From: Polyangium aurulentum
GTDB taxonomy: Bacteria; Myxococcota_A; Polyangia; Polyangiales; Polyangiaceae
Length of the DNA: 60,234 nt
Direction of reading: 5' to 3'
NCBI GenBank assembly: GCA_945875545.1
Contig: CAMCKZ010000007.1
Location: 1 to 60,234, forward strand
The translations under genes were made by a program, and so were the position numbers. Positions 1-60,234 of the stretch are shown in pieces. The notes under the pieces were generated by a model, which was given only the letters and a program-made list of their open reading frames with translations, was not told where the DNA came from and made no database searches. Position 1 is the stretch's first letter. Each line of letters begins with the position of its first letter.

Positions 1-1
1 C

Positions 2-199
2 TTCGGAACCCATTCGGAAGAGGGCAGTCGCTTCATCGAGCGCATCCTCACGGTCCACGCCTCCCTCCGACTCCAGAAGCGAAACATCCTACAGTTTGTA
101 CACACAGCCTGCACCGCGATGCTCAGCGGATCCGTCCCACCGTCGCTGCTTCCCGCCGAACCAGCACCCGTGTCATGTGACGTCCGCGCCGCCGCTTAG
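2..199 (+). mobile_element. 3' end of an IS66-like transposase (runs off left edge)
   Basis: An open frame enters from the left edge and ends at TAG 197-199, giving 65 visible residues. Its start contains RFIERILTV and LQKRNILQF, which match the conserved C-terminal stretch of IS66-family (TnpC-type) transposases, where a 'sRfverilTv..t.r.q.rnv..fL' pattern precedes a variable Pro-rich tail. The catalytic DDE core would lie outside the window, so it cannot be judged whether the element is intact. The identification rests on recalled family pattern, not a search. Confidence 0.6.
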
Positions 200-214
200 G
201 GTGTGAACGGTTAC
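200..214. repeat. putative terminal inverted repeat (right end) of the IS66-like element
   Basis: Immediately after the transposase stop is GGTGTGAACGGTTAC. Read from the outside in it is GTAACCGTTCACACC, and its GTAA start resembles IS66-family termini. The left end is outside the window, so neither the pairing nor the target duplication can be confirmed. Confidence 0.35.
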
Positions 215-243
215 TAGTCTTTCCGGCTACACACGACAGCGGC

Positions 244-1239
244 ATGAGCTTTCAGTCTTGGCAGAGCTCCTACAACGCGATCAATCCGCTGGCTTACGTG
301 GTGAAGCCGCTGGCGGCCATCGCGGGCTTTTTTGTGAACGCGACCAACTCGGGCAAACACACGTTGCACCAAGACAACTTTGTGACGCAAAGCTTGGGCA
401 TCGCAGGTCAGCTGGAGAACGGTGCCCGTCAACTGGACCTTCGCATCACAAACAACACGTCGACGCGCGCTTGGCACGCGTTTCACGGCGATGCCGCGCA
501 GGTCGTGGCCGGCCTTCGTGCGTTCGGTGAGAGCTGGGAGAGCATCTGCGACGGTATTGCCGGTTGGTGGCGAAACAATCCAAGTGAGATCCTCGTGCTG
601 AAAATGGACAAACAGTCCAAGGGCGACGCCGACGCGCTCATGGGCATCCTTTCGAAGGCCCTGGGCGCAATCCACGGTGGTGACTGCCAAACCGGGCCGC
701 TCACCGGATACGTTGACCAGCTGCGACTGCGGGACCTGCGCGGTCGCATTCTTGTGTGTGGAAAGACGTCGTTCACAGACGTGTGCAAGACATTGACCGG
801 CAATCACAGGGCCCTCACGTTCTGCGACTGGGACAAGGTCGAAGGTGGCGCCGGCGCCGCTGGGAGTGAGGCGGGCCGGCCGGTCTACGTGCTCCTCGGA
901 AGCTCCGAGGGCGGGCTCAGCAAATTTACCAACGTGCTCGAAAAACAGGAAGGGATGAAGAGACTCTTCCAAGGCCAGACCACCGCGCGCACGAGCGCGG
1001 CTGGAATGCGCGGCATCTGGTTCAATACCTTCTCGCTGCTGTCGGACATCCGCACGTACAGCGACGAGATCTGGAACAGCGACAATCAAGACCGACGTGA
1101 TCGCCTTTGGCTGGCAAACGACTGGATCCAAAATGTCGCCAGCGTCGACTTTCTAGACGCGGAAAAGGCTAAGTACGTGATTGGGCACAACCCCGATACA
1201 AACTGGAAGACCAATGGGCGGGCGACGTTGGACCAGTAG
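244..1239 (+). CDS. PI-PLC X-domain-like phosphodiesterase
   Basis: A 331-residue protein resembling bacterial phosphatidylinositol-specific phospholipase C. The two-histidine layout is visible: His39 in SGKHTLHQ corresponds to the first catalytic His, QLDLR (63-67) to the conserved acidic strand, and His81 in AFHGD to the second catalytic His. These enzymes cleave phosphatidylinositol or GPI-type phosphodiesters without calcium. No obvious signal peptide is seen, although residues 14-33 are hydrophobic. No strong Shine-Dalgarno precedes the ATG. The gene starts only about 30 bp from the presumed IS end, so its promoter may lie in or next to the element. Substrate is not deducible. Confidence 0.75.
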   Translation: MSFQSWQSSYNAINPLAYVVKPLAAIAGFFVNATNSGKHTLHQDNFVTQSLGIAGQLENGARQLDLRITNNTSTRAWHAFHGDAAQVVAGLRAFGESWESICDGIAGWWRNNPSEILVLKMDKQSKGDADALMGILSKALGAIHGGDCQTGPLTGYVDQLRLRDLRGRILVCGKTSFTDVCKTLTGNHRALTFCDWDKVEGGAGAAGSEAGRPVYVLLGSSEGGLSKFTNVLEKQEGMKRLFQGQTTARTSAAGMRGIWFNTFSLLSDIRTYSDEIWNSDNQDRRDRLWLANDWIQNVASVDFLDAEKAKYVIGHNPDTNWKTNGRATLDQ

Positions 1240-1353
1240 GGGCGCAGCGGTCAACCAAACCGCTAATTCCCTGGAGAAAACCGCGGGTCAAGGGCGTGCG
1301 GATTGGTGATCCGTGGCGTTTCGGGCAACGGGCTTCGCCGAGTTCCTTATGGG

Positions 1354-1390
1354 TGTAGACTGCATGAACCGAATATCGGTGCAGAATACA
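1354..1390. repeat. two copies of the TGYA-N3-TRCA palindrome in a convergent intergenic region
   Basis: TGTAGACTGCA (1354-1364) and TGCAGAATACA (1380-1390) lie 26 bp apart, start to start, in the 209-bp gap between two converging genes. A promoter role is unlikely here because both flanking genes end toward the gap. They belong to the dispersed family listed separately. No clear terminator hairpin with a T-tract was seen in this gap. Confidence 0.7.
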
Positions 1391-1448
1391 CCCAAGCGGA
1401 CCGCCACATGACGTGGTTGCGACGGGGCGACAGAAGCTGCGTTTCGAT

Positions 1449-3872
1449 CTATTTCTTGACGCGCAAGAGCGTTGCCGCATCACCCGCGAGCACGTATTTT
1501 CGGCGGCCCGCAACGATTGGGTGACCGTCTGCCGCGACGCCGTCGTCTCCCACGACGAGGGTCGGTAGAATGTCGGGCAGCGCGAGGTTGCGCGCCAAAG
1601 CCGAGTCGCTGGCACCCGTGATAAAAGCCAGTCTTTTTCCAGGGATTACCACTGCCAACGATAGGTCGTCTCTGGGCACCACGCGGCCTCCCAGGCGTAG
1701 CTCCGCGGGCGAAAAGATGATGTGTTCGCTGGCGAGTAACTGGCGAACGAGCGGGTCGGTCGAAGCACCGACGACGAGCGTCATGATGTGGCCAGCGGGC
1801 AGTTCCGCCAAAGGCCCCGAAGGAAACGCCACGTCAACAAACGGGCGATGGGGCACAAAGCTCCCGGCCACCATCCGCGCCGTGGGGCTATCGGTCACCA
1901 TGACGCGCAGGGAAGCGCTAAAAATATCGCGAAATCGCAAAACTTGTGGCGCGGACGCGGGAGCTTTGGCGCGGTGCCAGGCCCCGTTCCGACTCTCAAG
2001 ATGCAGGGCTGCGCGCGGCTTCTCGATGGGGATTCGCTGCCGATCGACGACCACCTCTTTGGTCTTTGGAGGCAGTAGCGTTGGCGACACGGAAAGTGCC
2101 TCCACGCCGCGCGTTTGAAGGCGCACGCGGCCTCGTTCCTCCGTCCCCGACATCTCGAACCATCCCCCGGGTTCCGTTGCCGACGTAACGCGAAATCCGT
2201 GGGAAAACGCTGTCTTTACGTCATTTCCAACGTAGCGAAAAGTTGACGTTGGCGCTCTTCTTTGGGCCAGCAGCCAGTCGAGTCCGTGGCCATCGTTGAA
2301 CGCCCAGGTCCACACGTCGTGCCCTGCCTTGGGCTGGTCGAAAACCATCGACTGATCGAGGCGCGCATAGGCATCGACGAGGACTTTTCCGTTCTCCAAA
2401 GGGAGGTCTTGCGTGCCGTGAACGAGGCGCATCGGAAGCGCGATTCCATTCGCGGCTTGGAGGGCGGGGGAGCGAAGTTGTGAGGTCTGCTCTTCCCACG
2501 GGAGCAGCGTTAACCCATTGAAATCGCGGCGAATAAAGTAGCTGTGGTAGCCGCAGAGGGGCATCGCGCCGGCGAATCGGTGCGGGTGGCGAAGGGCGAT
2601 GGCCGCAGCCCCCGTTCCCCCCATCGACGCGCCCGTGATGGTGATGCGATCGGGATCGATGGGAAAGCGAGCGACGATCGCATCGATGGCGTCGAGGACG
2701 GCCTGCTCGCCGATGCCGCGGTACATGGCGTTTCCGTGGGCCGCGGGAGCGACCACAAATGCGTTGAGCCCCTGCTTTTTTCCTGGCAGACGGTCGCGCG
2801 CAACACCATCGAGTCCCGTTGCATATTCGCCAAGCACCGCGCGGAGATAGTTCATCGCGTGACCATCGAGCCCGTGGAGCGCGACCACCAGTGGGTAGCG
2901 GCGAACCGACGCGCGGGGCAAGGGAGGCATGTAGAATGCAAGTTCTTGTGCACGCCCGTCTACGGGCGACGTGAGACCCAATCGCGCGGGTCCTTCCATC
3001 GTATCGAGGGGATCTTCGCCGCGAGCGATCGGTGCCAGAATTCGCCGCAAATCTTCAGAGAAAACGCGCACAAGTCCCGGGTCATGGGAAGGCGTTTGCA
3101 AGAGTTCTGTGAGTCGCTCGCGTAGGAGAAGGGTGGTTCCGGCCACGAGCCCACGACTTCGTTCGGGAAGACGCGCGAGATTGACTCTTCGCGAGTCATC
3201 GATCAGGGCGAGGGTTTGCGACGGCTGGTCGAACAGAAATTCGGGCCCGCCGGGCCACTGAAAGACGTGGCGATCGCTGGACCGCAGCAGAAAGTCAGTC
3301 GCGTTCTTGGTGCGAACCTCCGGAAGCATCGACATGGAATCGAACTGAAGGTCCGAGGGAAACAGCTCGGTTTTCGCTATCGCGTCGAGGTGCGGCCGGT
3401 CCACGTATTGCGCCGTCCCCGGCAGGCGAACGCGCAACACACAAGTCGACGCGGGAGGCTCGACGTCAAGTTCCACCGCGTGGGGCTCGTCGGTCTGGGG
3501 CAGGGATATCCAGGAAAAACGCTGGACCCCCGCACTTTTCAGCACGGACCTCCCGTTGAAGCTTGCATGATGCACGTTTCCCTCATCGACCACGATCGCC
3601 GCACCCTCGATGCTCGTGACGTGGGCGCGAAGGGTCACCCGAGGGCACGGTTTGGCGAACCGCAGAAAGCCCCCATCGCGCGTGGCCATGGGCGCCACGG
3701 CCCCATCGGTGACGACGGAGAACACGGGCAACATGCCCACAGCATCAGCGGCGATTCGGTACAGACTGCCAGACCGATCGACCGACCACGCGCCCAGCAC
3801 CGGCGACGCAAAAAAGAAGATGCAAAGTGCACCCATTATCGGGAGCACATTGGCTGCCCGGCGCTCTCGCAT
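1449..3872 (-). CDS. secreted alpha/beta hydrolase (prolyl-oligopeptidase or esterase-like)
   Basis: With the start at the ATG preceded by GAGG, the protein has 807 residues and begins with a signal peptide (basic MRERR, then a hydrophobic stretch ending VLGA). The C-terminal half is an alpha/beta hydrolase fold: oxyanion-type VVALHGLDGH near 330, nucleophile elbow GASMGG with Ser416, acid Asp489 in HGTQD, and His518 in KAGHDVW. The N-terminal 300 residues are probably a beta-rich accessory domain and are not recognised. An upstream in-frame ATG (4049) would bury the signal peptide, so it was not used. Export and ester or peptide hydrolysis are likely; the substrate is unknown. The gene contains three copies of the dispersed palindrome. 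Confidence 0.75.
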   Translation of the reverse strand: MRERRAANVLPIMGALCIFFFASPVLGAWSVDRSGSLYRIAADAVGMLPVFSVVTDGAVAPMATRDGGFLRFAKPCPRVTLRAHVTSIEGAAIVVDEGNVHHASFNGRSVLKSAGVQRFSWISLPQTDEPHAVELDVEPPASTCVLRVRLPGTAQYVDRPHLDAIAKTELFPSDLQFDSMSMLPEVRTKNATDFLLRSSDRHVFQWPGGPEFLFDQPSQTLALIDDSRRVNLARLPERSRGLVAGTTLLLRERLTELLQTPSHDPGLVRVFSEDLRRILAPIARGEDPLDTMEGPARLGLTSPVDGRAQELAFYMPPLPRASVRRYPLVVALHGLDGHAMNYLRAVLGEYATGLDGVARDRLPGKKQGLNAFVVAPAAHGNAMYRGIGEQAVLDAIDAIVARFPIDPDRITITGASMGGTGAAAIALRHPHRFAGAMPLCGYHSYFIRRDFNGLTLLPWEEQTSQLRSPALQAANGIALPMRLVHGTQDLPLENGKVLVDAYARLDQSMVFDQPKAGHDVWTWAFNDGHGLDWLLAQRRAPTSTFRYVGNDVKTAFSHGFRVTSATEPGGWFEMSGTEERGRVRLQTRGVEALSVSPTLLPPKTKEVVVDRQRIPIEKPRAALHLESRNGAWHRAKAPASAPQVLRFRDIFSASLRVMVTDSPTARMVAGSFVPHRPFVDVAFPSGPLAELPAGHIMTLVVGASTDPLVRQLLASEHIIFSPAELRLGGRVVPRDDLSLAVVIPGKRLAFITGASDSALARNLALPDILPTLVVGDDGVAADGHPIVAGRRKYVLAGDAATLLRVKK

Positions 3873-3969
3873 ATTCCTCGAAATAGACAACGTATGTCCG
3901 CGGGAGACCCTCAAGCCTTTGCGCGTGCTGGCCCATGGAAGCGACGGGTCAGCACGTAGCAATGAACGG

Positions 3970-4452
3970 TCAGGAACCGATGCTGTGCGCCAGAACGCGG
4001 GCTTCGTCGCGAAAGAGGACGCGGATCTTGTGACGGTCGAGAACCTCAACGACGACGCCGTCGCCGAAGGTCGTGTGGCTCATAAGCTCTTGTTCGCGAA
4101 AGCTTTCGCGGACACCGTAGGCGCGAAATGCGCTCGGGTGATGCCCGCTCACGGACGATTCCCAAAGGCGAAGGCTTGTGGCGGCGGCCTTGGTGCGGGC
4201 CTCCTCTTGCGACGCACGGTCAGCGCGGCGAGGCGACGGCGATGCGGACTTCGCGCCTCGACGGGCCGGCGTAGCGGTGGGCTTTTGACCCGGGGGATGG
4301 GCTCGATAATTGTGCGCCCCGTCGCAGGTTTGGCACTCGACCCTCGCGGGTACGCTTTTGGTATCTACCGCGATGATTCGGTGACCCAGCATGAGCAGGC
4401 ACTTGGTGCACCATGCATCGATTTCGCCGCCGGCCTTGTGTTGCTTCGACAT
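3970..4452 (-). CDS. zinc-ribbon protein with a C-terminal beta-barrel-like module, function unknown
   Basis: A 160-residue protein with two Cys pairs, Cys15-x2-Cys18 and Cys40-x2-Cys43, consistent with a zinc ribbon. A basic, Pro/Ala-rich linker follows, then a C-terminal segment (about 123-160) with FGDGVVVEVL and IRVLF, patterns seen in small SH3- or CarD-like beta modules. The start is the ATG after GGGAATC; an ATG nine bases upstream is also possible. It lies 14 bp after a co-directional gene and probably shares its transcript. Similar architectures occur as hypothetical proteins in Myxococcota, recalled rather than searched. Confidence 0.7.
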   Translation of the reverse strand: MSKQHKAGGEIDAWCTKCLLMLGHRIIAVDTKSVPARVECQTCDGAHNYRAHPPGQKPTATPARRGAKSASPSPRRADRASQEEARTKAAATSLRLWESSVSGHHPSAFRAYGVRESFREQELMSHTTFGDGVVVEVLDRHKIRVLFRDEARVLAHSIGS

Positions 4453-4466
4453 GATTCCCATTCAGT

Positions 4467-4919
4467 TTATTCGCGCGGACGCGTTCGTTCTTCGCGGTGG
4501 ACAAATACTTCAGTTTCGACTTCCGGTTTACCGAAGGGAAGGGGCGTCTGACGGCCATCTTCCGGGGCGCCGGCGGCCCCATCTTTCGTCTGTTGGTTGT
4601 TCGGGGAAAAACGAATCGTGGTGTTGATCTCGAACTGCACCGTGGTGAGGAGATTTTGCAACTCTCCGGTGAGGTTTGTCTGCTCGAGAAAATCGCGCAT
4701 CTCCTTGGCGACAACGCGAAAAAGGCCGTTTTTGGTGTCGTCGACTTGCGAGAGAAGAACCGCAACCACCTCTTTGGGCAGTTTCAGATCGCCGACAAAA
4801 TGTTTGAGCGAATCGGGCGCCTCTGAAGCCTTCTCTACGCCCTTTTCTACGGCGCGTTTTAGCAGCTCGGGAATGACTCCCTCGAGCCTGCGTCGACGCG
4901 GGTCGGGCGGATCGCTCAT
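4467..4919 (-). CDS. conserved helical protein of unknown function
   Basis: A 150-residue protein with no membrane segment. It opens with a basic stretch (PRRRRLEGVIPELL), followed by amphipathic helices rich in Lys, Glu and Leu up to about residue 85, and a polar tail rich in Pro, Glu and Arg. The helical part suggests oligomerisation or partner binding, but no family could be named with confidence. It is the first gene of a probable two-gene operon with the zinc-ribbon protein downstream. Confidence 0.65.
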   Translation of the reverse strand: MSDPPDPRRRRLEGVIPELLKRAVEKGVEKASEAPDSLKHFVGDLKLPKEVVAVLLSQVDDTKNGLFRVVAKEMRDFLEQTNLTGELQNLLTTVQFEINTTIRFSPNNQQTKDGAAGAPEDGRQTPLPFGKPEVETEVFVHREERTRPRE

Positions 4920-5011
4920 CGCTTAGTTGTTAGCGATTTCGGGGGCTCCGGTCAACGACCCCGCGACGCCCGCCCTCCGCGCATGGTCTTTTTTTGCACA
5001 CGCATGAGATT

Positions 5012-5950
5012 CTATGGTGGCGAAATGGCCGCATCGATGGCGGCGTCAAAGAGGCGCGCTGCGGCACACGACATCGACTGACGCTCAACGGCCGCAAGCG
5101 TGTCATCGTCCGCTTGGTGGCCCTCACCGGCCAGCATGCGCCTCGGCGAAGGCTCAACGCGAATACGTGCAAGCTGCACGCGTGTTGCGCGATCGCTGAG
5201 CATGATTCGCATGCCGTGGGGCCCGCGCTGAATGTCTTCGATCGCGCGTCCGTCGGTGTCGTTCGGCGACCCCATTTCATCCACGACCACCAAGACTAGC
5301 TTCGCAGATTCGACCAAGACGACGGCCGCCTGGAGGGCTTCTTGCGTGGCGCCCGCGAACTGATTTTCGAAGACGCGAACGCGCAGATCATTGCCTGCAC
5401 TCTGCACGTTGTTTACCCACGCGTCGTCCAATAAGCGAGTGACTGCAAACGCTTCTTGCAGCCGGTGGAACCGTGCGAGTCCGTCTTCGCCAACGCGCAA
5501 CTGCGGGCCCCGTAAGCATGACAAAAAGGCGTCGCGTGGCGATAGCTTCGCCGCTTCAAGCGCGGCCTCCGGTGACCCGGCCTCGAGGCTCCCGAGCCGC
5601 AAAAAAACTGCCGGTTCACTGCGCCACTTGCGGCCGCGGAGCGACGGATGCACGTAGTCACCGGCCCAAGGCTCGCAGGCGGCGGCAACAGCCGAGTCGG
5701 TCACGGCAGTCCTCGCAAGCTCCCACCGAGGCCCAAACGTGGACTTGAGGGCCCAGTGCCGCGCGAGCAACGCGCTTTTCTGCTTGGCGAGACTGCGTGC
5801 GCTGAGCGCGCTGTGGATACCGGTGGCCAACAGCAGCCCAAACACCACGACGCCCCAGGCCTTGGCGCTGGGGCGTTCGCGAGGCCGCTCTACTCGGAGC
5901 TCTCGAAGCCTCTCGAGAGTACCGAGCCGACGAGGGCTGGTCGGCATCAT
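5012..5950 (-). CDS. membrane-anchored protein at the end of a TolQ/TolR-like operon
   Basis: A 312-residue protein with a basic cytoplasmic N-terminus, one membrane helix at about 31-50 (WGVVVFGLLLATGIH) and a large extracytoplasmic part with Cys pairs. No domain is recognised. It starts 12 bp after a TolR/ExbD-like gene and is the last gene of that operon. A periplasmic partner of the motor, in the position of TolA or a gliding accessory protein, is a reasonable guess from context only. ATG ATG at the start leaves two possible initiation codons. Confidence 0.65.
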   Translation of the reverse strand: MMPTSPRRLGTLERLRELRVERPRERPSAKAWGVVVFGLLLATGIHSALSARSLAKQKSALLARHWALKSTFGPRWELARTAVTDSAVAAACEPWAGDYVHPSLRGRKWRSEPAVFLRLGSLEAGSPEAALEAAKLSPRDAFLSCLRGPQLRVGEDGLARFHRLQEAFAVTRLLDDAWVNNVQSAGNDLRVRVFENQFAGATQEALQAAVVLVESAKLVLVVVDEMGSPNDTDGRAIEDIQRGPHGMRIMLSDRATRVQLARIRVEPSPRRMLAGEGHQADDDTLAAVERQSMSCAAARLFDAAIDAAISPP

Positions 5951-5962
5951 CTCCGTCAGACC

Positions 5963-6505
5963 CTAACCCTTGGTCTTGGAGGCACCATCAACCATGAAAC
6001 TCACGTTGGGGTAGCCAGCGAAGGCTGCGGTCTGAAAGACGCTCTTGACAACCACTGCGGGCACGTCGCGATCAATCTGAAGCACGACAACCCCTGGAAA
6101 TTCTTTGTTGGGGCGGTTTTGCTTCCACAGCTCGCGTTTCGCCTTGAGGATGTTGAACAACTCTTCAAGGCGCTTGACTTGCTTCGATTCTTCGATCTCG
6201 CGCGTGTTGCCCGTAGACGTGCCATCGACCAGAATTTGGCCGCCGACGACGCCCACGAGGGGAGCGTCGACCATGTCGATGGAGTTCTCCGCTTTTGGCA
6301 GGCGAACGTTCTTCGACAGCGGGGTTTCGCCCGACGTGTTGAACGTCATCAGGAGGAAAACGACGACCACGATCAAAAAGTCGATCATGCTCGTGAGCGA
6401 GAGGCCCGCGTTGACATTTCTCTTGCCGCCGCCAGTGACGTGACTGGAGACAAACTTGAGCGATATACCGTGCAGGAGGCGGCGTCCTGGCTGATGAATG
6501 GCCAT
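5963..6505 (-). CDS. ExbD/TolR-family biopolymer transport protein
   Basis: A 180-residue single-pass inner-membrane protein. The membrane helix (about 36-56) holds Asp42 in LTSMIDFLIV, the conserved proton-coupling aspartate of the ExbD/TolR/MotB-type family. A periplasmic domain with the late strand VVVLQIDRDVP follows. The N-terminal 30 residues are longer than usual. Third gene of the minus-strand motor operon, 12 bp after the other ExbD gene and 12 bp before the membrane-anchored protein. Expected to form the rotor or plug of a TolQR-like complex with the neighbouring TolQ. Confidence 0.85.
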   Translation of the reverse strand: MAIHQPGRRLLHGISLKFVSSHVTGGGKRNVNAGLSLTSMIDFLIVVVVFLLMTFNTSGETPLSKNVRLPKAENSIDMVDAPLVGVVGGQILVDGTSTGNTREIEESKQVKRLEELFNILKAKRELWKQNRPNKEFPGVVVLQIDRDVPAVVVKSVFQTAAFAGYPNVSFMVDGASKTKG

Positions 6506-6517
6506 GATGGTTCTTAA

Positions 6518-7099
6518 TCAGTTGACCGAAAAGGTCACGTTGAAGGCGGAGACTTGGTCGCCGGGCTTCCCGCTGTTGAACGGGCGGTGGGTGTGGTAAA
6601 CGGCGTCGATTACCGCGACAATGTCAGAGAATTTCGTCTCGTTGTCGGTGTGCAGCACGGCCTGGTCGAGCTTCTTGTCGGAGGCATCGCGGTGCTTGCC
6701 GGTCATCTTCCACTGGGCTTCGATTTCAGCGGCAAGATCGGGGTAACGCGCGCCGGTGACACGCCCCGCGCCGTCTCGGATCTCTTCGGGCTTACGGGGG
6801 ATAACCTTTTCGGTCAGGTTATCTTTCCCCGTCTTCCAGACCAAACGGAAGGTCGCCTGCTCGCGCATTTCTACGTGCAGCTGAGGCTCCGGCTCGACCT
6901 GCGTTATCTCTTCATCGGGCCGCGGCGGGCCGGGAACCATAGCACTCGCGTTGATGCGCGACATGTGGCTCCAGACCGCCGTGATGAGGAGAAAGGCAAT
7001 CGTCACCATCAGCAAATCGATGAACGGAACCATGTTGATTTCGGAGTCGAGGGACTTCTTGCCACTCTTTCCGCCACCACCTACGTCAACGCCCGCCAT
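6518..7099 (-). CDS. ExbD/TolR-family biopolymer transport protein
   Basis: A 193-residue protein with a short cytoplasmic Gly/Lys tail, a membrane helix at about 24-42 and the conserved Asp28 in NMVPFIDLLM. The periplasmic domain includes a Pro/Glu stretch (about 57-70) and the late element VLHTDNETKFSDIV typical of the fold. It follows the TolQ-like gene by 48 bp, and that gap contains one dispersed palindrome (7114-7124). Two different ExbD proteins after one TolQ is the layout of the Myxococcus AglR-AglQ-AglS motility motor. Confidence 0.87.
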   Translation of the reverse strand: MAGVDVGGGGKSGKKSLDSEINMVPFIDLLMVTIAFLLITAVWSHMSRINASAMVPGPPRPDEEITQVEPEPQLHVEMREQATFRLVWKTGKDNLTEKVIPRKPEEIRDGAGRVTGARYPDLAAEIEAQWKMTGKHRDASDKKLDQAVLHTDNETKFSDIVAVIDAVYHTHRPFNSGKPGDQVSAFNVTFSVN

Positions 7100-7147
7100 G
7101 GGAACCTCTTAGATGCAGTATACAGTTAGTTTGCACGCCTTCGCAGA

Positions 7148-7801
7148 TCACGCCGCGAGGTTCTGCGTGTTGACTTTCTGACGATTGGCGACAACGAGGT
7201 TCAGAATGCGCACGGTCGCTTCGTTGATGTCGTCTTCGATCTGCTGGGTGAGACCGTTGAGAATCGCGAATCCGACGAGGGCGGTGATGGCCACAATGAG
7301 GCCGAACGCCGTGCAGTTCATGGCCTCAGAGATGCCCAAAGCCAGAATGCGCGCCTTCTGAGAAGGGTCGACGGCCTCACCGGACACAGCGCCGAACGAG
7401 CTAATCAGACCGCTGACGGTGCCGAGCAGACCCGAGAGCATGGCGAGGTTCGCGAGGAGGGCGAGAAAGCCAGTGCGTGCGCTGAGTTTGGGAAGTTCGC
7501 GAAGGGCCGATTCGTCCATGGCCGACTGCACTTCTTCGTCTGGGCGGTTGCTGCGCAACAGACCAGCCTGAATGATTTTCGCCATGGGTGCCGGCGTGGC
7601 TGCGCACTTTTTGACTGCAGCCTGCACATCGCCAGCGAGAATGCACTTCTCCATCGTGGAGAGGAATGCATCTTTCGTGATGCGCGCCGACGACAGATAG
7701 AGCGCGCGCTCGATGATGATCGCGAAGACGCACACCGACCAGAAGAGGATCGGCCACATGCCCCAACCACCCTCTTTAAAGTGCTTCCAAATCATTGCCA
7801 T
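7148..7801 (-). CDS. MotA/TolQ/ExbB proton-channel family protein
   Basis: A 217-residue protein with a first membrane helix near 11-30 and two later helices in the family core, marked by LSGLLGTVSGLISSF and SEAMNCTAFGLIVAI, the signature region of TolQ/ExbB. The start is fixed by AGGAGG seven bases before ATG-GCA; a longer open frame extends upstream but lacks family similarity. It leads the four-gene minus-strand operon. Together with the two ExbD proteins it should form a 5:2-type stator that uses proton flow to drive force generation at the envelope. Confidence 0.9.
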   Translation of the reverse strand: MAMIWKHFKEGGWGMWPILFWSVCVFAIIIERALYLSSARITKDAFLSTMEKCILAGDVQAAVKKCAATPAPMAKIIQAGLLRSNRPDEEVQSAMDESALRELPKLSARTGFLALLANLAMLSGLLGTVSGLISSFGAVSGEAVDPSQKARILALGISEAMNCTAFGLIVAITALVGFAILNGLTQQIEDDINEATVRILNLVVANRQKVNTQNLAA

Positions 7802-8131
7802 GAGAATTCCTCCTGAGGGTGCGCGGGCCATGGGGGCCATCGCAAACGGGACGGACACTGACCCAGGAAGTGCGCGTTGGTCAAGCCTCCGATTATCAGG
7901 TGATGGCGGAATTCGAACGCCGTTCACGTGGGACTGCATAATTGTAGTCCCGTCAATCCATTCGGCGCGCGTGACGGTTTTGGGAAGATGAAAGCGCCAC
8001 AGCGGTTGACGTGGATGCGCAACTTCATGTACCGTGGCACCTGCGTCGTGCGCAGTTGCGCGCTCGACCGATTTGCGCAGCTTGTGCGCAAGCGAAGTTT
8101 CTATAGTTTTAGCAGGTAAGGAGAGCGCGGC
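7802..8131. promoter_or_regulatory. divergent control region between two motor operons
   Basis: This 330-bp gap separates two oppositely transcribed TolQ-like genes. Visible elements are: an inverted repeat GGGACT (7930-7935) / AGTCCC (7946-7951) with a 10-bp centre; four TGCGCA hexamers at 8016, 8049, 8074 and 8085, the last two within a 7-bp-arm palindrome TTGCGCA-N5-TGCGCAA (8073-8091); a -10-like TATAGT (8102-8107); and AAGGAG before the plus-strand ATG. The promoter call is weak because no matching -35 was found. The palindromes look like operator sites. Confidence 0.5.
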
Positions 8132-8812
8132 ATGTTCTTGGTCCTTCTCGAAGCGGGGCAGTCGGCGACAAGTGGCGGAGGGGGGCTCATGGAGGCCTTC
8201 AAAGAGAACCCCACGTTCTTGTCGATCAACTTGGTTACGAGCGCCATCGTCGTTGCGCTGATCGTCAACCGAACCATTCAACAGTTCATGAATTACTCCA
8301 TCAACGGCCACGAGCTGATTTCGCAAATCAGTACGCTGGTTCGCGCGGGTAACATTGATCGCGCGATCGCCCAGACGAAGGGGCTCGACCTACCGTTGTA
8401 CCGCATCGTGCGCGCGGGCTTGACAAACGCGAACAAGGGCGAAGACAAAATCGAGGCAGAAATGTCGTCGGTCTACGACGAGCTAAAGCCAGCGATCGAC
8501 AAGCACGTTCCTGAGATGTTTGCCCTCGCGAACATCGCAACCCTCACGGGCCTCTTGGGCACCGTTTTCGGCCTGATTCACACCTTCGGCGCCATCAGCA
8601 AGCCGGGGCTTTCCGCCGCTGAGAAGTCAAACCTTCTCGCGAACGGCATCGCTGAAGCCATGTACAATACAGCTTTCGGGCTCGGCATCGCTGTTATCTG
8701 CATGACGGCGTTTATGCTCCTGAGCTTCAATGCGAAGAAGATTCGCCATGAGCTCGAGGCCTCGAAAGACCGCCTGTTTACGTTGCTGACCCTCGACCGC
8801 CAGCAGGGCTAA
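8132..8812 (+). CDS. MotA/TolQ/ExbB proton-channel family protein
   Basis: A 226-residue protein with three membrane helices. The family core is visible in TLTGLLGTVFGLIHTFG and GIAEAMYNTAFGLGIAV. It is a diverged paralogue of the TolQ-like protein encoded on the opposite strand. Preceded by AAGGAG. The gene leads a three-gene operon (TolQ, TolR, TolR) with 22-bp and 4-bp spacings, the same order as aglR-aglQ-aglS. A dispersed palindrome (8661-8671) falls in the conserved MYNTA codons. Confidence 0.9.
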   Translation: MFLVLLEAGQSATSGGGGLMEAFKENPTFLSINLVTSAIVVALIVNRTIQQFMNYSINGHELISQISTLVRAGNIDRAIAQTKGLDLPLYRIVRAGLTNANKGEDKIEAEMSSVYDELKPAIDKHVPEMFALANIATLTGLLGTVFGLIHTFGAISKPGLSAAEKSNLLANGIAEAMYNTAFGLGIAVICMTAFMLLSFNAKKIRHELEASKDRLFTLLTLDRQQG

Positions 8813-8834
8813 GAGAAGGTCAGGGCGCACCACC

Positions 8835-9419
8835 ATGGCTGAGGAAAAACTCTCCGGCGCTCAAAGAGGCAAGATCCGACGCCTGTCGGCGCCTCATGAG
8901 CCCTCACCCGACGAAGAAGCGGGCGAAATCAACATCGTCCCGTTCCTCGACATCATCATGAACGTGCTGATGTTCGTGCTCGCGACCATCGCCGTGACCT
9001 TCATGACCACCCTCGACGTCGCCTCTCCAAAGGCGGGCCGCGGCGGGGGTCGAGATGCGCAGCAAAACACGCTTTCGCTGACGGTCATCGTCGTTCCCGG
9101 CGGGTATTCGATCAAGGCCAAGGGCGGAAACGTGGGCCCCGGCTGCACGGACATGGGTGCGGGTCTTGCGGTGCCCAAGAAGTTCGACGGCACCTACGAT
9201 CACGAGAAACTCACGGCCTGCGCTTCGATGCTTAAGCACTCGAACGAAGACTTCGCCGACGAAACCAGCGTGTCGATCACGGGTAACCCCGAGATTACCT
9301 ACGCCACGATCATCGACACCATCGATGCCCTTAGGCACGAACCGCCGACGGGCCCCAAGGGTGCCGACGACAAGCCTAAGCTTTTGTTTCCTGACGTGAT
9401 GTTTAGCGTCATTCGGTGA
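8835..9419 (+). CDS. ExbD/TolR-family biopolymer transport protein
   Basis: A 194-residue protein with a charged cytoplasmic N-terminus of about 30 residues, a membrane helix at about 33-55 and the conserved proton-relay Asp39 in NIVPFLDIIM. The periplasmic domain contains a Cys-bearing insert (about 100-135) and a late DDKPKLLFPDVMFSV strand. It follows the TolQ-like gene by 22 bp and is separated from the next ExbD gene by four bases, implying translational coupling. Confidence 0.87.
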   Translation: MAEEKLSGAQRGKIRRLSAPHEPSPDEEAGEINIVPFLDIIMNVLMFVLATIAVTFMTTLDVASPKAGRGGGRDAQQNTLSLTVIVVPGGYSIKAKGGNVGPGCTDMGAGLAVPKKFDGTYDHEKLTACASMLKHSNEDFADETSVSITGNPEITYATIIDTIDALRHEPPTGPKGADDKPKLLFPDVMFSVIR

Positions 9420-9423
9420 GGCC

Positions 9424-10053
9424 ATGAGCGACGAACAGACATCCGACAATGGGGGCACGCCGCCCGCGCCCCGTCCGCCGAAGGCCTCTACGGGGTATTT
9501 CAAGCGAAAACTTCGCGCGGCCATTCAAAAAAATGCGCATGCCCACGAGCCGATGTTTCTCAACATCACCGCCATGCTCGACATGATGACGATCATTCTC
9601 GTTTTCTTGTTGAAATCCATGGCGAACTCGGCGGCGTCCATGCCCCAATCCGACGACCTGAAGATTCCGAAGTCCGTCTTGACGACAGAAATGACCGAAG
9701 AGGCGCAGAGCGGCGTCGCGGTCGTCATCTCGAAGTCGCAGATCATGCTCGACGGAAACTTCGTCGCCAACGTGCCTGCGAACGCGGTTCAGGGGCTCGA
9801 GGGCAAATACAAGCGCAGCGGCGTGAACGACCTTTTCATCGTTCCCCTCGCCAACCAAGCACGCGCGTTTCGCGACCGAGACAAGCAACTTCGCCAACAA
9901 AAAGGCAAAGACGCAAGCTACTCAGAGGCCCTCATCATTGCCGACCGCGGAACACCCTTTCGCGTGCTGCTCGAGGTTTTCAACACGCTGAATCAGTCCG
10001 AATTCGCCAAGCTCCATCTCATGGCGTTGCAAGGCACCGGCACCGGCGGCTGA
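9424..10053 (+). CDS. ExbD/TolR-family biopolymer transport protein
   Basis: A 209-residue protein with a Pro-rich cytoplasmic leader, a membrane helix at about 46-64 and Asp53 in ITAMLDMMTI in the proton-relay position. The periplasmic part includes LIIADRGTPFRVLLEV, the usual C-terminal element of TolR/ExbD. Last gene of its operon; a strong terminator follows 38 bp downstream. It differs clearly from its upstream neighbour, so the two probably form a heteromeric pair, as AglQ and AglS do. Confidence 0.87.
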   Translation: MSDEQTSDNGGTPPAPRPPKASTGYFKRKLRAAIQKNAHAHEPMFLNITAMLDMMTIILVFLLKSMANSAASMPQSDDLKIPKSVLTTEMTEEAQSGVAVVISKSQIMLDGNFVANVPANAVQGLEGKYKRSGVNDLFIVPLANQARAFRDRDKQLRQQKGKDASYSEALIIADRGTPFRVLLEVFNTLNQSEFAKLHLMALQGTGTGG

Positions 10054-10090
10054 TACGAATTTCAGATGGGTCCTAAAAAGGCTCGAAAAA

Positions 10091-10119
10091 GACCCGATAT
10101 TCGTCGGGTCTTTTTTTTT
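10091..10119. terminator. bidirectional rho-independent terminator
   Basis: A perfect 7-bp stem GACCCGA (10091-10097) / TCGGGTC (10104-10110) is followed by nine T residues on the plus strand. An A-run before the stem (10086-10090) gives a shorter U-tract on the minus strand. It sits between the converging TolR-like gene and rodA and can serve both. Confidence 0.85.
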
Positions 10120-10155
10120 GCTGCGAAGTGCTCGCGGCTCTTTTTTTTGGCACTT

Positions 10156-11280
10156 CTACGATTGGCGGTGGGCCGACACGCTCATCAAAAAGCCTACGCC
10201 CACGAGGTCGGTGACGACGCTGGAGCCCCCGTAAGAAAAGAGGGGGAGTGTCACGCCCACGACAGGCAGAAGGCCCGTGACCATGCCGAGGTTGAATACC
10301 GCGTGCCAAAAGAACAATGCCCCGACTCCGGTGGCCAAGGCGGCACCGAAGCGATCGCGCGACTGATAGGCAATTTCCAGGGCGCGAAGCACGAGGAAGG
10401 CATAGATCGTGACGAGGAGGCACGAGCCCGCGAAGCCCCAGTCTTCTGCCAACACAGGAAACGGAAAGTCGGTGAATTGGTCTGGCAAGAAGTGAAATTG
10501 GTTTTGTGTGCCGAGCATGAAACCCCAGCCCGTTGCCCCACCGTTGCCGATGGCGACGCGCGCGTGGTGGGCGTGCCAGTTTGTTCCGAGAATGTTGTGT
10601 TCCGGGTTCAGGAACGCCTCGATGCGCGCCCGCTGGTAATCTTTGAGAAGGTCGAATTCCCAGACGGCCCAGACGACGGCGATAAACGAGCCCAAAAGAC
10701 GCAGAACCAGGCTCAAGGGGACCGCGAGCAACATCACCATCGACGCGAAGATGAGCGACAGAATGAGCCCCGTTCCGAGATCCGGCTGCTTGATAACCAA
10801 GGCCGCTGGAACCGCCGCGATAAGCGCGGGGACCAGCAAATCGCGTAGACCTCGGTGTTCCGAGCCGTGGGCGGTGTGAAGGTGTTTTGCGAGCACCAGA
10901 ATGAGCGCAATTTTCATCGTTTCGCTGGGCTGAATCGACAGCGGTCCGATGGAAAGCCATCGTGAACTCCCGCGAATATCGCGGCCGAGGATGAAGACGA
11001 GGACGAGGAGCACGAGCCCCACGCCGTACGACGGCCAGGCCCATTTCTCGAACATTCGGTAATCGACCGACGCGAGAATGCCGGCGACGATGCCGCCGAC
11101 TACCAGCCAATAGACCTGCTGAACGTACAGTTCTTGGAGGGCGAGCTTGGCGGCAGATGTTGCAGAATACAGGTTTATGGCGCCCACGACGCAGAGCGCC
11201 GCAATGCCGAGAAAAAGTGGCCAGTCGAAGTGGTCGCGGGCAGGAACGATGCGGCGAAGGGGGCGAAGTCCACGAGCCAT
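10156..11280 (-). CDS. rodA: RodA, SEDS-family peptidoglycan polymerase
   Basis: A 374-residue protein with about ten membrane helices. It has the SEDS signatures RWLSIGPLSIQPSE and the late LFSYGGSSVVTDL loop. RodA polymerises lipid II glycans for side-wall growth together with PBP2. Its ATG overlaps the stop of mrdA (TAATG), so the two are translationally coupled. Choice of RodA over FtsW follows from the mre operon context. A copy of the dispersed palindrome (11161-11171) lies in the first membrane helix. Confidence 0.93.
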   Translation of the reverse strand: MARGLRPLRRIVPARDHFDWPLFLGIAALCVVGAINLYSATSAAKLALQELYVQQVYWLVVGGIVAGILASVDYRMFEKWAWPSYGVGLVLLVLVFILGRDIRGSSRWLSIGPLSIQPSETMKIALILVLAKHLHTAHGSEHRGLRDLLVPALIAAVPAALVIKQPDLGTGLILSLIFASMVMLLAVPLSLVLRLLGSFIAVVWAVWEFDLLKDYQRARIEAFLNPEHNILGTNWHAHHARVAIGNGGATGWGFMLGTQNQFHFLPDQFTDFPFPVLAEDWGFAGSCLLVTIYAFLVLRALEIAYQSRDRFGAALATGVGALFFWHAVFNLGMVTGLLPVVGVTLPLFSYGGSSVVTDLVGVGFLMSVSAHRQS

Positions 11281-13259
11281 TACGGTGCCGAGCCCTTTCG
11301 TTTATCGGACAGCTTCGCGTAGGCGTGAAGGATTTCGAATGCGATCGGGGCTGCCACTGCGGGCCCCGAAATGCCGTGTTCCACCAGCACCACGACGGCT
11401 ACCTCGGGTGCCATCGAGGGGTAAAGTGCAGCAAACCAAGCGTCGTCGCGCGAGTAATACCATGCGGAGCTAGCGGATTCCCCGGGCTTGCTGGCGTATC
11501 CGACCTGGGCGGTTCCTGTCTTACCAGAGACCGGAAGGGCCGGGTCTCGCAGGGCGTGGGCCGTCCCCCGAGGACTCTCAACCACTTGCTTAAGGCCGTC
11601 GGTGATGCGCGCGAGATTCTGAGGCTTCATCGGTATGGTCCGACGTACCCGCGGATGGAAATCTTGCAAGAGCTCCCCTTCCGAAGAGACAACCGATCGA
11701 ACAACCTGAGGAACGAACAGTGTGCCGCCATTTCCAAGGGCCGCGTAGGCGGACGCAAGCTGCAGAGGAGTGGTCGTCATGGCACCCTGCCCGATCGCCG
11801 TGTTCAGGGTGAACCCCAGCTTGTACGCGCCACGAAAAATATTGGTGTAGAATGCACGGGTTGGCATGCGGCCCGGGGACTCGGGGTTGATCGCCAGTCC
11901 CGTTCGTTCGCCAAACCCGAAGAGCTGCCCGATGCGCGCGATGCGGTCGATTCCCACGGATTCGGCGAGTTTGAAGAAGTAGATGTTGCACGACTGCGCG
12001 ATGGCGGCGCGCAGATTCACGACTCCGTGAGCGTGGGTGCACTTGAAGCGGCGACGGCCGTAAAAAACGAACTGGTTGCAGACCTCATTCTTTTCGGGCT
12101 TCAGTACGTCGTCTTCGAGGCCCGCAAGCGCAGCAAAGGGCTTGAACGTTGAGCCCGGGGGAAAAGCTCCGGTCGTCGTCTTGTCCAAAAGAGGTGCCAG
12201 AGGATCGGGCCGCAAACGCGCGAAGGCCTCCCGGAGGCGCGCGCGACCTTGGGCGCCCGAGACTTCATTCGGATCGTATTCGGGCTTGGAATACAGAGCA
12301 AGAACGCGGCCCGTGCGCACCTCCATCGCAACCACCGCGCCGCCCAACTGCTTGGCCATGGCGTGTTTGGCGGCCTTTTGGAGCTCGACGTCGAACGCGA
12401 GTCGGAGGTTGCGGCCGGCGATGGGATCTTGCCGAGACGGCTCCTCGAGGAGGCTCTGGTAGGCCGGCTCCGTGCGGTAACGGCCGCGCGCGTCGACGAT
12501 GCGTTTTACCCAGCCGCGTTGACCACGGAGCATGGCCTCCCATGCGCGTTCCAAGCCCACGACCCCGACCGTGTCGCCGGGTTCGTAGCCCAGGGGATTG
12601 ATCTTTCGTTGCTCGTCGGAGGCGAGGTCGCCGTAGCCCTCGGGCCTGTATCGCACCAGGGTTTCTGCGTCGATTTCGCCGACGTAGCCCAGCAAATGCG
12701 CGGTCAACGAGCCAAAGGGATACGTGCGGACGGAGGTCTCGATGACGTCGGCGCCTTGGTGTTCGGCTGCGTGCTGGCGAAGCTCGACGACGATGTCGCG
12801 CGGGGTGTCTTCCCGTACAATCGTGGACCGCCAGCAAGCGGAGTGATCTTCGTCGGTCTGGCAGGCCTCACGGAGGCGAATCGCCCAGCTGTCGCGTTCG
12901 ACGGGGGTAAGGCGAAGGGTTCCAGCGATTGTGGCCCACGTATCGGTCTCGTAGCGACCGACGCGGTGTGGGGGCCTTCCTGAGGGGAGAACGCGACCCG
13001 GCACTACGGCGATATTCCAGGAGGCCCGGTTGGACGCGAGGACATTACCCCCCGAATCTTCGACCATGCCGCGGGCGGCGGGCATCGTGATGCGGCGAAT
13101 AATATTTTCGCGAGCCTCGCCACGATAGCGGTCTGCTTCAAGAATTTGCAGGTCAAAGAGGCGGCCGATGATCACAAAAAACGTGAGGACCACCGTGAGT
13201 GCGTACCACTTGAAGCGGCCGCGAAATTCGCCCACGTCCGACGACGACGCGAGTCTCAC
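11280..13259 (-). CDS. mrdA: MrdA, penicillin-binding protein 2 (class B transpeptidase)
   Basis: With a GTG start that overlaps the mreD stop (GTGA), the protein has 659 residues. It has one N-terminal membrane helix (about 15-35), a PBP dimerisation domain, and a transpeptidase domain with the SxxK motif at Ser370-TFK, the SxN motif in QSCN, and KTG in SGKTGTAQV. It crosslinks side-wall peptidoglycan with RodA. An extra segment around 130-150 with two Cys is not usual in enterobacterial PBP2. The frame continues upstream of the GTG inside mreD, but that extension is unlikely to be used. Confidence 0.93.
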   Translation of the reverse strand: MRLASSSDVGEFRGRFKWYALTVVLTFFVIIGRLFDLQILEADRYRGEARENIIRRITMPAARGMVEDSGGNVLASNRASWNIAVVPGRVLPSGRPPHRVGRYETDTWATIAGTLRLTPVERDSWAIRLREACQTDEDHSACWRSTIVREDTPRDIVVELRQHAAEHQGADVIETSVRTYPFGSLTAHLLGYVGEIDAETLVRYRPEGYGDLASDEQRKINPLGYEPGDTVGVVGLERAWEAMLRGQRGWVKRIVDARGRYRTEPAYQSLLEEPSRQDPIAGRNLRLAFDVELQKAAKHAMAKQLGGAVVAMEVRTGRVLALYSKPEYDPNEVSGAQGRARLREAFARLRPDPLAPLLDKTTTGAFPPGSTFKPFAALAGLEDDVLKPEKNEVCNQFVFYGRRRFKCTHAHGVVNLRAAIAQSCNIYFFKLAESVGIDRIARIGQLFGFGERTGLAINPESPGRMPTRAFYTNIFRGAYKLGFTLNTAIGQGAMTTTPLQLASAYAALGNGGTLFVPQVVRSVVSSEGELLQDFHPRVRRTIPMKPQNLARITDGLKQVVESPRGTAHALRDPALPVSGKTGTAQVGYASKPGESASSAWYYSRDDAWFAALYPSMAPEVAVVVLVEHGISGPAVAAPIAFEILHAYAKLSDKRKGSAP

Positions 13260-13774
13260 GGCGACTCTCGGGCGTGCGTCCGCGAACCCGAGGCGAGCGA
13301 TTCGACGAGGCGAAACACGAGCGGTGCTGCGGCGGCCGTGGCCAAGGCGCGCGGCAAAACAAAGGGGTAGAGCGCGCGCGGAACCCACGCATCGCGACCA
13401 AAAATGGACAAAACCACGAGACCGAACGTGCTCTCAAGGACCGAAAAGAGAAACGCGAGCGCCAGCTGTGTGAGCAGCGTTTGCGCGGACAATCGCACGC
13501 CGATGCCACGCGCGAGAAGGAACAGCGCCACATAGGCGAACGTGTGAAAACCGATGGGAGCGCTCCCGACGATGTCGGCGAGGTAGCCCGTGGCGAAGGC
13601 GAACGCGCTTCCGCGCAACGTAGAAACTTCATGAACGCCCGCGTAAATCACGGCGGGGACGAGCAGCGATGGAATCGCGCCGTACATGGTCGCGAAGGGA
13701 ATTACCCGGTGCAACATCGCCTGGGCGAAAACCAAGCCGACCCCCAGGGCGACGAGCGTGGAGTTGCGGATCAT
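13256..13774 (-). CDS. mreD: MreD, rod-shape determining membrane protein
   Basis: A 172-residue protein that is almost entirely hydrophobic, with about five membrane helices, and shows the MreD-like FATGYLADIVGSAPIG region. The start is the ATG overlapping the mreC stop (ATGA), preferred over longer frames whose N-terminus is Arg-rich and implausible. It links the cytoplasmic MreB filaments to the peptidoglycan machinery. Confidence 0.9.
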   Translation of the reverse strand: MIRNSTLVALGVGLVFAQAMLHRVIPFATMYGAIPSLLVPAVIYAGVHEVSTLRGSAFAFATGYLADIVGSAPIGFHTFAYVALFLLARGIGVRLSAQTLLTQLALAFLFSVLESTFGLVVLSIFGRDAWVPRALYPFVLPRALATAAAAPLVFRLVESLASGSRTHARESP

Positions 13775-14642
13775 CGGTCTCCGGTGCGGCGCGTGCCCTT
13801 GGCCGGACCCTCGTTTGGCGTCGAGTCGAGGAGAACGAGCACGTGCTCCAAGCGAGGAAAATCGACGGTCGGCGTGGCTTCGATCTCCTGATCGCGTCCG
13901 ATTTCGCGGCGCAGCACCTTCGTGACCCGGGCCACCGGAAGGCCTCGCGGAAACCATCGACCCTTGCCGCTCGTGACCAAAAGATCGCCGACGGCGACGT
14001 CGTCGCGCGCATCAACCATTTCGACTTTCGACGAGTAGTGGGCCACGTCTCCGGTGCCGCGAACGAAGCCCCGCGCGTGGGTTCTCTCGTCTTCGACGTC
14101 GACACCAAATGCGGCATCGACCGCCAATTGGACGTCGGCGGTGTCGCCGGAAACCCGTAAAATGGAGCCCACAACGCCGTCTGTGCCGATGACAGGCATG
14201 TGCGCACGAACGTCCGGGAAACCCCGATCAATCACGACCCGAATAACGCGAAAGAAGGGGCTGAAATCTTTCGCGACGACTTGCGCGGAGACGGATTCGG
14301 TGTCGACGTTTCTTTTGAGTTGCACCAGGCGCCGCAGGTCGACGTTCTCGACAGCCGCGCGATCGGCGTCGTGGAGTCTGGCGCGGAGCTGCCCATTTTC
14401 AGCTTGCAGCTCGGCGTTTTCTTTCTGCGTATCGACGAGCCAAATGTAGTCGCACCACAGGGACACAGCCCCTCGCGTCACGCGCGTGAGGCCAAGCTCA
14501 AAGGTGCCCGCGAGCCGAAGAACGCCCCGGTCCAGCGCTGTGAGTTGGTCCAAGTGGCGAAGGCTTGCGCGGAGGAAAAAAAAAGGCGCGACCACGAGGG
14601 AGGCCACGATGACGAGATCGCGGAGGCTTCGCGGCGTGGCCA

Positions 14643-14643
<1 letters not shown>
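13771..14643 (-). CDS. mreC: MreC, rod-shape determining protein
   Basis: A 290-residue bitopic protein with an N-terminal membrane helix (about 9-26), a coiled-coil segment rich in Glu, Leu and Asn (about 68-105), and the MreC beta-domain with IGTDGVVGSILRV and GDLLVTSGKGRWFPRGLPV. It scaffolds PBP2 in the periplasm. Its start codon overlaps the mreB stop (TAATG), so expression follows mreB closely. Confidence 0.92.
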
Positions 14644-15692
<1,049 letters not shown>

Positions 15693-15851
15693 TCAGTGCG
15701 GGTTTGGCCCGCTCTGCCGTTTTGGATGCTCCCAAATTTGGTGCCAAAAAACCGCCCCAAGAAAGCACGTCGCCCGTTCGCCGCGCTGCTGCCCTGTGCG
15801 GCCAGCTCGCCGCAAGAAGGCGATTCTCTCAGGGCGAAGCTGCGGACAACG

Positions 15852-16013
15852 TCAGCCCTTCGAGATCTTACCCTCTTTGTGAATGTGGTGCGCGTTGCAC
15901 GCCGGGCAATGCTTCTTGATCTCAAACTTTTCAGACATCGTTCGCTTGTTCTTCGTGGTGACGTAATTCGGGCGGCCACACTGAACGCAGCTGAGCTTAA
16001 AGATATCGCGCAT
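15852..16013 (-). CDS. rpmG: 50S ribosomal protein bL33
   Basis: A 53-residue basic protein with two Cys pairs, Cys9-x2-Cys12 and Cys36-x2-Cys39, so this is the zinc-binding form of bL33. [20 protein letters not shown] is characteristic of the family. The internal ATG giving MRDIF was chosen because it matches normal family length; nine further in-frame residues upstream are unlikely to be translated. Confidence 0.93.
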
Positions 16014-16076
16014 GGAGTTTCTCGTAGAAAGGGGCCGCAACTACTAGTGAGTTCCGCCCGAGTGTCAAGGGAAAGT

Positions 16077-16111
16077 AAAAAACGCCCCGCTGAGCTGAAA
16101 GGAGAGGCGTT
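16077..16111 (-). terminator. rho-independent terminator after the RRM-protein gene
   Basis: Read on the minus strand, AACGCC (16111-16106) pairs with GGCGTT (16086-16081), and a run of further T follows. The loop is long (19 bases), so the hairpin is only moderate. It lies 66 bp beyond the stop of the RRM gene and upstream of rpmG. Confidence 0.55.
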
Positions 16112-16176
16112 CTTACGGATAAAATGTTGCCAGTGTTGCTGATATTGCCTGGGTGGCAGGGGCTTGCGCCTGCCTC

Positions 16177-17103
16177 CTAGTCGTCGTCCCAGTCGTCGTA
16201 GCTGCCTTGCCGGCCGCCGCCTGCGCCGCCTGCGCCGCCGGCACCGCTGCCGCCGCCGCGAGCGCCCTTGGGAGGGGCTTTGCGACCGAAGCCGTCGTCG
16301 CTGGGACCGGACGGCCCGCCCCGGCGGCCAGGTTTCGCTGTGCCGCGGGGTGGCGCCGACGCACCAAATTCGCGCGTGACAGGGGCTGGGGCCGGCGCAC
16401 CGAACTCCCGGGGCCGAGCGGCAAAATCGCGAGGTGGTGCCGCGCCGAAGTCGCCGCCTTCGCGGGCGGGACGATCGCCCTTGGGGTGCGCAATGTTCAC
16501 GATGAGACGACGACCACGAAGGTCAGCATTTGCGAGGGCGTCGGCGGCTATTTTGGCCGCTTCGCTTGATGCGAGCGTTACGAACCCGAAGCCGCGTTTG
16601 CGGCCGTCTGGGTCCATGGGGAGGTTGACGCGAACGACCGCGTTGTCAGTGACGCTATTGACGAGGGTTTCGATCTCGTCTTGGGCCGCATCGTACGGGA
16701 GGTTGCCCACGTAAAGCGTGCGATCCTGAGGCATTGGTGCGCCTCGCGGAGGACCGTCGCCTCGCGGCGCAGGCCGAAAACCCCCGTCGCGAGGGGCCTC
16801 GCTGCGCGCCGATTCCGCTTGAAATGGGCGCACGCTTATGCTTCGGCCCGCTTGCAGCGACCCATCGAGCGCGCCGCGTGCCGCTTTGGCTTCGTCGCCC
16901 GTGCCCATGGTTACGAAGCCGAAGCCTCGGGGCCGCCCCGTGGTGCGATCCTTTGGGATGCTCACGCTGACGACCTGGCCGCCAGTGGCCTCAAAAAGCT
17001 GCTTCAGCACATCTTCAGAAACGCTGTCAGGCAAACCGGCCACAAACAGCTTCGCGTCATCGCTCGACATTACTTGAACCCTGGAATCATGATCGCCGCT
17101 CAT
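16177..17103 (-). CDS. RNA-binding protein with two RRM domains and a Gly/Arg-rich tail
   Basis: A 308-residue protein when started at the ATG preceded by GAGGG; an ATG 33 bases downstream also has a good ribosome site. The first RRM has RNP2 LFVAGL (19-24) and RNP1 RGFGFVTM (59-66). A second RRM follows with TLYVGNL and RGFGFVTL. The C-terminal third is rich in Gly, Arg, Pro and Ala and ends in an acidic YDDWDDD. Single-RRM cold-shock-type proteins are common in bacteria; a tandem-RRM protein with an RGG-like tail is less usual and more like eukaryotic hnRNPs. It probably acts in the cytoplasm as an RNA chaperone. Confidence 0.85.
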   Translation of the reverse strand: MSGDHDSRVQVMSSDDAKLFVAGLPDSVSEDVLKQLFEATGGQVVSVSIPKDRTTGRPRGFGFVTMGTGDEAKAARGALDGSLQAGRSISVRPFQAESARSEAPRDGGFRPAPRGDGPPRGAPMPQDRTLYVGNLPYDAAQDEIETLVNSVTDNAVVRVNLPMDPDGRKRGFGFVTLASSEAAKIAADALANADLRGRRLIVNIAHPKGDRPAREGGDFGAAPPRDFAARPREFGAPAPAPVTREFGASAPPRGTAKPGRRGGPSGPSDDGFGRKAPPKGARGGGSGAGGAGGAGGGRQGSYDDWDDD

Positions 17104-17188
17104 TTCACCCTCGCCACGAGAGCGACAAACGGCATACCTCCCGCTCCTCTTTATCGACATGCGGCCCGCGGTCAAGGGGCGGCAAGGT

Positions 17189-18733
17189 TTAAATGACAGC
17201 GGGGAGTCGTATTCGGAACCGCGCTCCCTTTTGCGGCCCTTCGTCGAGCACGATCGTGGCCCGATGGCCCCGTACGACATGCATCACGATCGCGAGGCCA
17301 AGGCCGGTGCCGCGGCCCGAGCTGGTGCTGCCGCGGACGAACTGTTCAAAGACGCGCATGCGATCAGCTTGGGGAATTCCCTGACCATCATCGCTAATGG
17401 TGATGACCACGGCGTCGTCTTCGTTGTGGACGTCGACGCCGATGGCTGACGCTGTGCGGCCGTACCTAAACGCGTTGTCGACGAGGTTCGAGACCGCGAG
17501 GGCCAGGGCGGCTTCATCGTGACGAACCGGCCGCAGCGGGCCCATAATTTTTACGTCGAGAGAAATTCCCGTCGATAAGACCTGCGAGCGGTGGGCCTCT
17601 GCCCCCTCCGCGATGGCATCCGATGGATCGGCGACCACAAACGTGAAGGCTTTTGCATCGCGCTCGAGGCGCGCGAAATCCAGAAGGCGGTCCAGTAGGC
17701 CCTCAAGGCGGCGCGATTCTGTGTGGATAATTCCAAGGTATTCGCGCGTTTTCTCCGGTGACGACACGCGGCCATCAAACAGCATTTCGGAGAACATTCG
17801 CACGAGCGCGAGGGGGGTTTTCAACTCGTGACTGACGTTCGCAACGAAGGAACTCTTGAGAGCGGAAGCGCGGAGGGCACGATCCGCGGCAATGCCCGAC
17901 GTCACCACGCCCGCAACGATCATGAAACACGCGCCTAAGACCAAGATCATATCGAACGTTCGTTTGCGGTCGAAGTCCGACGTGAGTTCCGCATCGACGG
18001 CGGGCGCAAGCTGCAGGCGCCAACCATAAATCGTGGTCGCGAAACGAACGCTCACTGTGAATCGCGAGCTGCGGAGAGGAGGCCCAAAAATGATGCGCCC
18101 TTGTTCATCCAGCACGTCAAGACGATGGCTGCCCTGTGTAGGATCACCGTATGCTTTTGGAAATACCTCCTTCACGACCCGTCCCAGGTCGTGCCATGCA
18201 ACCAAAATTTGCTTGTCTTGGGGCGGCGAGGCTTGGCGGTACGAGAGCAAATAGCTGCGTTCGCCCTCGGTTTGGTGCAGGTGCCGCAAGACGGCCGACC
18301 CTCCGGAGCTGTGCTCAAATCGTGGCCGAAACCGCGCCACAAGCAGGCGACGAAAGTCCTCGTCCTCCTCGATGGGGCCGAGCGAACGGCTTGCAAAATC
18401 CGCGACACGGCCGTCTGCGTCGACGACCAGCACCGCCCGAATCGTTGGGGTCGTGCGCGAGGCAGATGGAAGCCACCGTTCGGCCACGGTCGCCCCTTCG
18501 CCAAGCTCGGCCAGCGCGAAGGCCGCATCGTCTTGCTCGAAGAGCATGCGGTCTACACGCATGGCTTTGTCCTGCGCGAGATCAAATGTCGCGGCGAGTA
18601 CCGACTGCTCGCGAAGTCCGTCGCTCTGGGCGAGCGAGCGCAGGAGGTACGAAGCCACCACGATGATGGAGACGATGACGGCGAGGGCGATGAGCACCAT
18701 CGCTTGACGTCTCCTCTTGGTCACGAGCCCCAT
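17189..18733 (-). CDS. transmembrane sensor histidine kinase
   Basis: A 514-residue kinase with two membrane helices (about 11-30 and 261-282) enclosing a roughly 230-residue extracytoplasmic sensor region. The HisKA box VSHELKTPLALV holds His302. The catalytic domain has an N-box NLVDNAFRYG, G1 DDGQGIP and G2 GTGLGLAI. No HAMP is evident between the second helix and the H-box. No response regulator gene is adjacent, so its partner must be elsewhere. The start is uncertain by a few codons. Confidence 0.9.
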   Translation of the reverse strand: MGLVTKRRRQAMVLIALAVIVSIIVVASYLLRSLAQSDGLREQSVLAATFDLAQDKAMRVDRMLFEQDDAAFALAELGEGATVAERWLPSASRTTPTIRAVLVVDADGRVADFASRSLGPIEEDEDFRRLLVARFRPRFEHSSGGSAVLRHLHQTEGERSYLLSYRQASPPQDKQILVAWHDLGRVVKEVFPKAYGDPTQGSHRLDVLDEQGRIIFGPPLRSSRFTVSVRFATTIYGWRLQLAPAVDAELTSDFDRKRTFDMILVLGACFMIVAGVVTSGIAADRALRASALKSSFVANVSHELKTPLALVRMFSEMLFDGRVSSPEKTREYLGIIHTESRRLEGLLDRLLDFARLERDAKAFTFVVADPSDAIAEGAEAHRSQVLSTGISLDVKIMGPLRPVRHDEAALALAVSNLVDNAFRYGRTASAIGVDVHNEDDAVVITISDDGQGIPQADRMRVFEQFVRGSTSSGRGTGLGLAIVMHVVRGHRATIVLDEGPQKGARFRIRLPAVI

Positions 18734-18887
18734 CGCCGGTGCCCTAGCGCGGTTTTCCGTCGTATCGAGGCTTGTGCATCGGGGCCGCGATTCGGCAAAC
18801 CAATAGCGTCCGCGTCGCCGTGCAGCGGCACCCGGAATTCACCCAATTGGAAACGGCTCAAATCGCCCTGGGAAGGCGCGAATTCCC

Positions 18888-20147
18888 TCAGGAACGACGC
18901 GCCCGCAACTCGGCCTCGCGCACCACGAACCCTCGCGATGCAGCAAAGGTGGCGAATTGATCGGCCAAGTACGCGAGGGCGTTTTCCTGGGCCTCGGTGA
19001 AGTCCATGCCATCGGCGCCCCTCAGCACCTCAATGACCCCGTACGTGCGCCCACTGAGGGCCGCCACACCCATGAGCACGTGGGTAGGCGGGGGGGCGAG
19101 GGGAGGCGAGTGCGTGTATTCTGCACGGTTAAGACGAAGGGTTGAGCGGGTCTTCGTGAAACGAGAAAAGAGTTCGTCGGCGGCCCCGTAGCGCTCACCG
19201 AGATGGGCCGTCGCGCCGTCACCCGCGCCGCTCGCCACGATCCAGCCTGCGGTGTTTAGGTCGTGGAAGACCACGAACGCGCGCGCGCATGGAATGTGGA
19301 GAAAGGCGATGTCGCAGAGGAGGTCTGCCCCGTCCAAAACGGTAGGTGCAAAGTGCACGTCATGAACCGAATCAAAAATAGATCCGATGATGTCTTCACT
19401 TGATGAAACACTGGACTTCAGGGGGCGTGGCGTCGCGGTCGCAACGCCCACGTCGAGGGGGGGTTGAACGGAGTTTGCCGCACCCAACGAGCTTGCGTGG
19501 CCGTGGGTAGGCACCGCGAGCGCAGCGGCGATGGCCGCGGGTGAGGCCACGACGTGGGCACCCGAAATCGCGCTCGATGGCAATTCTTCTGGGGGCAAAA
19601 TCTCAATCTTACCGGACCACGAACGGTACTCGACGTAGGCGACCGGCTCCGCGTCCAGGTCGGCGGGCGGGTGCGCAAAGGCGAAGAGTCGCACCATCCA
19701 GTCGTCGGCCCCGGGGCCTTTGAGATTGCGCCACGCGGCGAGGCGAAGTTTGACCCAAGGCCGCGCGACCTCCAGGCTCTCAAAGCGCTGGGTCACCAGG
19801 GATTCTTCAAGGTACTGAAACGGCTGTACCTTGCTGGCCGGAACGTTTGCCGTGAGTTCGCAGACGATGTCGGGCGGGGCTGCGGGAGCGATCGAGACGG
19901 CCAACATGGTCATGGAAATGGGCTTGATGGCCTCGATCACAAAGATGCGGCCCACCGCACGATCGGCGACGCGCCACAGCTGGTCGCGGACCTCGACGGA
20001 CAACTCGCGTGGGTCCGGCGCTGGGAGCGCCAGGAGCTCGCGAGCGGTGCGCAGGGCCACCACCCAACTCGTTGCATCAACGGACACCGTCGTTGCCTCG
20101 ATGGGAGGAGCGCCGGGAAGCGATTCAACGGTTACGCGCCAAGACAT
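18888..20147 (-). CDS. GAF-domain-like protein with an unknown N-terminal half
   Basis: A 419-residue cytoplasmic protein, starting at MSWRVTVESL. The last 150 residues resemble a GAF sensor fold (helix with FDSVHDV, strands with AFVVFHDL and GVIEVLRG, and a final TEAQENALAYLADQFA helix). The first 200 residues look like a mixed alpha/beta domain with no recognised family, joined by an Ala/Pro-rich linker. No catalytic motif is visible. Two dispersed palindromes fall in the GAF-like part (19115, 19347). Confidence 0.6.
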   Translation of the reverse strand: MSWRVTVESLPGAPPIEATTVSVDATSWVVALRTARELLALPAPDPRELSVEVRDQLWRVADRAVGRIFVIEAIKPISMTMLAVSIAPAAPPDIVCELTANVPASKVQPFQYLEESLVTQRFESLEVARPWVKLRLAAWRNLKGPGADDWMVRLFAFAHPPADLDAEPVAYVEYRSWSGKIEILPPEELPSSAISGAHVVASPAAIAAALAVPTHGHASSLGAANSVQPPLDVGVATATPRPLKSSVSSSEDIIGSIFDSVHDVHFAPTVLDGADLLCDIAFLHIPCARAFVVFHDLNTAGWIVASGAGDGATAHLGERYGAADELFSRFTKTRSTLRLNRAEYTHSPPLAPPPTHVLMGVAALSGRTYGVIEVLRGADGMDFTEAQENALAYLADQFATFAASRGFVVREAELRARRS

Positions 20148-20216
20148 GCATCGCGCGTACTCGTTAACGCGGGAGCCGGTCAAGACCGACCCTGCCTTCA
20201 AGCTCCGTTGGTCGGC

Positions 20217-21734
20217 TTAGGAATGCGGACGCAGGCCCTCGGCGGGAACCGTGCGGGCGGCGTGGCGGGCGGGAATTATGGCGGCAGCCAGCGACAAGAA
20301 TATTGAAAAACCGCCGATGGCAGCCCATTCGCTCGCACGAACGCGAACCGGCAGGTGCGATATGAAATAGACCTTGGCGTCGAGATCGATCGGCACCCGC
20401 ATGAGAAGGGCGCAGCCCAGCGCGCCGAACAACATGCCTGCCGCCGTTCCCATGGTGCCGATGGCCAAGCCCTGCCACAGGAAAATGCGCACAATATCGC
20501 GCTCGGGTGCCCCGATGGCCTTCAGCAGTGCGATTTCGCGCTGTTTGTCAAGTACAATCATCACGAGGGTCGCAACCACTGTAAAAGCTGCCACCACAAG
20601 AATGAGGCCGAGCACAATCGTCACGCCGATCCGCTGGACGATGAGCGCCGTGAAGAGCCCGCGGTTTAGGTCCATCCAGTCGAGCACATGGTAAATGCCG
20701 TCGTGAAGGGCGGCCTGCACCGCGTGAACCACGGCCTTCGATTGGTCGATGTCTTCGATGCGTGTCTCGATGCCCGTCACGCTATCTCCGTACTCGTAAA
20801 AAGCCTGGGCTTCGTAGAGGTCCGCATACGCGAGCTTGGAATCGTATTGATCGAAGCCGGCTTCGAAGATCGCGATGACCCGAAAGCGCTTGGCCACCGC
20901 GGGTTTCGCAACGCCGCCGATACTTAGGCCGATGGTGGGCGAAGTGACGAGCAGGCACGAATCCACGTGGGCATCCAGCTGATGGGCGAGGGCCACGCCG
21001 ATGGCGATCGAAGGCAGTTTGAGTACGCCGTTGCCGTTGCACGGATCGGCTGCGAGATCCGCGGGAAGCGCGTCTTCATCAGGAAGAACACTGACAAAGC
21101 CGCCGGGTGGCGTCGCATCGATGGCCTTCGCATTCGGGGGCGGCGAAGGGCTCTCGACCCCAGTCCCTTCTTTGCGGCGAAGCGAATCGCGCGCGACGGC
21201 GGCGGTCATTCCGTCGATGAGAGACGGGGCCTTCGCTCGACTGCCGAAGAGGTCCTGGTCCGTTCCGCCAAGCTCGAGACGCGGAGTGGCGCGGGGCGGT
21301 GTGGCGTCTGCATGCCGCAAATCAGCCAGCGATCCCGCGACGACGGTGCGCGGAAGATCCAGAACTTTGTTCGAGCGCGCGGGGTCAATTCCCTTCAGCA
21401 GGACGCCCGTTGCCGTGTGCCCATTGTGAGAGACCATCGTCGGGTTGATGACAAACGGCGCGGCCGCCACCACACCTGGAATGGTTTCCACGCGCTGCAT
21501 GACATCGCGGTATTCCCTAAAATCGATAGAGTATTTTAAGACCAGGACGTGAGCGTTTACGCCGAGGATTTTATCGCGAAATTGACTCTGAAAACCGCCG
21601 CTGACCGACACCGCCACGCACAGCGCCGCGACGCCTAGAGCCACCCCAGCGGTCGCAAATGTGGTGCCCATCGACACGAACGAACGTTTGCGAGACCCCA
21701 GGTAGCGCAGGGCAAATTGGCGCACGTAGCTCAT
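20217..21734 (-). CDS. LolC/LolE-type ABC transporter permease (FtsX fold)
   Basis: A 505-residue protein with one N-terminal membrane helix (about 24-46), a large periplasmic domain with a low-complexity insert (about 130-215), and three C-terminal helices from about 365. The start YLGSRKRSFVSMGTTFATAGVA and the block EIALLKAIGAPERDIVRIF match lipoprotein-releasing permeases. Such proteins extract lipoproteins from the inner membrane using a LolD ATPase, which is not present here. MacB-type permeases are an alternative, but the N-terminus fits LolC/E better. Confidence 0.82.
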   Translation of the reverse strand: MSYVRQFALRYLGSRKRSFVSMGTTFATAGVALGVAALCVAVSVSGGFQSQFRDKILGVNAHVLVLKYSIDFREYRDVMQRVETIPGVVAAAPFVINPTMVSHNGHTATGVLLKGIDPARSNKVLDLPRTVVAGSLADLRHADATPPRATPRLELGGTDQDLFGSRAKAPSLIDGMTAAVARDSLRRKEGTGVESPSPPPNAKAIDATPPGGFVSVLPDEDALPADLAADPCNGNGVLKLPSIAIGVALAHQLDAHVDSCLLVTSPTIGLSIGGVAKPAVAKRFRVIAIFEAGFDQYDSKLAYADLYEAQAFYEYGDSVTGIETRIEDIDQSKAVVHAVQAALHDGIYHVLDWMDLNRGLFTALIVQRIGVTIVLGLILVVAAFTVVATLVMIVLDKQREIALLKAIGAPERDIVRIFLWQGLAIGTMGTAAGMLFGALGCALLMRVPIDLDAKVYFISHLPVRVRASEWAAIGGFSIFLSLAAAIIPARHAARTVPAEGLRPHS

Positions 21735-21781
21735 CGTTCCGTGGCGCGTAGCACGGCCCTGCCCGGCAAACTGCTGTCACG

Positions 21782-23713
21782 TTAGCGCTTGGGTTTTGAG
21801 GGCACGGCGACGAAGGCGTCGGTGCGCCACTCGTAGCGAAACTTTTCGATACCGCTCCAGGGGAGCAGCAGTGGCGCGAGCGGCCCGCCCTGTTTTTCTT
21901 GGGCCCACGCGTAGCTCGATTCGGTCCACCCGGCCGCGGTGCCCGGCGAAAGCTCGATGGATTTACTTGCAAAATGCACGTTTCCCTCGACGCGCCGGTC
22001 ACCGGACTGGCGTGCGAGTTCGGCTGCAAAAACCCTGGCGAGTGTTCCCGTTCCGTAGGCGAAAACGAGCAGCTGCTCGGAGCGCACGAGCGAATCTTTC
22101 CCGTCGGTGCGCAAGTCTTTTGCCATGCGCACAAGGAGATCGTCGTCGCCGTCGCCGGTCACGTCGCGCGCGTCGATAGCAAGTACGTCGTCTGCGTTAG
22201 GTATAGGCAGCGTGATGCGGACGTATTGCCGCCCAGCTCCTACGGCGCCCCCATGGAGCACGAGGTCTGTGCCGATCTGCGTCACCATCGCGCTCGCGCC
22301 CCGCGACAGTTTTAGGGGCAGGCTTCGTTCCGCCTTCGTCGACGAGGGCAGCCGTCTTTCCGCCAAGTATTGTTCCAGACCTGAACGTGGTTCCGCCGGA
22401 TGCTCAATGGTTTCGGCACGCGTGGGCGCGGCTGTGGCCTCGCGTTTTACTTCCGGTTTGGTCTTGCGAGGAAACTCCTTTTCCATGCGAAAACTCTGGC
22501 CATCGAAGCGAAATAGGACGCGCTCGATGCCGCCCCAAGGGAGGATTGGGGGACGCACATCGGAGGGAACTTGGTAGTCGTCGCCGTCGACGGAAAACGG
22601 GGTGCCCGAGTCGGTTGATATTTCGATTTCGCGCTCGTGGCCGATGCGGAGGCGATTCAAAATGCGCTCCGGTGACGGACCCAGGGCGACGGTTTGGGCG
22701 AAGACCATCGTCGGGTTTTCACCCGCGAGAAAGCTCTCAATCTCGACCCACTCACGGGCACCTTGCGCCAGCGTCAAAATCACGTCGGACTTCGCGCGAC
22801 CTGTGATCGGCCGGACGTCGATACTGCGCACCTCGGTGCCTTCTCCGAGCTCGCGGTAAAAAAAACGCTCGCCCCCGCCGTAAGAACTCCCGACAATCGC
22901 GAGAAGGCCTGGGTACACGAGGACGAGTTCTTTGGCGTCGTCGCCGCAGAGGTCCGCCACGCGCATGTAGAGCGGGTCTTCCGGGAGCAGGCGTGCGCGA
23001 AGAAGGTCGTCGCGAAGGGCCCGCTCGGACGCCATGAGCACCGGCGTTCTCGGCGCGGTGGATGCGGAGCGCGAGGCCTTTTTGGTACCGGCACCCTTGG
23101 GTGTAACACCTTGTAATGCAACGGTTTCTAGGCTGACCGAAAGCCCCACCCGGGTGCGCTCGCCTTCCGGAAACAGGACCCACGGAATCCGCGATTCGAC
23201 GCCGTCGCCCTCCTCCGTATCAACCGTGGTGATCCCCTCGAGCAGCTTTCCCTCGTCGTCCACGGCGCGGGTCGCATTGCCGTCTTTTGAAGAATGTGCA
23301 AAATACACGCTTCTTACAATGGGGACTCCGCGTTCGTCCGGGAAGGCGACGTTGAGTCGATGCGTGCCCGCGTCCGTCCAGTGCAGGAAAATATTCAGCG
23401 CTTCGTCGTCGTAGCTAAACGCGGCCCGCACGCCGGGGCCGAGCTGTTCAAGGCGCAGGTTCGGGTCCAAGCGTCCGTCGAGCTTTGCTTCGCGCGGTTT
23501 CGTTCGAACGGCGATCAAACTTGTGGAGCCCGTTTCGGGCGCGCCATCGCGACGCTTTGCACGGTCTGCAAGCACCGCTTCGCCAATGGATGCGGACGAC
23601 GCGGAGCCATGGGACGGCGCGTGCGCCTTGGTTCGCGAGGCAGCGGCGCACGACGCAAGGCCCGAGGCGACCGCGAGCAAGAACAGGGGAATGAGTTCAC
23701 GGGAGCGCGCCAT
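21782..23713 (-). CDS. large predicted lipoprotein, function unknown
   Basis: A 643-residue protein with a signal peptide and lipobox ASGLASC near residue 22. Residues 60-170 resemble a carbohydrate-binding or DOMON-like beta-sandwich (SLIAVRTKPREAKLDG; FLHWTD). The remainder contains repeated strands and DVTGDGDDDLLVRM, similar to FG-GAP/VCBS calcium-binding repeats; a parallel ADLCGDDAKELVLVY occurs earlier. This suggests a surface repeat protein. It lies 47 bp upstream of the Lol-type permease on the same strand. Two dispersed palindromes are inside (21968, 23297). Confidence 0.65.
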   Translation of the reverse strand: MARSRELIPLFLLAVASGLASCAAASRTKAHAPSHGSASSASIGEAVLADRAKRRDGAPETGSTSLIAVRTKPREAKLDGRLDPNLRLEQLGPGVRAAFSYDDEALNIFLHWTDAGTHRLNVAFPDERGVPIVRSVYFAHSSKDGNATRAVDDEGKLLEGITTVDTEEGDGVESRIPWVLFPEGERTRVGLSVSLETVALQGVTPKGAGTKKASRSASTAPRTPVLMASERALRDDLLRARLLPEDPLYMRVADLCGDDAKELVLVYPGLLAIVGSSYGGGERFFYRELGEGTEVRSIDVRPITGRAKSDVILTLAQGAREWVEIESFLAGENPTMVFAQTVALGPSPERILNRLRIGHEREIEISTDSGTPFSVDGDDYQVPSDVRPPILPWGGIERVLFRFDGQSFRMEKEFPRKTKPEVKREATAAPTRAETIEHPAEPRSGLEQYLAERRLPSSTKAERSLPLKLSRGASAMVTQIGTDLVLHGGAVGAGRQYVRITLPIPNADDVLAIDARDVTGDGDDDLLVRMAKDLRTDGKDSLVRSEQLLVFAYGTGTLARVFAAELARQSGDRRVEGNVHFASKSIELSPGTAAGWTESSYAWAQEKQGGPLAPLLLPWSGIEKFRYEWRTDAFVAVPSKPKR

Positions 23714-23765
23714 CGTGCGGAGGCTAGCGCTTTTCGAGTGGGCACTCTAACGGCGTGAAAATCGC

Positions 23766-24770
23766 GTGAAAATTGGGCTAATTGATCGGCGTATGTCCAT
23801 CTCGACTTCGCACGGGCTCGCGGGCCGAATTTTTGGGGGCCGCTACCGGCTTGCGGAACGTATCGGTGCTGGGGCGATGGGCGAAGTTTACGCCGCGGCC
23901 GATGAGCAGGGGCGCGCGCTTGCCATAAAGGTGCTGCACGAACACGCCCTCGAAGACCCCGCACTCGTGACGCGATTTGAGCGCGAAGCGACGATTGCCA
24001 TGCGCATTGAGAGCCCGTTTGTCGCCCGCGTGATTGAGGCCGGGCGGGAGCGAACGGGACGCCTGTGGATAGCCTTCGAACGGCTCTATGGGGAGAGCGT
24101 CGAGACGCGACTTCGACGGGATAATTTCCTAGGATTTGATGAAGTTTCGGCCATCGTCGAAGACGTGCTTCATGGGCTCATGGCGGCGGACGACGTGGGC
24201 GTGGTTCATCGCGACGTGCGGCCCGCCAATGTGTTCCTCGAAGAGCCCGTCGGTGGGGCTTTTTCTCGGGCTCGCCTCCTTGATTTTGGCGTCGGTAAAC
24301 TGCGCGACGACATGGGTCGCGAGTCCACACTCACCGCCGCCGGAATCACTGTTGGCAGTTACGTGTACATGTCTCCGGAGCAGCTTCGTTCGAGCTACCT
24401 CGCCGATGGCCGCGCAGACCTTTATGCGGTGGGTGCCCTCGCGTTCCGAATGCTCGCGGGCCGTCCGCCTTTTCAGGCGCCCAATGTTGCGGGTCTGGCG
24501 GCGCTCAAACTGCATCGGCGTGCGCCGACCCTCGCAGAAGCGACCGGTGAACCCTGGCCAGCGCCCATTGAGCGCGTTTTGGGGCGACTATTGGAGCAGG
24601 AGGCGGACCGGCGCCCGCAGTCTGCCAGCGAGGCGCTGTCGGCCTGGCAAGATGTGCGCGAGGAGTTGGCGGAGTCGCACCACTCCATCCTCGTGCGCGG
24701 ACCTGCCCACCTCGCGTTTGAAAGCTGGCCGGAAGAAGAGCTCGATCGCACCGAGGTAGATGGGCCGTAG
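23766..24770 (+). CDS. Ser/Thr protein kinase with an altered catalytic loop
   Basis: A 334-residue soluble Hanks-type kinase. The Gly loop is IGAGAMGEV (33-41), the ATP-binding Lys is Lys55 in LAIKV, the catalytic loop is HRDVRPAN (148-155) and the metal motif is DFG (173-175). The canonical loop is HRDxKPxN, so the catalytic lysine is replaced by Arg152, which may reduce activity. No membrane helix or sensor domain is present. ATG at 23793 is an alternative start. An FHA-type activator gene follows, suggesting that this kinase phosphorylates or signals to it. Confidence 0.88.
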   Translation: MKIGLIDRRMSISTSHGLAGRIFGGRYRLAERIGAGAMGEVYAAADEQGRALAIKVLHEHALEDPALVTRFEREATIAMRIESPFVARVIEAGRERTGRLWIAFERLYGESVETRLRRDNFLGFDEVSAIVEDVLHGLMAADDVGVVHRDVRPANVFLEEPVGGAFSRARLLDFGVGKLRDDMGRESTLTAAGITVGSYVYMSPEQLRSSYLADGRADLYAVGALAFRMLAGRPPFQAPNVAGLAALKLHRRAPTLAEATGEPWPAPIERVLGRLLEQEADRRPQSASEALSAWQDVREELAESHHSILVRGPAHLAFESWPEEELDRTEVDGP

Positions 24771-24857
24771 CCCCGCGAGGGGAGACGCGCAGGAAACACG
24801 TTCGCGGGCCACCGCGAGGGGCTTTCGTGTACAGTTGACGGCGAGAGGCAGAACCCA

Positions 24858-26192
24858 TTGGACGTCACGGTCGTAGGCCGCAACAGGCTAGAAGTACGGG
24901 GCGGAACGCTTTCTGTCGTTGGCAGCAAAGCGGGGGCACACGAGCTCGTGGTCGGCGCAGAAAAGAGGGTCATTGGGCGCAACGAACAATGCGACTTGGT
25001 CCTCGAAGACAAGAAAGTGAGCGCGCTTCATTGCGAAGTTGTCGCCACTGAGCGCGGCGTTCTTGTTCGCGATTTGGGTTCACGCAACGGAACATTTTTG
25101 GGCGACGTGCGCATCGTCGACGTGTACCTCACGGGCCGCGCCACGATTCGCTGCGGTGAACGAGAACTCACGTTTGTGCCCGCCACGCCCGAGGCCGTGG
25201 ACATTCCCGAGTGCGACGGATTCGGTCCCATCGTCGGTGCCAGCGCCGCCATGCGCCCCACCTTCGAAAAACTTCGCAAGGCCTCTCCAACCGATTTGAC
25301 GGTGCTCATTCTCGGCGAAACCGGCACGGGAAAAGAACTCGTTGCGCAGGCGATTCACCAGGCAAGCAACCGGTCTAAAAAACCGTTCGTGATCGTCGAT
25401 TGCGGCTCAATTCCCGCGAGTTTGGCGGAAAGCGTCTTGTTTGGTCATGAGCGCGGCTCGTTCACCGGGGCGGTCGACAAACGCGTTTCGCCCTTCGTCG
25501 AGGCCGACGGCGGCACCATCTTTTTGGATGAACTCGGCGAGCTTCCGCTCGATGTGCAGCCGAAACTTCTCCGCGCGCTGGCCGAGCAGCGCATCAAGCC
25601 CGTGGGGTCCAACACCTACCGCGCCGTGAACGTCCGCGTGATTGCGGCCACCCGCCGAGACCTCGTGCGCGAGGTCAACGCGGGAGGCTTTCGCTCCGAC
25701 CTCTATTTTCGACTGGCGCAAGTCCGCGTCGAGGTGCCGCCGCTTCGTCAACGCGTTGAAGACATTCCGGCGATCGTGCGCAAGATGCTCCTCGACGTGG
25801 GCAAGCCCGGCGACTTCGAGCGCATGACGCACGAGTCTCTTGAGCGGCTAATGCGCCACGATTGGCCGGGAAATGTGCGGGAACTTCGCAACGTGGTGGC
25901 CGTCGCCGTCGCGTTCAGTCCGGAGGGGCCGATCGATCTCTCGCAGCACCTGCACCTGCTGTCGGTGCCCGCCGACACGCATGCCATCGCGTCGCGCACG
26001 TTCCAAGATGCCAAGAAAGAAGTGCTCAATCGTTTCGAGCGCGATTACTTCACGGCGCTCTTCGCAGAAACGAATGGGAACGTGAGTGAGATGGGCCGGC
26101 GCTCCGCGATGGAGAGGGCTCACGTGCGCAGCTACCTTCGGCGCCACGGGCTCATCGATCCGTCTCGGGGTCGCGACGACGGAGACCCGTAA
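24858..26192 (+). CDS. FHA-domain sigma54-dependent transcription activator
   Basis: A 444-residue protein that appears to start at TTG, nine bases after GAGAGG. The N-terminal FHA domain (about 30-105) has IGRNEQCDLVL and GSRNGTFLG, which bind phosphothreonine. The AAA+ core has Walker A GETGTGKE (153-160), the sigma54-contact loop GSFTGA (200-205, a GAFTGA variant) and Walker B TIFLDE. A Fis-type HTH ends the protein. In Myxococcota such FHA-NtrC proteins are linked to Ser/Thr kinases, matching the kinase genes on both sides. No receiver domain is present. Confidence 0.93.
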   Translation: MDVTVVGRNRLEVRGGTLSVVGSKAGAHELVVGAEKRVIGRNEQCDLVLEDKKVSALHCEVVATERGVLVRDLGSRNGTFLGDVRIVDVYLTGRATIRCGERELTFVPATPEAVDIPECDGFGPIVGASAAMRPTFEKLRKASPTDLTVLILGETGTGKELVAQAIHQASNRSKKPFVIVDCGSIPASLAESVLFGHERGSFTGAVDKRVSPFVEADGGTIFLDELGELPLDVQPKLLRALAEQRIKPVGSNTYRAVNVRVIAATRRDLVREVNAGGFRSDLYFRLAQVRVEVPPLRQRVEDIPAIVRKMLLDVGKPGDFERMTHESLERLMRHDWPGNVRELRNVVAVAVAFSPEGPIDLSQHLHLLSVPADTHAIASRTFQDAKKEVLNRFERDYFTALFAETNGNVSEMGRRSAMERAHVRSYLRRHGLIDPSRGRDDGDP

Positions 26193-26220
26193 GACCATGT
26201 TCGATCACGAGGAGGCGTGA

Positions 26221-26955
26221 GTGCGAATCGTTCGCCATATTCTTCCGGCGACAGCTGCCATTCTTGCCCTCGCATGGATGGCGCTGGTCAATGCGTGGCT
26301 CTTGATCATCCCGATTTTATTGGGGATTGCGGCGATCGTGTACCCGCGATGGAAAGCCCGCGAACGCCTCCACGAGATCATCGATCGCGGTGACGTCCGC
26401 GCACTCTTGCGCGCTTGGCGTGGCTCCGTGCCGACGATGACCCATGCCGAGACAGCCATCCCTCTGATGATCGCAACGGCGTACGCGGCATTTGGTTGGG
26501 TCGACGAGGCGCGCCGCGCCCGGGCTCACATCATCCCGGGTCTGGCCCACGAGGTCTCGCGCGAACAGCTTGAATTCATCGACGTCCTTTTGGAGGTCTA
26601 CGAGGGCGACCGAGACGCCGCCCGTCATCGTGCGGAGTCGCTCGCCAAGATGCCCGTGGAAAGCGGCGGGCGAGCGGCTTCGGCACGGGTCTTGGCCGTG
26701 CGCCGAGGTCTGCTGGCCATCACGCGGGCTTTCGTTCACCAGGCGACCGCCGAAGACGCACGAGCGTTGATTGACGTGCGAATTCCCGTGCCGATCTTGA
26801 TATGGCCTCTCCGCTACGCCGAGGCGATTGTCGCCGTGGACGGAGGAAATTTGGACCTCGCTCGGACGCTCCTCGCCAGCGCCCCCGCGTGGCCAGAAAA
26901 CAGTGTATTCTGCACATTTCATCGCGAACTTCTGGTGCAGATTGATGGGCGATAG
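26221..26955 (+). CDS. membrane protein of unknown function between two kinase genes
   Basis: A 244-residue protein with a GTG start after GAGG. Two closely spaced membrane helices (about 9-42) are followed by a cytoplasmic helical region with TPR-like character (ATAYAAFGWVDEARRA; VLLEVYEGDRDAARHRA). No catalytic motif is seen. Its position inside the kinase/FHA cassette suggests a signalling adaptor, by context only. A dispersed palindrome (26904-26914) lies near the 3' end. Confidence 0.65.
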   Translation: MRIVRHILPATAAILALAWMALVNAWLLIIPILLGIAAIVYPRWKARERLHEIIDRGDVRALLRAWRGSVPTMTHAETAIPLMIATAYAAFGWVDEARRARAHIIPGLAHEVSREQLEFIDVLLEVYEGDRDAARHRAESLAKMPVESGGRAASARVLAVRRGLLAITRAFVHQATAEDARALIDVRIPVPILIWPLRYAEAIVAVDGGNLDLARTLLASAPAWPENSVFCTFHRELLVQIDGR

Positions 26956-26984
26956 TTTCCGTAACTTCAGGCCTGGGTGCGCGC

Positions 26985-28877
26985 GTGTTGCAGGTTGACA
27001 CGGCGGTCGAACCGCTGAGCGGATCGCCCTCGAGTTCGCGCATGCGTGTCGAGGAGGCCCTCGATCGGGGGCCGGAGCTGGGCCCCTATCGGTTGCTGTC
27101 GGTGCTTGGTCGGGGAGGCATGGCGACGGTCTACCGGGCCCTCGATTTGCGCCTTGGGCGCGAGGTGGCGCTGAAGTTGTTGTTGCCGCATTTGCGACGG
27201 GATCGCACCGCCATGAAGCGGTTCGTCCAAGAGGCTCGGGCGGTCGCAAAACTTCGTCACGAGGGGATTGTGGCGATCTTCGATGTGTCGGCCGAAGAAG
27301 CGGTAGAACCGTACCTCGTTGTTGAACTGGTTCGAGGAAATTCCCTGCGGGAGGCCCTGCGAAGTGGGCGGGCGATGGTCCCGGAAATCGCCGCGGAAAT
27401 CGTCCTCGACGTGCTGTCGGCGCTCGACCACGCGCACGCCGCGGGCATGGTGCACCGCGACGTCAAACCGGAAAACGTTCTTCTCGAATGGGGTCAGCGC
27501 GGCGAGGCTGGGGTTCGCGTGAAGCTCGCAGACTTTGGCATCGCGAAGTTCGTTGGCCAACAGACCGTCACGAGCACGGGCGACCTCGTGGGCAGTCCCG
27601 CGTACATGGCGCCGGAGCAGCTGGAAGGCGCCGCGATCGATGCGCGCGCCGATGTGTTCGCTGTGGGCGTCTTGTTTTATGAATGCGTCACGGGTCGACG
27701 TCCTTTTGAAGGCGAAGGCGCCGCTCAGGTGATTCGCCAAATCATCTCCGGTCAATTTGCGCCCGCCGAGGAGACTCTTCCCGCAGTGGGTTCGCGATGG
27801 AGCCAGGTCATCGCGAAGGCGCTCACGCACGATCCCTCCGACAGATTTTCTTCCGCGAGCGCCATGGGCGATGCGCTGCGCGAGGAACGAAGGCGCACCA
27901 CGAACGACGGAATATCGTATTTGGAGGCGTGGCTCCGCGACGCAAATGCAGCAAATACACTGGCTTCAGACGCTGCACGGGGCGCACTGCTGGTCTTGGC
28001 GCGGCGCGCGACTTCCGCGGAAGATCCCGTCGCGCGGGCCGCAGACCTCAATCGCCTGCTCGCGATCTCGCCCGCCGATCCGGAAGTCTTGTCGTTGCTG
28101 ATGCACCGCCGGCGTCGTGACCAATGGCGGCACGCGGTGCGAATCGTGGCCGCCGGGGTGGCCCTCGTTCTGGCGTCGGTTTTCCTCGTGACGTGGGAGC
28201 CTGCTCACACCGCGGCCGAGGGTGCCGCGACATCCGTTCGCGTGGCCTCCGCCCCGCTGCCCGACGTGCCCACCGATGCACCGGATTCGCCCGCGCCAGT
28301 GGCCGCAGCCGAGGGAACGTCCGCCCCGAACGCACCAATCCCAGCGGCAGCGAGCCCCGTGCCAGAAGTGCCCAAACTCACCGTTCGTGAGGGCCTCAAA
28401 GGGCAGCGACTCCTCCCCCCCGTGGACAAGAATCACCAGGAAATTGGCAAGGAACGACGCGTTTTCATTGAGAGCCTGCAACCGCCTTTCGGGGTATCGG
28501 TTCGCATCGACGACGGCGACACCGTTCCTGTCTCCGAAGGTGCCACGCTCGTCCTCGGGGCTGGCAAGCACAAGCTGCACTTTGCATGCAAATCAGATGC
28601 ATGTATTCCGCACGAAGAGATGCTGCGCGGGCCCGAGACCGGAACCCGTTTGCGGATAGCCTTGCGCATTCGGGCGGCGCGGTTGCGCATCTTGGCAGCG
28701 CCCGATCGGCACTTCCAGTTGTTGGAATTGCCCGGGGTGCAACTCCGACTGAGCGACGACACCGAGGTGCCGATGAGCGGCAGCCGCACGACGGTGCACC
28801 TCGTCGATACGGCAAGCGGAAAAAAAACCTCTGTGATGCTGACCGCGGGCGTCGTGACGACGGTCAGCCCCGAGTAA
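26985..28877 (+). CDS. transmembrane Ser/Thr protein kinase
   Basis: A 630-residue kinase with a GTG start. The kinase domain (about 35-300) is complete: LGRGGMATVY Gly loop, Lys64, HRDVKPEN (157-164), DFG (183-185) and SPAYMAPEQ in the activation segment. A single membrane helix lies at about 384-404, then a Pro/Ala-rich linker and an extracytoplasmic beta-rich domain (about 480-630). The external part may be the sensor. In contrast to the upstream kinase, all catalytic residues are canonical, so this could be the active partner. Confidence 0.92.
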   Translation: MLQVDTAVEPLSGSPSSSRMRVEEALDRGPELGPYRLLSVLGRGGMATVYRALDLRLGREVALKLLLPHLRRDRTAMKRFVQEARAVAKLRHEGIVAIFDVSAEEAVEPYLVVELVRGNSLREALRSGRAMVPEIAAEIVLDVLSALDHAHAAGMVHRDVKPENVLLEWGQRGEAGVRVKLADFGIAKFVGQQTVTSTGDLVGSPAYMAPEQLEGAAIDARADVFAVGVLFYECVTGRRPFEGEGAAQVIRQIISGQFAPAEETLPAVGSRWSQVIAKALTHDPSDRFSSASAMGDALREERRRTTNDGISYLEAWLRDANAANTLASDAARGALLVLARRATSAEDPVARAADLNRLLAISPADPEVLSLLMHRRRRDQWRHAVRIVAAGVALVLASVFLVTWEPAHTAAEGAATSVRVASAPLPDVPTDAPDSPAPVAAAEGTSAPNAPIPAAASPVPEVPKLTVREGLKGQRLLPPVDKNHQEIGKERRVFIESLQPPFGVSVRIDDGDTVPVSEGATLVLGAGKHKLHFACKSDACIPHEEMLRGPETGTRLRIALRIRAARLRILAAPDRHFQLLELPGVQLRLSDDTEVPMSGSRTTVHLVDTASGKKTSVMLTAGVVTTVSPE

Positions 28878-28893
28878 ATTTGCTGGAAATAGC

Positions 28894-30624
28894 CTACAAG
28901 CGCGGCAACACGCGTTCGATGGAACCGATGTGTTCGTTGAGGCGGAATCGCGCGACGGAAGCCCTCGGTTCCGGCACCAGCAGGTACCCACCACTGAGCT
29001 CGCCGTAGGGGTAGTAGTGGCCGCGCACGGTCTCGATGGAGCCGTCGGTGTGATCGAAGCTCACGCTTGTTAGCCCGCTCTCGGGCTCGCTCTCGAGGTC
29101 GACGCTGCTCCCCCACGCGAGGGTGCCGTCAGGCTTCACGTCGACGAATCGGTAACGGGTGAGCGCGTGGCTCATGTTGTGCTCACGAGGCGCCGCGGTG
29201 TTCACCGACCGAATGCGCGAAAAGAGCTTTCCGAAGGTAAAATCGCTGACAAATGCGGGGTCGCAGTAACCCATGAAATCGAAATTGCGCGCCGGGTCGA
29301 TAAGGAAGCGACTGAGGATGTCCCAGCCCCAAAGACCGATGGTTGCGACGTTTCCGTGTTCCGCGTGATTGACAACGTAAGACGACGGATAGGCGGGGTC
29401 TGGGCCGTCGGCGCCGCAGCCTTGGGAGTGCGGTCGACCATGGGCGTGACCGACTTCGTGAAGGGCTGTGCCTTCCGCGAGGCCCATATAGCCGAGGCCC
29501 ACGCTGACCCGTTGGCTGAAGTCGGCGGGGTTGGAAATGAGGCCACTCAACCCGGCGACGCATCCTTGTGAGCAAAAAGCCACGTCGGTGGCCGTCGGAT
29601 TGAACGCGAGATAATAGTACACGTCGCTCGTCGGGCGGTCTTGGGCCCGGAGCTGAATGCCCGCTTGGAGAATTTGTGAGAAGCCCGTTCCCGATGACCC
29701 GATGGTGGACGCCCACGTGTAAGGCGCACGCGCCGTGACCTCGACGCTCGCCACGGGGTAGTGCTTCATGAACAGCGATCGGTACTTCTCGAGCGCCGCG
29801 GCGCTTGTATCTGGAACGCGGCCTGATCCATCGCCCGTGTACTTGACGGGAACAATGACGACGCGAAGGCGCTGGCCGCCGGTTAGCGCACCGAGTGCGA
29901 CGTCGCCGGAGCTTGGAAAAAGACTGCGAGAACGATCGCCGGTCGCGGGGGTTGCAGCGGCGTCGTAGAGCTTCACGGACCAGCGCAGATCGGCGGTGAC
30001 TTCGGTTCCTGCGAGATCGAAATTGAATGTGGAAGCGAACAACGCATCGCTCGACGTCGCGCTCACGCTTTTGGTGTCCGCGCGCGTGTACGTGACCCCG
30101 CCCGAGGTCACTGTGAGCTCCGCACGCAGCGCGCGAGAACCGCCCGTGGGCGCGACGTAAACGCGAAGCAGCAATGGGCGCCCGACGACCACCGGGGCCA
30201 GGCGCGATGTGGTAGCAACCCCGGAAATTGCCAAGCTTACCTTGATACCCTGAAACGCTGCAATCTCCGTAATGGTGACGGCCGCGGCCACGCTTCCCGT
30301 GGACGGCGTGACATTCGTTCCCGGAGGCGTGACGGGCGTGATGGTGCCCGCATCAACGGTCGGTGTTCCCGCGTCTGGGCGTGGTGTTCCCGCGTCTGGG
30401 CGTGGTGTTCCCGCGTCTGGGCGAGGTGTTCCCGCGTCTGGGCGAGGTGTTCCCGCGTCGACTGGGGCCGCTCCAGCGTCGACGGGCTCCTCGAGGGCCG
30501 GCTCGGGCGTTGGTTCGGGAGTGGCACCCTCCGCGGGAGCGCCCTCGTCGGGGGACGTTCCGCCGCAGCCTAGAAGAAATGAGAGCGAGCAAAAAGCGAG
30601 AGCAGTCGAGAAAGTTGAGCGCAT
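28894..30624 (-). CDS. lipoprotein with a metzincin-type zinc motif
   Basis: A 576-residue protein started at the ATG before a signal peptide with lipobox LLGC (Cys20). A PDAGTPR repeat region (about 57-92) forms a flexible stalk. The C-terminal part contains HEVGHAHGRPH (389-399), an exact HExxHxxGxxH zinc motif of metzincin proteases, followed by NFDFMGYC, whose Met may provide the Met-turn. It is probably a surface-anchored metalloprotease; the specific family is not identified. It converges on the upstream kinase gene with a gap of only 16 bp. Confidence 0.8.
   Translation of the reverse strand: MRSTFSTALAFCSLSFLLGCGGTSPDEGAPAEGATPEPTPEPALEEPVDAGAAPVDAGTPRPDAGTPRPDAGTPRPDAGTPRPDAGTPTVDAGTITPVTPPGTNVTPSTGSVAAAVTITEIAAFQGIKVSLAISGVATTSRLAPVVVGRPLLLRVYVAPTGGSRALRAELTVTSGGVTYTRADTKSVSATSSDALFASTFNFDLAGTEVTADLRWSVKLYDAAATPATGDRSRSLFPSSGDVALGALTGGQRLRVVIVPVKYTGDGSGRVPDTSAAALEKYRSLFMKHYPVASVEVTARAPYTWASTIGSSGTGFSQILQAGIQLRAQDRPTSDVYYYLAFNPTATDVAFCSQGCVAGLSGLISNPADFSQRVSVGLGYMGLAEGTALHEVGHAHGRPHSQGCGADGPDPAYPSSYVVNHAEHGNVATIGLWGWDILSRFLIDPARNFDFMGYCDPAFVSDFTFGKLFSRIRSVNTAAPREHNMSHALTRYRFVDVKPDGTLAWGSSVDLESEPESGLTSVSFDHTDGSIETVRGHYYPYGELSGGYLLVPEPRASVARFRLNEHIGSIERVLPRL
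30362..30459. repeat. 21-bp in-frame tandem repeat (about 4.7 units)
   Basis: Units begin at 30362, 30383, 30404, 30425 and 30446 (the last is partial). Copies 1 and 2 are identical, and copies 3 and 4 differ from them by one base. Each encodes seven residues (PDAGTPR frame) of the lipoprotein stalk. Near-identity at DNA level suggests recent slippage, so copy number may vary between strains. Confidence 0.9.
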
Positions 30625-30778
30625 AGAATCCTCGTTGCCGCGTGTTCTGATGCGCCCGGGCCCGAAAGCCAACGGGCATCCGTCCAGTGGTGTTGGATTT
30701 CGCAAATGCGGTGTAACAATCCGCGCCGATCGCACCGCCTGGCACCCGGCGCTGGTCCCCGGTGACGGCGAAAAGTTG

Positions 30779-31924
30779 TCAGCCCGCGAGGAGATTTTTG
30801 GCGATAACGAGGCGCTGGACTTGAGCCGTTCCCTCGTAAATTTGCAGGAGTTTGGCGTCGCGCAGAAGTTTCTCGACGGGGTACTCTTTCACGTAACCGT
30901 TGCCGCCAAAGATCTGAATGGCGTCGAGGGAAGACTGCACGGCGGCATCGGCGCCGAAAGCCTTTGCGTAGCTTGAATGAATGGGGTTCCGAATTCCGTT
31001 GTCGAGGGCCCACGCCGCCTTGCGAACCAAGAGGGTGGTTGCCTCGAGGCGAATGCCCATTTCGGCGATCATGTGTTGGACCAACTGGTGCTGCGCGATG
31101 GGCACGCCGAAGGTCTTGCGCTCTTTGGCGTAGGCCACGGATTCGTCGAGGCAGCGGCGCATGATACCCACCGCGAGGGCGCCAATTTCGGGCCGCGTTT
31201 GATTGAACGTTTCCATGGCGAGTTTGAAGCCATGGCCCGGTTCCGCGAGCACGCGATCGGCGGGAACGTGCACGTCTTCGAGGGTGACTTGCGCCGTGTC
31301 GCTGGCGCGTTGCCCGAGCTTGTCTTCGTGCTTGCCCGGCGTGACGCCGGACTGGTCGCGGTGAACGATGAACGCGCCGATGCCCTTGTGCCGCAGATCC
31401 GCGTCAATCGTGGCGAAGATGACGTAGAACGACGCGTGGTTGGCATTGGTGATCCAAGCCTTGGTGCCGTTCAGCACGTAGCTGCCGTCGGTCTGCTTGA
31501 TCGCCTTGCACTGCATGCCCGCGACGTCGCTGCCCGCGGCAGGTTCCGTCGTGGCGTAGGACGCCAACACGGGTTCGCTCGTCAGCCACCCGAGGTATTT
31601 CTTCTTCTGCGCTTCCGTACCGCCGAGCTTGATCGGCGTGAGCGCCAGCGTATTTGCTGTCAGCGAGGTCTGTATGCCCGCGCACGCGTACGCCAGTTCT
31701 TCGGTGATCATGCACGACTCCACATCTCCCAAGCCGGCACCACCGTAATCAGGCGAAACCGTGGGATTGACCAGGCCAATCTTCCACGCTTCTTCGAAAA
31801 CCTCGCGCGGGAAGCGCGACAAGCGATCGCACTCGGCGGCGATGGGCGCAATTCTCTCTTTGGCGAAGCGCCGAGATACGTCGATGAGGGCCTGTTGCTC
31901 TTCGGTTACCGTGAAATCGAACAT
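30779..31924 (-). CDS. acyl-CoA dehydrogenase
   Basis: A 381-residue FAD-dependent enzyme of normal family length. Signatures include YATTEPAAGSDVAGMQ, NGTKAWITNANHA, the substrate-loop region YAKERKTFGVPIAQHQLVQ, and IQIFGGNGYVKEYPVEKLLRDAK, where the catalytic base Glu lies at the usual short/medium-chain position near the last motif. It oxidises acyl-CoA to enoyl-CoA in beta-oxidation. The gene stands alone; three palindromic sites at 21-bp spacing lie directly upstream and may control it. Confidence 0.92.
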   Translation of the reverse strand: MFDFTVTEEQQALIDVSRRFAKERIAPIAAECDRLSRFPREVFEEAWKIGLVNPTVSPDYGGAGLGDVESCMITEELAYACAGIQTSLTANTLALTPIKLGGTEAQKKKYLGWLTSEPVLASYATTEPAAGSDVAGMQCKAIKQTDGSYVLNGTKAWITNANHASFYVIFATIDADLRHKGIGAFIVHRDQSGVTPGKHEDKLGQRASDTAQVTLEDVHVPADRVLAEPGHGFKLAMETFNQTRPEIGALAVGIMRRCLDESVAYAKERKTFGVPIAQHQLVQHMIAEMGIRLEATTLLVRKAAWALDNGIRNPIHSSYAKAFGADAAVQSSLDAIQIFGGNGYVKEYPVEKLLRDAKLLQIYEGTAQVQRLVIAKNLLAG

Positions 31925-31947
31925 CGAACGCTCCGCTGCTATCTGGG

Positions 31948-32010
31948 TGTAAACTGCAAGTAATTATGCGTATAATGCAAGTAACGTCGTGTAGAGTGCA
32001 TGTAACGTGG
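31948..32010. promoter_or_regulatory. three 21-bp tandem units carrying the TGYA-N3-TRCA palindrome
   Basis: Units begin at 31948 (TGTAAACTGCA), 31969 (CGTATAATGCA, one mismatch) and 31990 (TGTAGAGTGCA). Each is followed by a related AGTAA/TGTAA stretch. The 21-bp period is two helical turns, so all sites face the same side of the DNA. The array is 24 bp from the start codon of the acyl-CoA dehydrogenase and just after the end of the ccm genes. Cooperative binding by a repressor or activator is the simplest reading. Confidence 0.65.
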
Positions 32011-32023
32011 TGCCGAACGCTGA

Positions 32024-32164
32024 TTAGCGTCGGCGGCGCGCTGCACGCTTCTCGGCCTCTTCGCGAGCCGCACGAGACCCCATCACGTAGCCGAGAACCA
32101 TCCCGACGAGGAGCATGCCGGGGATGAAAAGGAAGTGAGCAGGGCCCGGGGCCTCGATGGTCAT
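32024..32164 (-). CDS. small single-pass membrane protein after ccmD
   Basis: A 46-residue protein encoded by a short frame. It has a membrane helix (about 11-29, FLFIPGMLLVGMVLGYVMG) and a basic Arg-rich tail. Its ATG overlaps the TGA of the upstream CcmD-like gene (ATGA), a strong sign that it is truly translated. Function unknown; the coupling suggests a role in cytochrome c maturation. Confidence 0.6.
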   Translation of the reverse strand: MTIEAPGPAHFLFIPGMLLVGMVLGYVMGSRAAREEAEKRAARRRR

Positions 32165-32379
32165 GGCGCGTTGCGAATGCGGGCTTCGAGGTCAACGAGC
32201 TTGGCCTCTAGGCGGCCATGAGACCTCCATTGGGCAGCCAAAAAACCAAACAAAATGAGCCACATAACCGCGTAGGCCTCGACCAGCAAGACTTCTCCGC
32301 TCCGCGTTTCTTGCGCGCCCTCCGAGGCCTGAAATGAGGTGGCGCGATCGTCTGGAAGTTTCTCTTGAGTTTCTTGCAT
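32161..32379 (-). CDS. ccmD: CcmD-like cytochrome c biogenesis protein
   Basis: A 72-residue protein with one membrane helix (YAVMWLILFGFLAAQW) followed by a short coiled coil (RLEAKLVDLEARI). This is the layout of the CcmD alternative family found after CcmC. Its ATG overlaps the ccmC stop (TAATG), within a copy of the dispersed palindrome (32375-32385). It would help release holo-CcmE from CcmC. Confidence 0.7.
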   Translation of the reverse strand: MQETQEKLPDDRATSFQASEGAQETRSGEVLLVEAYAVMWLILFGFLAAQWRSHGRLEAKLVDLEARIRNAP

Positions 32380-33089
32380 TATGCATTCTCGTTGAGGAGG
32401 TTTCGGTCCCACGCTTCGTCTTCCGCGGCCGACACCCGGCGCTGAAGGAGCTCGCCGCGGACGCGCACCCAAAGGAGAGCGAAGGCGAAGAGAGTGAAGG
32501 CGACGAAGCTCACGGACAGCGCCATTCGCATCGCGGGGTGCGCGAGGCCGCCGCCCTTGCCGGTGATGACCGTCGGATGTTGGCCGCTCCAGCGCTGCAC
32601 CGACCAGTGAATGACCGGAAGATTGGCGGCACCGAGGATGCCAAGGGCTGCGGCAAAACGTTTCTCGCCGTCACCGCCGCCTGCAAAATTCCTCAGCACC
32701 AAGTACGCGACGTAGACGAGCACGCTGAGGAGAGACGTCGTGAGGCGAGGGTCCCAGGTCCAATAATGGCCCCACGCTTTTGCCGCCCAGAGCGGCCCCG
32801 TGGTGAGGACTACCGCGCCGAAGAGCACGGCCATTTCGGCCCCGGCCTTCGCGAAGGCATCGGCGGTTTCGCTGGGATTCAGCAGGTAGGCCACGCTGCC
32901 TCCAAAGCAGGCCGCAGCCCCAAGATACATGGCGTATGCGCTTGGTACGTGTATGTAGAAAATCTTCTGAACGATCCCCATGGTTTTTTCGACCGGGGCC
33001 GCAAAAAAAACAAGATGAAACGTGGACACAAAGGCGAGCGCCGAAGCCGTGAGGGCGAGCGCAAACAGCACGGAGCGACGGTCCATCAT
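32379..33089 (-). CDS. ccmC: CcmC, heme handling protein of cytochrome c maturation
   Basis: A 236-residue protein with six predicted membrane helices and the tryptophan-rich WGHYWTWDPR motif (106-115) of the heme-handling family. His47 in YIHVPSAY and a later His in VIHWSVQRW fit the two heme-ligand positions. CcmC loads heme onto CcmE. The rest of the system I genes (ccmA, ccmB, ccmE, ccmF) are absent from the window. CcsA is related but larger, so length favours CcmC. Confidence 0.88.
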   Translation of the reverse strand: MMDRRSVLFALALTASALAFVSTFHLVFFAAPVEKTMGIVQKIFYIHVPSAYAMYLGAAACFGGSVAYLLNPSETADAFAKAGAEMAVLFGAVVLTTGPLWAAKAWGHYWTWDPRLTTSLLSVLVYVAYLVLRNFAGGGDGEKRFAAALGILGAANLPVIHWSVQRWSGQHPTVITGKGGGLAHPAMRMALSVSFVAFTLFAFALLWVRVRGELLQRRVSAAEDEAWDRNLLNENA

Positions 33090-33117
33090 GTTTCGCTAGT
33101 GCCGCGAGGCTCTCGGT

Positions 33118-34338
33118 TCAAGTCTCGCGAATCCCCGGCGAACGTTGGACGTCGGCCCCGAGCGCTTTCTCCCAGCTCTCGACGTACCCGAGGGCCATGC
33201 GTTCCGCGCGGCAGTCGTGGATGCGCGCCCGCCCACGCGCCACAAGCTTGGTCCGCAGATCAGCGTCGTCCATTAAGCGCAAGACCGCGGACGCACTTTC
33301 TTGCGAATCATCCGGCGACACCGTTAGCGCCGAATCTCCCGCCACCTCTTCGGCGCCGCTCCCCGCCGCAACTACCACCGGGCAGCCCACAGCCATCGCT
33401 TCCGCGACGGAAAGCCCAAAGCCCTCGATTCGACTCAAAAAAAGATGCGCCGTGGCTCGACGGAATAGCGCCGTAAGCTGCTCTTTATCGACGAATCCTA
33501 AGAGGTGCAATTGATCGGCCACCCCCTCTTGTTCCGCCAATGCCCGAACCGCGAGCTGATGCTTTTCTTCCAAAAAACCGGCCCAAACGAGGGGCATTGC
33601 GCGACCTCGACGCCCAAGTTCCGCGAGGGTTGCCATCATTCCCTCGGCGTTTTTTCGGCGGTCGGCCCCACCCACATAGAGAAGAAATGGGCCGGACGGA
33701 AGCGGCAACGCCGCCAAAAGGGCCTGATCCACGGCCGCATCGGCGGTCTCAAACCAGCGCGAACCATTCAAACCGAGCGACACCACATCCACGCGGGAAG
33801 CCTCAGGCCTCACGAGTTCCATTAAATCGCGCTTGGTTCGTTCAGATATACACACAATACGCGCAGCGCGCCCGAATCGCCATCGGGCCTCTGCCCTGGT
33901 TTTCGCCAGCTCAATGGGCCCGGATAGGTAGTCCGCTGGAAACCGTAGGGGAATAAAGTCGTAACAGGTGACTGAGCGCGGAATACGATCGAACAAAGGC
34001 GTACCAAAGGCCTCCATTTGATGAAGAAGCTGAAATCCGCTGACAGCAAATGGAATTCGCAGGCGCCTGCCCATCAACAGCGGCACATTGCCACCGATAG
34101 GGCCCGGCCCATTTTTCGCAATCGCCTCCGCGAGGTCATGGGTGACGACCGGACCACCAAATGTGGAAATACCCTGGAGAACGCTGATACTCAAGCGCTC
34201 TCGCCACTGGTCTCGGGTCGCGAAGAGGCCCTCCAGCAGGGTGGACGTCACCTGGCCGATCCCGCGCGTTCCGCTGTAACCGGTCAGGCAGGTCGCATCG
34301 AGGAGGACGCTCCGCAGGTCGCTCTTACTCACCCGCAT
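33118..34338 (-). CDS. GT4-family glycosyltransferase
   Basis: A 406-residue GT-B fold enzyme. The N-terminal domain starts VLLDATCLTGYSGTRGIGQ. The C-terminal domain has LYVGGADRRKN and the donor-binding E-x7-E block EGFGLSVAEAMAVGCPVVV. It transfers a sugar from a nucleotide-sugar to a polysaccharide or lipid acceptor. It is a clear paralogue of the plus-strand glycosyltransferase 4.6 kb away, and the two flank the exporter and the two-domain transferase. It reads toward ccmC with a 28-bp gap. Confidence 0.88.
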   Translation of the reverse strand: MRVSKSDLRSVLLDATCLTGYSGTRGIGQVTSTLLEGLFATRDQWRERLSISVLQGISTFGGPVVTHDLAEAIAKNGPGPIGGNVPLLMGRRLRIPFAVSGFQLLHQMEAFGTPLFDRIPRSVTCYDFIPLRFPADYLSGPIELAKTRAEARWRFGRAARIVCISERTKRDLMELVRPEASRVDVVSLGLNGSRWFETADAAVDQALLAALPLPSGPFLLYVGGADRRKNAEGMMATLAELGRRGRAMPLVWAGFLEEKHQLAVRALAEQEGVADQLHLLGFVDKEQLTALFRRATAHLFLSRIEGFGLSVAEAMAVGCPVVVAAGSGAEEVAGDSALTVSPDDSQESASAVLRLMDDADLRTKLVARGRARIHDCRAERMALGYVESWEKALGADVQRSPGIRET

Positions 34339-34551
34339 TACACTCTGTATGCCCTATGTATAGGGGCCTCGGGCCTTGCAGCGTCTCGTCTTGCACAGCC
34401 TCCATCTAGTACGAAAAGCGGCAGGAAAACCAGTACAATAGCAGCGTGACGTGACCTCGGGCGGCGCGACGATGGCCGCGGCCCATTTGCTGGCGGAAGA
34501 TGGACCGCATAAACCGTTCCCCCCGACTGCAAGGCGCGCTAAGCGAATCGC

Positions 34552-37176
34552 ATGTTCTCCCGCGCGGTATCACGCCTGGTCGACGGAGTCGGCCGCCACC
34601 CGTTTGCGGTTCTCGCCGCGACCTTTGTCTTGATGGTCGCGAGCTGGATTTACGCGTCAAAGCTCGAATTGCGCTCCGATTTTTTGGAACTCTTGCCCCG
34701 AGACAGCCCCGGTTTCCTGGCCTACGAACACCAGCTTGGCCGCGTCGGCGGCGGCTCGTCGTTTAACTTTGTCGTCGAATCGCCAGACCCGGCTGCGAAT
34801 CGCAAATTTATCGACGCTCTGGCCGTTGCGCTGGAAACGCAGAAAACGGCGAATGCGGTCTGCGTCGCGCGGTGTACCGACGACGATTGCAAGGCGGCGT
34901 GCGGCCCAAACTACGTGACCTACCTCGAGGCCGGCTCGAAAGAGGTTCACGAGTTTTTCAAGAAATCAAAGTGGCTGTACGCTTCCATCGAAGAGCTCGA
35001 AGAGGGCGATCGTTCGCTCGATGAGCAAATTGCCTTCCAAAGCGGCCTTGTCGCGGACTTCGGCGCCGACGACGAGTCCGCCGAAAAGGGGGGCGAACAG
35101 CGCGCCATGGCCCCTGCCTCGGGCCCTGGCACGGGCGCTGAAGTCCCGAAGAAAAAGTCGGCGTTGGGCCTCGACGAACAGCACGCGCGCTGGGAAAAAG
35201 CCTCAAAAAAGTACGACGACTTTCCCACGGGCTATTTTGAGACCGACGACGGAAAGCGCGCGGCCCTGCGCGTCGTGACGAGCGCCTCGGGCACCGGCGG
35301 TTCGAGCGGCGATGTATTTCTTGCGCAAATGGATGCGGTCGTCAAATCGTTGAATGCACCCTCGTTTCACGAGGCAATGCGCGTCGGTTTCGCTGGCGAC
35401 ATTCCCAATGCCAAGGAGGAAAAAGATTCAATCACGAGCGAAGCTGTGGGAACCGTGCTGCTGGCGTCGGCCCTCTCTCTGGCCGGAATCGTCTTCTATT
35501 TCCGCTCGCTCTCTTCGCTCGTCATCGTGTTTGTCCCCGTTTTGTTCGGGGTGGGCGCTTCGTACGCGTTTGCGACGGCTACTTTTGGTTACGTCAATAC
35601 GGCGGGGGCATTCCTAGGCGCGATTATTATTGGAAATGGAATCAATTATCCCATTGTTCTCTTGGCCCGCTACCGGGAGTTTCGCGCCCGGGGTATGGGC
35701 GGCGAACAGGCTCGACGCGAGGCCGTTCTGAACGCATTTCGCGCCGAACTCGTTGGCGCTGCCGTCGCGGGCATTGCCTATGGCTCATTGACCGTAACGA
35801 GCTTCCGGGGTTTCTCTCAATTCGGGGCCATCGGATTTGTGGGTATGTTTCTCGTATGGGCCTCAATCGTCCCCTTGGTTCCGGCGCTCATCGTCGCGCT
35901 GGAGAGATTGCAGCCGTTCCTGCCGCGTTTTCTCAGGGATCGTGACCCAAGCTTGCCCGCGGTTCAGCACGAGGGCCGTGTCGTCGAGGCCGTGGCGCGG
36001 GCGACCCAAAGGTTTCCGAAGCTCTTTGTCGGGGCAGCGCTCCTGACGGCGGCCGCGGCCATTGTACGTATCCCGTCGTACCTAAACGATCCGTGGGAAT
36101 ACAACTTCCACAATCTCGGGTCCAAGTCCACGCGGCAGTCCGGGGCGGGCGAGTGGTCCACCAAGTGCGACGAGGTGTTTCGCGGCAAACAAGATGTCTC
36201 CGGCGTGCGCATGTTGGCCGACACCGCCGAGCAGGTTCCGCTGCTAAAAGCCAAGATTTTCGCGAACGATAATGCTGACCCCGAGGGGCCGCTTATCAAG
36301 AAACTTATCACAATTGACGAGTTTCTACCGGGCACGACAGAAGAGCAGGCCGCCAAACTCGAGGTGTTGGAGCGGATGCGCGACCGACTGACGCCGAGGG
36401 TTTTGGCAAGCCTAAAAGCGGATGAGCGCAAGCGCGCGGAGGAGATGATTCCGCCCGCGAACCTGCACGAACTCCGGGGCAAAGACTTGCCGGCGTTGAT
36501 TCGCCGAAGATTCGAGGAAAACGATGGGCGCATCGGCACGCTATTTTATGCGCAATACCGGCCGAATGTTTCGCAGGGAAATGGGCGGCTGGCCCTTCGC
36601 CTCGCGAAGTCCATGGACAACATCATGCTCGACGACGGCACTCTTGTGCGCACCGCGAGTCGCGCCAGTGTGTACGCGGCGATGATTCGTTCGATTCGAA
36701 CCGACGGCCTTCTCGCGACGGGCACGTCTTTCCTGGCGGTTGTCGCGGTGGTCCTCGTCGCAACCCACAGCCTTCGCGGCGCGTTTTCGGTGGTTGCGGC
36801 TCTGGTATTGGGCGTCATTGTCACCGTTGGCTGGGCGGCGGTCATTGATCTAAGGCTAAACTTTTTAAACTTTATCGCCCTTCCGATTACGTTTGGAATT
36901 GGTTGTGAATACCCCTTCAATATTTACGACCGCTCGCGTATTCTCCTGGGAAATGTCACAGATGCTGTGAGGCGATCCGGCGGAGCCGTGATGCTTTGCA
37001 GTTACACCACAATCATCGGTTATGGATCGCTCACCATTTCGGACCAACAGGCCGTGGCGTCTTTTGGAAGCTTGGCGGTCGTCGGCGAACTGGCTTGCGT
37101 GACCATGGCGATGTTGTTTCTTCCCTCGCTTCTCCACTTGCTGGGGCCCGCGAAGGGCGGGGCGACGAAGGTTTGA
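34552..37176 (+). CDS. RND/MMPL-superfamily exporter
   Basis: An 874-residue protein with the RND half-transporter repeat layout: helix 1 (about 15-33), a periplasmic loop, five helices (about 297-445), then the pattern repeated with a second loop (about 500-715) and five more helices. ELLPRDSPGF after helix 1 and NGINYPIVLLARYREFR in the core are typical of MMPL/HpnN-type proteins. These export lipids or polyketides using proton flow. It is two bases upstream of a glycosyltransferase and probably moves a glycolipid. The 213-bp divergent region upstream shows no clear promoter. Confidence 0.85.
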   Translation: MFSRAVSRLVDGVGRHPFAVLAATFVLMVASWIYASKLELRSDFLELLPRDSPGFLAYEHQLGRVGGGSSFNFVVESPDPAANRKFIDALAVALETQKTANAVCVARCTDDDCKAACGPNYVTYLEAGSKEVHEFFKKSKWLYASIEELEEGDRSLDEQIAFQSGLVADFGADDESAEKGGEQRAMAPASGPGTGAEVPKKKSALGLDEQHARWEKASKKYDDFPTGYFETDDGKRAALRVVTSASGTGGSSGDVFLAQMDAVVKSLNAPSFHEAMRVGFAGDIPNAKEEKDSITSEAVGTVLLASALSLAGIVFYFRSLSSLVIVFVPVLFGVGASYAFATATFGYVNTAGAFLGAIIIGNGINYPIVLLARYREFRARGMGGEQARREAVLNAFRAELVGAAVAGIAYGSLTVTSFRGFSQFGAIGFVGMFLVWASIVPLVPALIVALERLQPFLPRFLRDRDPSLPAVQHEGRVVEAVARATQRFPKLFVGAALLTAAAAIVRIPSYLNDPWEYNFHNLGSKSTRQSGAGEWSTKCDEVFRGKQDVSGVRMLADTAEQVPLLKAKIFANDNADPEGPLIKKLITIDEFLPGTTEEQAAKLEVLERMRDRLTPRVLASLKADERKRAEEMIPPANLHELRGKDLPALIRRRFEENDGRIGTLFYAQYRPNVSQGNGRLALRLAKSMDNIMLDDGTLVRTASRASVYAAMIRSIRTDGLLATGTSFLAVVAVVLVATHSLRGAFSVVAALVLGVIVTVGWAAVIDLRLNFLNFIALPITFGIGCEYPFNIYDRSRILLGNVTDAVRRSGGAVMLCSYTTIIGYGSLTISDQQAVASFGSLAVVGELACVTMAMLFLPSLLHLLGPAKGGATKV

Positions 37177-37178
37177 CC

Positions 37179-38861
37179 ATGAAGAGCGCCCCATTGACCC
37201 CGGCCTCTGCCATTCCCCGCATGATTCACCAAACGTGGAAAACGGCTGAAGTGCCGCCACGTTTTCTGGGGTTCGTCGAGTCTTGGAAACGGCATCATCC
37301 GGGCTGGACGTACAAACTGTGGACCGACGCGGACAACGACGCATTTGTTTTGAAACACGCGCCCGAGTTTTTAGGAACATTTCGTGGCTATCGAAGTGGC
37401 ATTGAGCGGGCCGACGCGATTCGCTATTTGCTGCTGCTGCATGAGGGCGGCGTTTACGCGGACCTCGATTTCGAGTGCTTGGCACCTCTCGATTCGGTGC
37501 TTCAGGGCCATCGTTTGGTCCTTGGTACGGAGCCACACATTCACGCGCATCGTCTGCACGGGCGCACTCGGTTGGTGTGCAACGCGGTGATGGCAGCGGC
37601 ACCTGGCCACCCGTTTTGGCCGCACCTTTTGAAGGAGCTTGTGGCAAGGGCTGCGAGCTCGCGCGGCGGCGACCCGGTCGAGAGCACCGGGCCGAAGGTT
37701 CTCGATGACGCCCTCGGCACATGGCGAGGCGAGGCCGTATTTGTAACGAACCCCGATGTTTTCTACCCGCTGCCGGATGTAGAGAGTCCGTCGTTGCAGT
37801 TAAGTGCGAAAGAGCGAACCTATTTTCGCACAATGGCTGAACACCGCACTTACCCCAAGCAAACCGTCGCCGTCCACCATTGGTCTCATACGTGGATAAA
37901 GGCCCAGGGCTTTAGGGAGCAAAAGAACCGCTTATTGGGGCGAATGACGGAGTGGGTGATGGCGCTGCGCGGGCGTATTACCATCGACGAGGTGCTGCGG
38001 CCCGAGCGTTACGGCGTAGCGTTTCCCGAAGAGGCCTTTCGCCCGAGGCCGGAACGCGTGTCGGCGTATGAAGCTGAACTTGCCCAGGCTAAGTTGATTG
38101 GACGGGAGCGAAGGATTGTCTTCGCTGTTTTGGTGCACAATCGTATTGATCTTATTCCCGTGCTTCGCCGACGCATTGAGCATTTGGGCGAATCCTTCGC
38201 CGACTGGTCGATTGTTGTTTACGGCCTGGATTCCACGGACGGCACCGCGGAAGCGCTGAAGTCGTGGGCGGAGCAGGAACCACGCGTTATCCTTCCGGCG
38301 ACCGTGACGTTGGAAGCCACGGGTATTGCGCGTATTGCAATGCTCCGTAACTGCCTTCTCGATTCGGCGGAAATGCTCGCGGACGTTGACGCTGTGGTGA
38401 TGCTGGATGGCGACTTGGCAGGCCCGGTGAGCCGCGATGGCCTCGTTCGGGCCGTCGCGCGCCTCGGCCAGGCCGACCGCACGGCGTGTGTCAGTGCGTA
38501 CGGGGTTAACAACTACGTGGGCCTGGATCGGCCCGTTCCATTTGTGGGGTTTGCTTACTACGATACGTTCGCTTTTCGTGTGGAACATCAGGAGCGGAGA
38601 GGCGATTGGGATGTGCGGTCTCGGTTTTTCGACGTCCGAAGAGGCGACAGCCCGATTGCCGTTGACAGCGCGTTTGGCGGCTGTGCGGTTTACGACGCGA
38701 ATGCCGCGCGAGGACTTCGCTACGAGACGTCGGGGGATGATTGCGAACACGTGTCTCTGCACCGCCGCTTGCGGCAGCTCGGTTTCGTCGTCCTCGTGGA
38801 TCCTTCGTTTCTCCTGCTTTCTGGGAGGCAAGGGCATCACGAGGGGGTTGAAACCCTGTAG
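37179..38861 (+). CDS. two-domain glycosyltransferase (GT32-like plus CAP59/CMT1-like)
   Basis: A 560-residue protein whose ATG lies two bases after the exporter stop. The N-terminal half (about 10-290) is an OCH1/GT32-like transferase with PRMIHQTWK and the metal-binding DLD (95-97) in GGVYADLDFECL. The C-terminal half (from about 307) resembles capsule mannosyltransferases (CMT1/CAP59): IVFAVLVHNR, ARIAMLRNCLLD and VVMLDGDLAGP. The fusion suggests two successive sugar additions. The second-domain assignment is by recalled pattern only. Confidence 0.72.
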   Translation: MKSAPLTPASAIPRMIHQTWKTAEVPPRFLGFVESWKRHHPGWTYKLWTDADNDAFVLKHAPEFLGTFRGYRSGIERADAIRYLLLLHEGGVYADLDFECLAPLDSVLQGHRLVLGTEPHIHAHRLHGRTRLVCNAVMAAAPGHPFWPHLLKELVARAASSRGGDPVESTGPKVLDDALGTWRGEAVFVTNPDVFYPLPDVESPSLQLSAKERTYFRTMAEHRTYPKQTVAVHHWSHTWIKAQGFREQKNRLLGRMTEWVMALRGRITIDEVLRPERYGVAFPEEAFRPRPERVSAYEAELAQAKLIGRERRIVFAVLVHNRIDLIPVLRRRIEHLGESFADWSIVVYGLDSTDGTAEALKSWAEQEPRVILPATVTLEATGIARIAMLRNCLLDSAEMLADVDAVVMLDGDLAGPVSRDGLVRAVARLGQADRTACVSAYGVNNYVGLDRPVPFVGFAYYDTFAFRVEHQERRGDWDVRSRFFDVRRGDSPIAVDSAFGGCAVYDANAARGLRYETSGDDCEHVSLHRRLRQLGFVVLVDPSFLLLSGRQGHHEGVETL

Positions 38862-38921
38862 AAGTGACGGGCGAGCGCAGGCGATGCATTCGTTTATGAG
38901 CAAAGAGTAAGAAAGCGCCCA

Positions 38922-40109
38922 ATGTCCAGGCCAGCCCGCGTGCTATTTGATGCAACCGCCCTCGTTGGTTACAGCGGAACCAGAGGAATTGGTCAGATGG
39001 TGTCCGCCCTACTTTTGGGCATGGAGGCCACACGGGCCGAGTGGGAGGGGCAGCTCGATATTACCGTTTTATGCGCGCTGTCACCGTTTGGTAATTCGGT
39101 TGTATCCAGCGATTTGACCCAATGCGTGGAGGCCGCGCGGCGTTCTCCGCGGGCCAGTGAACCCTCGTTGGCGTTCGCCCGAAGGCTTCACCTGAGCCGC
39201 GCGGCGGCGGGATTTGACCTCGTGTACCAGCCGGAAGCCCTGGGCACGCCTCTTTGGGACGCGGTTCCCCGGGTGGTGACCTGTTACGACATGATACCGC
39301 TCCGAATGCAGGGGGATTATCTTCCTATTCCGGGTCAGGCAGCGATGGCGCGTATGGCGGCCCGCCGCCGATTTCGCACGCCCACCGGCGTCGTGTGTAT
39401 CTCGAATCGAACGCGCGACGACCTGTTATCCATTGTGGGGGTTTCTCGGGAAAGTGTATGTGTTGTGCCGTGTGGCATTGAGTCCCGGCGCTGGGCGCGT
39501 CCGTTGCCCGTCCCCGAACAGGAAGTATTGTTAAAAAATTGGGGACTCCAGGGCCGGCCATTTCTTGTTTATGCGGGCGCCGCGGATGCCCGCAAGAACG
39601 TGGCCGGTATGATGCGAACCGTACGGGAGCTGGCGGAGCGCGGAACGCCCACGGACTTGGCGTGGGCCGGCGGTCTTGAGCGCGTTGCGAGGCAGCAGGT
39701 CCTCCGGGCGGCGCGCGAAGCGGGCGTCGCGGACCGCGTGCGGCTCCTGGGATTTGTCGCAGATTCCGACATGCCAACGCTGTTTCAGCGGGCGGCGGCA
39801 CACCTGTTTCTAAGCCGCCTCGAGGGCTTTGGCCTCACGGTTTTGGAGGCTTTGGCGGCGCGGTGTCCGGTGGTTGTCGCCGAGGGCAGTGGCGCGGACG
39901 AAGCGGGTGGAGATGCGGTTCTGCGCGTCGGCCCAGACGACCCGAAGGCGGCGGCGGACGCGGTGATTTCGCTGTTAAATAGTCCGACGAAACGCGAGCA
40001 ACTTCGCGAACTTGGGGTAGCGGTGGCCGCGCGGTCAACGGCGGAGGTGATGGCGCGAGGCTACGTCGACGCGTGGCAGTCCACTTTGCGCCAAACACGA
40101 GCGAAGTAA
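38922..40109 (+). CDS. GT4-family glycosyltransferase, paralogue of the minus-strand one
   Basis: A 395-residue GT-B enzyme. Its N-terminus VLFDATALVGYSGTRGIGQ is nearly the same as that of the minus-strand GT4 gene. LVYAGAADARKN and EGFGLTVLEALAARCPVVV are the donor-binding elements. It probably acts in the same glycan pathway as the upstream transferase and exporter. The 60-bp gap before it holds a tiny ORF of eight codons that is not considered real. Confidence 0.88.
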   Translation: MSRPARVLFDATALVGYSGTRGIGQMVSALLLGMEATRAEWEGQLDITVLCALSPFGNSVVSSDLTQCVEAARRSPRASEPSLAFARRLHLSRAAAGFDLVYQPEALGTPLWDAVPRVVTCYDMIPLRMQGDYLPIPGQAAMARMAARRRFRTPTGVVCISNRTRDDLLSIVGVSRESVCVVPCGIESRRWARPLPVPEQEVLLKNWGLQGRPFLVYAGAADARKNVAGMMRTVRELAERGTPTDLAWAGGLERVARQQVLRAAREAGVADRVRLLGFVADSDMPTLFQRAAAHLFLSRLEGFGLTVLEALAARCPVVVAEGSGADEAGGDAVLRVGPDDPKAAADAVISLLNSPTKREQLRELGVAVAARSTAEVMARGYVDAWQSTLRQTRAK

Positions 40110-40149
40110 GCCCGCCCGCCGCGGGTGATTCATTGCCAACACACGGGGA

Positions 40150-41556
40150 TTAGCCCGGAATATCTTTGCGGGCGGCTTCGGCCAATCGGCCCACCAAGTC
40201 TTTGAGGAGCTCGTCGTCGGGGCCCTCCACCATGATCCGCAGCTTGGGCTCGGTGCCGGACCAGCGAATAAGCACGCGGCCCTCGCTGCCGAGGCGCTTT
40301 CGGACCCGATCGGCCTCGCGGCCCAGCAGTGGCATGGCCTCCAACGGGCGGCGCTCACGAAGTGTGATATTTTCCAGCAGTTGGGGCAGGCGCACCATGG
40401 CGCTGCGGGCCAGTTCGCTGACCGGCTTGCCCGTGCGTACGAGCAGTGCGAGAACCTGCAGCGCGCCCACGATGCCGTCTCCGGTGGAGGCATGGTCCAA
40501 AAACACGATGTGTCCGGATTGTTCGCCGCCCAGATTGGCACCGCGTTGCCGCATGGCCTCGACGACGTAGCGATCTCCGACCGCGGTGCGTACGAGTTCA
40601 ATGCCCTTGGCGTTAAGGGCGCGCTCAAGGCCCAAATTGCTCATAACCGTTGCGACGACGATGTTATTTCGCAATTCGCCGGCCAAACGCATCTTTTCGG
40701 CGCACATGGCCATGACCACGTCGCCGTCGATGATCTGGCCGGTTTCGTCGACAAGAATGAGGCGGTCGGCGTCGCCATCGAGGGCTATTCCCAGGTGGGC
40801 ACCCCGTTTGACCACCTCGGCGCGGACGTGGTCTGGGTGCAGCGCGCCGACGCCGGCATTGATATTGGTGCCATTCGGTTTAACACCAATGGCGGTGACC
40901 TGGGCGCCCAGTTCGCTAAAGACAAGGGGCGCAACTTTGTAAGCGGCACCGTGGGCGGCGTCAACAACCACGCGAATTCCATCGAGGGTCAGTTCGCGAG
41001 GAAATGTATTCTTTGCGAAAACAATGTACCGGCCTCGCGAATCTTCAAGTTTCTCTGCGCGACCGATGCTTGGCCCCGTGCGCCGCGCTCCGAGACCGGC
41101 GGGATGCTGCATTAAAGCCTCAATCGCCAATTCGGTTTCGTCCGCAAGCTTGAAGCCGTCGGAACCGAAAATCTTGACGCCATTGTCGCCAAAGGGATTG
41201 TGACTCGCACTAATCACAATGCCCGCGTCGGCACGCATGGAGACCGTTAAGTGAGCAATGGCGGGCGTCGGAAGTGGCCCACACAGAATGACGCGACCAC
41301 CCATCGAGCAAATGCCGGCCGCAATGGCTGTTTCGAGCATATATCCCGACAGCCGCGTGTCTTTTCCGATCACAATTCGAATGGGGTGGCTCTTGCCTTG
41401 ACCGACCAGAAAGGTGACCGCGCGGCCCAGGGCGAGGGCGCTTTCGGGGGTCATGGCACCTTCGTTGGCCAAGCCGCGAATGCCATCGGTACCAAAGAGA
41501 TGACGCTCGGCGGCTCGGGCTGGGGCTTCTTTTAATGCGGTCTTGCGCGCGGGCAT
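40150..41556 (-). CDS. glmM: GlmM, phosphoglucosamine mutase
   Basis: A 468-residue enzyme of the phosphohexomutase superfamily. FGTDGIRGLAN opens the fold, the phosphoserine loop ISASHNPFGDNG carries Ser118, DGDADR is the metal loop, and VRIRWSGTEPKLR-like VLIRWSGTEPKL binds the phosphate. It converts glucosamine-6-phosphate to glucosamine-1-phosphate for peptidoglycan and LPS. The first 18 residues extend beyond the usual start. Last gene of the long minus-strand array, 11 bp after yajQ. Confidence 0.93.
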   Translation of the reverse strand: MPARKTALKEAPARAAERHLFGTDGIRGLANEGAMTPESALALGRAVTFLVGQGKSHPIRIVIGKDTRLSGYMLETAIAAGICSMGGRVILCGPLPTPAIAHLTVSMRADAGIVISASHNPFGDNGVKIFGSDGFKLADETELAIEALMQHPAGLGARRTGPSIGRAEKLEDSRGRYIVFAKNTFPRELTLDGIRVVVDAAHGAAYKVAPLVFSELGAQVTAIGVKPNGTNINAGVGALHPDHVRAEVVKRGAHLGIALDGDADRLILVDETGQIIDGDVVMAMCAEKMRLAGELRNNIVVATVMSNLGLERALNAKGIELVRTAVGDRYVVEAMRQRGANLGGEQSGHIVFLDHASTGDGIVGALQVLALLVRTGKPVSELARSAMVRLPQLLENITLRERRPLEAMPLLGREADRVRKRLGSEGRVLIRWSGTEPKLRIMVEGPDDELLKDLVGRLAEAARKDIPG

Positions 41557-41567
41557 GGGGAAATCTC

Positions 41568-42050
41568 TCAGTCGCGAAAGTTTTGAAACTGAAGTTCTAC
41601 GTCGAGATCGGCCTCGCGCAAAAGTGCCATCGTTGCCTGCAAATCGTCGCGGGCCTTGCCCGTAATGCGCACCTGGCCGTCTTGGATCGACGCCTGGACT
41701 TTGAGCTTCGCGTCTTTGATCTTGCCGACGATGATCTTGCCCTTTTCGCCCTCAATTCCTTCCTTGACTTTCACCAAGATACGTGTGGTCTTGCCGGTGG
41801 TCTCGGGTTTTTGCGGATCGAGGTACTTCAGGCTTACCTTGCGCTTGGCGAGTTTTTCTTGAACAACGACCCAGGCGGCCTTCGCGCGCTCTTCGGAGTT
41901 GGCGCGAATGAGCAGGCCGTCTTTGTTTTTCTCGGCGGTCGCCTCGGTTCCTTTGAAGTCGAACCTCTGTTCAAGCTCTTTGGAGGCTTGATTAAGCGCG
42001 TTGTCGACCTCACTCCAGGGAACCTTGGACACGACGTCAAAGCTTGGCAT
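41568..42050 (-). CDS. yajQ: YajQ-family nucleotide-binding protein
   Basis: A 160-residue protein with the family start MPSFDVVSKVPWSEVDNA and end ARDDLQATMALLR. The internal ATG was chosen because it restores the normal family length. YajQ proteins bind cyclic di-GMP or nucleotides in several species and are linked to virulence regulation and tRNA or RNA binding; the role here is not deducible. It lies between folC and glmM on the same strand. Confidence 0.92.
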   Translation of the reverse strand: MPSFDVVSKVPWSEVDNALNQASKELEQRFDFKGTEATAEKNKDGLLIRANSEERAKAAWVVVQEKLAKRKVSLKYLDPQKPETTGKTTRILVKVKEGIEGEKGKIIVGKIKDAKLKVQASIQDGQVRITGKARDDLQATMALLREADLDVELQFQNFRD

Positions 42051-42105
42051 TTTGCTGCTCGGGGAAAGTGTTGAAACGCTGCGAGGTGAAGTCGCAGGGG
42101 CCATC

Positions 42106-43326
42106 CTATAGCGCAACCGGCGGGTCGCGCGGGAGACCGAGAAGGACCGATCGCGCTTCGCCGACGACGTGCAAACTTCCGGTCACGAGCACAAGGCCGG
42201 CGGGGCCCGCCAGCGTCCGAGCCTCGGCCAAGGCTTCGGCCATCGAATGCGCATGAAACCCTGGAAAAACCAGGGAAAGCTCTTCGCACGAAGCGGCCCG
42301 TCGCCCGGCCGGGGCAAGGTAAATCCGCGACGCCACGACGCCCGCGAGGGCCGTCAGCGTGGTGCGCCAATCTTTGTCACCCATGGCCCCGAAGACCGCA
42401 GCCCGTGGGTGAAGACCCTCCGAGGCGAGGGTTGCGAGGAGCGCCCGCATCCCCGCCTCGTTGTGCGCGCCGTCGAGGAGCACGGGGCCCTCGGGCGTTG
42501 CCAACAGCTCGAAGCGCCCGGGCCACTTTGCCGTGCGTAAACCCTCGGCGCACGCCCGCGGAGACAGCCCCGCCAGCTCTCCCAAACGCAGCGCAACCTG
42601 TGCATTCTGCACCTGATGCGCGCCGCGCAGACTCAGCGAAAGCGTGTCCGAAACCGGCGCGTCACAGGCCTCCAAAATCCGCGCACCTCGCTCGTTTGCC
42701 ACGCGGTAAGCGGCCTCGCGCGCCTCCAATGCGAGGGCCGGTCCGAGCACAAAGGGTCGCCCCCTTTTCGCCACATGCGCCTTATCGCTTGCGATTTTTG
42801 CCAGGGTATTTCCTAGGTATTCGCAGTGATCGAGACCCACCGATACAAGCGCGCTCGCGACGGGCTCGGGCACGACATTGGTCGCGTCGAGGCGCCCGCC
42901 AAGCCCCACTTCGACGATGGCCAAGTCAACGTGGGCATCGCGAAACGCCAAAAAAGCGGCGAGCATCGCGGCCTCAAAAAACGTGAGGAATACACGCGTA
43001 TCGATGGCCCGTTCCAGAACGTCGGCCAGGGAACCGTCGGCGAGAGGCGCGCCGTTGAGGCGAATTCGCTCAGAAAAACGCGATAGATGGGGCGAGGTCG
43101 TCATGCCCACGCGCAGGCCTGCCGCGAGGGCCATCGCCTCGACCATCGCGCAGGTTGAGCCCTTGCCGTTGGTGCCCGCAACGTGAATCACGGGAAAGGC
43201 GCTCTCCACATGCCCATGCAGACTGCACGCTTCTTCCATGGCTGCGAGGCCAGGTTTCATGCCGCCGGGCGCCAATGCGTAGAGCCGACGAAGAGCCAAA
43301 GCGAGGCGCTGCTCGTCTGCGCTCAT
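42106..43326 (-). CDS. folC: FolC, folylpolyglutamate synthase / dihydrofolate synthase
   Basis: A 406-residue Mur-ligase-type enzyme. VAGTNGKGSTCAMVEA is the ATP P-loop, TSPHLSRFSERIRLNG the folate loop, and VLLDGAHNEAGMRA the C-terminal domain signature. It adds glutamate to dihydropteroate and folates. The ATG overlaps the accD stop (ATGA), the classical accD-folC pairing. Two dispersed palindromes lie in it (42601, 43217). Confidence 0.93.
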   Translation of the reverse strand: MSADEQRLALALRRLYALAPGGMKPGLAAMEEACSLHGHVESAFPVIHVAGTNGKGSTCAMVEAMALAAGLRVGMTTSPHLSRFSERIRLNGAPLADGSLADVLERAIDTRVFLTFFEAAMLAAFLAFRDAHVDLAIVEVGLGGRLDATNVVPEPVASALVSVGLDHCEYLGNTLAKIASDKAHVAKRGRPFVLGPALALEAREAAYRVANERGARILEACDAPVSDTLSLSLRGAHQVQNAQVALRLGELAGLSPRACAEGLRTAKWPGRFELLATPEGPVLLDGAHNEAGMRALLATLASEGLHPRAAVFGAMGDKDWRTTLTALAGVVASRIYLAPAGRRAASCEELSLVFPGFHAHSMAEALAEARTLAGPAGLVLVTGSLHVVGEARSVLLGLPRDPPVAL

Positions 43327-44183
43327 CCCACTTCGCGGGCGGTGTGGGCTTGCAGATGCGACAGCAACACACTGAATTCATTGCGCATTTGGCTTCGCGC
43401 AAGAATGCGGTCGACGAGGCCGTGCTCAAGGAGAAATTCGGCCCGCTGAAATCCCTCGGGGAGTTTTTGGCGGATCGTTGTTTCGATCACGCGCGCTCCC
43501 GCAAAGCCGATGAGCGCGCGCGGTTCGGCGATGTTGACGTCGCCGAGGAACGCAAACGACGCGGCCACTCCGCCCGTGGTGGGGTGGAGCAGCACGCTCA
43601 AAAAGGGCAAGCCCGCGCCGCGATGCCGCTCTTGCGCGGCCACCGCTTTCGCCATTTGCATGAGCGATAGAATGCCCTCTTGCATGCGGGCGCCGCCGGA
43701 TGCCTGAAGGAGCACGACGGGCAGACGCCGCTCTTTCGCGCCCTCGAAAAGCCTGGCAATTTTCTCGCCAACAACCGACCCCATGGAGCCGCCCATGAAC
43801 GAAAAAAAGAACGCGCCGTAGGCGATGGGGCGGCCGTCGATGGACGCGAGTCCGGTGTCGATGGCGTCGTTCGCCCCGGTGTTTCGTTGGGCTGCCGCGA
43901 GACGCTGCGGGTAGGTCTTTCCGTCGGTAAATTCCAGGGGATCGCACGCCACGAGGTTGGCGTCCCACTGCTCCAACTTGCCGTCGTCGAGGAGAAGATC
44001 ACGCCAACGAGACGGTGCCAGTTTGTGGTGATGCTCGCACTTCGGGCACACCTCAAACGTTGCCGCGAGGGCGTCGGTTTCCAGCGTTTCGTCGCAACCG
44101 TCGCACTTGCGAAAAAGGCCCTCGCCGAGAGTCTTTTTTTCCTTCGCTGAGCCACCCAAGCGGCGTTTTTCGGGCCACGTCAT
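43323..44183 (-). CDS. accD: AccD, acetyl-CoA carboxylase carboxyltransferase beta subunit
   Basis: A 286-residue protein beginning MTWPEKRR. A zinc ribbon is formed by CDGC and CPKC near the N-terminus. The crotonase-like domain has LQASGGARMQEG and HPTTGGVAASFA, which bind the CoA and biotin moieties. It makes malonyl-CoA with AccA. The frame continues far upstream in a Arg/His-rich stretch that overlaps the scoB gene and was rejected. Confidence 0.94.
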   Translation of the reverse strand: MTWPEKRRLGGSAKEKKTLGEGLFRKCDGCDETLETDALAATFEVCPKCEHHHKLAPSRWRDLLLDDGKLEQWDANLVACDPLEFTDGKTYPQRLAAAQRNTGANDAIDTGLASIDGRPIAYGAFFFSFMGGSMGSVVGEKIARLFEGAKERRLPVVLLQASGGARMQEGILSLMQMAKAVAAQERHRGAGLPFLSVLLHPTTGGVAASFAFLGDVNIAEPRALIGFAGARVIETTIRQKLPEGFQRAEFLLEHGLVDRILARSQMRNEFSVLLSHLQAHTAREVG

Positions 44184-44197
44184 CGGTATTCCTGGAA

Positions 44198-44875
44198 CTA
44201 TACGGTTATAGTCTTGAGCTCGGGGTCGATGAGGAGGGTGGGCTCCGTCAGCTCTTGAACCTCGCGGGCGGTGAGGCCAGGTGCCACCTCTCGCAGCACC
44301 AGGCCGGCGCTGGTGACGTCGATGACGGCGAGGTCGGTGATGATGCGGTGCACGACCCCGAGGCCCGTCAGGGGGAGGTTGCACGCGTTTAAAATCTTCG
44401 GGCTCCCTTTGGCGGCGTGGTCCATTGTGACGACCACGCGCTTGGCCCGGGCGACGAGGTCCATCGCGCCGCCCATGCCCTTGACCATCTTGCCGGGGAT
44501 CATCCAGTTGGCCAGATCGCCCTTTTCGGAAACCTGCATTGCCCCGAGAATTGCCAGGTCGATGTGGCCTCCGCGGATCATCGCGAAGGAGTCGGCGCTT
44601 GAAAAAATGGCCGACCCCGCAAGCATGGTGACCGTCTCTTTTCCGGCGTTGATGACGTCGGGGTCTTCGGTTCCAGCCACAGGGTAGGGGCCAATGCCGA
44701 GGAGGCCATTTTCGCTTTGGAGAATAACCTCCACGCCTGCGGGAATGCAGTTCGCCACCAGCGTAGGAATGCCGATGCCGAGGTTCACGTAGAAGCCGTC
44801 TTGGAGCTCCTGCGCCGCCCGCATGGCGATTTGCTCGCGCGTGAGGCCGCGTTGCGTTCTGTTTGGGGCACTCAT
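44198..44875 (-). CDS. scoB: 3-oxoacid CoA-transferase subunit B
   Basis: A 225-residue protein with [14 protein letters not shown] and the catalytic-Glu block [10 protein letters not shown] (Glu55), the covalent CoA-ester residue of class I CoA-transferases. It moves CoA from succinyl-CoA to a 3-oxoacid such as acetoacetate. It follows subunit A by 21 bp and precedes accD by 14 bp, so ketone-body use and fatty-acid synthesis genes share a transcript. Confidence 0.92.
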
Positions 44876-44896
44876 GGTTTTCTCAGCTCGGCTTTC

Positions 44897-45679
44897 TCAG
44901 CGCGCGTCGGAGGCGGTAGATGGGCGAGGGTCGGGGCGCGTCGTGCGTCGCTCGATGCGCTTTTCGAAGCGTGTGCCGACGACCACGGCATGCACGTAAA
45001 TTCCAGGCGTGTGGACGTGATCCGCGTCCAGCGCGCCGGGCTCCACAAGTTCCTCGACCTCGGCAACCGTGTACTTTGCAGCCATTGCCGCAAGCGGATT
45101 GAAGTTCATTGCGGTGTGTCGGTAAACGAGATTGCCAAAGCGATCGGCCTTCCAGGCTTTGACGATGGCCACGTCTCCGGTGATGGCGTGCTCAAGAACG
45201 AATGGTCGCCCGTTGAAGTCGCGAACTTCTTTCTTTTCTGAGGCTTTTTCCACGGTTCCGTCTGCTGCGTAGCGAAGGGGCATGCCTCCCTCGCTCACGA
45301 TGGTGCCGACGCCCGTTGGCGTGTAGAATGCAGGTATTCCGGCGCCGCCGGCGCGAAGGCGCTCCGCGAGGGTGCCTTGTGGGCACAGCTCGACCTCGAG
45401 TTCGCCGCTCAAATACTGCCGCTCAAACTCTTTGTTCTCGCCGACGTAGCTCGAAATCATTTTCGCGATCTGCCGTTGCCGAAGCAGAATTCCGAGACCG
45501 AAGTCGTCGATGCCGCAGTTGTTGCTGACGAAGGTAAGACCCTTCGTTCCAAGGTCGCGAATGGCCTCGATGCAGTGCTCAGGAATGCCGCAAAGGCCAA
45601 ACCCCCCGGCCAGCACGGTGCTGTGATCGGTGAGCTTGCCCTCAAGGGCCGCGCGCGCATGTTGAACGACTTTGTTCAT
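44897..45679 (-). CDS. scoA: 3-oxoacid CoA-transferase subunit A
   Basis: A 260-residue protein starting [12 protein letters not shown]. The family block [17 protein letters not shown] is near the N-terminus, followed by [12 protein letters not shown] and [27 protein letters not shown]. It pairs with subunit B to form the active heteromer. An earlier in-frame ATG (45763) overlaps the aldehyde dehydrogenase end and was not chosen. The FYTPTG codons contain a dispersed palindrome. Confidence 0.92.
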
Positions 45680-45732
45680 GACTGCGGCATTAGACGCGGG
45701 CGTTAAAAATAACCAGGGCGCTAGACCACGTT

Positions 45733-47283
45733 CTACGATTTCGGAGGCAAAAGACCGCGCCAACGTTTGGGCAGATGCGTGAGCAAGACGAACAACGCTT
45801 GGAGCTTCGCGCCGAGGGAAGATCCAGGGCGTTTAAGCTCCAAGAGGGAACGGGCGATGGGTTCGAGGGCGGCTCCGTAGGGCATCCACCACAGTTCGCG
45901 CGGGGCCTTGTTGCGGTCTACAAGCATCGCGCGCGGACGCGTGAGGTGGTCGAGGGCGTGGTGGCTGTTCGTAATTCCCGTGCCGCTTTCGCCAACGCCC
46001 GTCCACGGCAGGAGCGGAATCGCGCCACTGAAACTGTGGTTGTTGATGGTGATGACTCCCGTGCGAAGCTTGGCCGCCATGCGCTCGGCTGCCCGCTCGT
46101 CTTTCGTCCAGATGCTGCCCGTAAGACCAAAACGAGACGCGTTTGCCCTGGAAATAGCCTCGTCATCCGACGCGACGATCATCACCGGAAGGAGCGGCCC
46201 AAAGCTCTCTTCGGTGACGATGGCGCAGGAGTCGTCGGTCACGCGGAGGACGGTGGGTGTAAAATACAAGCCATCGCTCGTGCCGCCAACGAGGACCTCG
46301 GCGCCGCCGGCGACAGCCTCGCTGAAGTGGCGTTGCACGGTATTGAATTGCGCCTGCGTCGTGAGCGGGCCGACATCGTCGCGCGCCCGGAGCGTTTGCA
46401 CCGTGGCCACGAGCTTTTTGAGAAAGAGCGCGGCCACGCTTTCGTGCACGTACACGCGCTCGATAGAGGCGCAGTTTTGGCCCGCGTTCGTGAACGCTCC
46501 CCAGGCAATTCCCGAGGCGGCGCGATCAAGATCGGCGTCGTGTCGCACAATCGCCGCGTCTTTGCCCCCGAGCTCCAGAGAGCACGGCACGAAACGTTCG
46601 GCGCACGCCGCGGCAACTTTGCGCCCCGACGCCACACTGCCCGTGAAGGCCACGAGATCGACGGGAGCGGCCACCAAAGCCGTGCCCACCTCGCGACCGC
46701 CTTGCACCACGGCGAAGAGGCCATCGGGCAAGAGGCCTTGAAAGAGCTCACCCAAAATGGCACCGGTGCGAGGGGTGACCTCGGAGGGTTTGAAGACCAC
46801 GGAGTTGCCCGCAAGCAGCGCGGGAACGATGGTGCGAAGAGGCAGCGCGAGGGGATAATTCCAGGGCATAATGACCGCCACAACCCCGCGAGGCACCCGC
46901 GTTATCCACGCCTCTTTCTTGGGGTACGACGTGGCGTCGAGGGCCACCATCTCGTCTTCGAGCCAGCCTGAAATATGCTTGCACCATGCATCGACCACCT
47001 CGGCGCTCGCGAGCACCTCGGCGAGAAGGGCCTCTACTTCCGGCTTGCCGGTTTCGAGCGATATAAGCTTTCCAAGTTCGGTGCCTCGGTCGAGAAGGCG
47101 CCCCTTGAACGACGTGAGCGCTTCGATGCGGGCCTCGATCGAGCGCTCGGCCCAGAGCGATTGCGCTTGGTGAGCCAAGGTAATAATCGTAGCAATTTCA
47201 ACAAGTTCTGTGCCTCGCACGGGAGGCAGCGGCGAGCCGTTACGGGGGCTCGTTTCGGAAAACACGTTGGCAGAATCGTTCAT
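45733..47283 (-). CDS. NAD(P)-dependent aldehyde dehydrogenase
   Basis: A 516-residue enzyme with complete catalytic residues: Asn142 in [10 protein letters not shown], Lys165 in VFKPSEVTP, Glu237 in [11 protein letters not shown] and Cys271 in [14 protein letters not shown]. The C-terminal tail (about 485-516) is longer and more hydrophobic than in soluble classes, as in some fatty-aldehyde dehydrogenases. Oxidation of a medium or long-chain aldehyde would fit the adjacent fatty-acid genes. It begins one base after the AAA-TPR gene stop, so the two are likely coupled. Confidence 0.9.
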
Positions 47284-47284
47284 C

Positions 47285-49984
47285 TCAGTTCACGTTCGAA
47301 TCGTTGGCAGGAGCCCTCGGCACGGCGCGATCGAGGTCCGTGGTGCTTCGCCGCACTTGGGCAAAAATGGTTTCCGCACGCAGTTCGAGAGCACGGGCCT
47401 CTTCTTCGGCGCCGAGGTCGATGGTGAGTACTCCTTCGGAGCGCAAGACCTCGGCCAGGAGGCGGCAGCTCTTCGCGAGTTCGAGGTCGTTTCCGATGGC
47501 CTCGAATAGCTCGATGGAGGCCCGCAGCGACGAGCGCGCCTCTTCGAGCTCTTGACCACCGGCACTTCCGCGCGCCAGGGTTTCTCCTAGTGTTCGCAAC
47601 GCGACGCCCTCTTGCACTCGGCCACCAACCTCGCGAAAAAGCGTGACCGCGCGGGCAATGGCTTCACGGGCTTTGGTGCTTTCTCCGCGTGCGAGGTAGG
47701 CCTTGCCCAAACTCCGCAGAGCCTCCGCGAGGGAGAGTTTATCGCCGAGTTCGTCGGCCAAAGATTCGGCCTGTTTCAACGTCTCGATGGCTTTCGCGTC
47801 GTCGCCGAGGCGATGGTGCGTGTAACCAAGATTGGTGAGCACCATCGCGATGTGATTGCGGTTGCCCGTCTCCCGCGCGACCGCGAGGGCCTCTTCGTAA
47901 AGGTCTCGCGCGCGCAGGTCATCGCTCTGATCTTGCGCGAGGGTGCCGAGGTTGTTGAGCGTGATCGAGAGGCCCGCGATATCGCCGATTTCTCTGCGAA
48001 TTTTCAGGGCGCCATCGAAAAGTTCAATGGCCCGGCGGAACGCTCCCGTGTCGTGGTGCACGAGCCCAAGGTTGTTGAGGCTCAACGCGATGGAACGCCG
48101 ATCGCCGAGGCGCTGGCGCATGGTGAGCGCGCGGCCCATGGCATCGAGGGCCGCGGGATAATCGCCCCGGCGCCACGACACTTTGCCGAGGTCGTCGAGG
48201 GTGCTGGCGACGCCGCGCTCATCGCGTGATTTTTCGAAAAGCGTGAGGGCGTCGCGGAGGCGCTCTTCGCCTTCATCGAGGCGACCGAGCTCGCGCAAAA
48301 GACGGCCAACGCGCGCGTGCGCAGCCCCCGTTTTATCGAGAGCGCCGAGCCGGGCGGCCACCTGCACCATGGACTCAAAGCTCGCGAGCGCGTCTTCGTT
48401 GCGGCCCAAACGCTCGAGGACGTCGCCGTGGTGATGGTACGCGCGCAGCCGATCGCTCGCCAGACCGGAGCCCGTTTCGGCAAACAAATGAAGAGCGCGC
48501 GCGTACGATTCTTCCGCCGCGTGATTCGCAAAGTGCCCGCGGGCGAGGTCTCCCGCGAGGAGGTACTGCTCGGCCGCCGCCTGGAGATTTCCGCCATTTT
48601 CGAGGTGGCGTGCCAGGTCGGTTAGGTTGTCTTCGTTGTGGCGCGTGGTGCTTTGCAGCGTGAGCCAATCGGCGAGAACAAGGTGCCCGTGCTTGGCGAG
48701 GTCGGGCGAAATGGTGACGCCAAGAGCCTCTCGTTCCAGGTTGTGCTTGAATACGTATTCGTCTTCCCGCGGAAAGGTGCTGTCTGGAAGCCGTAGTACG
48801 TAATCACGCTCGGCCAAGTCGTTGAGCGTGGCGCGAATTCGGTCGCGTTCCCATTCGAGGGCGGTGGCATCGACGCCGAGCCCGAGCGATGACCGACGCT
48901 GAAGGGCCACGAGGCCGCCGAGCCAAAACACGCCGCCCATCAGTGCCGCGTGCTCCAGAATCAAACGCTCGCTCGAGGTGAGGGCTGAAATGCGTGCGTT
49001 GATCGCGTCGGCCACGGTGAGGGGCAATTGCGCCTGATCAAGCCGATCCACATCGACAAGCCAGGTCTCGAGGCCGCCCGCAGAGGTGCGCCGGAGAACG
49101 CCCGCGTCAAAATACACGCGAATCATTTGTTCCAAAAGTCCTGGATTTCCCCCGGCGAGAGCGCATGCGGCCTCCACGAGTTCGTCGACGGCTTCGTTGT
49201 CGGTGACGAGACTCAAGAGGCGCCCAATCATCGCGGAGGCGTCGGCCGCGGCAAGGGGCCCGAGCTCCGCAACCCGATGGCGCGCGGCGGGGAGAGCGGC
49301 CCAACGCGGGAAGCGTTTAAAGAGTTCGGAGCGCGCTGCGGCGAGCACCACAATGGGGCCTTCGGCGTGCGTGACGACGTGGGCCAGAAGCTCAAGAGAC
49401 GCAGAATCGGCGTGGTGCAGGTCGTCGACTGCCAAAATGGTGGCCTGCCCCGTCGCGGCTTGGTGGCGTGCGGCATCGAGTTCGATGAAGGCGCGCACGG
49501 TCGATTGAATCAGGAAACGTTGCCCCTCGGGATCGGCCTCCAGGGCGCGCAAAAGAGGCGAGGTCGGAAATTCGATACCGAGGATCGGCCCGAAAATTCG
49601 CAGCACATCACCAACTTTGCGATCGTCGTAGACCCGCTCAACTTCGCTGCGCACCGCGGCCCGCGCTTCGTCGTCGGTCAGGCCATCGACGAGGGAAAAA
49701 CGCACCCGGAGAAGGCGCCCAAAGAGCCCGAAGGTTCGGTCGTTGGGGCGCGCGGAAGCCGAAAGAAGTCGGGGTCGGCCGTCTTCGCCCGCTTTGGACC
49801 GCGTCAAGATCGCCTTGAGAAGCGCGGTCTTTCCGATGCCCGAAGTGCCAATCACCGTGAAGCCAAATCCCGCTTGTGCGTGCTCGTGGAAGAGGCGATC
49901 GAAATCAAACAGCTCCGGGCCTCGACCGAGGAGATCGTGCGGAAGGCCAGGAATTGTGGAAATAGGAGCGGATGTGGACGGCAT
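47285..49984 (-). CDS. AAA ATPase with C-terminal TPR array
   Basis: An 899-residue protein. The N-terminal AAA/STAND-type ATPase has Walker A GTSGIGKT (46-53) and a Walker B-like ILAVDDLHHAD. A winged-helix-like middle region follows, then at least eight TPR units of about 40 residues (repeated pattern AL..F...GD.RGVA.tl.nLG.v....GD...A). This is the layout of signal-transduction ATPases (MalT/AfsR relatives) without a recognisable DNA-binding domain. It probably works as a cytoplasmic regulator or scaffold. It is the first gene of the minus-strand array. Confidence 0.85.
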   Translation of the reverse strand: MPSTSAPISTIPGLPHDLLGRGPELFDFDRLFHEHAQAGFGFTVIGTSGIGKTALLKAILTRSKAGEDGRPRLLSASARPNDRTFGLFGRLLRVRFSLVDGLTDDEARAAVRSEVERVYDDRKVGDVLRIFGPILGIEFPTSPLLRALEADPEGQRFLIQSTVRAFIELDAARHQAATGQATILAVDDLHHADSASLELLAHVVTHAEGPIVVLAAARSELFKRFPRWAALPAARHRVAELGPLAAADASAMIGRLLSLVTDNEAVDELVEAACALAGGNPGLLEQMIRVYFDAGVLRRTSAGGLETWLVDVDRLDQAQLPLTVADAINARISALTSSERLILEHAALMGGVFWLGGLVALQRRSSLGLGVDATALEWERDRIRATLNDLAERDYVLRLPDSTFPREDEYVFKHNLEREALGVTISPDLAKHGHLVLADWLTLQSTTRHNEDNLTDLARHLENGGNLQAAAEQYLLAGDLARGHFANHAAEESYARALHLFAETGSGLASDRLRAYHHHGDVLERLGRNEDALASFESMVQVAARLGALDKTGAAHARVGRLLRELGRLDEGEERLRDALTLFEKSRDERGVASTLDDLGKVSWRRGDYPAALDAMGRALTMRQRLGDRRSIALSLNNLGLVHHDTGAFRRAIELFDGALKIRREIGDIAGLSITLNNLGTLAQDQSDDLRARDLYEEALAVARETGNRNHIAMVLTNLGYTHHRLGDDAKAIETLKQAESLADELGDKLSLAEALRSLGKAYLARGESTKAREAIARAVTLFREVGGRVQEGVALRTLGETLARGSAGGQELEEARSSLRASIELFEAIGNDLELAKSCRLLAEVLRSEGVLTIDLGAEEEARALELRAETIFAQVRRSTTDLDRAVPRAPANDSNVN

Positions 49985-50116
49985 GAAAGTTCCCTAGGCT
50001 TTCGCCGTTAGCGCAGGTGGCCAAGAACGCGAGAGCATCTCCATGACAAGCACACGACGGGCGGCTGCGGTCGTTTCATTCGCCGGTTACCGGTGCGCCG
50101 GCGGCGGGCGGAGGGG

Positions 50117-51097
50117 TCATCGGCCCGCGCGGCCTCGGGTGCTTAGCTCGCCGTCCGCATCGTCAACGGAGCTCATGGCGGGCTCGCCCGCCGGGGTTTC
50201 CGTCTCGGGCATCTGGATCGGCACCGCGATCACAATCGGGGTTGAGACCCGCGGCGGTGAGGGCTTCAGAAGGCCTCGGCGGCGCGCCATCACGGAGGCT
50301 TTCGGCGTGGGCCAATCGACGCAGCTTTTCATCCGCGAGGGGCAGTGGATACGCACGTGCACGTGGTCGTCGTGGGGGAGCACGCCGCGAGGCTCGACCA
50401 TCAGTTCCGCAGCACGTGTTCGAAGCGCGGGCGCCGCGTGCACGCGCGTGGCCTCGGTCAAGAGGCGCGCGCGCAAATACGAGGCAATAAACAGGTATTG
50501 CACTTGCGACGGACCCGACAAAAGCCCCGAAATCATCTGCCAGTTGCGGGCGTCGTCGAAGCGCAAATGGGGGAAGGCCTTGCCGCGCCCGTGCTGATCA
50601 AATGCGACAAGTTCGGAGGAAAGAACCTGCTTGCCTTTTTCGTCAACCACGTAAAATCCGACGTCCGCGTCGCGGCCACTTTCGTGCGACACGTGGCGAT
50701 CCACTTCGCCGCCGTGACGCCGCGAAAGATCGCCGACACTCATCACCGCGCCAGAGAAACGCTTGGCCACGGCCGATGACGTATTGGTGAGCGTTTTTAC
50801 AAGGTCCGGTAGGCCCCAGCGTACATCGCGAGGTGCGTAAATCGGCACGATGCGAAGGGACGAAGAGGGCTCGACGGCAACGGCATTTTCAAGGTGACCG
50901 TCCGTGGGGGAGCCGACGCTCAGGGTCGCGGGAGTGGCCGGAAGCGGCGCGGAAACGGCATGGGCACCGCGACCGGACTTGCTCGGCGAAGACGGCGCAG
51001 CAGCCGCTCCCGTGAGGAAACAGGTCGACGCGAGGAAGCATGCAAAGGCGGGAAAACGCACGGAAAAGAAAGAGCACGCGGCGCGTTCTTGGGCCAA
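50117..51097 (-). CDS. MepA-like murein endopeptidase (peptidase M74)
   Basis: A 326-residue protein with an N-terminal signal peptide (hydrophobic to about residue 34). The LAS metallopeptidase residues are visible: His138 and Asp145 in SHESGRDADVGFY, and His245/His247 in PHDDHVHVRIHCP. This matches penicillin-insensitive murein endopeptidases, which cut D-Ala-meso-DAP crosslinks in the periplasm. The C-terminal 65 residues are a Pro-rich, probably disordered tail. The gene lies 102 bp after the YHYH lipoprotein. Confidence 0.85.
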   Translation of the reverse strand: MAQERAACSFFSVRFPAFACFLASTCFLTGAAAAPSSPSKSGRGAHAVSAPLPATPATLSVGSPTDGHLENAVAVEPSSSLRIVPIYAPRDVRWGLPDLVKTLTNTSSAVAKRFSGAVMSVGDLSRRHGGEVDRHVSHESGRDADVGFYVVDEKGKQVLSSELVAFDQHGRGKAFPHLRFDDARNWQMISGLLSGPSQVQYLFIASYLRARLLTEATRVHAAPALRTRAAELMVEPRGVLPHDDHVHVRIHCPSRMKSCVDWPTPKASVMARRRGLLKPSPPRVSTPIVIAVPIQMPETETPAGEPAMSSVDDADGELSTRGRAGR

Positions 51098-51151
51098 ATT
51101 CGTGCGAGGCGTGAGCGGGATCGCGGCAAGCTTCGAGCCGCGTGTTTACGG

Positions 51152-51208
51152 AGGATTACCTCGTATATACGCGGATCGTGGTACAGCGTATACGAAGGAT
51201 TACCTCGT
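51152..51208. repeat. 13-bp direct repeat with a nested inverted repeat
   Basis: AGGATTACCTCGT occurs at 51152-51164 and 51196-51208; the second copy includes the stop codon of the YHYH gene. Between them, TCGTATA (51161-51167) pairs with TATACGA (51189-51195). The structure could be a short transcript hairpin or a regulatory site for the downstream endopeptidase gene. No T-tract follows, so a terminator is unlikely. Confidence 0.55.
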
Positions 51209-52147
51209 GCAGCTTGAGTAATACTGAATCTCAGGCGTAAACTTGCGGCCCGTCGCGGTGCAAATATGTGTGTGGTATCGGCCGGCAAGGAGGACCGTCC
51301 CGTCGCCGCTTTTGAGGTCGTGGGCGTGTCCGCCTTGCGCGTCGAGGGTTCCCGTTGGTGACGTCGCGTCGAGCTCTTTGCACCCGAGCACAGGGGTGCC
51401 ATCGCACATGATTCCATAGAGTTCGATGGCCGCGCCGCCCGGTTCGGTGGTGGTCACGAAGCCAAGCTTTTTGAGCACTTCGAGCGGGCCCTTGGACGTC
51501 GTATGGTAATGGTATACGCTGTCCGGGCTCGGGTGAGCGTTGTACACATCGAACGTGTACTTCTCGGCCTCGATGTCGTCGCCGGGACGCGCGAGCGGAT
51601 TGTAGAGAACGACCGAATCAAGGGCCACGCCCGCGGCACCCATGGGGTATTCGTTCGTATTGGAGCCCACGGTGCCGTCGACCATCGCCGACGTGATCGT
51701 GAGATTTCGCGAGACGGGCGCGATAGGCACCGTGAAGGCCATGGCTTTCATCGCAAGTCGATTCGGGGCCGGGCGGTAGGTCGCGCCTCGCGTCGTGTCG
51801 AAATCCTCGTAGTTCGCGTGGCCGGAGCCGTAATAATAGCTGCGGTGCGGCGGCAGTGCGTTGGTCGAAATCACCACGCTCGTGGTCGTCGTGGTGATCG
51901 TCACGCACCGGAAAAAGCGCTTGAAAAACTCCGGCGCCGTCGCGGCGATATTCGTGCCGCACGTATCGAGGGTCAGCTCGCCGGTTGCCGCACCGCCGTC
52001 GGTGGTCGTCGTGCCGCTGTCCGTCGTCGTGCCGCTGTCCGTCGTCGCCGCAACGGCCGCGGGAGTCGATGTGCCGCAGCCCGCGGTAGCGAAGGAGAGC
52101 GTCAGAGACAGCGAAAACGCGAGGGATAGTGTGGTGGTTGACCGCAT
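51200..52147 (-). CDS. YHYH-domain lipoprotein
   Basis: A 315-residue protein with a signal peptide, lipobox FATAGC (Cys24) and a Thr/Asp/Ser/Gly low-complexity stalk (about 36-55) encoded by short repeats. The domain contains VYHYHTTSKGP, the YHYH motif that names the family, and later GHAHDLKSGDG and RYHTHICTATG. Such proteins are secreted or surface anchored and of unknown function; the His motifs suggest metal binding. Confidence 0.85.
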   Translation of the reverse strand: MRSTTTLSLAFSLSLTLSFATAGCGTSTPAAVAATTDSGTTTDSGTTTTDGGAATGELTLDTCGTNIAATAPEFFKRFFRCVTITTTTTSVVISTNALPPHRSYYYGSGHANYEDFDTTRGATYRPAPNRLAMKAMAFTVPIAPVSRNLTITSAMVDGTVGSNTNEYPMGAAGVALDSVVLYNPLARPGDDIEAEKYTFDVYNAHPSPDSVYHYHTTSKGPLEVLKKLGFVTTTEPGGAAIELYGIMCDGTPVLGCKELDATSPTGTLDAQGGHAHDLKSGDGTVLLAGRYHTHICTATGRKFTPEIQYYSSCTR

Positions 52148-52421
52148 AGCCCACCCAGTAACCGCGTCGTCGCCCGAAGCAAGAAAAACCGCGCGCCGTC
52201 ATCGGTCGAGGTTAGCAGTCGCCAAAAAGGCCCCGATTGCCAGGAGTTTTAGCCCAAAAGAGCGCGAGCACCCAAGAGCGCCGGCCCGACCTGCGCCTCG
52301 ATGATGCCGCCGTGGCCTTCGAGGAAATCCTCCGGGAACACGCGCAATTTACTGCAATTTTCGCTACTAACTCTATGAGGGGATTCTTCGGGCTTGACCG
52401 TCATCAAGGCATCTTTCTGAT

Positions 52422-52921
52422 TCAGCCTTGCGCGTGCGTCAGCGCAATTCCGGGACCCGCCCGCATCTCGTCGCAGCGAAGATCCACGGCCACGGCCTTG
52501 GCGACGCCCGTCTCCGAGCCGCGCCACGACCTTCAACTGCGGGTAACGGGCCTTCCATACGAGCGCGTCTTGGCGATGAAAGCCGTTGGGTACAACGAAG
52601 TAGCGGAGGTTGCCAAATGCCTCAAGCTCCACCATTTCCCGCGGGATCGAGCGCAATCGCGTTGACGATTCCGAAGTCGCTGCGCTTGGCCACCACCATC
52701 TTGCGCTCCGTGCCCCGCGCCATCCGGCCCGACACGTACCAAACGTTCGGGTCAAGCTTGGCGGTCGGCTTGTTCTTCAGCGCGGCCCACCTTGTGAATC
52801 CTAGGCCATTTGCAGATCCTGGACCGCGGCAAGAGGCGGCGTCCGGCACCGTAGCACGTCGCGTTAACGGGCGCGGCCTCGCCGTTTTTCGTGACGCAGT
52901 GAGCCACTCGAGGTCACCCAA
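52422..52921 (-). pseudogene. frameshifted DUF4336-like gene
   Basis: Three frame segments read as one protein when joined: PNVWYVSGRMARGT (52622-52921 frame), then PREMVELEAFGNLRYFVVPNGFHR, then SETGVAKAVAVDL ending at TGA 52422-52424. The shifts lie near 52640-52655 and 52520-52545, each explained by one inserted or lost base. The VVPNxFH centre resembles DUF4336 (metallo-beta-lactamase-like) proteins. It could be a true pseudogene or two sequencing indels in GC-rich runs. Confidence 0.55.
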
Positions 52922-53063
52922 TAGCGCGAAATGATTGCGCCGGTGAGGCGATGTAAGCAGTTAGGGCATGCGAGGCTACACGTATGATTCCAATGAGTTA
53001 GAGACTGAACCGTCCGTCGCTTTTCGATGTCGTCGTATTGGGTCGCGCACAATGGTTATTGAC

Positions 53064-53069
53064 TTGACA
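53064..53069 (+). promoter_or_regulatory. candidate -35 box before the SRPBCC/KAS III/ThDP/P450 operon
   Basis: A perfect TTGACA sits 122 bp before the first ATG in an AT-richer segment. No good -10 is found 16-18 bp downstream, so the promoter is only tentative. Confidence 0.25.
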
Positions 53070-53190
53070 ATTGGTAAGTGGTAGCGGTGCGTCATTGGGT
53101 TTGCCGTCGGTGTTGCGAGGCGGGCCCCGGTCGTTTCTTCTGGCTTTTTGCCCGGGCGCTTTCGGCCCTCTTTTTCATCTTGGAGTCATC

Positions 53191-53814
53191 ATGAACATCA
53201 ATGAGATCGCGAACGTTCGCCGCTTCGAAAACTTTCCTAAAGACGACATGAACGCGCTCGCGCTGGACATGACCCACGCGGTCTACCCGCACGACGAAAT
53301 TTACGGTCCCTATTGCAGCCTCGAAGAGTACGTCGATTGCCCGCCCGACGAGGTTTTTAACTACCTCGCCGACGTACGCACCTTGGCCGAGTGGACGTAC
53401 TCGCTGCGCGACATCGAGCCGGTGAAAGACGACCTTTTCGTCTTCACCGACAAGATCGGCGGCAAGACCAAATGTTTCACCCGGGTTGAGTCGAATGCGC
53501 AGGCGCGCACCGTGGATTTTCACTGCGCGTGGGACCAAGGCGACCACCTTTGGATGATCTACTTGATGCGCGTGATTCCAGCGCAACTCCTGCTCAACAA
53601 GCCCGGCAGCGTCGTGCTGTGGACGAATTGCCACCACCCGTTTTACGACAAAAATCCGCGCCCTGAACTGTCGCCCGAGGGGCGCAAAGTGTGGGTCGGG
53701 GACATGTGGCCCTTTTTCTACGCCGGTCACGACGTGGAGATGAAAAACCTCAAGCACATCTGCGAAGCGCGCCACGCGATGGGCCTTCCGATCGTTCCCG
53801 CGGTGATCGCATGA
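53191..53814 (+). CDS. SRPBCC-fold protein (aromatase/cyclase or ligand-binding type)
   Basis: A 207-residue protein starting at an ATG seven bases after GGAG. The core pattern CSLEEYVDCPPDEVFNYLADVRTLAEWTYSL is a START/SRPBCC helix-grip opening, and strands with TVDFHCAWD and SVVLWTN follow. Such proteins bind or cyclise hydrophobic intermediates. It is the first gene of a four-gene operon; its TGA overlaps the next ATG. The 40 codons in frame upstream lack support. Confidence 0.78.
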   Translation: MNINEIANVRRFENFPKDDMNALALDMTHAVYPHDEIYGPYCSLEEYVDCPPDEVFNYLADVRTLAEWTYSLRDIEPVKDDLFVFTDKIGGKTKCFTRVESNAQARTVDFHCAWDQGDHLWMIYLMRVIPAQLLLNKPGSVVLWTNCHHPFYDKNPRPELSPEGRKVWVGDMWPFFYAGHDVEMKNLKHICEARHAMGLPIVPAVIA

Positions 53815-54809
53815 ACACCGCAATGAGCCTCATCGACACCGCGAGCGCAATGCCCGAGCGTGTCGTCGATAACGCGTTTTTCGGCCTGGATCCCTCGAAA
53901 ACGGGCTCGGCCATGTTCAAAGGCACCCGCGAGCGAAGGCACTTGGCGAAGGGCGAAACCGCCGCGTCGCTGATCGAAAAAGCCGCACGCACCCTCGGCG
54001 AACGCTTGAACCTGAACTTCGAGACCGACGTCGATCTGATTCTCACAAACGTCAGTTTGCCCGACTCGTGTTTCATGGGATGCGGCGCTTCCGTGTCGCG
54101 CGTTCTTGGCGCAAAGCCCAAATTCATCCTCGATCTTCATAACACGGGCTGTGTGTCATTTATCTACATGCTCGCGGTGGCCCGGGAGCTTATGGCTTCC
54201 GGTGCGGTAAAATCCGCCCTTTTGTGCTGCGCCCAGACCGCGGCGGGTCGTGTGTTTGCCCACGAAGAAAACCGCGTTCGTCCCCAATCGGCCGTGCCCG
54301 GCGACGGCTGCGGCGTAGGCTATATCGTCGCGAACGACGCCTCCCCGGTTCGCGCGGTCGTCCAGCGCTCGTACGGCGAGTACGCCGACGACATGGTCGG
54401 TGTCAGCGACGACAACTCCGACTACTGGGAGCCCCATCGGCAGGCGATGCACATCGATTTCACCGAGAGCAAGATCGCCTCGGTGGTCTCGCGCGGCAAC
54501 AGACTCGTGCCCGAGCTCGTGCGCGAAGCCTGCAAATTGGCTGAGATTCCTGCGTCGAAGATCGACGTGCTCGTCACCAATCAGCCCAACGTCAACTTTC
54601 TCCGCAACTGGCGCGAAGCCCTGCTCCTCCCTCCGGAAAAGCAGGTACATACGTTTGAGGAATATGGAAACATGTTCGGGGCTGCTATCCCCGTATCCCT
54701 CGAACGGGCGCGCCAAACGGGCCGCATCGCGAAGGGGCACACCGTGGCCCTCGGGGGCTTTTCGCACGCGGGCGACTACGCCGCAGCCGCCATCTGGCAG
54801 CCGAACTGA
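53811..54809 (+). CDS. KAS III-like (thiolase-fold) acyltransferase/condensing enzyme
   Basis: A 332-residue thiolase-fold enzyme. The nucleophile Cys114 lies in NTGCVSF. The final Asn is present in EYGNMFGAAIP (Asn287). The usual catalytic His motif (HQAN in FabH) reads TNQPN (256-260), so Asn257 replaces the histidine. Without that His, decarboxylative condensation would be impaired, and direct acyl transfer or a non-decarboxylative C-C step is more likely. It begins by ATGA overlap and ends 10 bp before the ThDP gene. Confidence 0.85.
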   Translation: MNTAMSLIDTASAMPERVVDNAFFGLDPSKTGSAMFKGTRERRHLAKGETAASLIEKAARTLGERLNLNFETDVDLILTNVSLPDSCFMGCGASVSRVLGAKPKFILDLHNTGCVSFIYMLAVARELMASGAVKSALLCCAQTAAGRVFAHEENRVRPQSAVPGDGCGVGYIVANDASPVRAVVQRSYGEYADDMVGVSDDNSDYWEPHRQAMHIDFTESKIASVVSRGNRLVPELVREACKLAEIPASKIDVLVTNQPNVNFLRNWREALLLPPEKQVHTFEEYGNMFGAAIPVSLERARQTGRIAKGHTVALGGFSHAGDYAAAAIWQPN

Positions 54810-54819
54810 GCGCGGGGCC

Positions 54820-56562
54820 ATGAAACTCGCCGACGCTTTGGTGCAGGGTTTTCTCACGCTTGGCGTTCGTCACGTGTTCGGCGTGAGCGGCGCCAACATT
54901 GAGCATTTGCACGACGCCATCTTTCGCCTTTCGAGCGATAAACTTCAAAGTGTGCTCGCCAAAACCGAAACCGGCGCGGCGTTCATGGCCGATGCGCAGG
55001 CCCGGGTACACGGCGTTTTGGGCGTGTGTTGCGCCACAAGCGGCGGCGGAATGATGAACCTCGCGGTCGGCATCGCCGAAAGTTTTCAAGCTTCGGTTCC
55101 CGTTCTTGCCATCGTTGGGCAGACGCCCACGAGCCTCGATGGCCGGGGCGCGTTTCAAGAATCTACTGGAATTGGCCGCACCGTTGATGCTCTCGGCCTG
55201 TGGCGTGCGATGTCAAAATTCGCCGCACGCATCGACGACGAGACCCAATTTTGGGCCGTGTTTCGCGACGCGCTTGCGGAAGCCCTTGGTGGTCGTCCGG
55301 GCCCTTCCGTGCTCCTCATTCCCCGCGACCTGTTTGACCGCGAAGTGGGCGAAATGCCCGACTGGTTTCCGCGATCCGTCGACGAACTGCGGGCAACCGT
55401 CGCGGTCGATGCGCTCGGGTATCACGGCCTCGTCGCGGCTCTTCGCAAAGCGAAAAATCCGGCCCTCGTCGTGGGGCCTGCTGCGGCCTCAAACGGGGCG
55501 ATCACGAACCTTCGCCGTTTCGCGGAAGCCACGCAAATTCCGGTCTTTACGACGATGGAGGCCGTGTCTTCCTTCCCACAAGAGCATCGCCTTTTTTCCG
55601 GTATCGTGGGTGCTGCGGGGCATCCGTCGGCGCACGCATTTCTCAACACCCAGGCCGATACGATTGTGGTCGTTGGTTCCGACCTCGGCGTCATGGTGCG
55701 CGGTGCGATTGCCCCGGGTCTCGAACGGGCGAAGACCATTTTGGTGCACCCGGAGCCAAGCGAAGTTGCGCGTGCGCTTCCGGCGCGGCTCGTGGTTCGC
55801 GGCGACAGCGAGGCCGTGTTCAAAAAACTCCTCGAAACGCACCGCGGTGAGCATTTTTCCTGGAGAGCGAGCGTTCCCGAGCTCACTCGTTTTGCGCCCA
55901 CGCTCGTCGAAGGCGAGCCCGACACGGCCGGATTGCTTCAAAGCGAAGCCATTGCGGTCCTCGATCAGTACCTTCCCGATGGCGCGCACGTCGTCGTCGA
56001 CGCGGGCAATTGCGCGGCGGCGGCGCTCCACGGCATGACACTTTCAGGGGTGTCCAGTGCCACAATCGCCCTCGGGATGGGCGGCATGGGTTACTCGCTG
56101 GCAGCCGCCGTCGGCGCGCAGTTATTGGCGGCACCCGGCGAGCGAACCGTGGTTATTTGCGGAGACGGAGCGTTCCTGATGCTCGGCCTCGAGGTTCATA
56201 CCGCAGTGGATTTGGGCCTGCCGATTCTCTTCGTTGTCTTCAATAATGCAGCACACGGAATGTGTGTTACGCGTCAGAACCTGCTCTTCGACGGGCGCCA
56301 CGAGGCGACCCGTTACGACCGTGTTTCGATTGCGACGACGGCGCGGGGTCTTGGGCCGGCGAATCGCCTTTGGGTCGGACGAGCAACCACGCGCGGCGAG
56401 ATGGCCCGCCTCACAGCCCAATACGACGCGCAAGGGCCGATGACCGGCGTGCTCGAACTCGTGCTCGAACGCGAGGAAATGCCGCCATTTGCCCCGTTTA
56501 TGAAGGCCGATGCCCAAGCGGTGAGCGTGCGTTCGGCGGCGTACGCGATGCCTGCGGAGTAA
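54820..56562 (+). CDS. thiamine-diphosphate-dependent enzyme (acetolactate synthase/decarboxylase type)
   Basis: A 580-residue enzyme of the AHAS/benzoylformate-decarboxylase fold. The cofactor-activating Glu is in KTETGAAFMADA near residue 50. The ThDP/magnesium motif is CGDGAFLML ending in the Asn pair VVFNNAAHGM. The central domain could bind a nucleotide but shows no clear FAD pocket. It would generate an acyl anion from a 2-oxoacid and join it to an acceptor to give an acyloin, or decarboxylate it. The start is the first ATG after the KAS III gene. Confidence 0.87.
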   Translation: MKLADALVQGFLTLGVRHVFGVSGANIEHLHDAIFRLSSDKLQSVLAKTETGAAFMADAQARVHGVLGVCCATSGGGMMNLAVGIAESFQASVPVLAIVGQTPTSLDGRGAFQESTGIGRTVDALGLWRAMSKFAARIDDETQFWAVFRDALAEALGGRPGPSVLLIPRDLFDREVGEMPDWFPRSVDELRATVAVDALGYHGLVAALRKAKNPALVVGPAAASNGAITNLRRFAEATQIPVFTTMEAVSSFPQEHRLFSGIVGAAGHPSAHAFLNTQADTIVVVGSDLGVMVRGAIAPGLERAKTILVHPEPSEVARALPARLVVRGDSEAVFKKLLETHRGEHFSWRASVPELTRFAPTLVEGEPDTAGLLQSEAIAVLDQYLPDGAHVVVDAGNCAAAALHGMTLSGVSSATIALGMGGMGYSLAAAVGAQLLAAPGERTVVICGDGAFLMLGLEVHTAVDLGLPILFVVFNNAAHGMCVTRQNLLFDGRHEATRYDRVSIATTARGLGPANRLWVGRATTRGEMARLTAQYDAQGPMTGVLELVLEREEMPPFAPFMKADAQAVSVRSAAYAMPAE

Positions 56563-56607
56563 CTGCACTATGCACGCATTATCAAACTTCGGGTGCCGGT
56601 GGCAGTC

Positions 56608-57960
56608 ATGACGGAGGTCGCGAAGTCTCCCCGCGCGTCGTCGCGTCGGGCGCTTCTCGATGCGGCGTCCCTCGCTTGGGACACGGAGGCGTTTTTTGCC
56701 GCGCGGCAAGCGGAGCTCGGCGACCCCTTTTGGATCGAACTGCCCGGGCTCGGGCCGGTGCTCGTGTCGGGCCACCCAGACGCGGCGCGCGAGCTTTTTT
56801 CCGCGCCTCCCGATACTTTTGTGCCGCTCCCGAACAATCCCGTGGAGCCGCTTTTGGGGTCGCACTCGGTGCTGCTGTTGTCCGGCGAGCGTCACAAAAA
56901 AGAGCGCAAGTTGATGGGCGCGCCGTTCAACGGCGATCGCATGCGCGCTTACGGCGAGATCATGTGCGAGCGCACCCGCGCGGCGATGGCGCCCATTTTG
57001 CCGCACAGCGCGTTCGACTTGCAGAAAGTGATGCAGCAGGTAGCGCTCGAGGTGATTCTTCACGCGGTGCTCGGCATGCGCGCCGATGACCGCGGACGTG
57101 CGATGCGCCAGGCTATTTCCTCGATGTTAGCAGCGTATGTGCCCGCTCTCCTCGTGGTGCCGGCCCTGCGTCGCGGGATGTTCGGAGCGGGGCCGTGGGA
57201 TCGTTTCACGAAGGCCCGTGACGCCTCCATGGCTCTCCTTCGCGCCGAAATTCGCCATCGACGCGACCAAGATCCGGACGACGCCGGCGACGATATTTTG
57301 AGCCTCCTCGTGCGCGCGCGTTACGACGATGGCTCCTTGTTGACCGACGACGAACTCGTCGACGAAGCGCGAACGCTCATTGTCGCGGGCCACGATACGA
57401 CGATGACTGCCTTGGTTTGGGCCGCGCGGTACACCCTCGCGACGCCTTCGACGCTCGCGGCGTTGAGCGCCGAGCTTATGCCCCATGGCCCAAGACCGTC
57501 CGCCGCAGTGCTTGCAGACCTCACGTATTTAGGTGCAATCTGCAACGAATCTCTTCGCCTGCATCCGGTGGTGCCCATCGTGCCTCGCCTCGCGGTCAAG
57601 GCATTTTCGTTTCGCGGTCAAGCACTTGAGGCCGGGCAAGCGGTGGCCCTTGCGACGACGCTTCTTCATCGCCACGAGCCCGAGTGGGCCGAACCGCATA
57701 CGTGGAAACCCGAGCGTTTTCTCACGGAAAAGTTCGGTCCGTTCGTCTTCGCTCCCTTCGGCGGTGGCGCGCGTCGCTGCATCGGCGCGGCATTCGGCGC
57801 GTACCAAATGCGCATGGTGCTCGGGACGTTTTTCGCCGGTGCGCACTACGAGCCGATTGCCGAGCCACCGCCGAGGCGAACCTTGGGCGGCATCACGATG
57901 GGACCGGCGACTTCGATTACGGTCATTCGCGGGCGCTCGCCTCAGGTGGATCTTCGTTAA
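56608..57960 (+). CDS. cytochrome P450
   Basis: A 450-residue P450. The I-helix has AGHDTTMTA, the K-helix ESLRLHP, and the heme loop is FAPFGGGARRCIGAAFG with the axial Cys. It is soluble, with no N-terminal membrane anchor, as in bacterial P450s. The ATG was preferred over a GTG 15 bases upstream. It likely hydroxylates or oxidatively tailors the product of the upstream three genes; no redox partner gene is adjacent. The dispersed palindrome occurs 34 bp before the start and again in GAICNES. Confidence 0.93.
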   Translation: MTEVAKSPRASSRRALLDAASLAWDTEAFFAARQAELGDPFWIELPGLGPVLVSGHPDAARELFSAPPDTFVPLPNNPVEPLLGSHSVLLLSGERHKKERKLMGAPFNGDRMRAYGEIMCERTRAAMAPILPHSAFDLQKVMQQVALEVILHAVLGMRADDRGRAMRQAISSMLAAYVPALLVVPALRRGMFGAGPWDRFTKARDASMALLRAEIRHRRDQDPDDAGDDILSLLVRARYDDGSLLTDDELVDEARTLIVAGHDTTMTALVWAARYTLATPSTLAALSAELMPHGPRPSAAVLADLTYLGAICNESLRLHPVVPIVPRLAVKAFSFRGQALEAGQAVALATTLLHRHEPEWAEPHTWKPERFLTEKFGPFVFAPFGGGARRCIGAAFGAYQMRMVLGTFFAGAHYEPIAEPPPRRTLGGITMGPATSITVIRGRSPQVDLR

Positions 57961-58065
57961 TCCACTTTGAGGCCTCTTTGATGCCTCGTCGCAGTCGAGT
58001 TTCATCAAAATCTTCCGTCAACGAGGGGGATTTGCGTTTGGCACGAAAGCTGCGACGGTTGGCGC

Positions 58066-60129
58066 ATGGTCTTTCGCACGAGCACCGCTGTCGGTATGGG
58101 TGTCGCATGTTTCGCCTTCTTCGCGGCGTGCGACGACGGCGCAAGCACATCGAACCCGGGGCGGGTGAGCCAATATCCGGATGGCACCGCAGACGCGTCG
58201 CGAGACGCTTCGCTCGGCGCCGGTGAGGGTGGCGGGGTGATCATCACGGGCCCGGCCGAACCTCAGTCCCTCGCTGTCGATTGCGGTGCACCGCGGGTGA
58301 CCATGAGATTGGGAACACCGGCGCTCCTCGCGTGCATCCTCAAGGGCACGCTGCCCACGGGCACGACCGCGGTCTTCACGACGGAGGCCCAATGGACGGT
58401 CGACGACCTCACCGTTGCCGCGGTTACAGCGCCCGGCGAACTTCGCGCACACGGCACAAAAGGCGGAAAAATCCTCGTGACCGCGGTGCGTGGCGCGCTG
58501 CGTGCCTCCGCGACGGTCGACATCGATCTCCTCATCGCGCGCAATGCCGCGAACGTCACGCCGGCCGAATTGCAAATTCTTCAGAGTGGGGTTGTGGCTG
58601 CGTCAGGTGTTACGTGGGCTTACCCATATGATCGCACGGTATTTCCCCGTGGCCTGCCCGCGCCGAGCCTCATGTGGAACGGCGGCCCCGATGCGACGAC
58701 GATCTACATCGAGGCAAAGGCCGCGAACGCGCGTATCGAAAGCGTCGTCACGCGCGAGCGTGCGGGCAAGGCGGCGCTGGTCGAGGCCGATTGGCATGCG
58801 TTCGAGGAGAGCGCCGCGGGGGCCGTGAGCGTCACGGTGAAGGCCCTGGTCGCGGGCGCAGCGCAGGTGCTCGTCACGCAAACGTGGACGGTGGCACCCG
58901 GTTCACTCCGCGGCAGCGTGTACTATTGGGCCGCCAACGTGGGGCGCGTGTTGCGCATCAAGCCCGGGAGATCCGCGCCAGAAGATTTCGCCGCGGGGGC
59001 CCTCGGCACGAGCGGCGCATGCACCATCACCTGCCACACCGTGTCCGCCAATGGCTCAACGCTCTTGAGCGGCGGCGACACCCTCGGAGGGACGTATGAC
59101 CTTCGTACAGATACCGTATACCGTGATGTGGGTGGGAGTCCGGGCTCGAACGCGAAGCGCCGCTTCGCCTATGGCGGCGTGAGCGCAGACGGACGATTTG
59201 TGACAGAATCGTACGCGCCGTTTCCTGTTGGCTTTGCCGATGCGTCGGGCAGCGGCGGTCAGGGCGGGCTATTTTATGCCAATACCCTGCAAAAAATCCC
59301 GAATTCCGGCCTCGATGGGGTTCGTCTGGGCACGCCGTCGTTTTCCGCCGATGACCGCATGATAGCGTACATCGATTACTACATTTCGGGTGGGCAAAAT
59401 GCCAACACGGGCTCACTCAAGGTCATCGACTGGGACAGCTCGGTTCCTCGCGCCGCGAATCCGCGAACTCTGGTCACCAAGGGTGCCGGCGAGCCGATGC
59501 ACTACCCGTCGCTGAGCCCGGATCACGCGATGGTCGCCTACCACCGCGGCGGCCTGCGCACCGATGGCGGCAACAAGGGCAATCTTTACGCCGCTTTCAC
59601 GGCCACCGCCGGCAACGAAGTGCGCCTCGCGGCCGCGAACGGAGACGCCACGACGCTTCCCGGGGGAGCGCGCGATCGCGACTGGAACTTCGAGCCCACG
59701 TTTGCACCGCGTGCATCCGGCGGCTATTTGTGGGCTGTGTTTACATCGCGGCGCACCTTCGGCAACGAATTGACGCTGCCGGCGACCGAGGTCAAACAGC
59801 TCTGGGTCACGGCCATCGACGTCAACCCGCGGCCCGGCGTTGACCCGAGTCACCCGGCGTTTCGCTTGCCCGGCCAATCGGGATCTACCCTTAATCTCCG
59901 GGGTTTCTGGGCGCTCGACCCGTGCAAAAGCGATGGTCAGGGCTGCGGCGACGGCTCCGAATGTTGCGGCGGATTCTGCGCGCCTGGAGGCGATGCGGGC
60001 GCGCCCGTGTGCTCCTCGACTCCGCCCGCGTGCAGCCTCGACGGCGACCGTTGCAGCACGGACGCGGACTGTTGCACGCTGGGCACCCGGTGCATTGCGG
60101 GTGCGTGCAGCGCGCCGTCTCCGCGCTAG
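58066..60129 (+). CDS. large lipoprotein with a Cys-rich C-terminus
   Basis: A 687-residue protein with a signal peptide and lipobox FFAAC (about residue 22). Residues 75-170 resemble an Ig-like fold; the middle shows WD/TolB-like strands (YPSLSPDHAMVAYH; SFSADDRMIAYID). A ACTITCHT segment resembles a c-type heme site but has CxxxCH spacing. The last 60 residues carry two Cys-rich modules (GSECCGGFC and DADCCTLGTRC) like small disulfide knots. A surface protein is likely; function unknown. Confidence 0.7.
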   Translation: MVFRTSTAVGMGVACFAFFAACDDGASTSNPGRVSQYPDGTADASRDASLGAGEGGGVIITGPAEPQSLAVDCGAPRVTMRLGTPALLACILKGTLPTGTTAVFTTEAQWTVDDLTVAAVTAPGELRAHGTKGGKILVTAVRGALRASATVDIDLLIARNAANVTPAELQILQSGVVAASGVTWAYPYDRTVFPRGLPAPSLMWNGGPDATTIYIEAKAANARIESVVTRERAGKAALVEADWHAFEESAAGAVSVTVKALVAGAAQVLVTQTWTVAPGSLRGSVYYWAANVGRVLRIKPGRSAPEDFAAGALGTSGACTITCHTVSANGSTLLSGGDTLGGTYDLRTDTVYRDVGGSPGSNAKRRFAYGGVSADGRFVTESYAPFPVGFADASGSGGQGGLFYANTLQKIPNSGLDGVRLGTPSFSADDRMIAYIDYYISGGQNANTGSLKVIDWDSSVPRAANPRTLVTKGAGEPMHYPSLSPDHAMVAYHRGGLRTDGGNKGNLYAAFTATAGNEVRLAAANGDATTLPGGARDRDWNFEPTFAPRASGGYLWAVFTSRRTFGNELTLPATEVKQLWVTAIDVNPRPGVDPSHPAFRLPGQSGSTLNLRGFWALDPCKSDGQGCGDGSECCGGFCAPGGDAGAPVCSSTPPACSLDGDRCSTDADCCTLGTRCIAGACSAPSPR

Positions 60130-60200
60130 CGCCCTTTTCAGCGGCATAGACGCCGCTGCGGCTCACGCCGCCTCGCCTTCGGCTTCGGAAAAAGGGCGCT
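60128..60200. terminator. long hairpin structure after the terminal lipoprotein gene
   Basis: AGCGCCCTTTT (60128-60138) pairs with AAAAGGGCGCT (60190-60200), and the interior folds into smaller GC stems (GCGGC-N6-GCCGC, GCGGC-N4-GCCGC). Another hairpin GGGGC-TTC-GCCCC follows to the right. It begins at the stop codon and may terminate transcription or be an intergenic repeat element. Confidence 0.6.
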
Positions 60201-60234
60201 ATCTAGTCCCCGGGGCTTCGCCCCGACGCCGCTA

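Follow-up and report, generated by a model that had tools for sequence, protein, structure and literature searches.

A compact operon of Polyangium aurulentum with a predicted CqsB2-type cyclase, probably encoding a carbazole-type alkaloid pathway

Results

Organization of the operon

The window, i.e. the whole stretch of DNA analysed, comprises 60,234 nucleotides of contig CAMCKZ010000007.1 of P. aurulentum, whose genome is a 3.5-Mb draft. Four intact reading frames, coding for an SRPBCC protein, a KASIII-like acyltransferase, a ThDP enzyme and a cytochrome P450, form a tight operon on the plus strand between 53191 and 57960 (Table 1). The initial annotation had described four plus-strand genes with overlaps or small gaps, and the coordinates, the Pfam matches and the intact motifs bear this out. 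The SRPBCC and KASIII genes share a 4-bp ATGA overlap and the gap between the KASIII and ThDP genes is 10 bp. Two start codons can be considered for the P450, the ATG at 56608 and a GTG at 56593. Since the alignment with the same-genus orthologue begins at the Met encoded by the former, this is the most likely start, and it places the P450 about 45 bp from the ThDP gene.

Pfam confirmed the KASIII, the TPP N, M and C domains and the P450, while the SRPBCC protein gave a sub-threshold match only. The GDG...NN motif and Glu50 of the ThDP enzyme are intact, as are the FGGGARRCIG, ESLR and AGHDTT signatures of the P450. Carrier protein, PKS or NRPS genes do not adjoin the operon, in agreement with the initial annotation, and genes for a second KASIII, a transaminase or a pathway-specific ACP are likewise missing from its vicinity. 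PADLOC returned no matches.

Table 1. Features of the operon and of its upstream region.
Feature	Position	Strand	Basis
SRPBCC protein, predicted carbazole synthase (cyclase) of CqsB2/NzsI type, clade B, 207 aa	53191..53814	+	PDB phmmer, conserved residues, Foldseek
KASIII-like acyltransferase, predicted CqsB1/NzsJ role, clade B, 332 aa	53811..54809	+	Pfam PF08545/PF08541, alignment, tree, FabH-like fold
ThDP enzyme, 580 aa	54820..56562	+	Pfam, PDB matches BbmA/CsmA, 51% identity to Embleya protein, grouping with NzsH-type clade A
Cytochrome P450, putative tailoring hydroxylase, 450 aa	56608..57960	+	Pfam PF00067, heme-binding motif
Upstream patch, possible control region, 46 bp, 85% identity to the same-genus operon	53038..53083	+	blastn

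The region of about 1 kb upstream (52165-53190) consists of overlapping broken frames, possibly a decayed minus-strand gene, and Pfam matched nothing intact within it. A same-genus genome (G140) carries the operon at 82% DNA identity behind different upstream flanks (aconitase B), and in place of 52165-53190 it has unrelated DNA except for the conserved 46-bp patch, for which no consensus sigma-70 promoter was reported. The degradation of this region, from which the initial annotation had suggested acquisition, is thus upheld in that no intact Pfam-matching gene remains. Since the operon is shared and the upstream flanks differ, the data fit either acquisition or relocation.

The SRPBCC protein resembles the carbazole synthase CqsB2

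When the SRPBCC protein was searched against all PDB chains with phmmer, the only match was CqsB2 (6ipv, E 8e-52), with 88 of 188 aligned residues identical (47%). CqsB2 acts as carbazole synthase in the biosynthesis of carquinostatin, and Glu105, Tyr144, Tyr172, His206 and Glu209 have been proposed as its catalytic residues. In the alignment, neither the window protein nor any relative departs from CqsB2 at the latter four positions; in place of Glu105 the window protein has Asp, a conservative change. A Foldseek search with the AlphaFold model, which is moderate (pLDDT 69, six sequences), also returned 6ipv as the top match (E 5e-18, next best 1e-6); this result is not independent of the sequence search, since sequence similarity feeds the Foldseek score. 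The scytonemin cyclase ScyC was considered as an alternative and rejected, the NCBIfam ScyC equivalog score being 24 bits against a cut-off of 400. The predicted assignment of the protein as a CqsB2-type cyclase is well supported and would settle the class of the pathway, the expected product of such a cyclase being a tricyclic carbazole.

The three biosynthetic genes occur together

Relatives were gathered from a genome scan, from plasmid records and from genome sets of the phylum (379 genomes), the order (184) and a Bacteroidota order (249). The initial annotation had proposed a search for conserved co-occurrence, and the orthologues proved to be co-located: all three genes of the SRPBCC-KASIII-ThDP triad were present in 20 of the 20 loci whose contig runs past the cyclase gene; in one of these, on a Nocardia plasmid, the KASIII gene lies at a distance of 5 kb. 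These loci come from Myxococcota, Bacteroidota, cyanobacteria and actinobacterial plasmids, and such recurrence means that the arrangement is not due to chance. Among the 379 genomes of the phylum, all KASIIIs matching that of the window with E below 1e-100 are part of a triad (the next match is at 1e-28), so that no close relative was found outside one. Carriage is rare and patchy, with 7 of the 379 genomes of the phylum (a loose count including one weak match) and 8 of the 184 genomes of the order. Carbazole-type triads were seen on Tsukamurella, Nocardia and Rhodococcus plasmids (L015, L016, L017, L018 and L019), which suggests mobility of the cassette in Mycobacteriales.

The ThDP enzyme belongs to the carbazole-cluster type

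The best PDB matches of the ThDP enzyme were BbmA and CsmA, CybE-type enzymes which give alpha-hydroxy-beta-keto acids (PMC12395478; the printed BpmA is taken as BbmA). The enzyme shares 51% identity with its counterpart in a carbazole-type locus of Embleya, which has a cyclase clustering closely with CqsB2, and 50% with its homologue in Scytonema, earlier listed as a carrier of the carbazole triad (PMC7466098). Identity to the acetolactate-synthase-like paralogues of its own genome is only 28-29%. In the tree the enzyme falls outside these paralogues and groups with the triad enzymes of Embleya, cyanobacteria and large-genome myxobacteria (99/99); in these comparisons the Embleya and cyanobacterial loci stand in for the classical NzsJ, NzsH, CqsB1 and CqsB3. 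A housekeeping acetolactate synthase, an outcome that would have spoken against the initial annotation, is rejected both by the tree and by the NCBIfam AHAS scores, which do not exceed 269 bits where the cut-offs lie above 500.

Two clades of cyclase and KASIII, and a mosaic cassette

The cyclase and KASIII trees agree on a division into two clades. Clade A contains CqsB2, Embleya, the cyanobacteria and two myxobacteria with large genomes (G728, G711). Clade B, supported at 99-100%, contains the window, nine other Myxococcota (for one of which only the cyclase is known), two Bacteroidota and the Rhodococcus, Nocardia and Tsukamurella plasmids. The cyclase carries Asp at the position of Glu105 throughout clade B, and also in G711 of clade A. 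The clade B triad of G716, a large myxobacterial genome, lies on a single contig of 12.2 Mb (L046). The ThDP tree conflicts with the other two. The window-type Myxococcota, whose genes run in the order SRPBCC-KASIII-ThDP, have enzymes that fall with clade A (99/99), and the enzymes of the other clade B members (Rhodococcus, Bacteroidota, G670 and G716), which mostly show the order ThDP-SRPBCC-KASIII, form a separate group (99/97). The window cassette is thus of mosaic origin, its ThDP gene having a history of its own, which suggests that the acyloin-forming module is exchangeable.

The KASIII of clade B lacks the catalytic His

The KASIII has a FabH-like fold; both AlphaFold models of this study are moderate (pLDDT 70 and 69) and no active-site geometry is claimed from them. 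Of the classical Cys-His-Asn triad found in clade A and FabH, the window enzyme retains Cys114 and Asn287, but has Asn257 where the catalytic His is expected. The His is kept in clade A (THQPN) and replaced by Asn in all 14 clade B sequences (TNQPN). In addition, a one-residue insertion in clade B puts a His four residues ahead of the nucleophile (His110-Asn-x-Gly-Cys114). This His110 is absent from one Nocardia sequence of the clade, and a further extra His, His319, is conserved. A reciprocal swap of His and Asn between the HQPN and FSNGG positions was considered and dropped, as Embleya has His at both.

The catalytic His was kept in all of the next-best 25 myxobacterial KASIIIs checked. The window enzyme is only 27-31% identical to the clade A KASIIIs and 23% identical to the one other KASIII of its host genome, which has FabH-like motifs. 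Since the catalytic His is missing, the enzyme was classed as a variant belonging to clade B rather than as a member of the classical cassette, and its chemistry may differ. The replacement tracks the cyclase clade and not the type of the ThDP enzyme, which would suggest a role in acyl transfer and cyclisation. Split frames, reflecting decay or an assembly error, were observed for the KASIII of Rhodococcus oxybenzonivorans (L015, 12627-13609) and for the KASIII and ThDP enzyme of one Bacteroidota genome (L005, 6594-10987).

P450 and neighbouring genes

A P450 also follows the triad in the same-genus genome (84% identity to that of the window over the part present), in a genome of another family (G655, 54%) and in a Bacteroidota genome (L004, 44%); the best other P450 of the host genome is 26% identical. 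In G655 and the Bacteroidota genome a methyltransferase gene lies between the triad and the P450, the two proteins being 29% identical over most of their length. There is none at this position in the window and its same-genus counterpart. In three other Myxococcota (G221, G205, G295) a COMT-type O-methyltransferase (PF01596) directly follows the triad, and in the first two of them a class I/II aminotransferase also stands beside it. TrpB or aminotransferase genes occur near the triad on the Tsukamurella and Nocardia plasmids, and an amino-acid dehydrogenase gene neighbours that of Scytonema. These neighbours of the triad in the relatives would fit a route from tryptophan to a catechol.

The last 149 bases of the window (60086-60234) are identical to the first 149 of contig C116 (L062). 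About 40 of these bases belong to the unique end of the reading frame 58066-60129, and the rest to a repeat of about 108 bp, dispersed through the genome in about 20 copies, either full or partial. C116 probably continues the contig of the window. C116 carries a methyltransferase (L062 241-1185, minus strand) which is 32% identical to the G655 enzyme encoded between the ThDP and P450 genes. If the contigs join, it would lie about 2.4 kb past the P450 of the window on the opposite strand. It adjoins reading frames resembling surE and uvrA (named by eye). Because of these neighbours it was not accepted as the missing methyltransferase of the operon.

Discussion

Comparison with known systems

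The initial annotation had called the gene combination unexplained, but the CqsB1/CqsB2/CqsB3 (NzsJ/I/H) triad has already been characterised and homologues have been reported from Sorangium and Scytonema (PMC7466098). The carquinostatin pathway of Streptomyces exfoliatus (CqsB1/B2/B3) and the neocarazostatin pathway of Streptomyces sp. MA37 (NzsJ/I/H) use the same three enzyme types as the window, whose ThDP enzyme belongs to the NzsH group. The window differs from them in the separate, His-less KASIII clade, in the absence of a local ACP, KASIII pair, transaminase and prenyltransferase, in the other relatives of its attached P450 and in its phylum. The triads of Sorangium cellulosum and Scytonema tolypothrichoides (PMC7466098) reside in Gram-negative or cyanobacterial hosts and have a ThDP enzyme of the window's group. 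The Scytonema locus was recovered here (L007); its cyclase and KASIII, like those of G728 and G711, belong to clade A with its His, unlike those of the window. Myxobacterial carbazoles are known, namely the sorazolons of Sorangium, and Labilithrix luteola has been reported to give 9H-carbazole and 3-chloro-9H-carbazole.

Proposed pathway

The operon probably encodes a compact carbazole-type alkaloid pathway, which would lead from tryptophan-derived indole-pyruvate to a three-ring carbazole; we infer the substrates, the acyl donor, the P450 site and the product as follows. The ThDP enzyme would form an acyloin-type intermediate from 2-oxoacids. In the KASIII, Cys114 would then take up an acyl group supplied by primary metabolism, and the bound acyl would react with the decarboxylating beta-keto acid to give an unstable indole intermediate; this step is the least certain, because the catalytic His of the KASIII is replaced. 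The cyclase would close and aromatise ring A without a cofactor, yielding a catechol or ortho-quinone carbazole, and this step is the best supported, because the active-site residues of the cyclase are conserved. Finally, the P450 may oxidise the carbazole ring or an alkyl side chain, and in the related clusters a methyltransferase may cap the oxidised product. The acyl-ACP and the indole-pyruvate would come from genes elsewhere in the genome, which holds several distant aminotransferases.

Alternative readings

The initial annotation had envisaged an acyloin formed from a 2-oxoacid, acylated by the KASIII-like enzyme and then oxidised, by comparison with the xenocyloins of Xenorhabdus. Xenocyloins are made by a ThDP enzyme and a ketosynthase-like acyltransferase, as in the window, but no CqsB2-type cyclase is known from that pathway. 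The ThDP acyloin from 2-oxoacids, the acylation by KASIII and the oxidation by the P450 are retained in our scheme; the acylated acyloin as end product and the xenocyloin parallel find no support, since the SRPBCC protein is predicted to be a CqsB2-type cyclase. The type of the cyclase and of the ThDP enzyme, the KASIII as third member of the triad and the strict co-occurrence of all three argue for a carbazole-type operon. It is therefore quite improbable that the operon directs an acylated acyloin or furanolide pathway, of the xenocyloin or cyanobacterin kind, with the SRPBCC protein merely accessory. Carrier-free ThDP and KASIII pairs such as CybE/CybF are known, myxobacteria included, and the PDB neighbours of the ThDP enzyme are CybE-like. 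However, the furanolide enzymes (cyanobacterin, deoxyenhygrolides) use aromatic acyl-CoA to make a butenolide and handle an indole substrate very poorly (PMC12395478), and the furanolide cluster descriptions compared mention no SRPBCC gene. Furanolide loci combine the pair with an acyl-CoA ligase, but neither such a gene nor an ammonia lyase adjoins the operon, and a CqsB2 relative with conserved catalytic residues is present in every locus.

A different, carbazole-related indole-fused ring system deserves more weight, although we still consider it unlikely. The His-less KASIII could acylate otherwise (examples are O-acylation, a condensation without decarboxylation and the use of an uncommon acyl donor). 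The ring that the cyclase closes, or its substitution pattern, could likewise differ. The exchange of His for Asn and the insertion introducing His110 set clade B apart; this change follows the cyclase clade rather than the ThDP type and is accompanied by E105D in the cyclase, though one clade A cyclase shares the latter. Against this, no variation occurs at the other four cyclase residues, and the aminotransferase and catechol-type methyltransferase neighbours suit a catechol carbazole. That the operon is a decayed or inactive remnant is hardly credible: the upstream region is degraded and the KASIII frame is split in two relatives, but the four frames of the window are intact and their proteins match the same-genus orthologues at 84-93% identity, compared with about 82% for the DNA.

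Significance of clade B

The chemistry of the triad is already known, but the clade B form, judged by its sequences, appears to be new. No description of it was found in the open papers searched, which include few of the subscription journals. We tentatively suggest that clade B, spread over Myxococcota, Bacteroidota and the Rhodococcus, Nocardia and Tsukamurella plasmids, may be a second carbazole-forming machinery. Its KASIII would work without the classical His, using Cys-Asn-Asn with possible assistance from His110 or His319, and the resulting carbazoles would carry an acyl unit or substitution different from those of the Streptomyces compounds.

Carbazoles of bacterial origin are alkaloids with bioactivity, and Streptomyces is their main known source. 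Clade B would widen the range of likely producers to uncultured freshwater bacteria, Bacteroidota and Mycobacteriales plasmids, and it offers cassettes of three to five genes, small enough for expression in one step. It also poses a question of enzymology, namely how a KASIII devoid of the catalytic His may carry out a beta-keto acid condensation.
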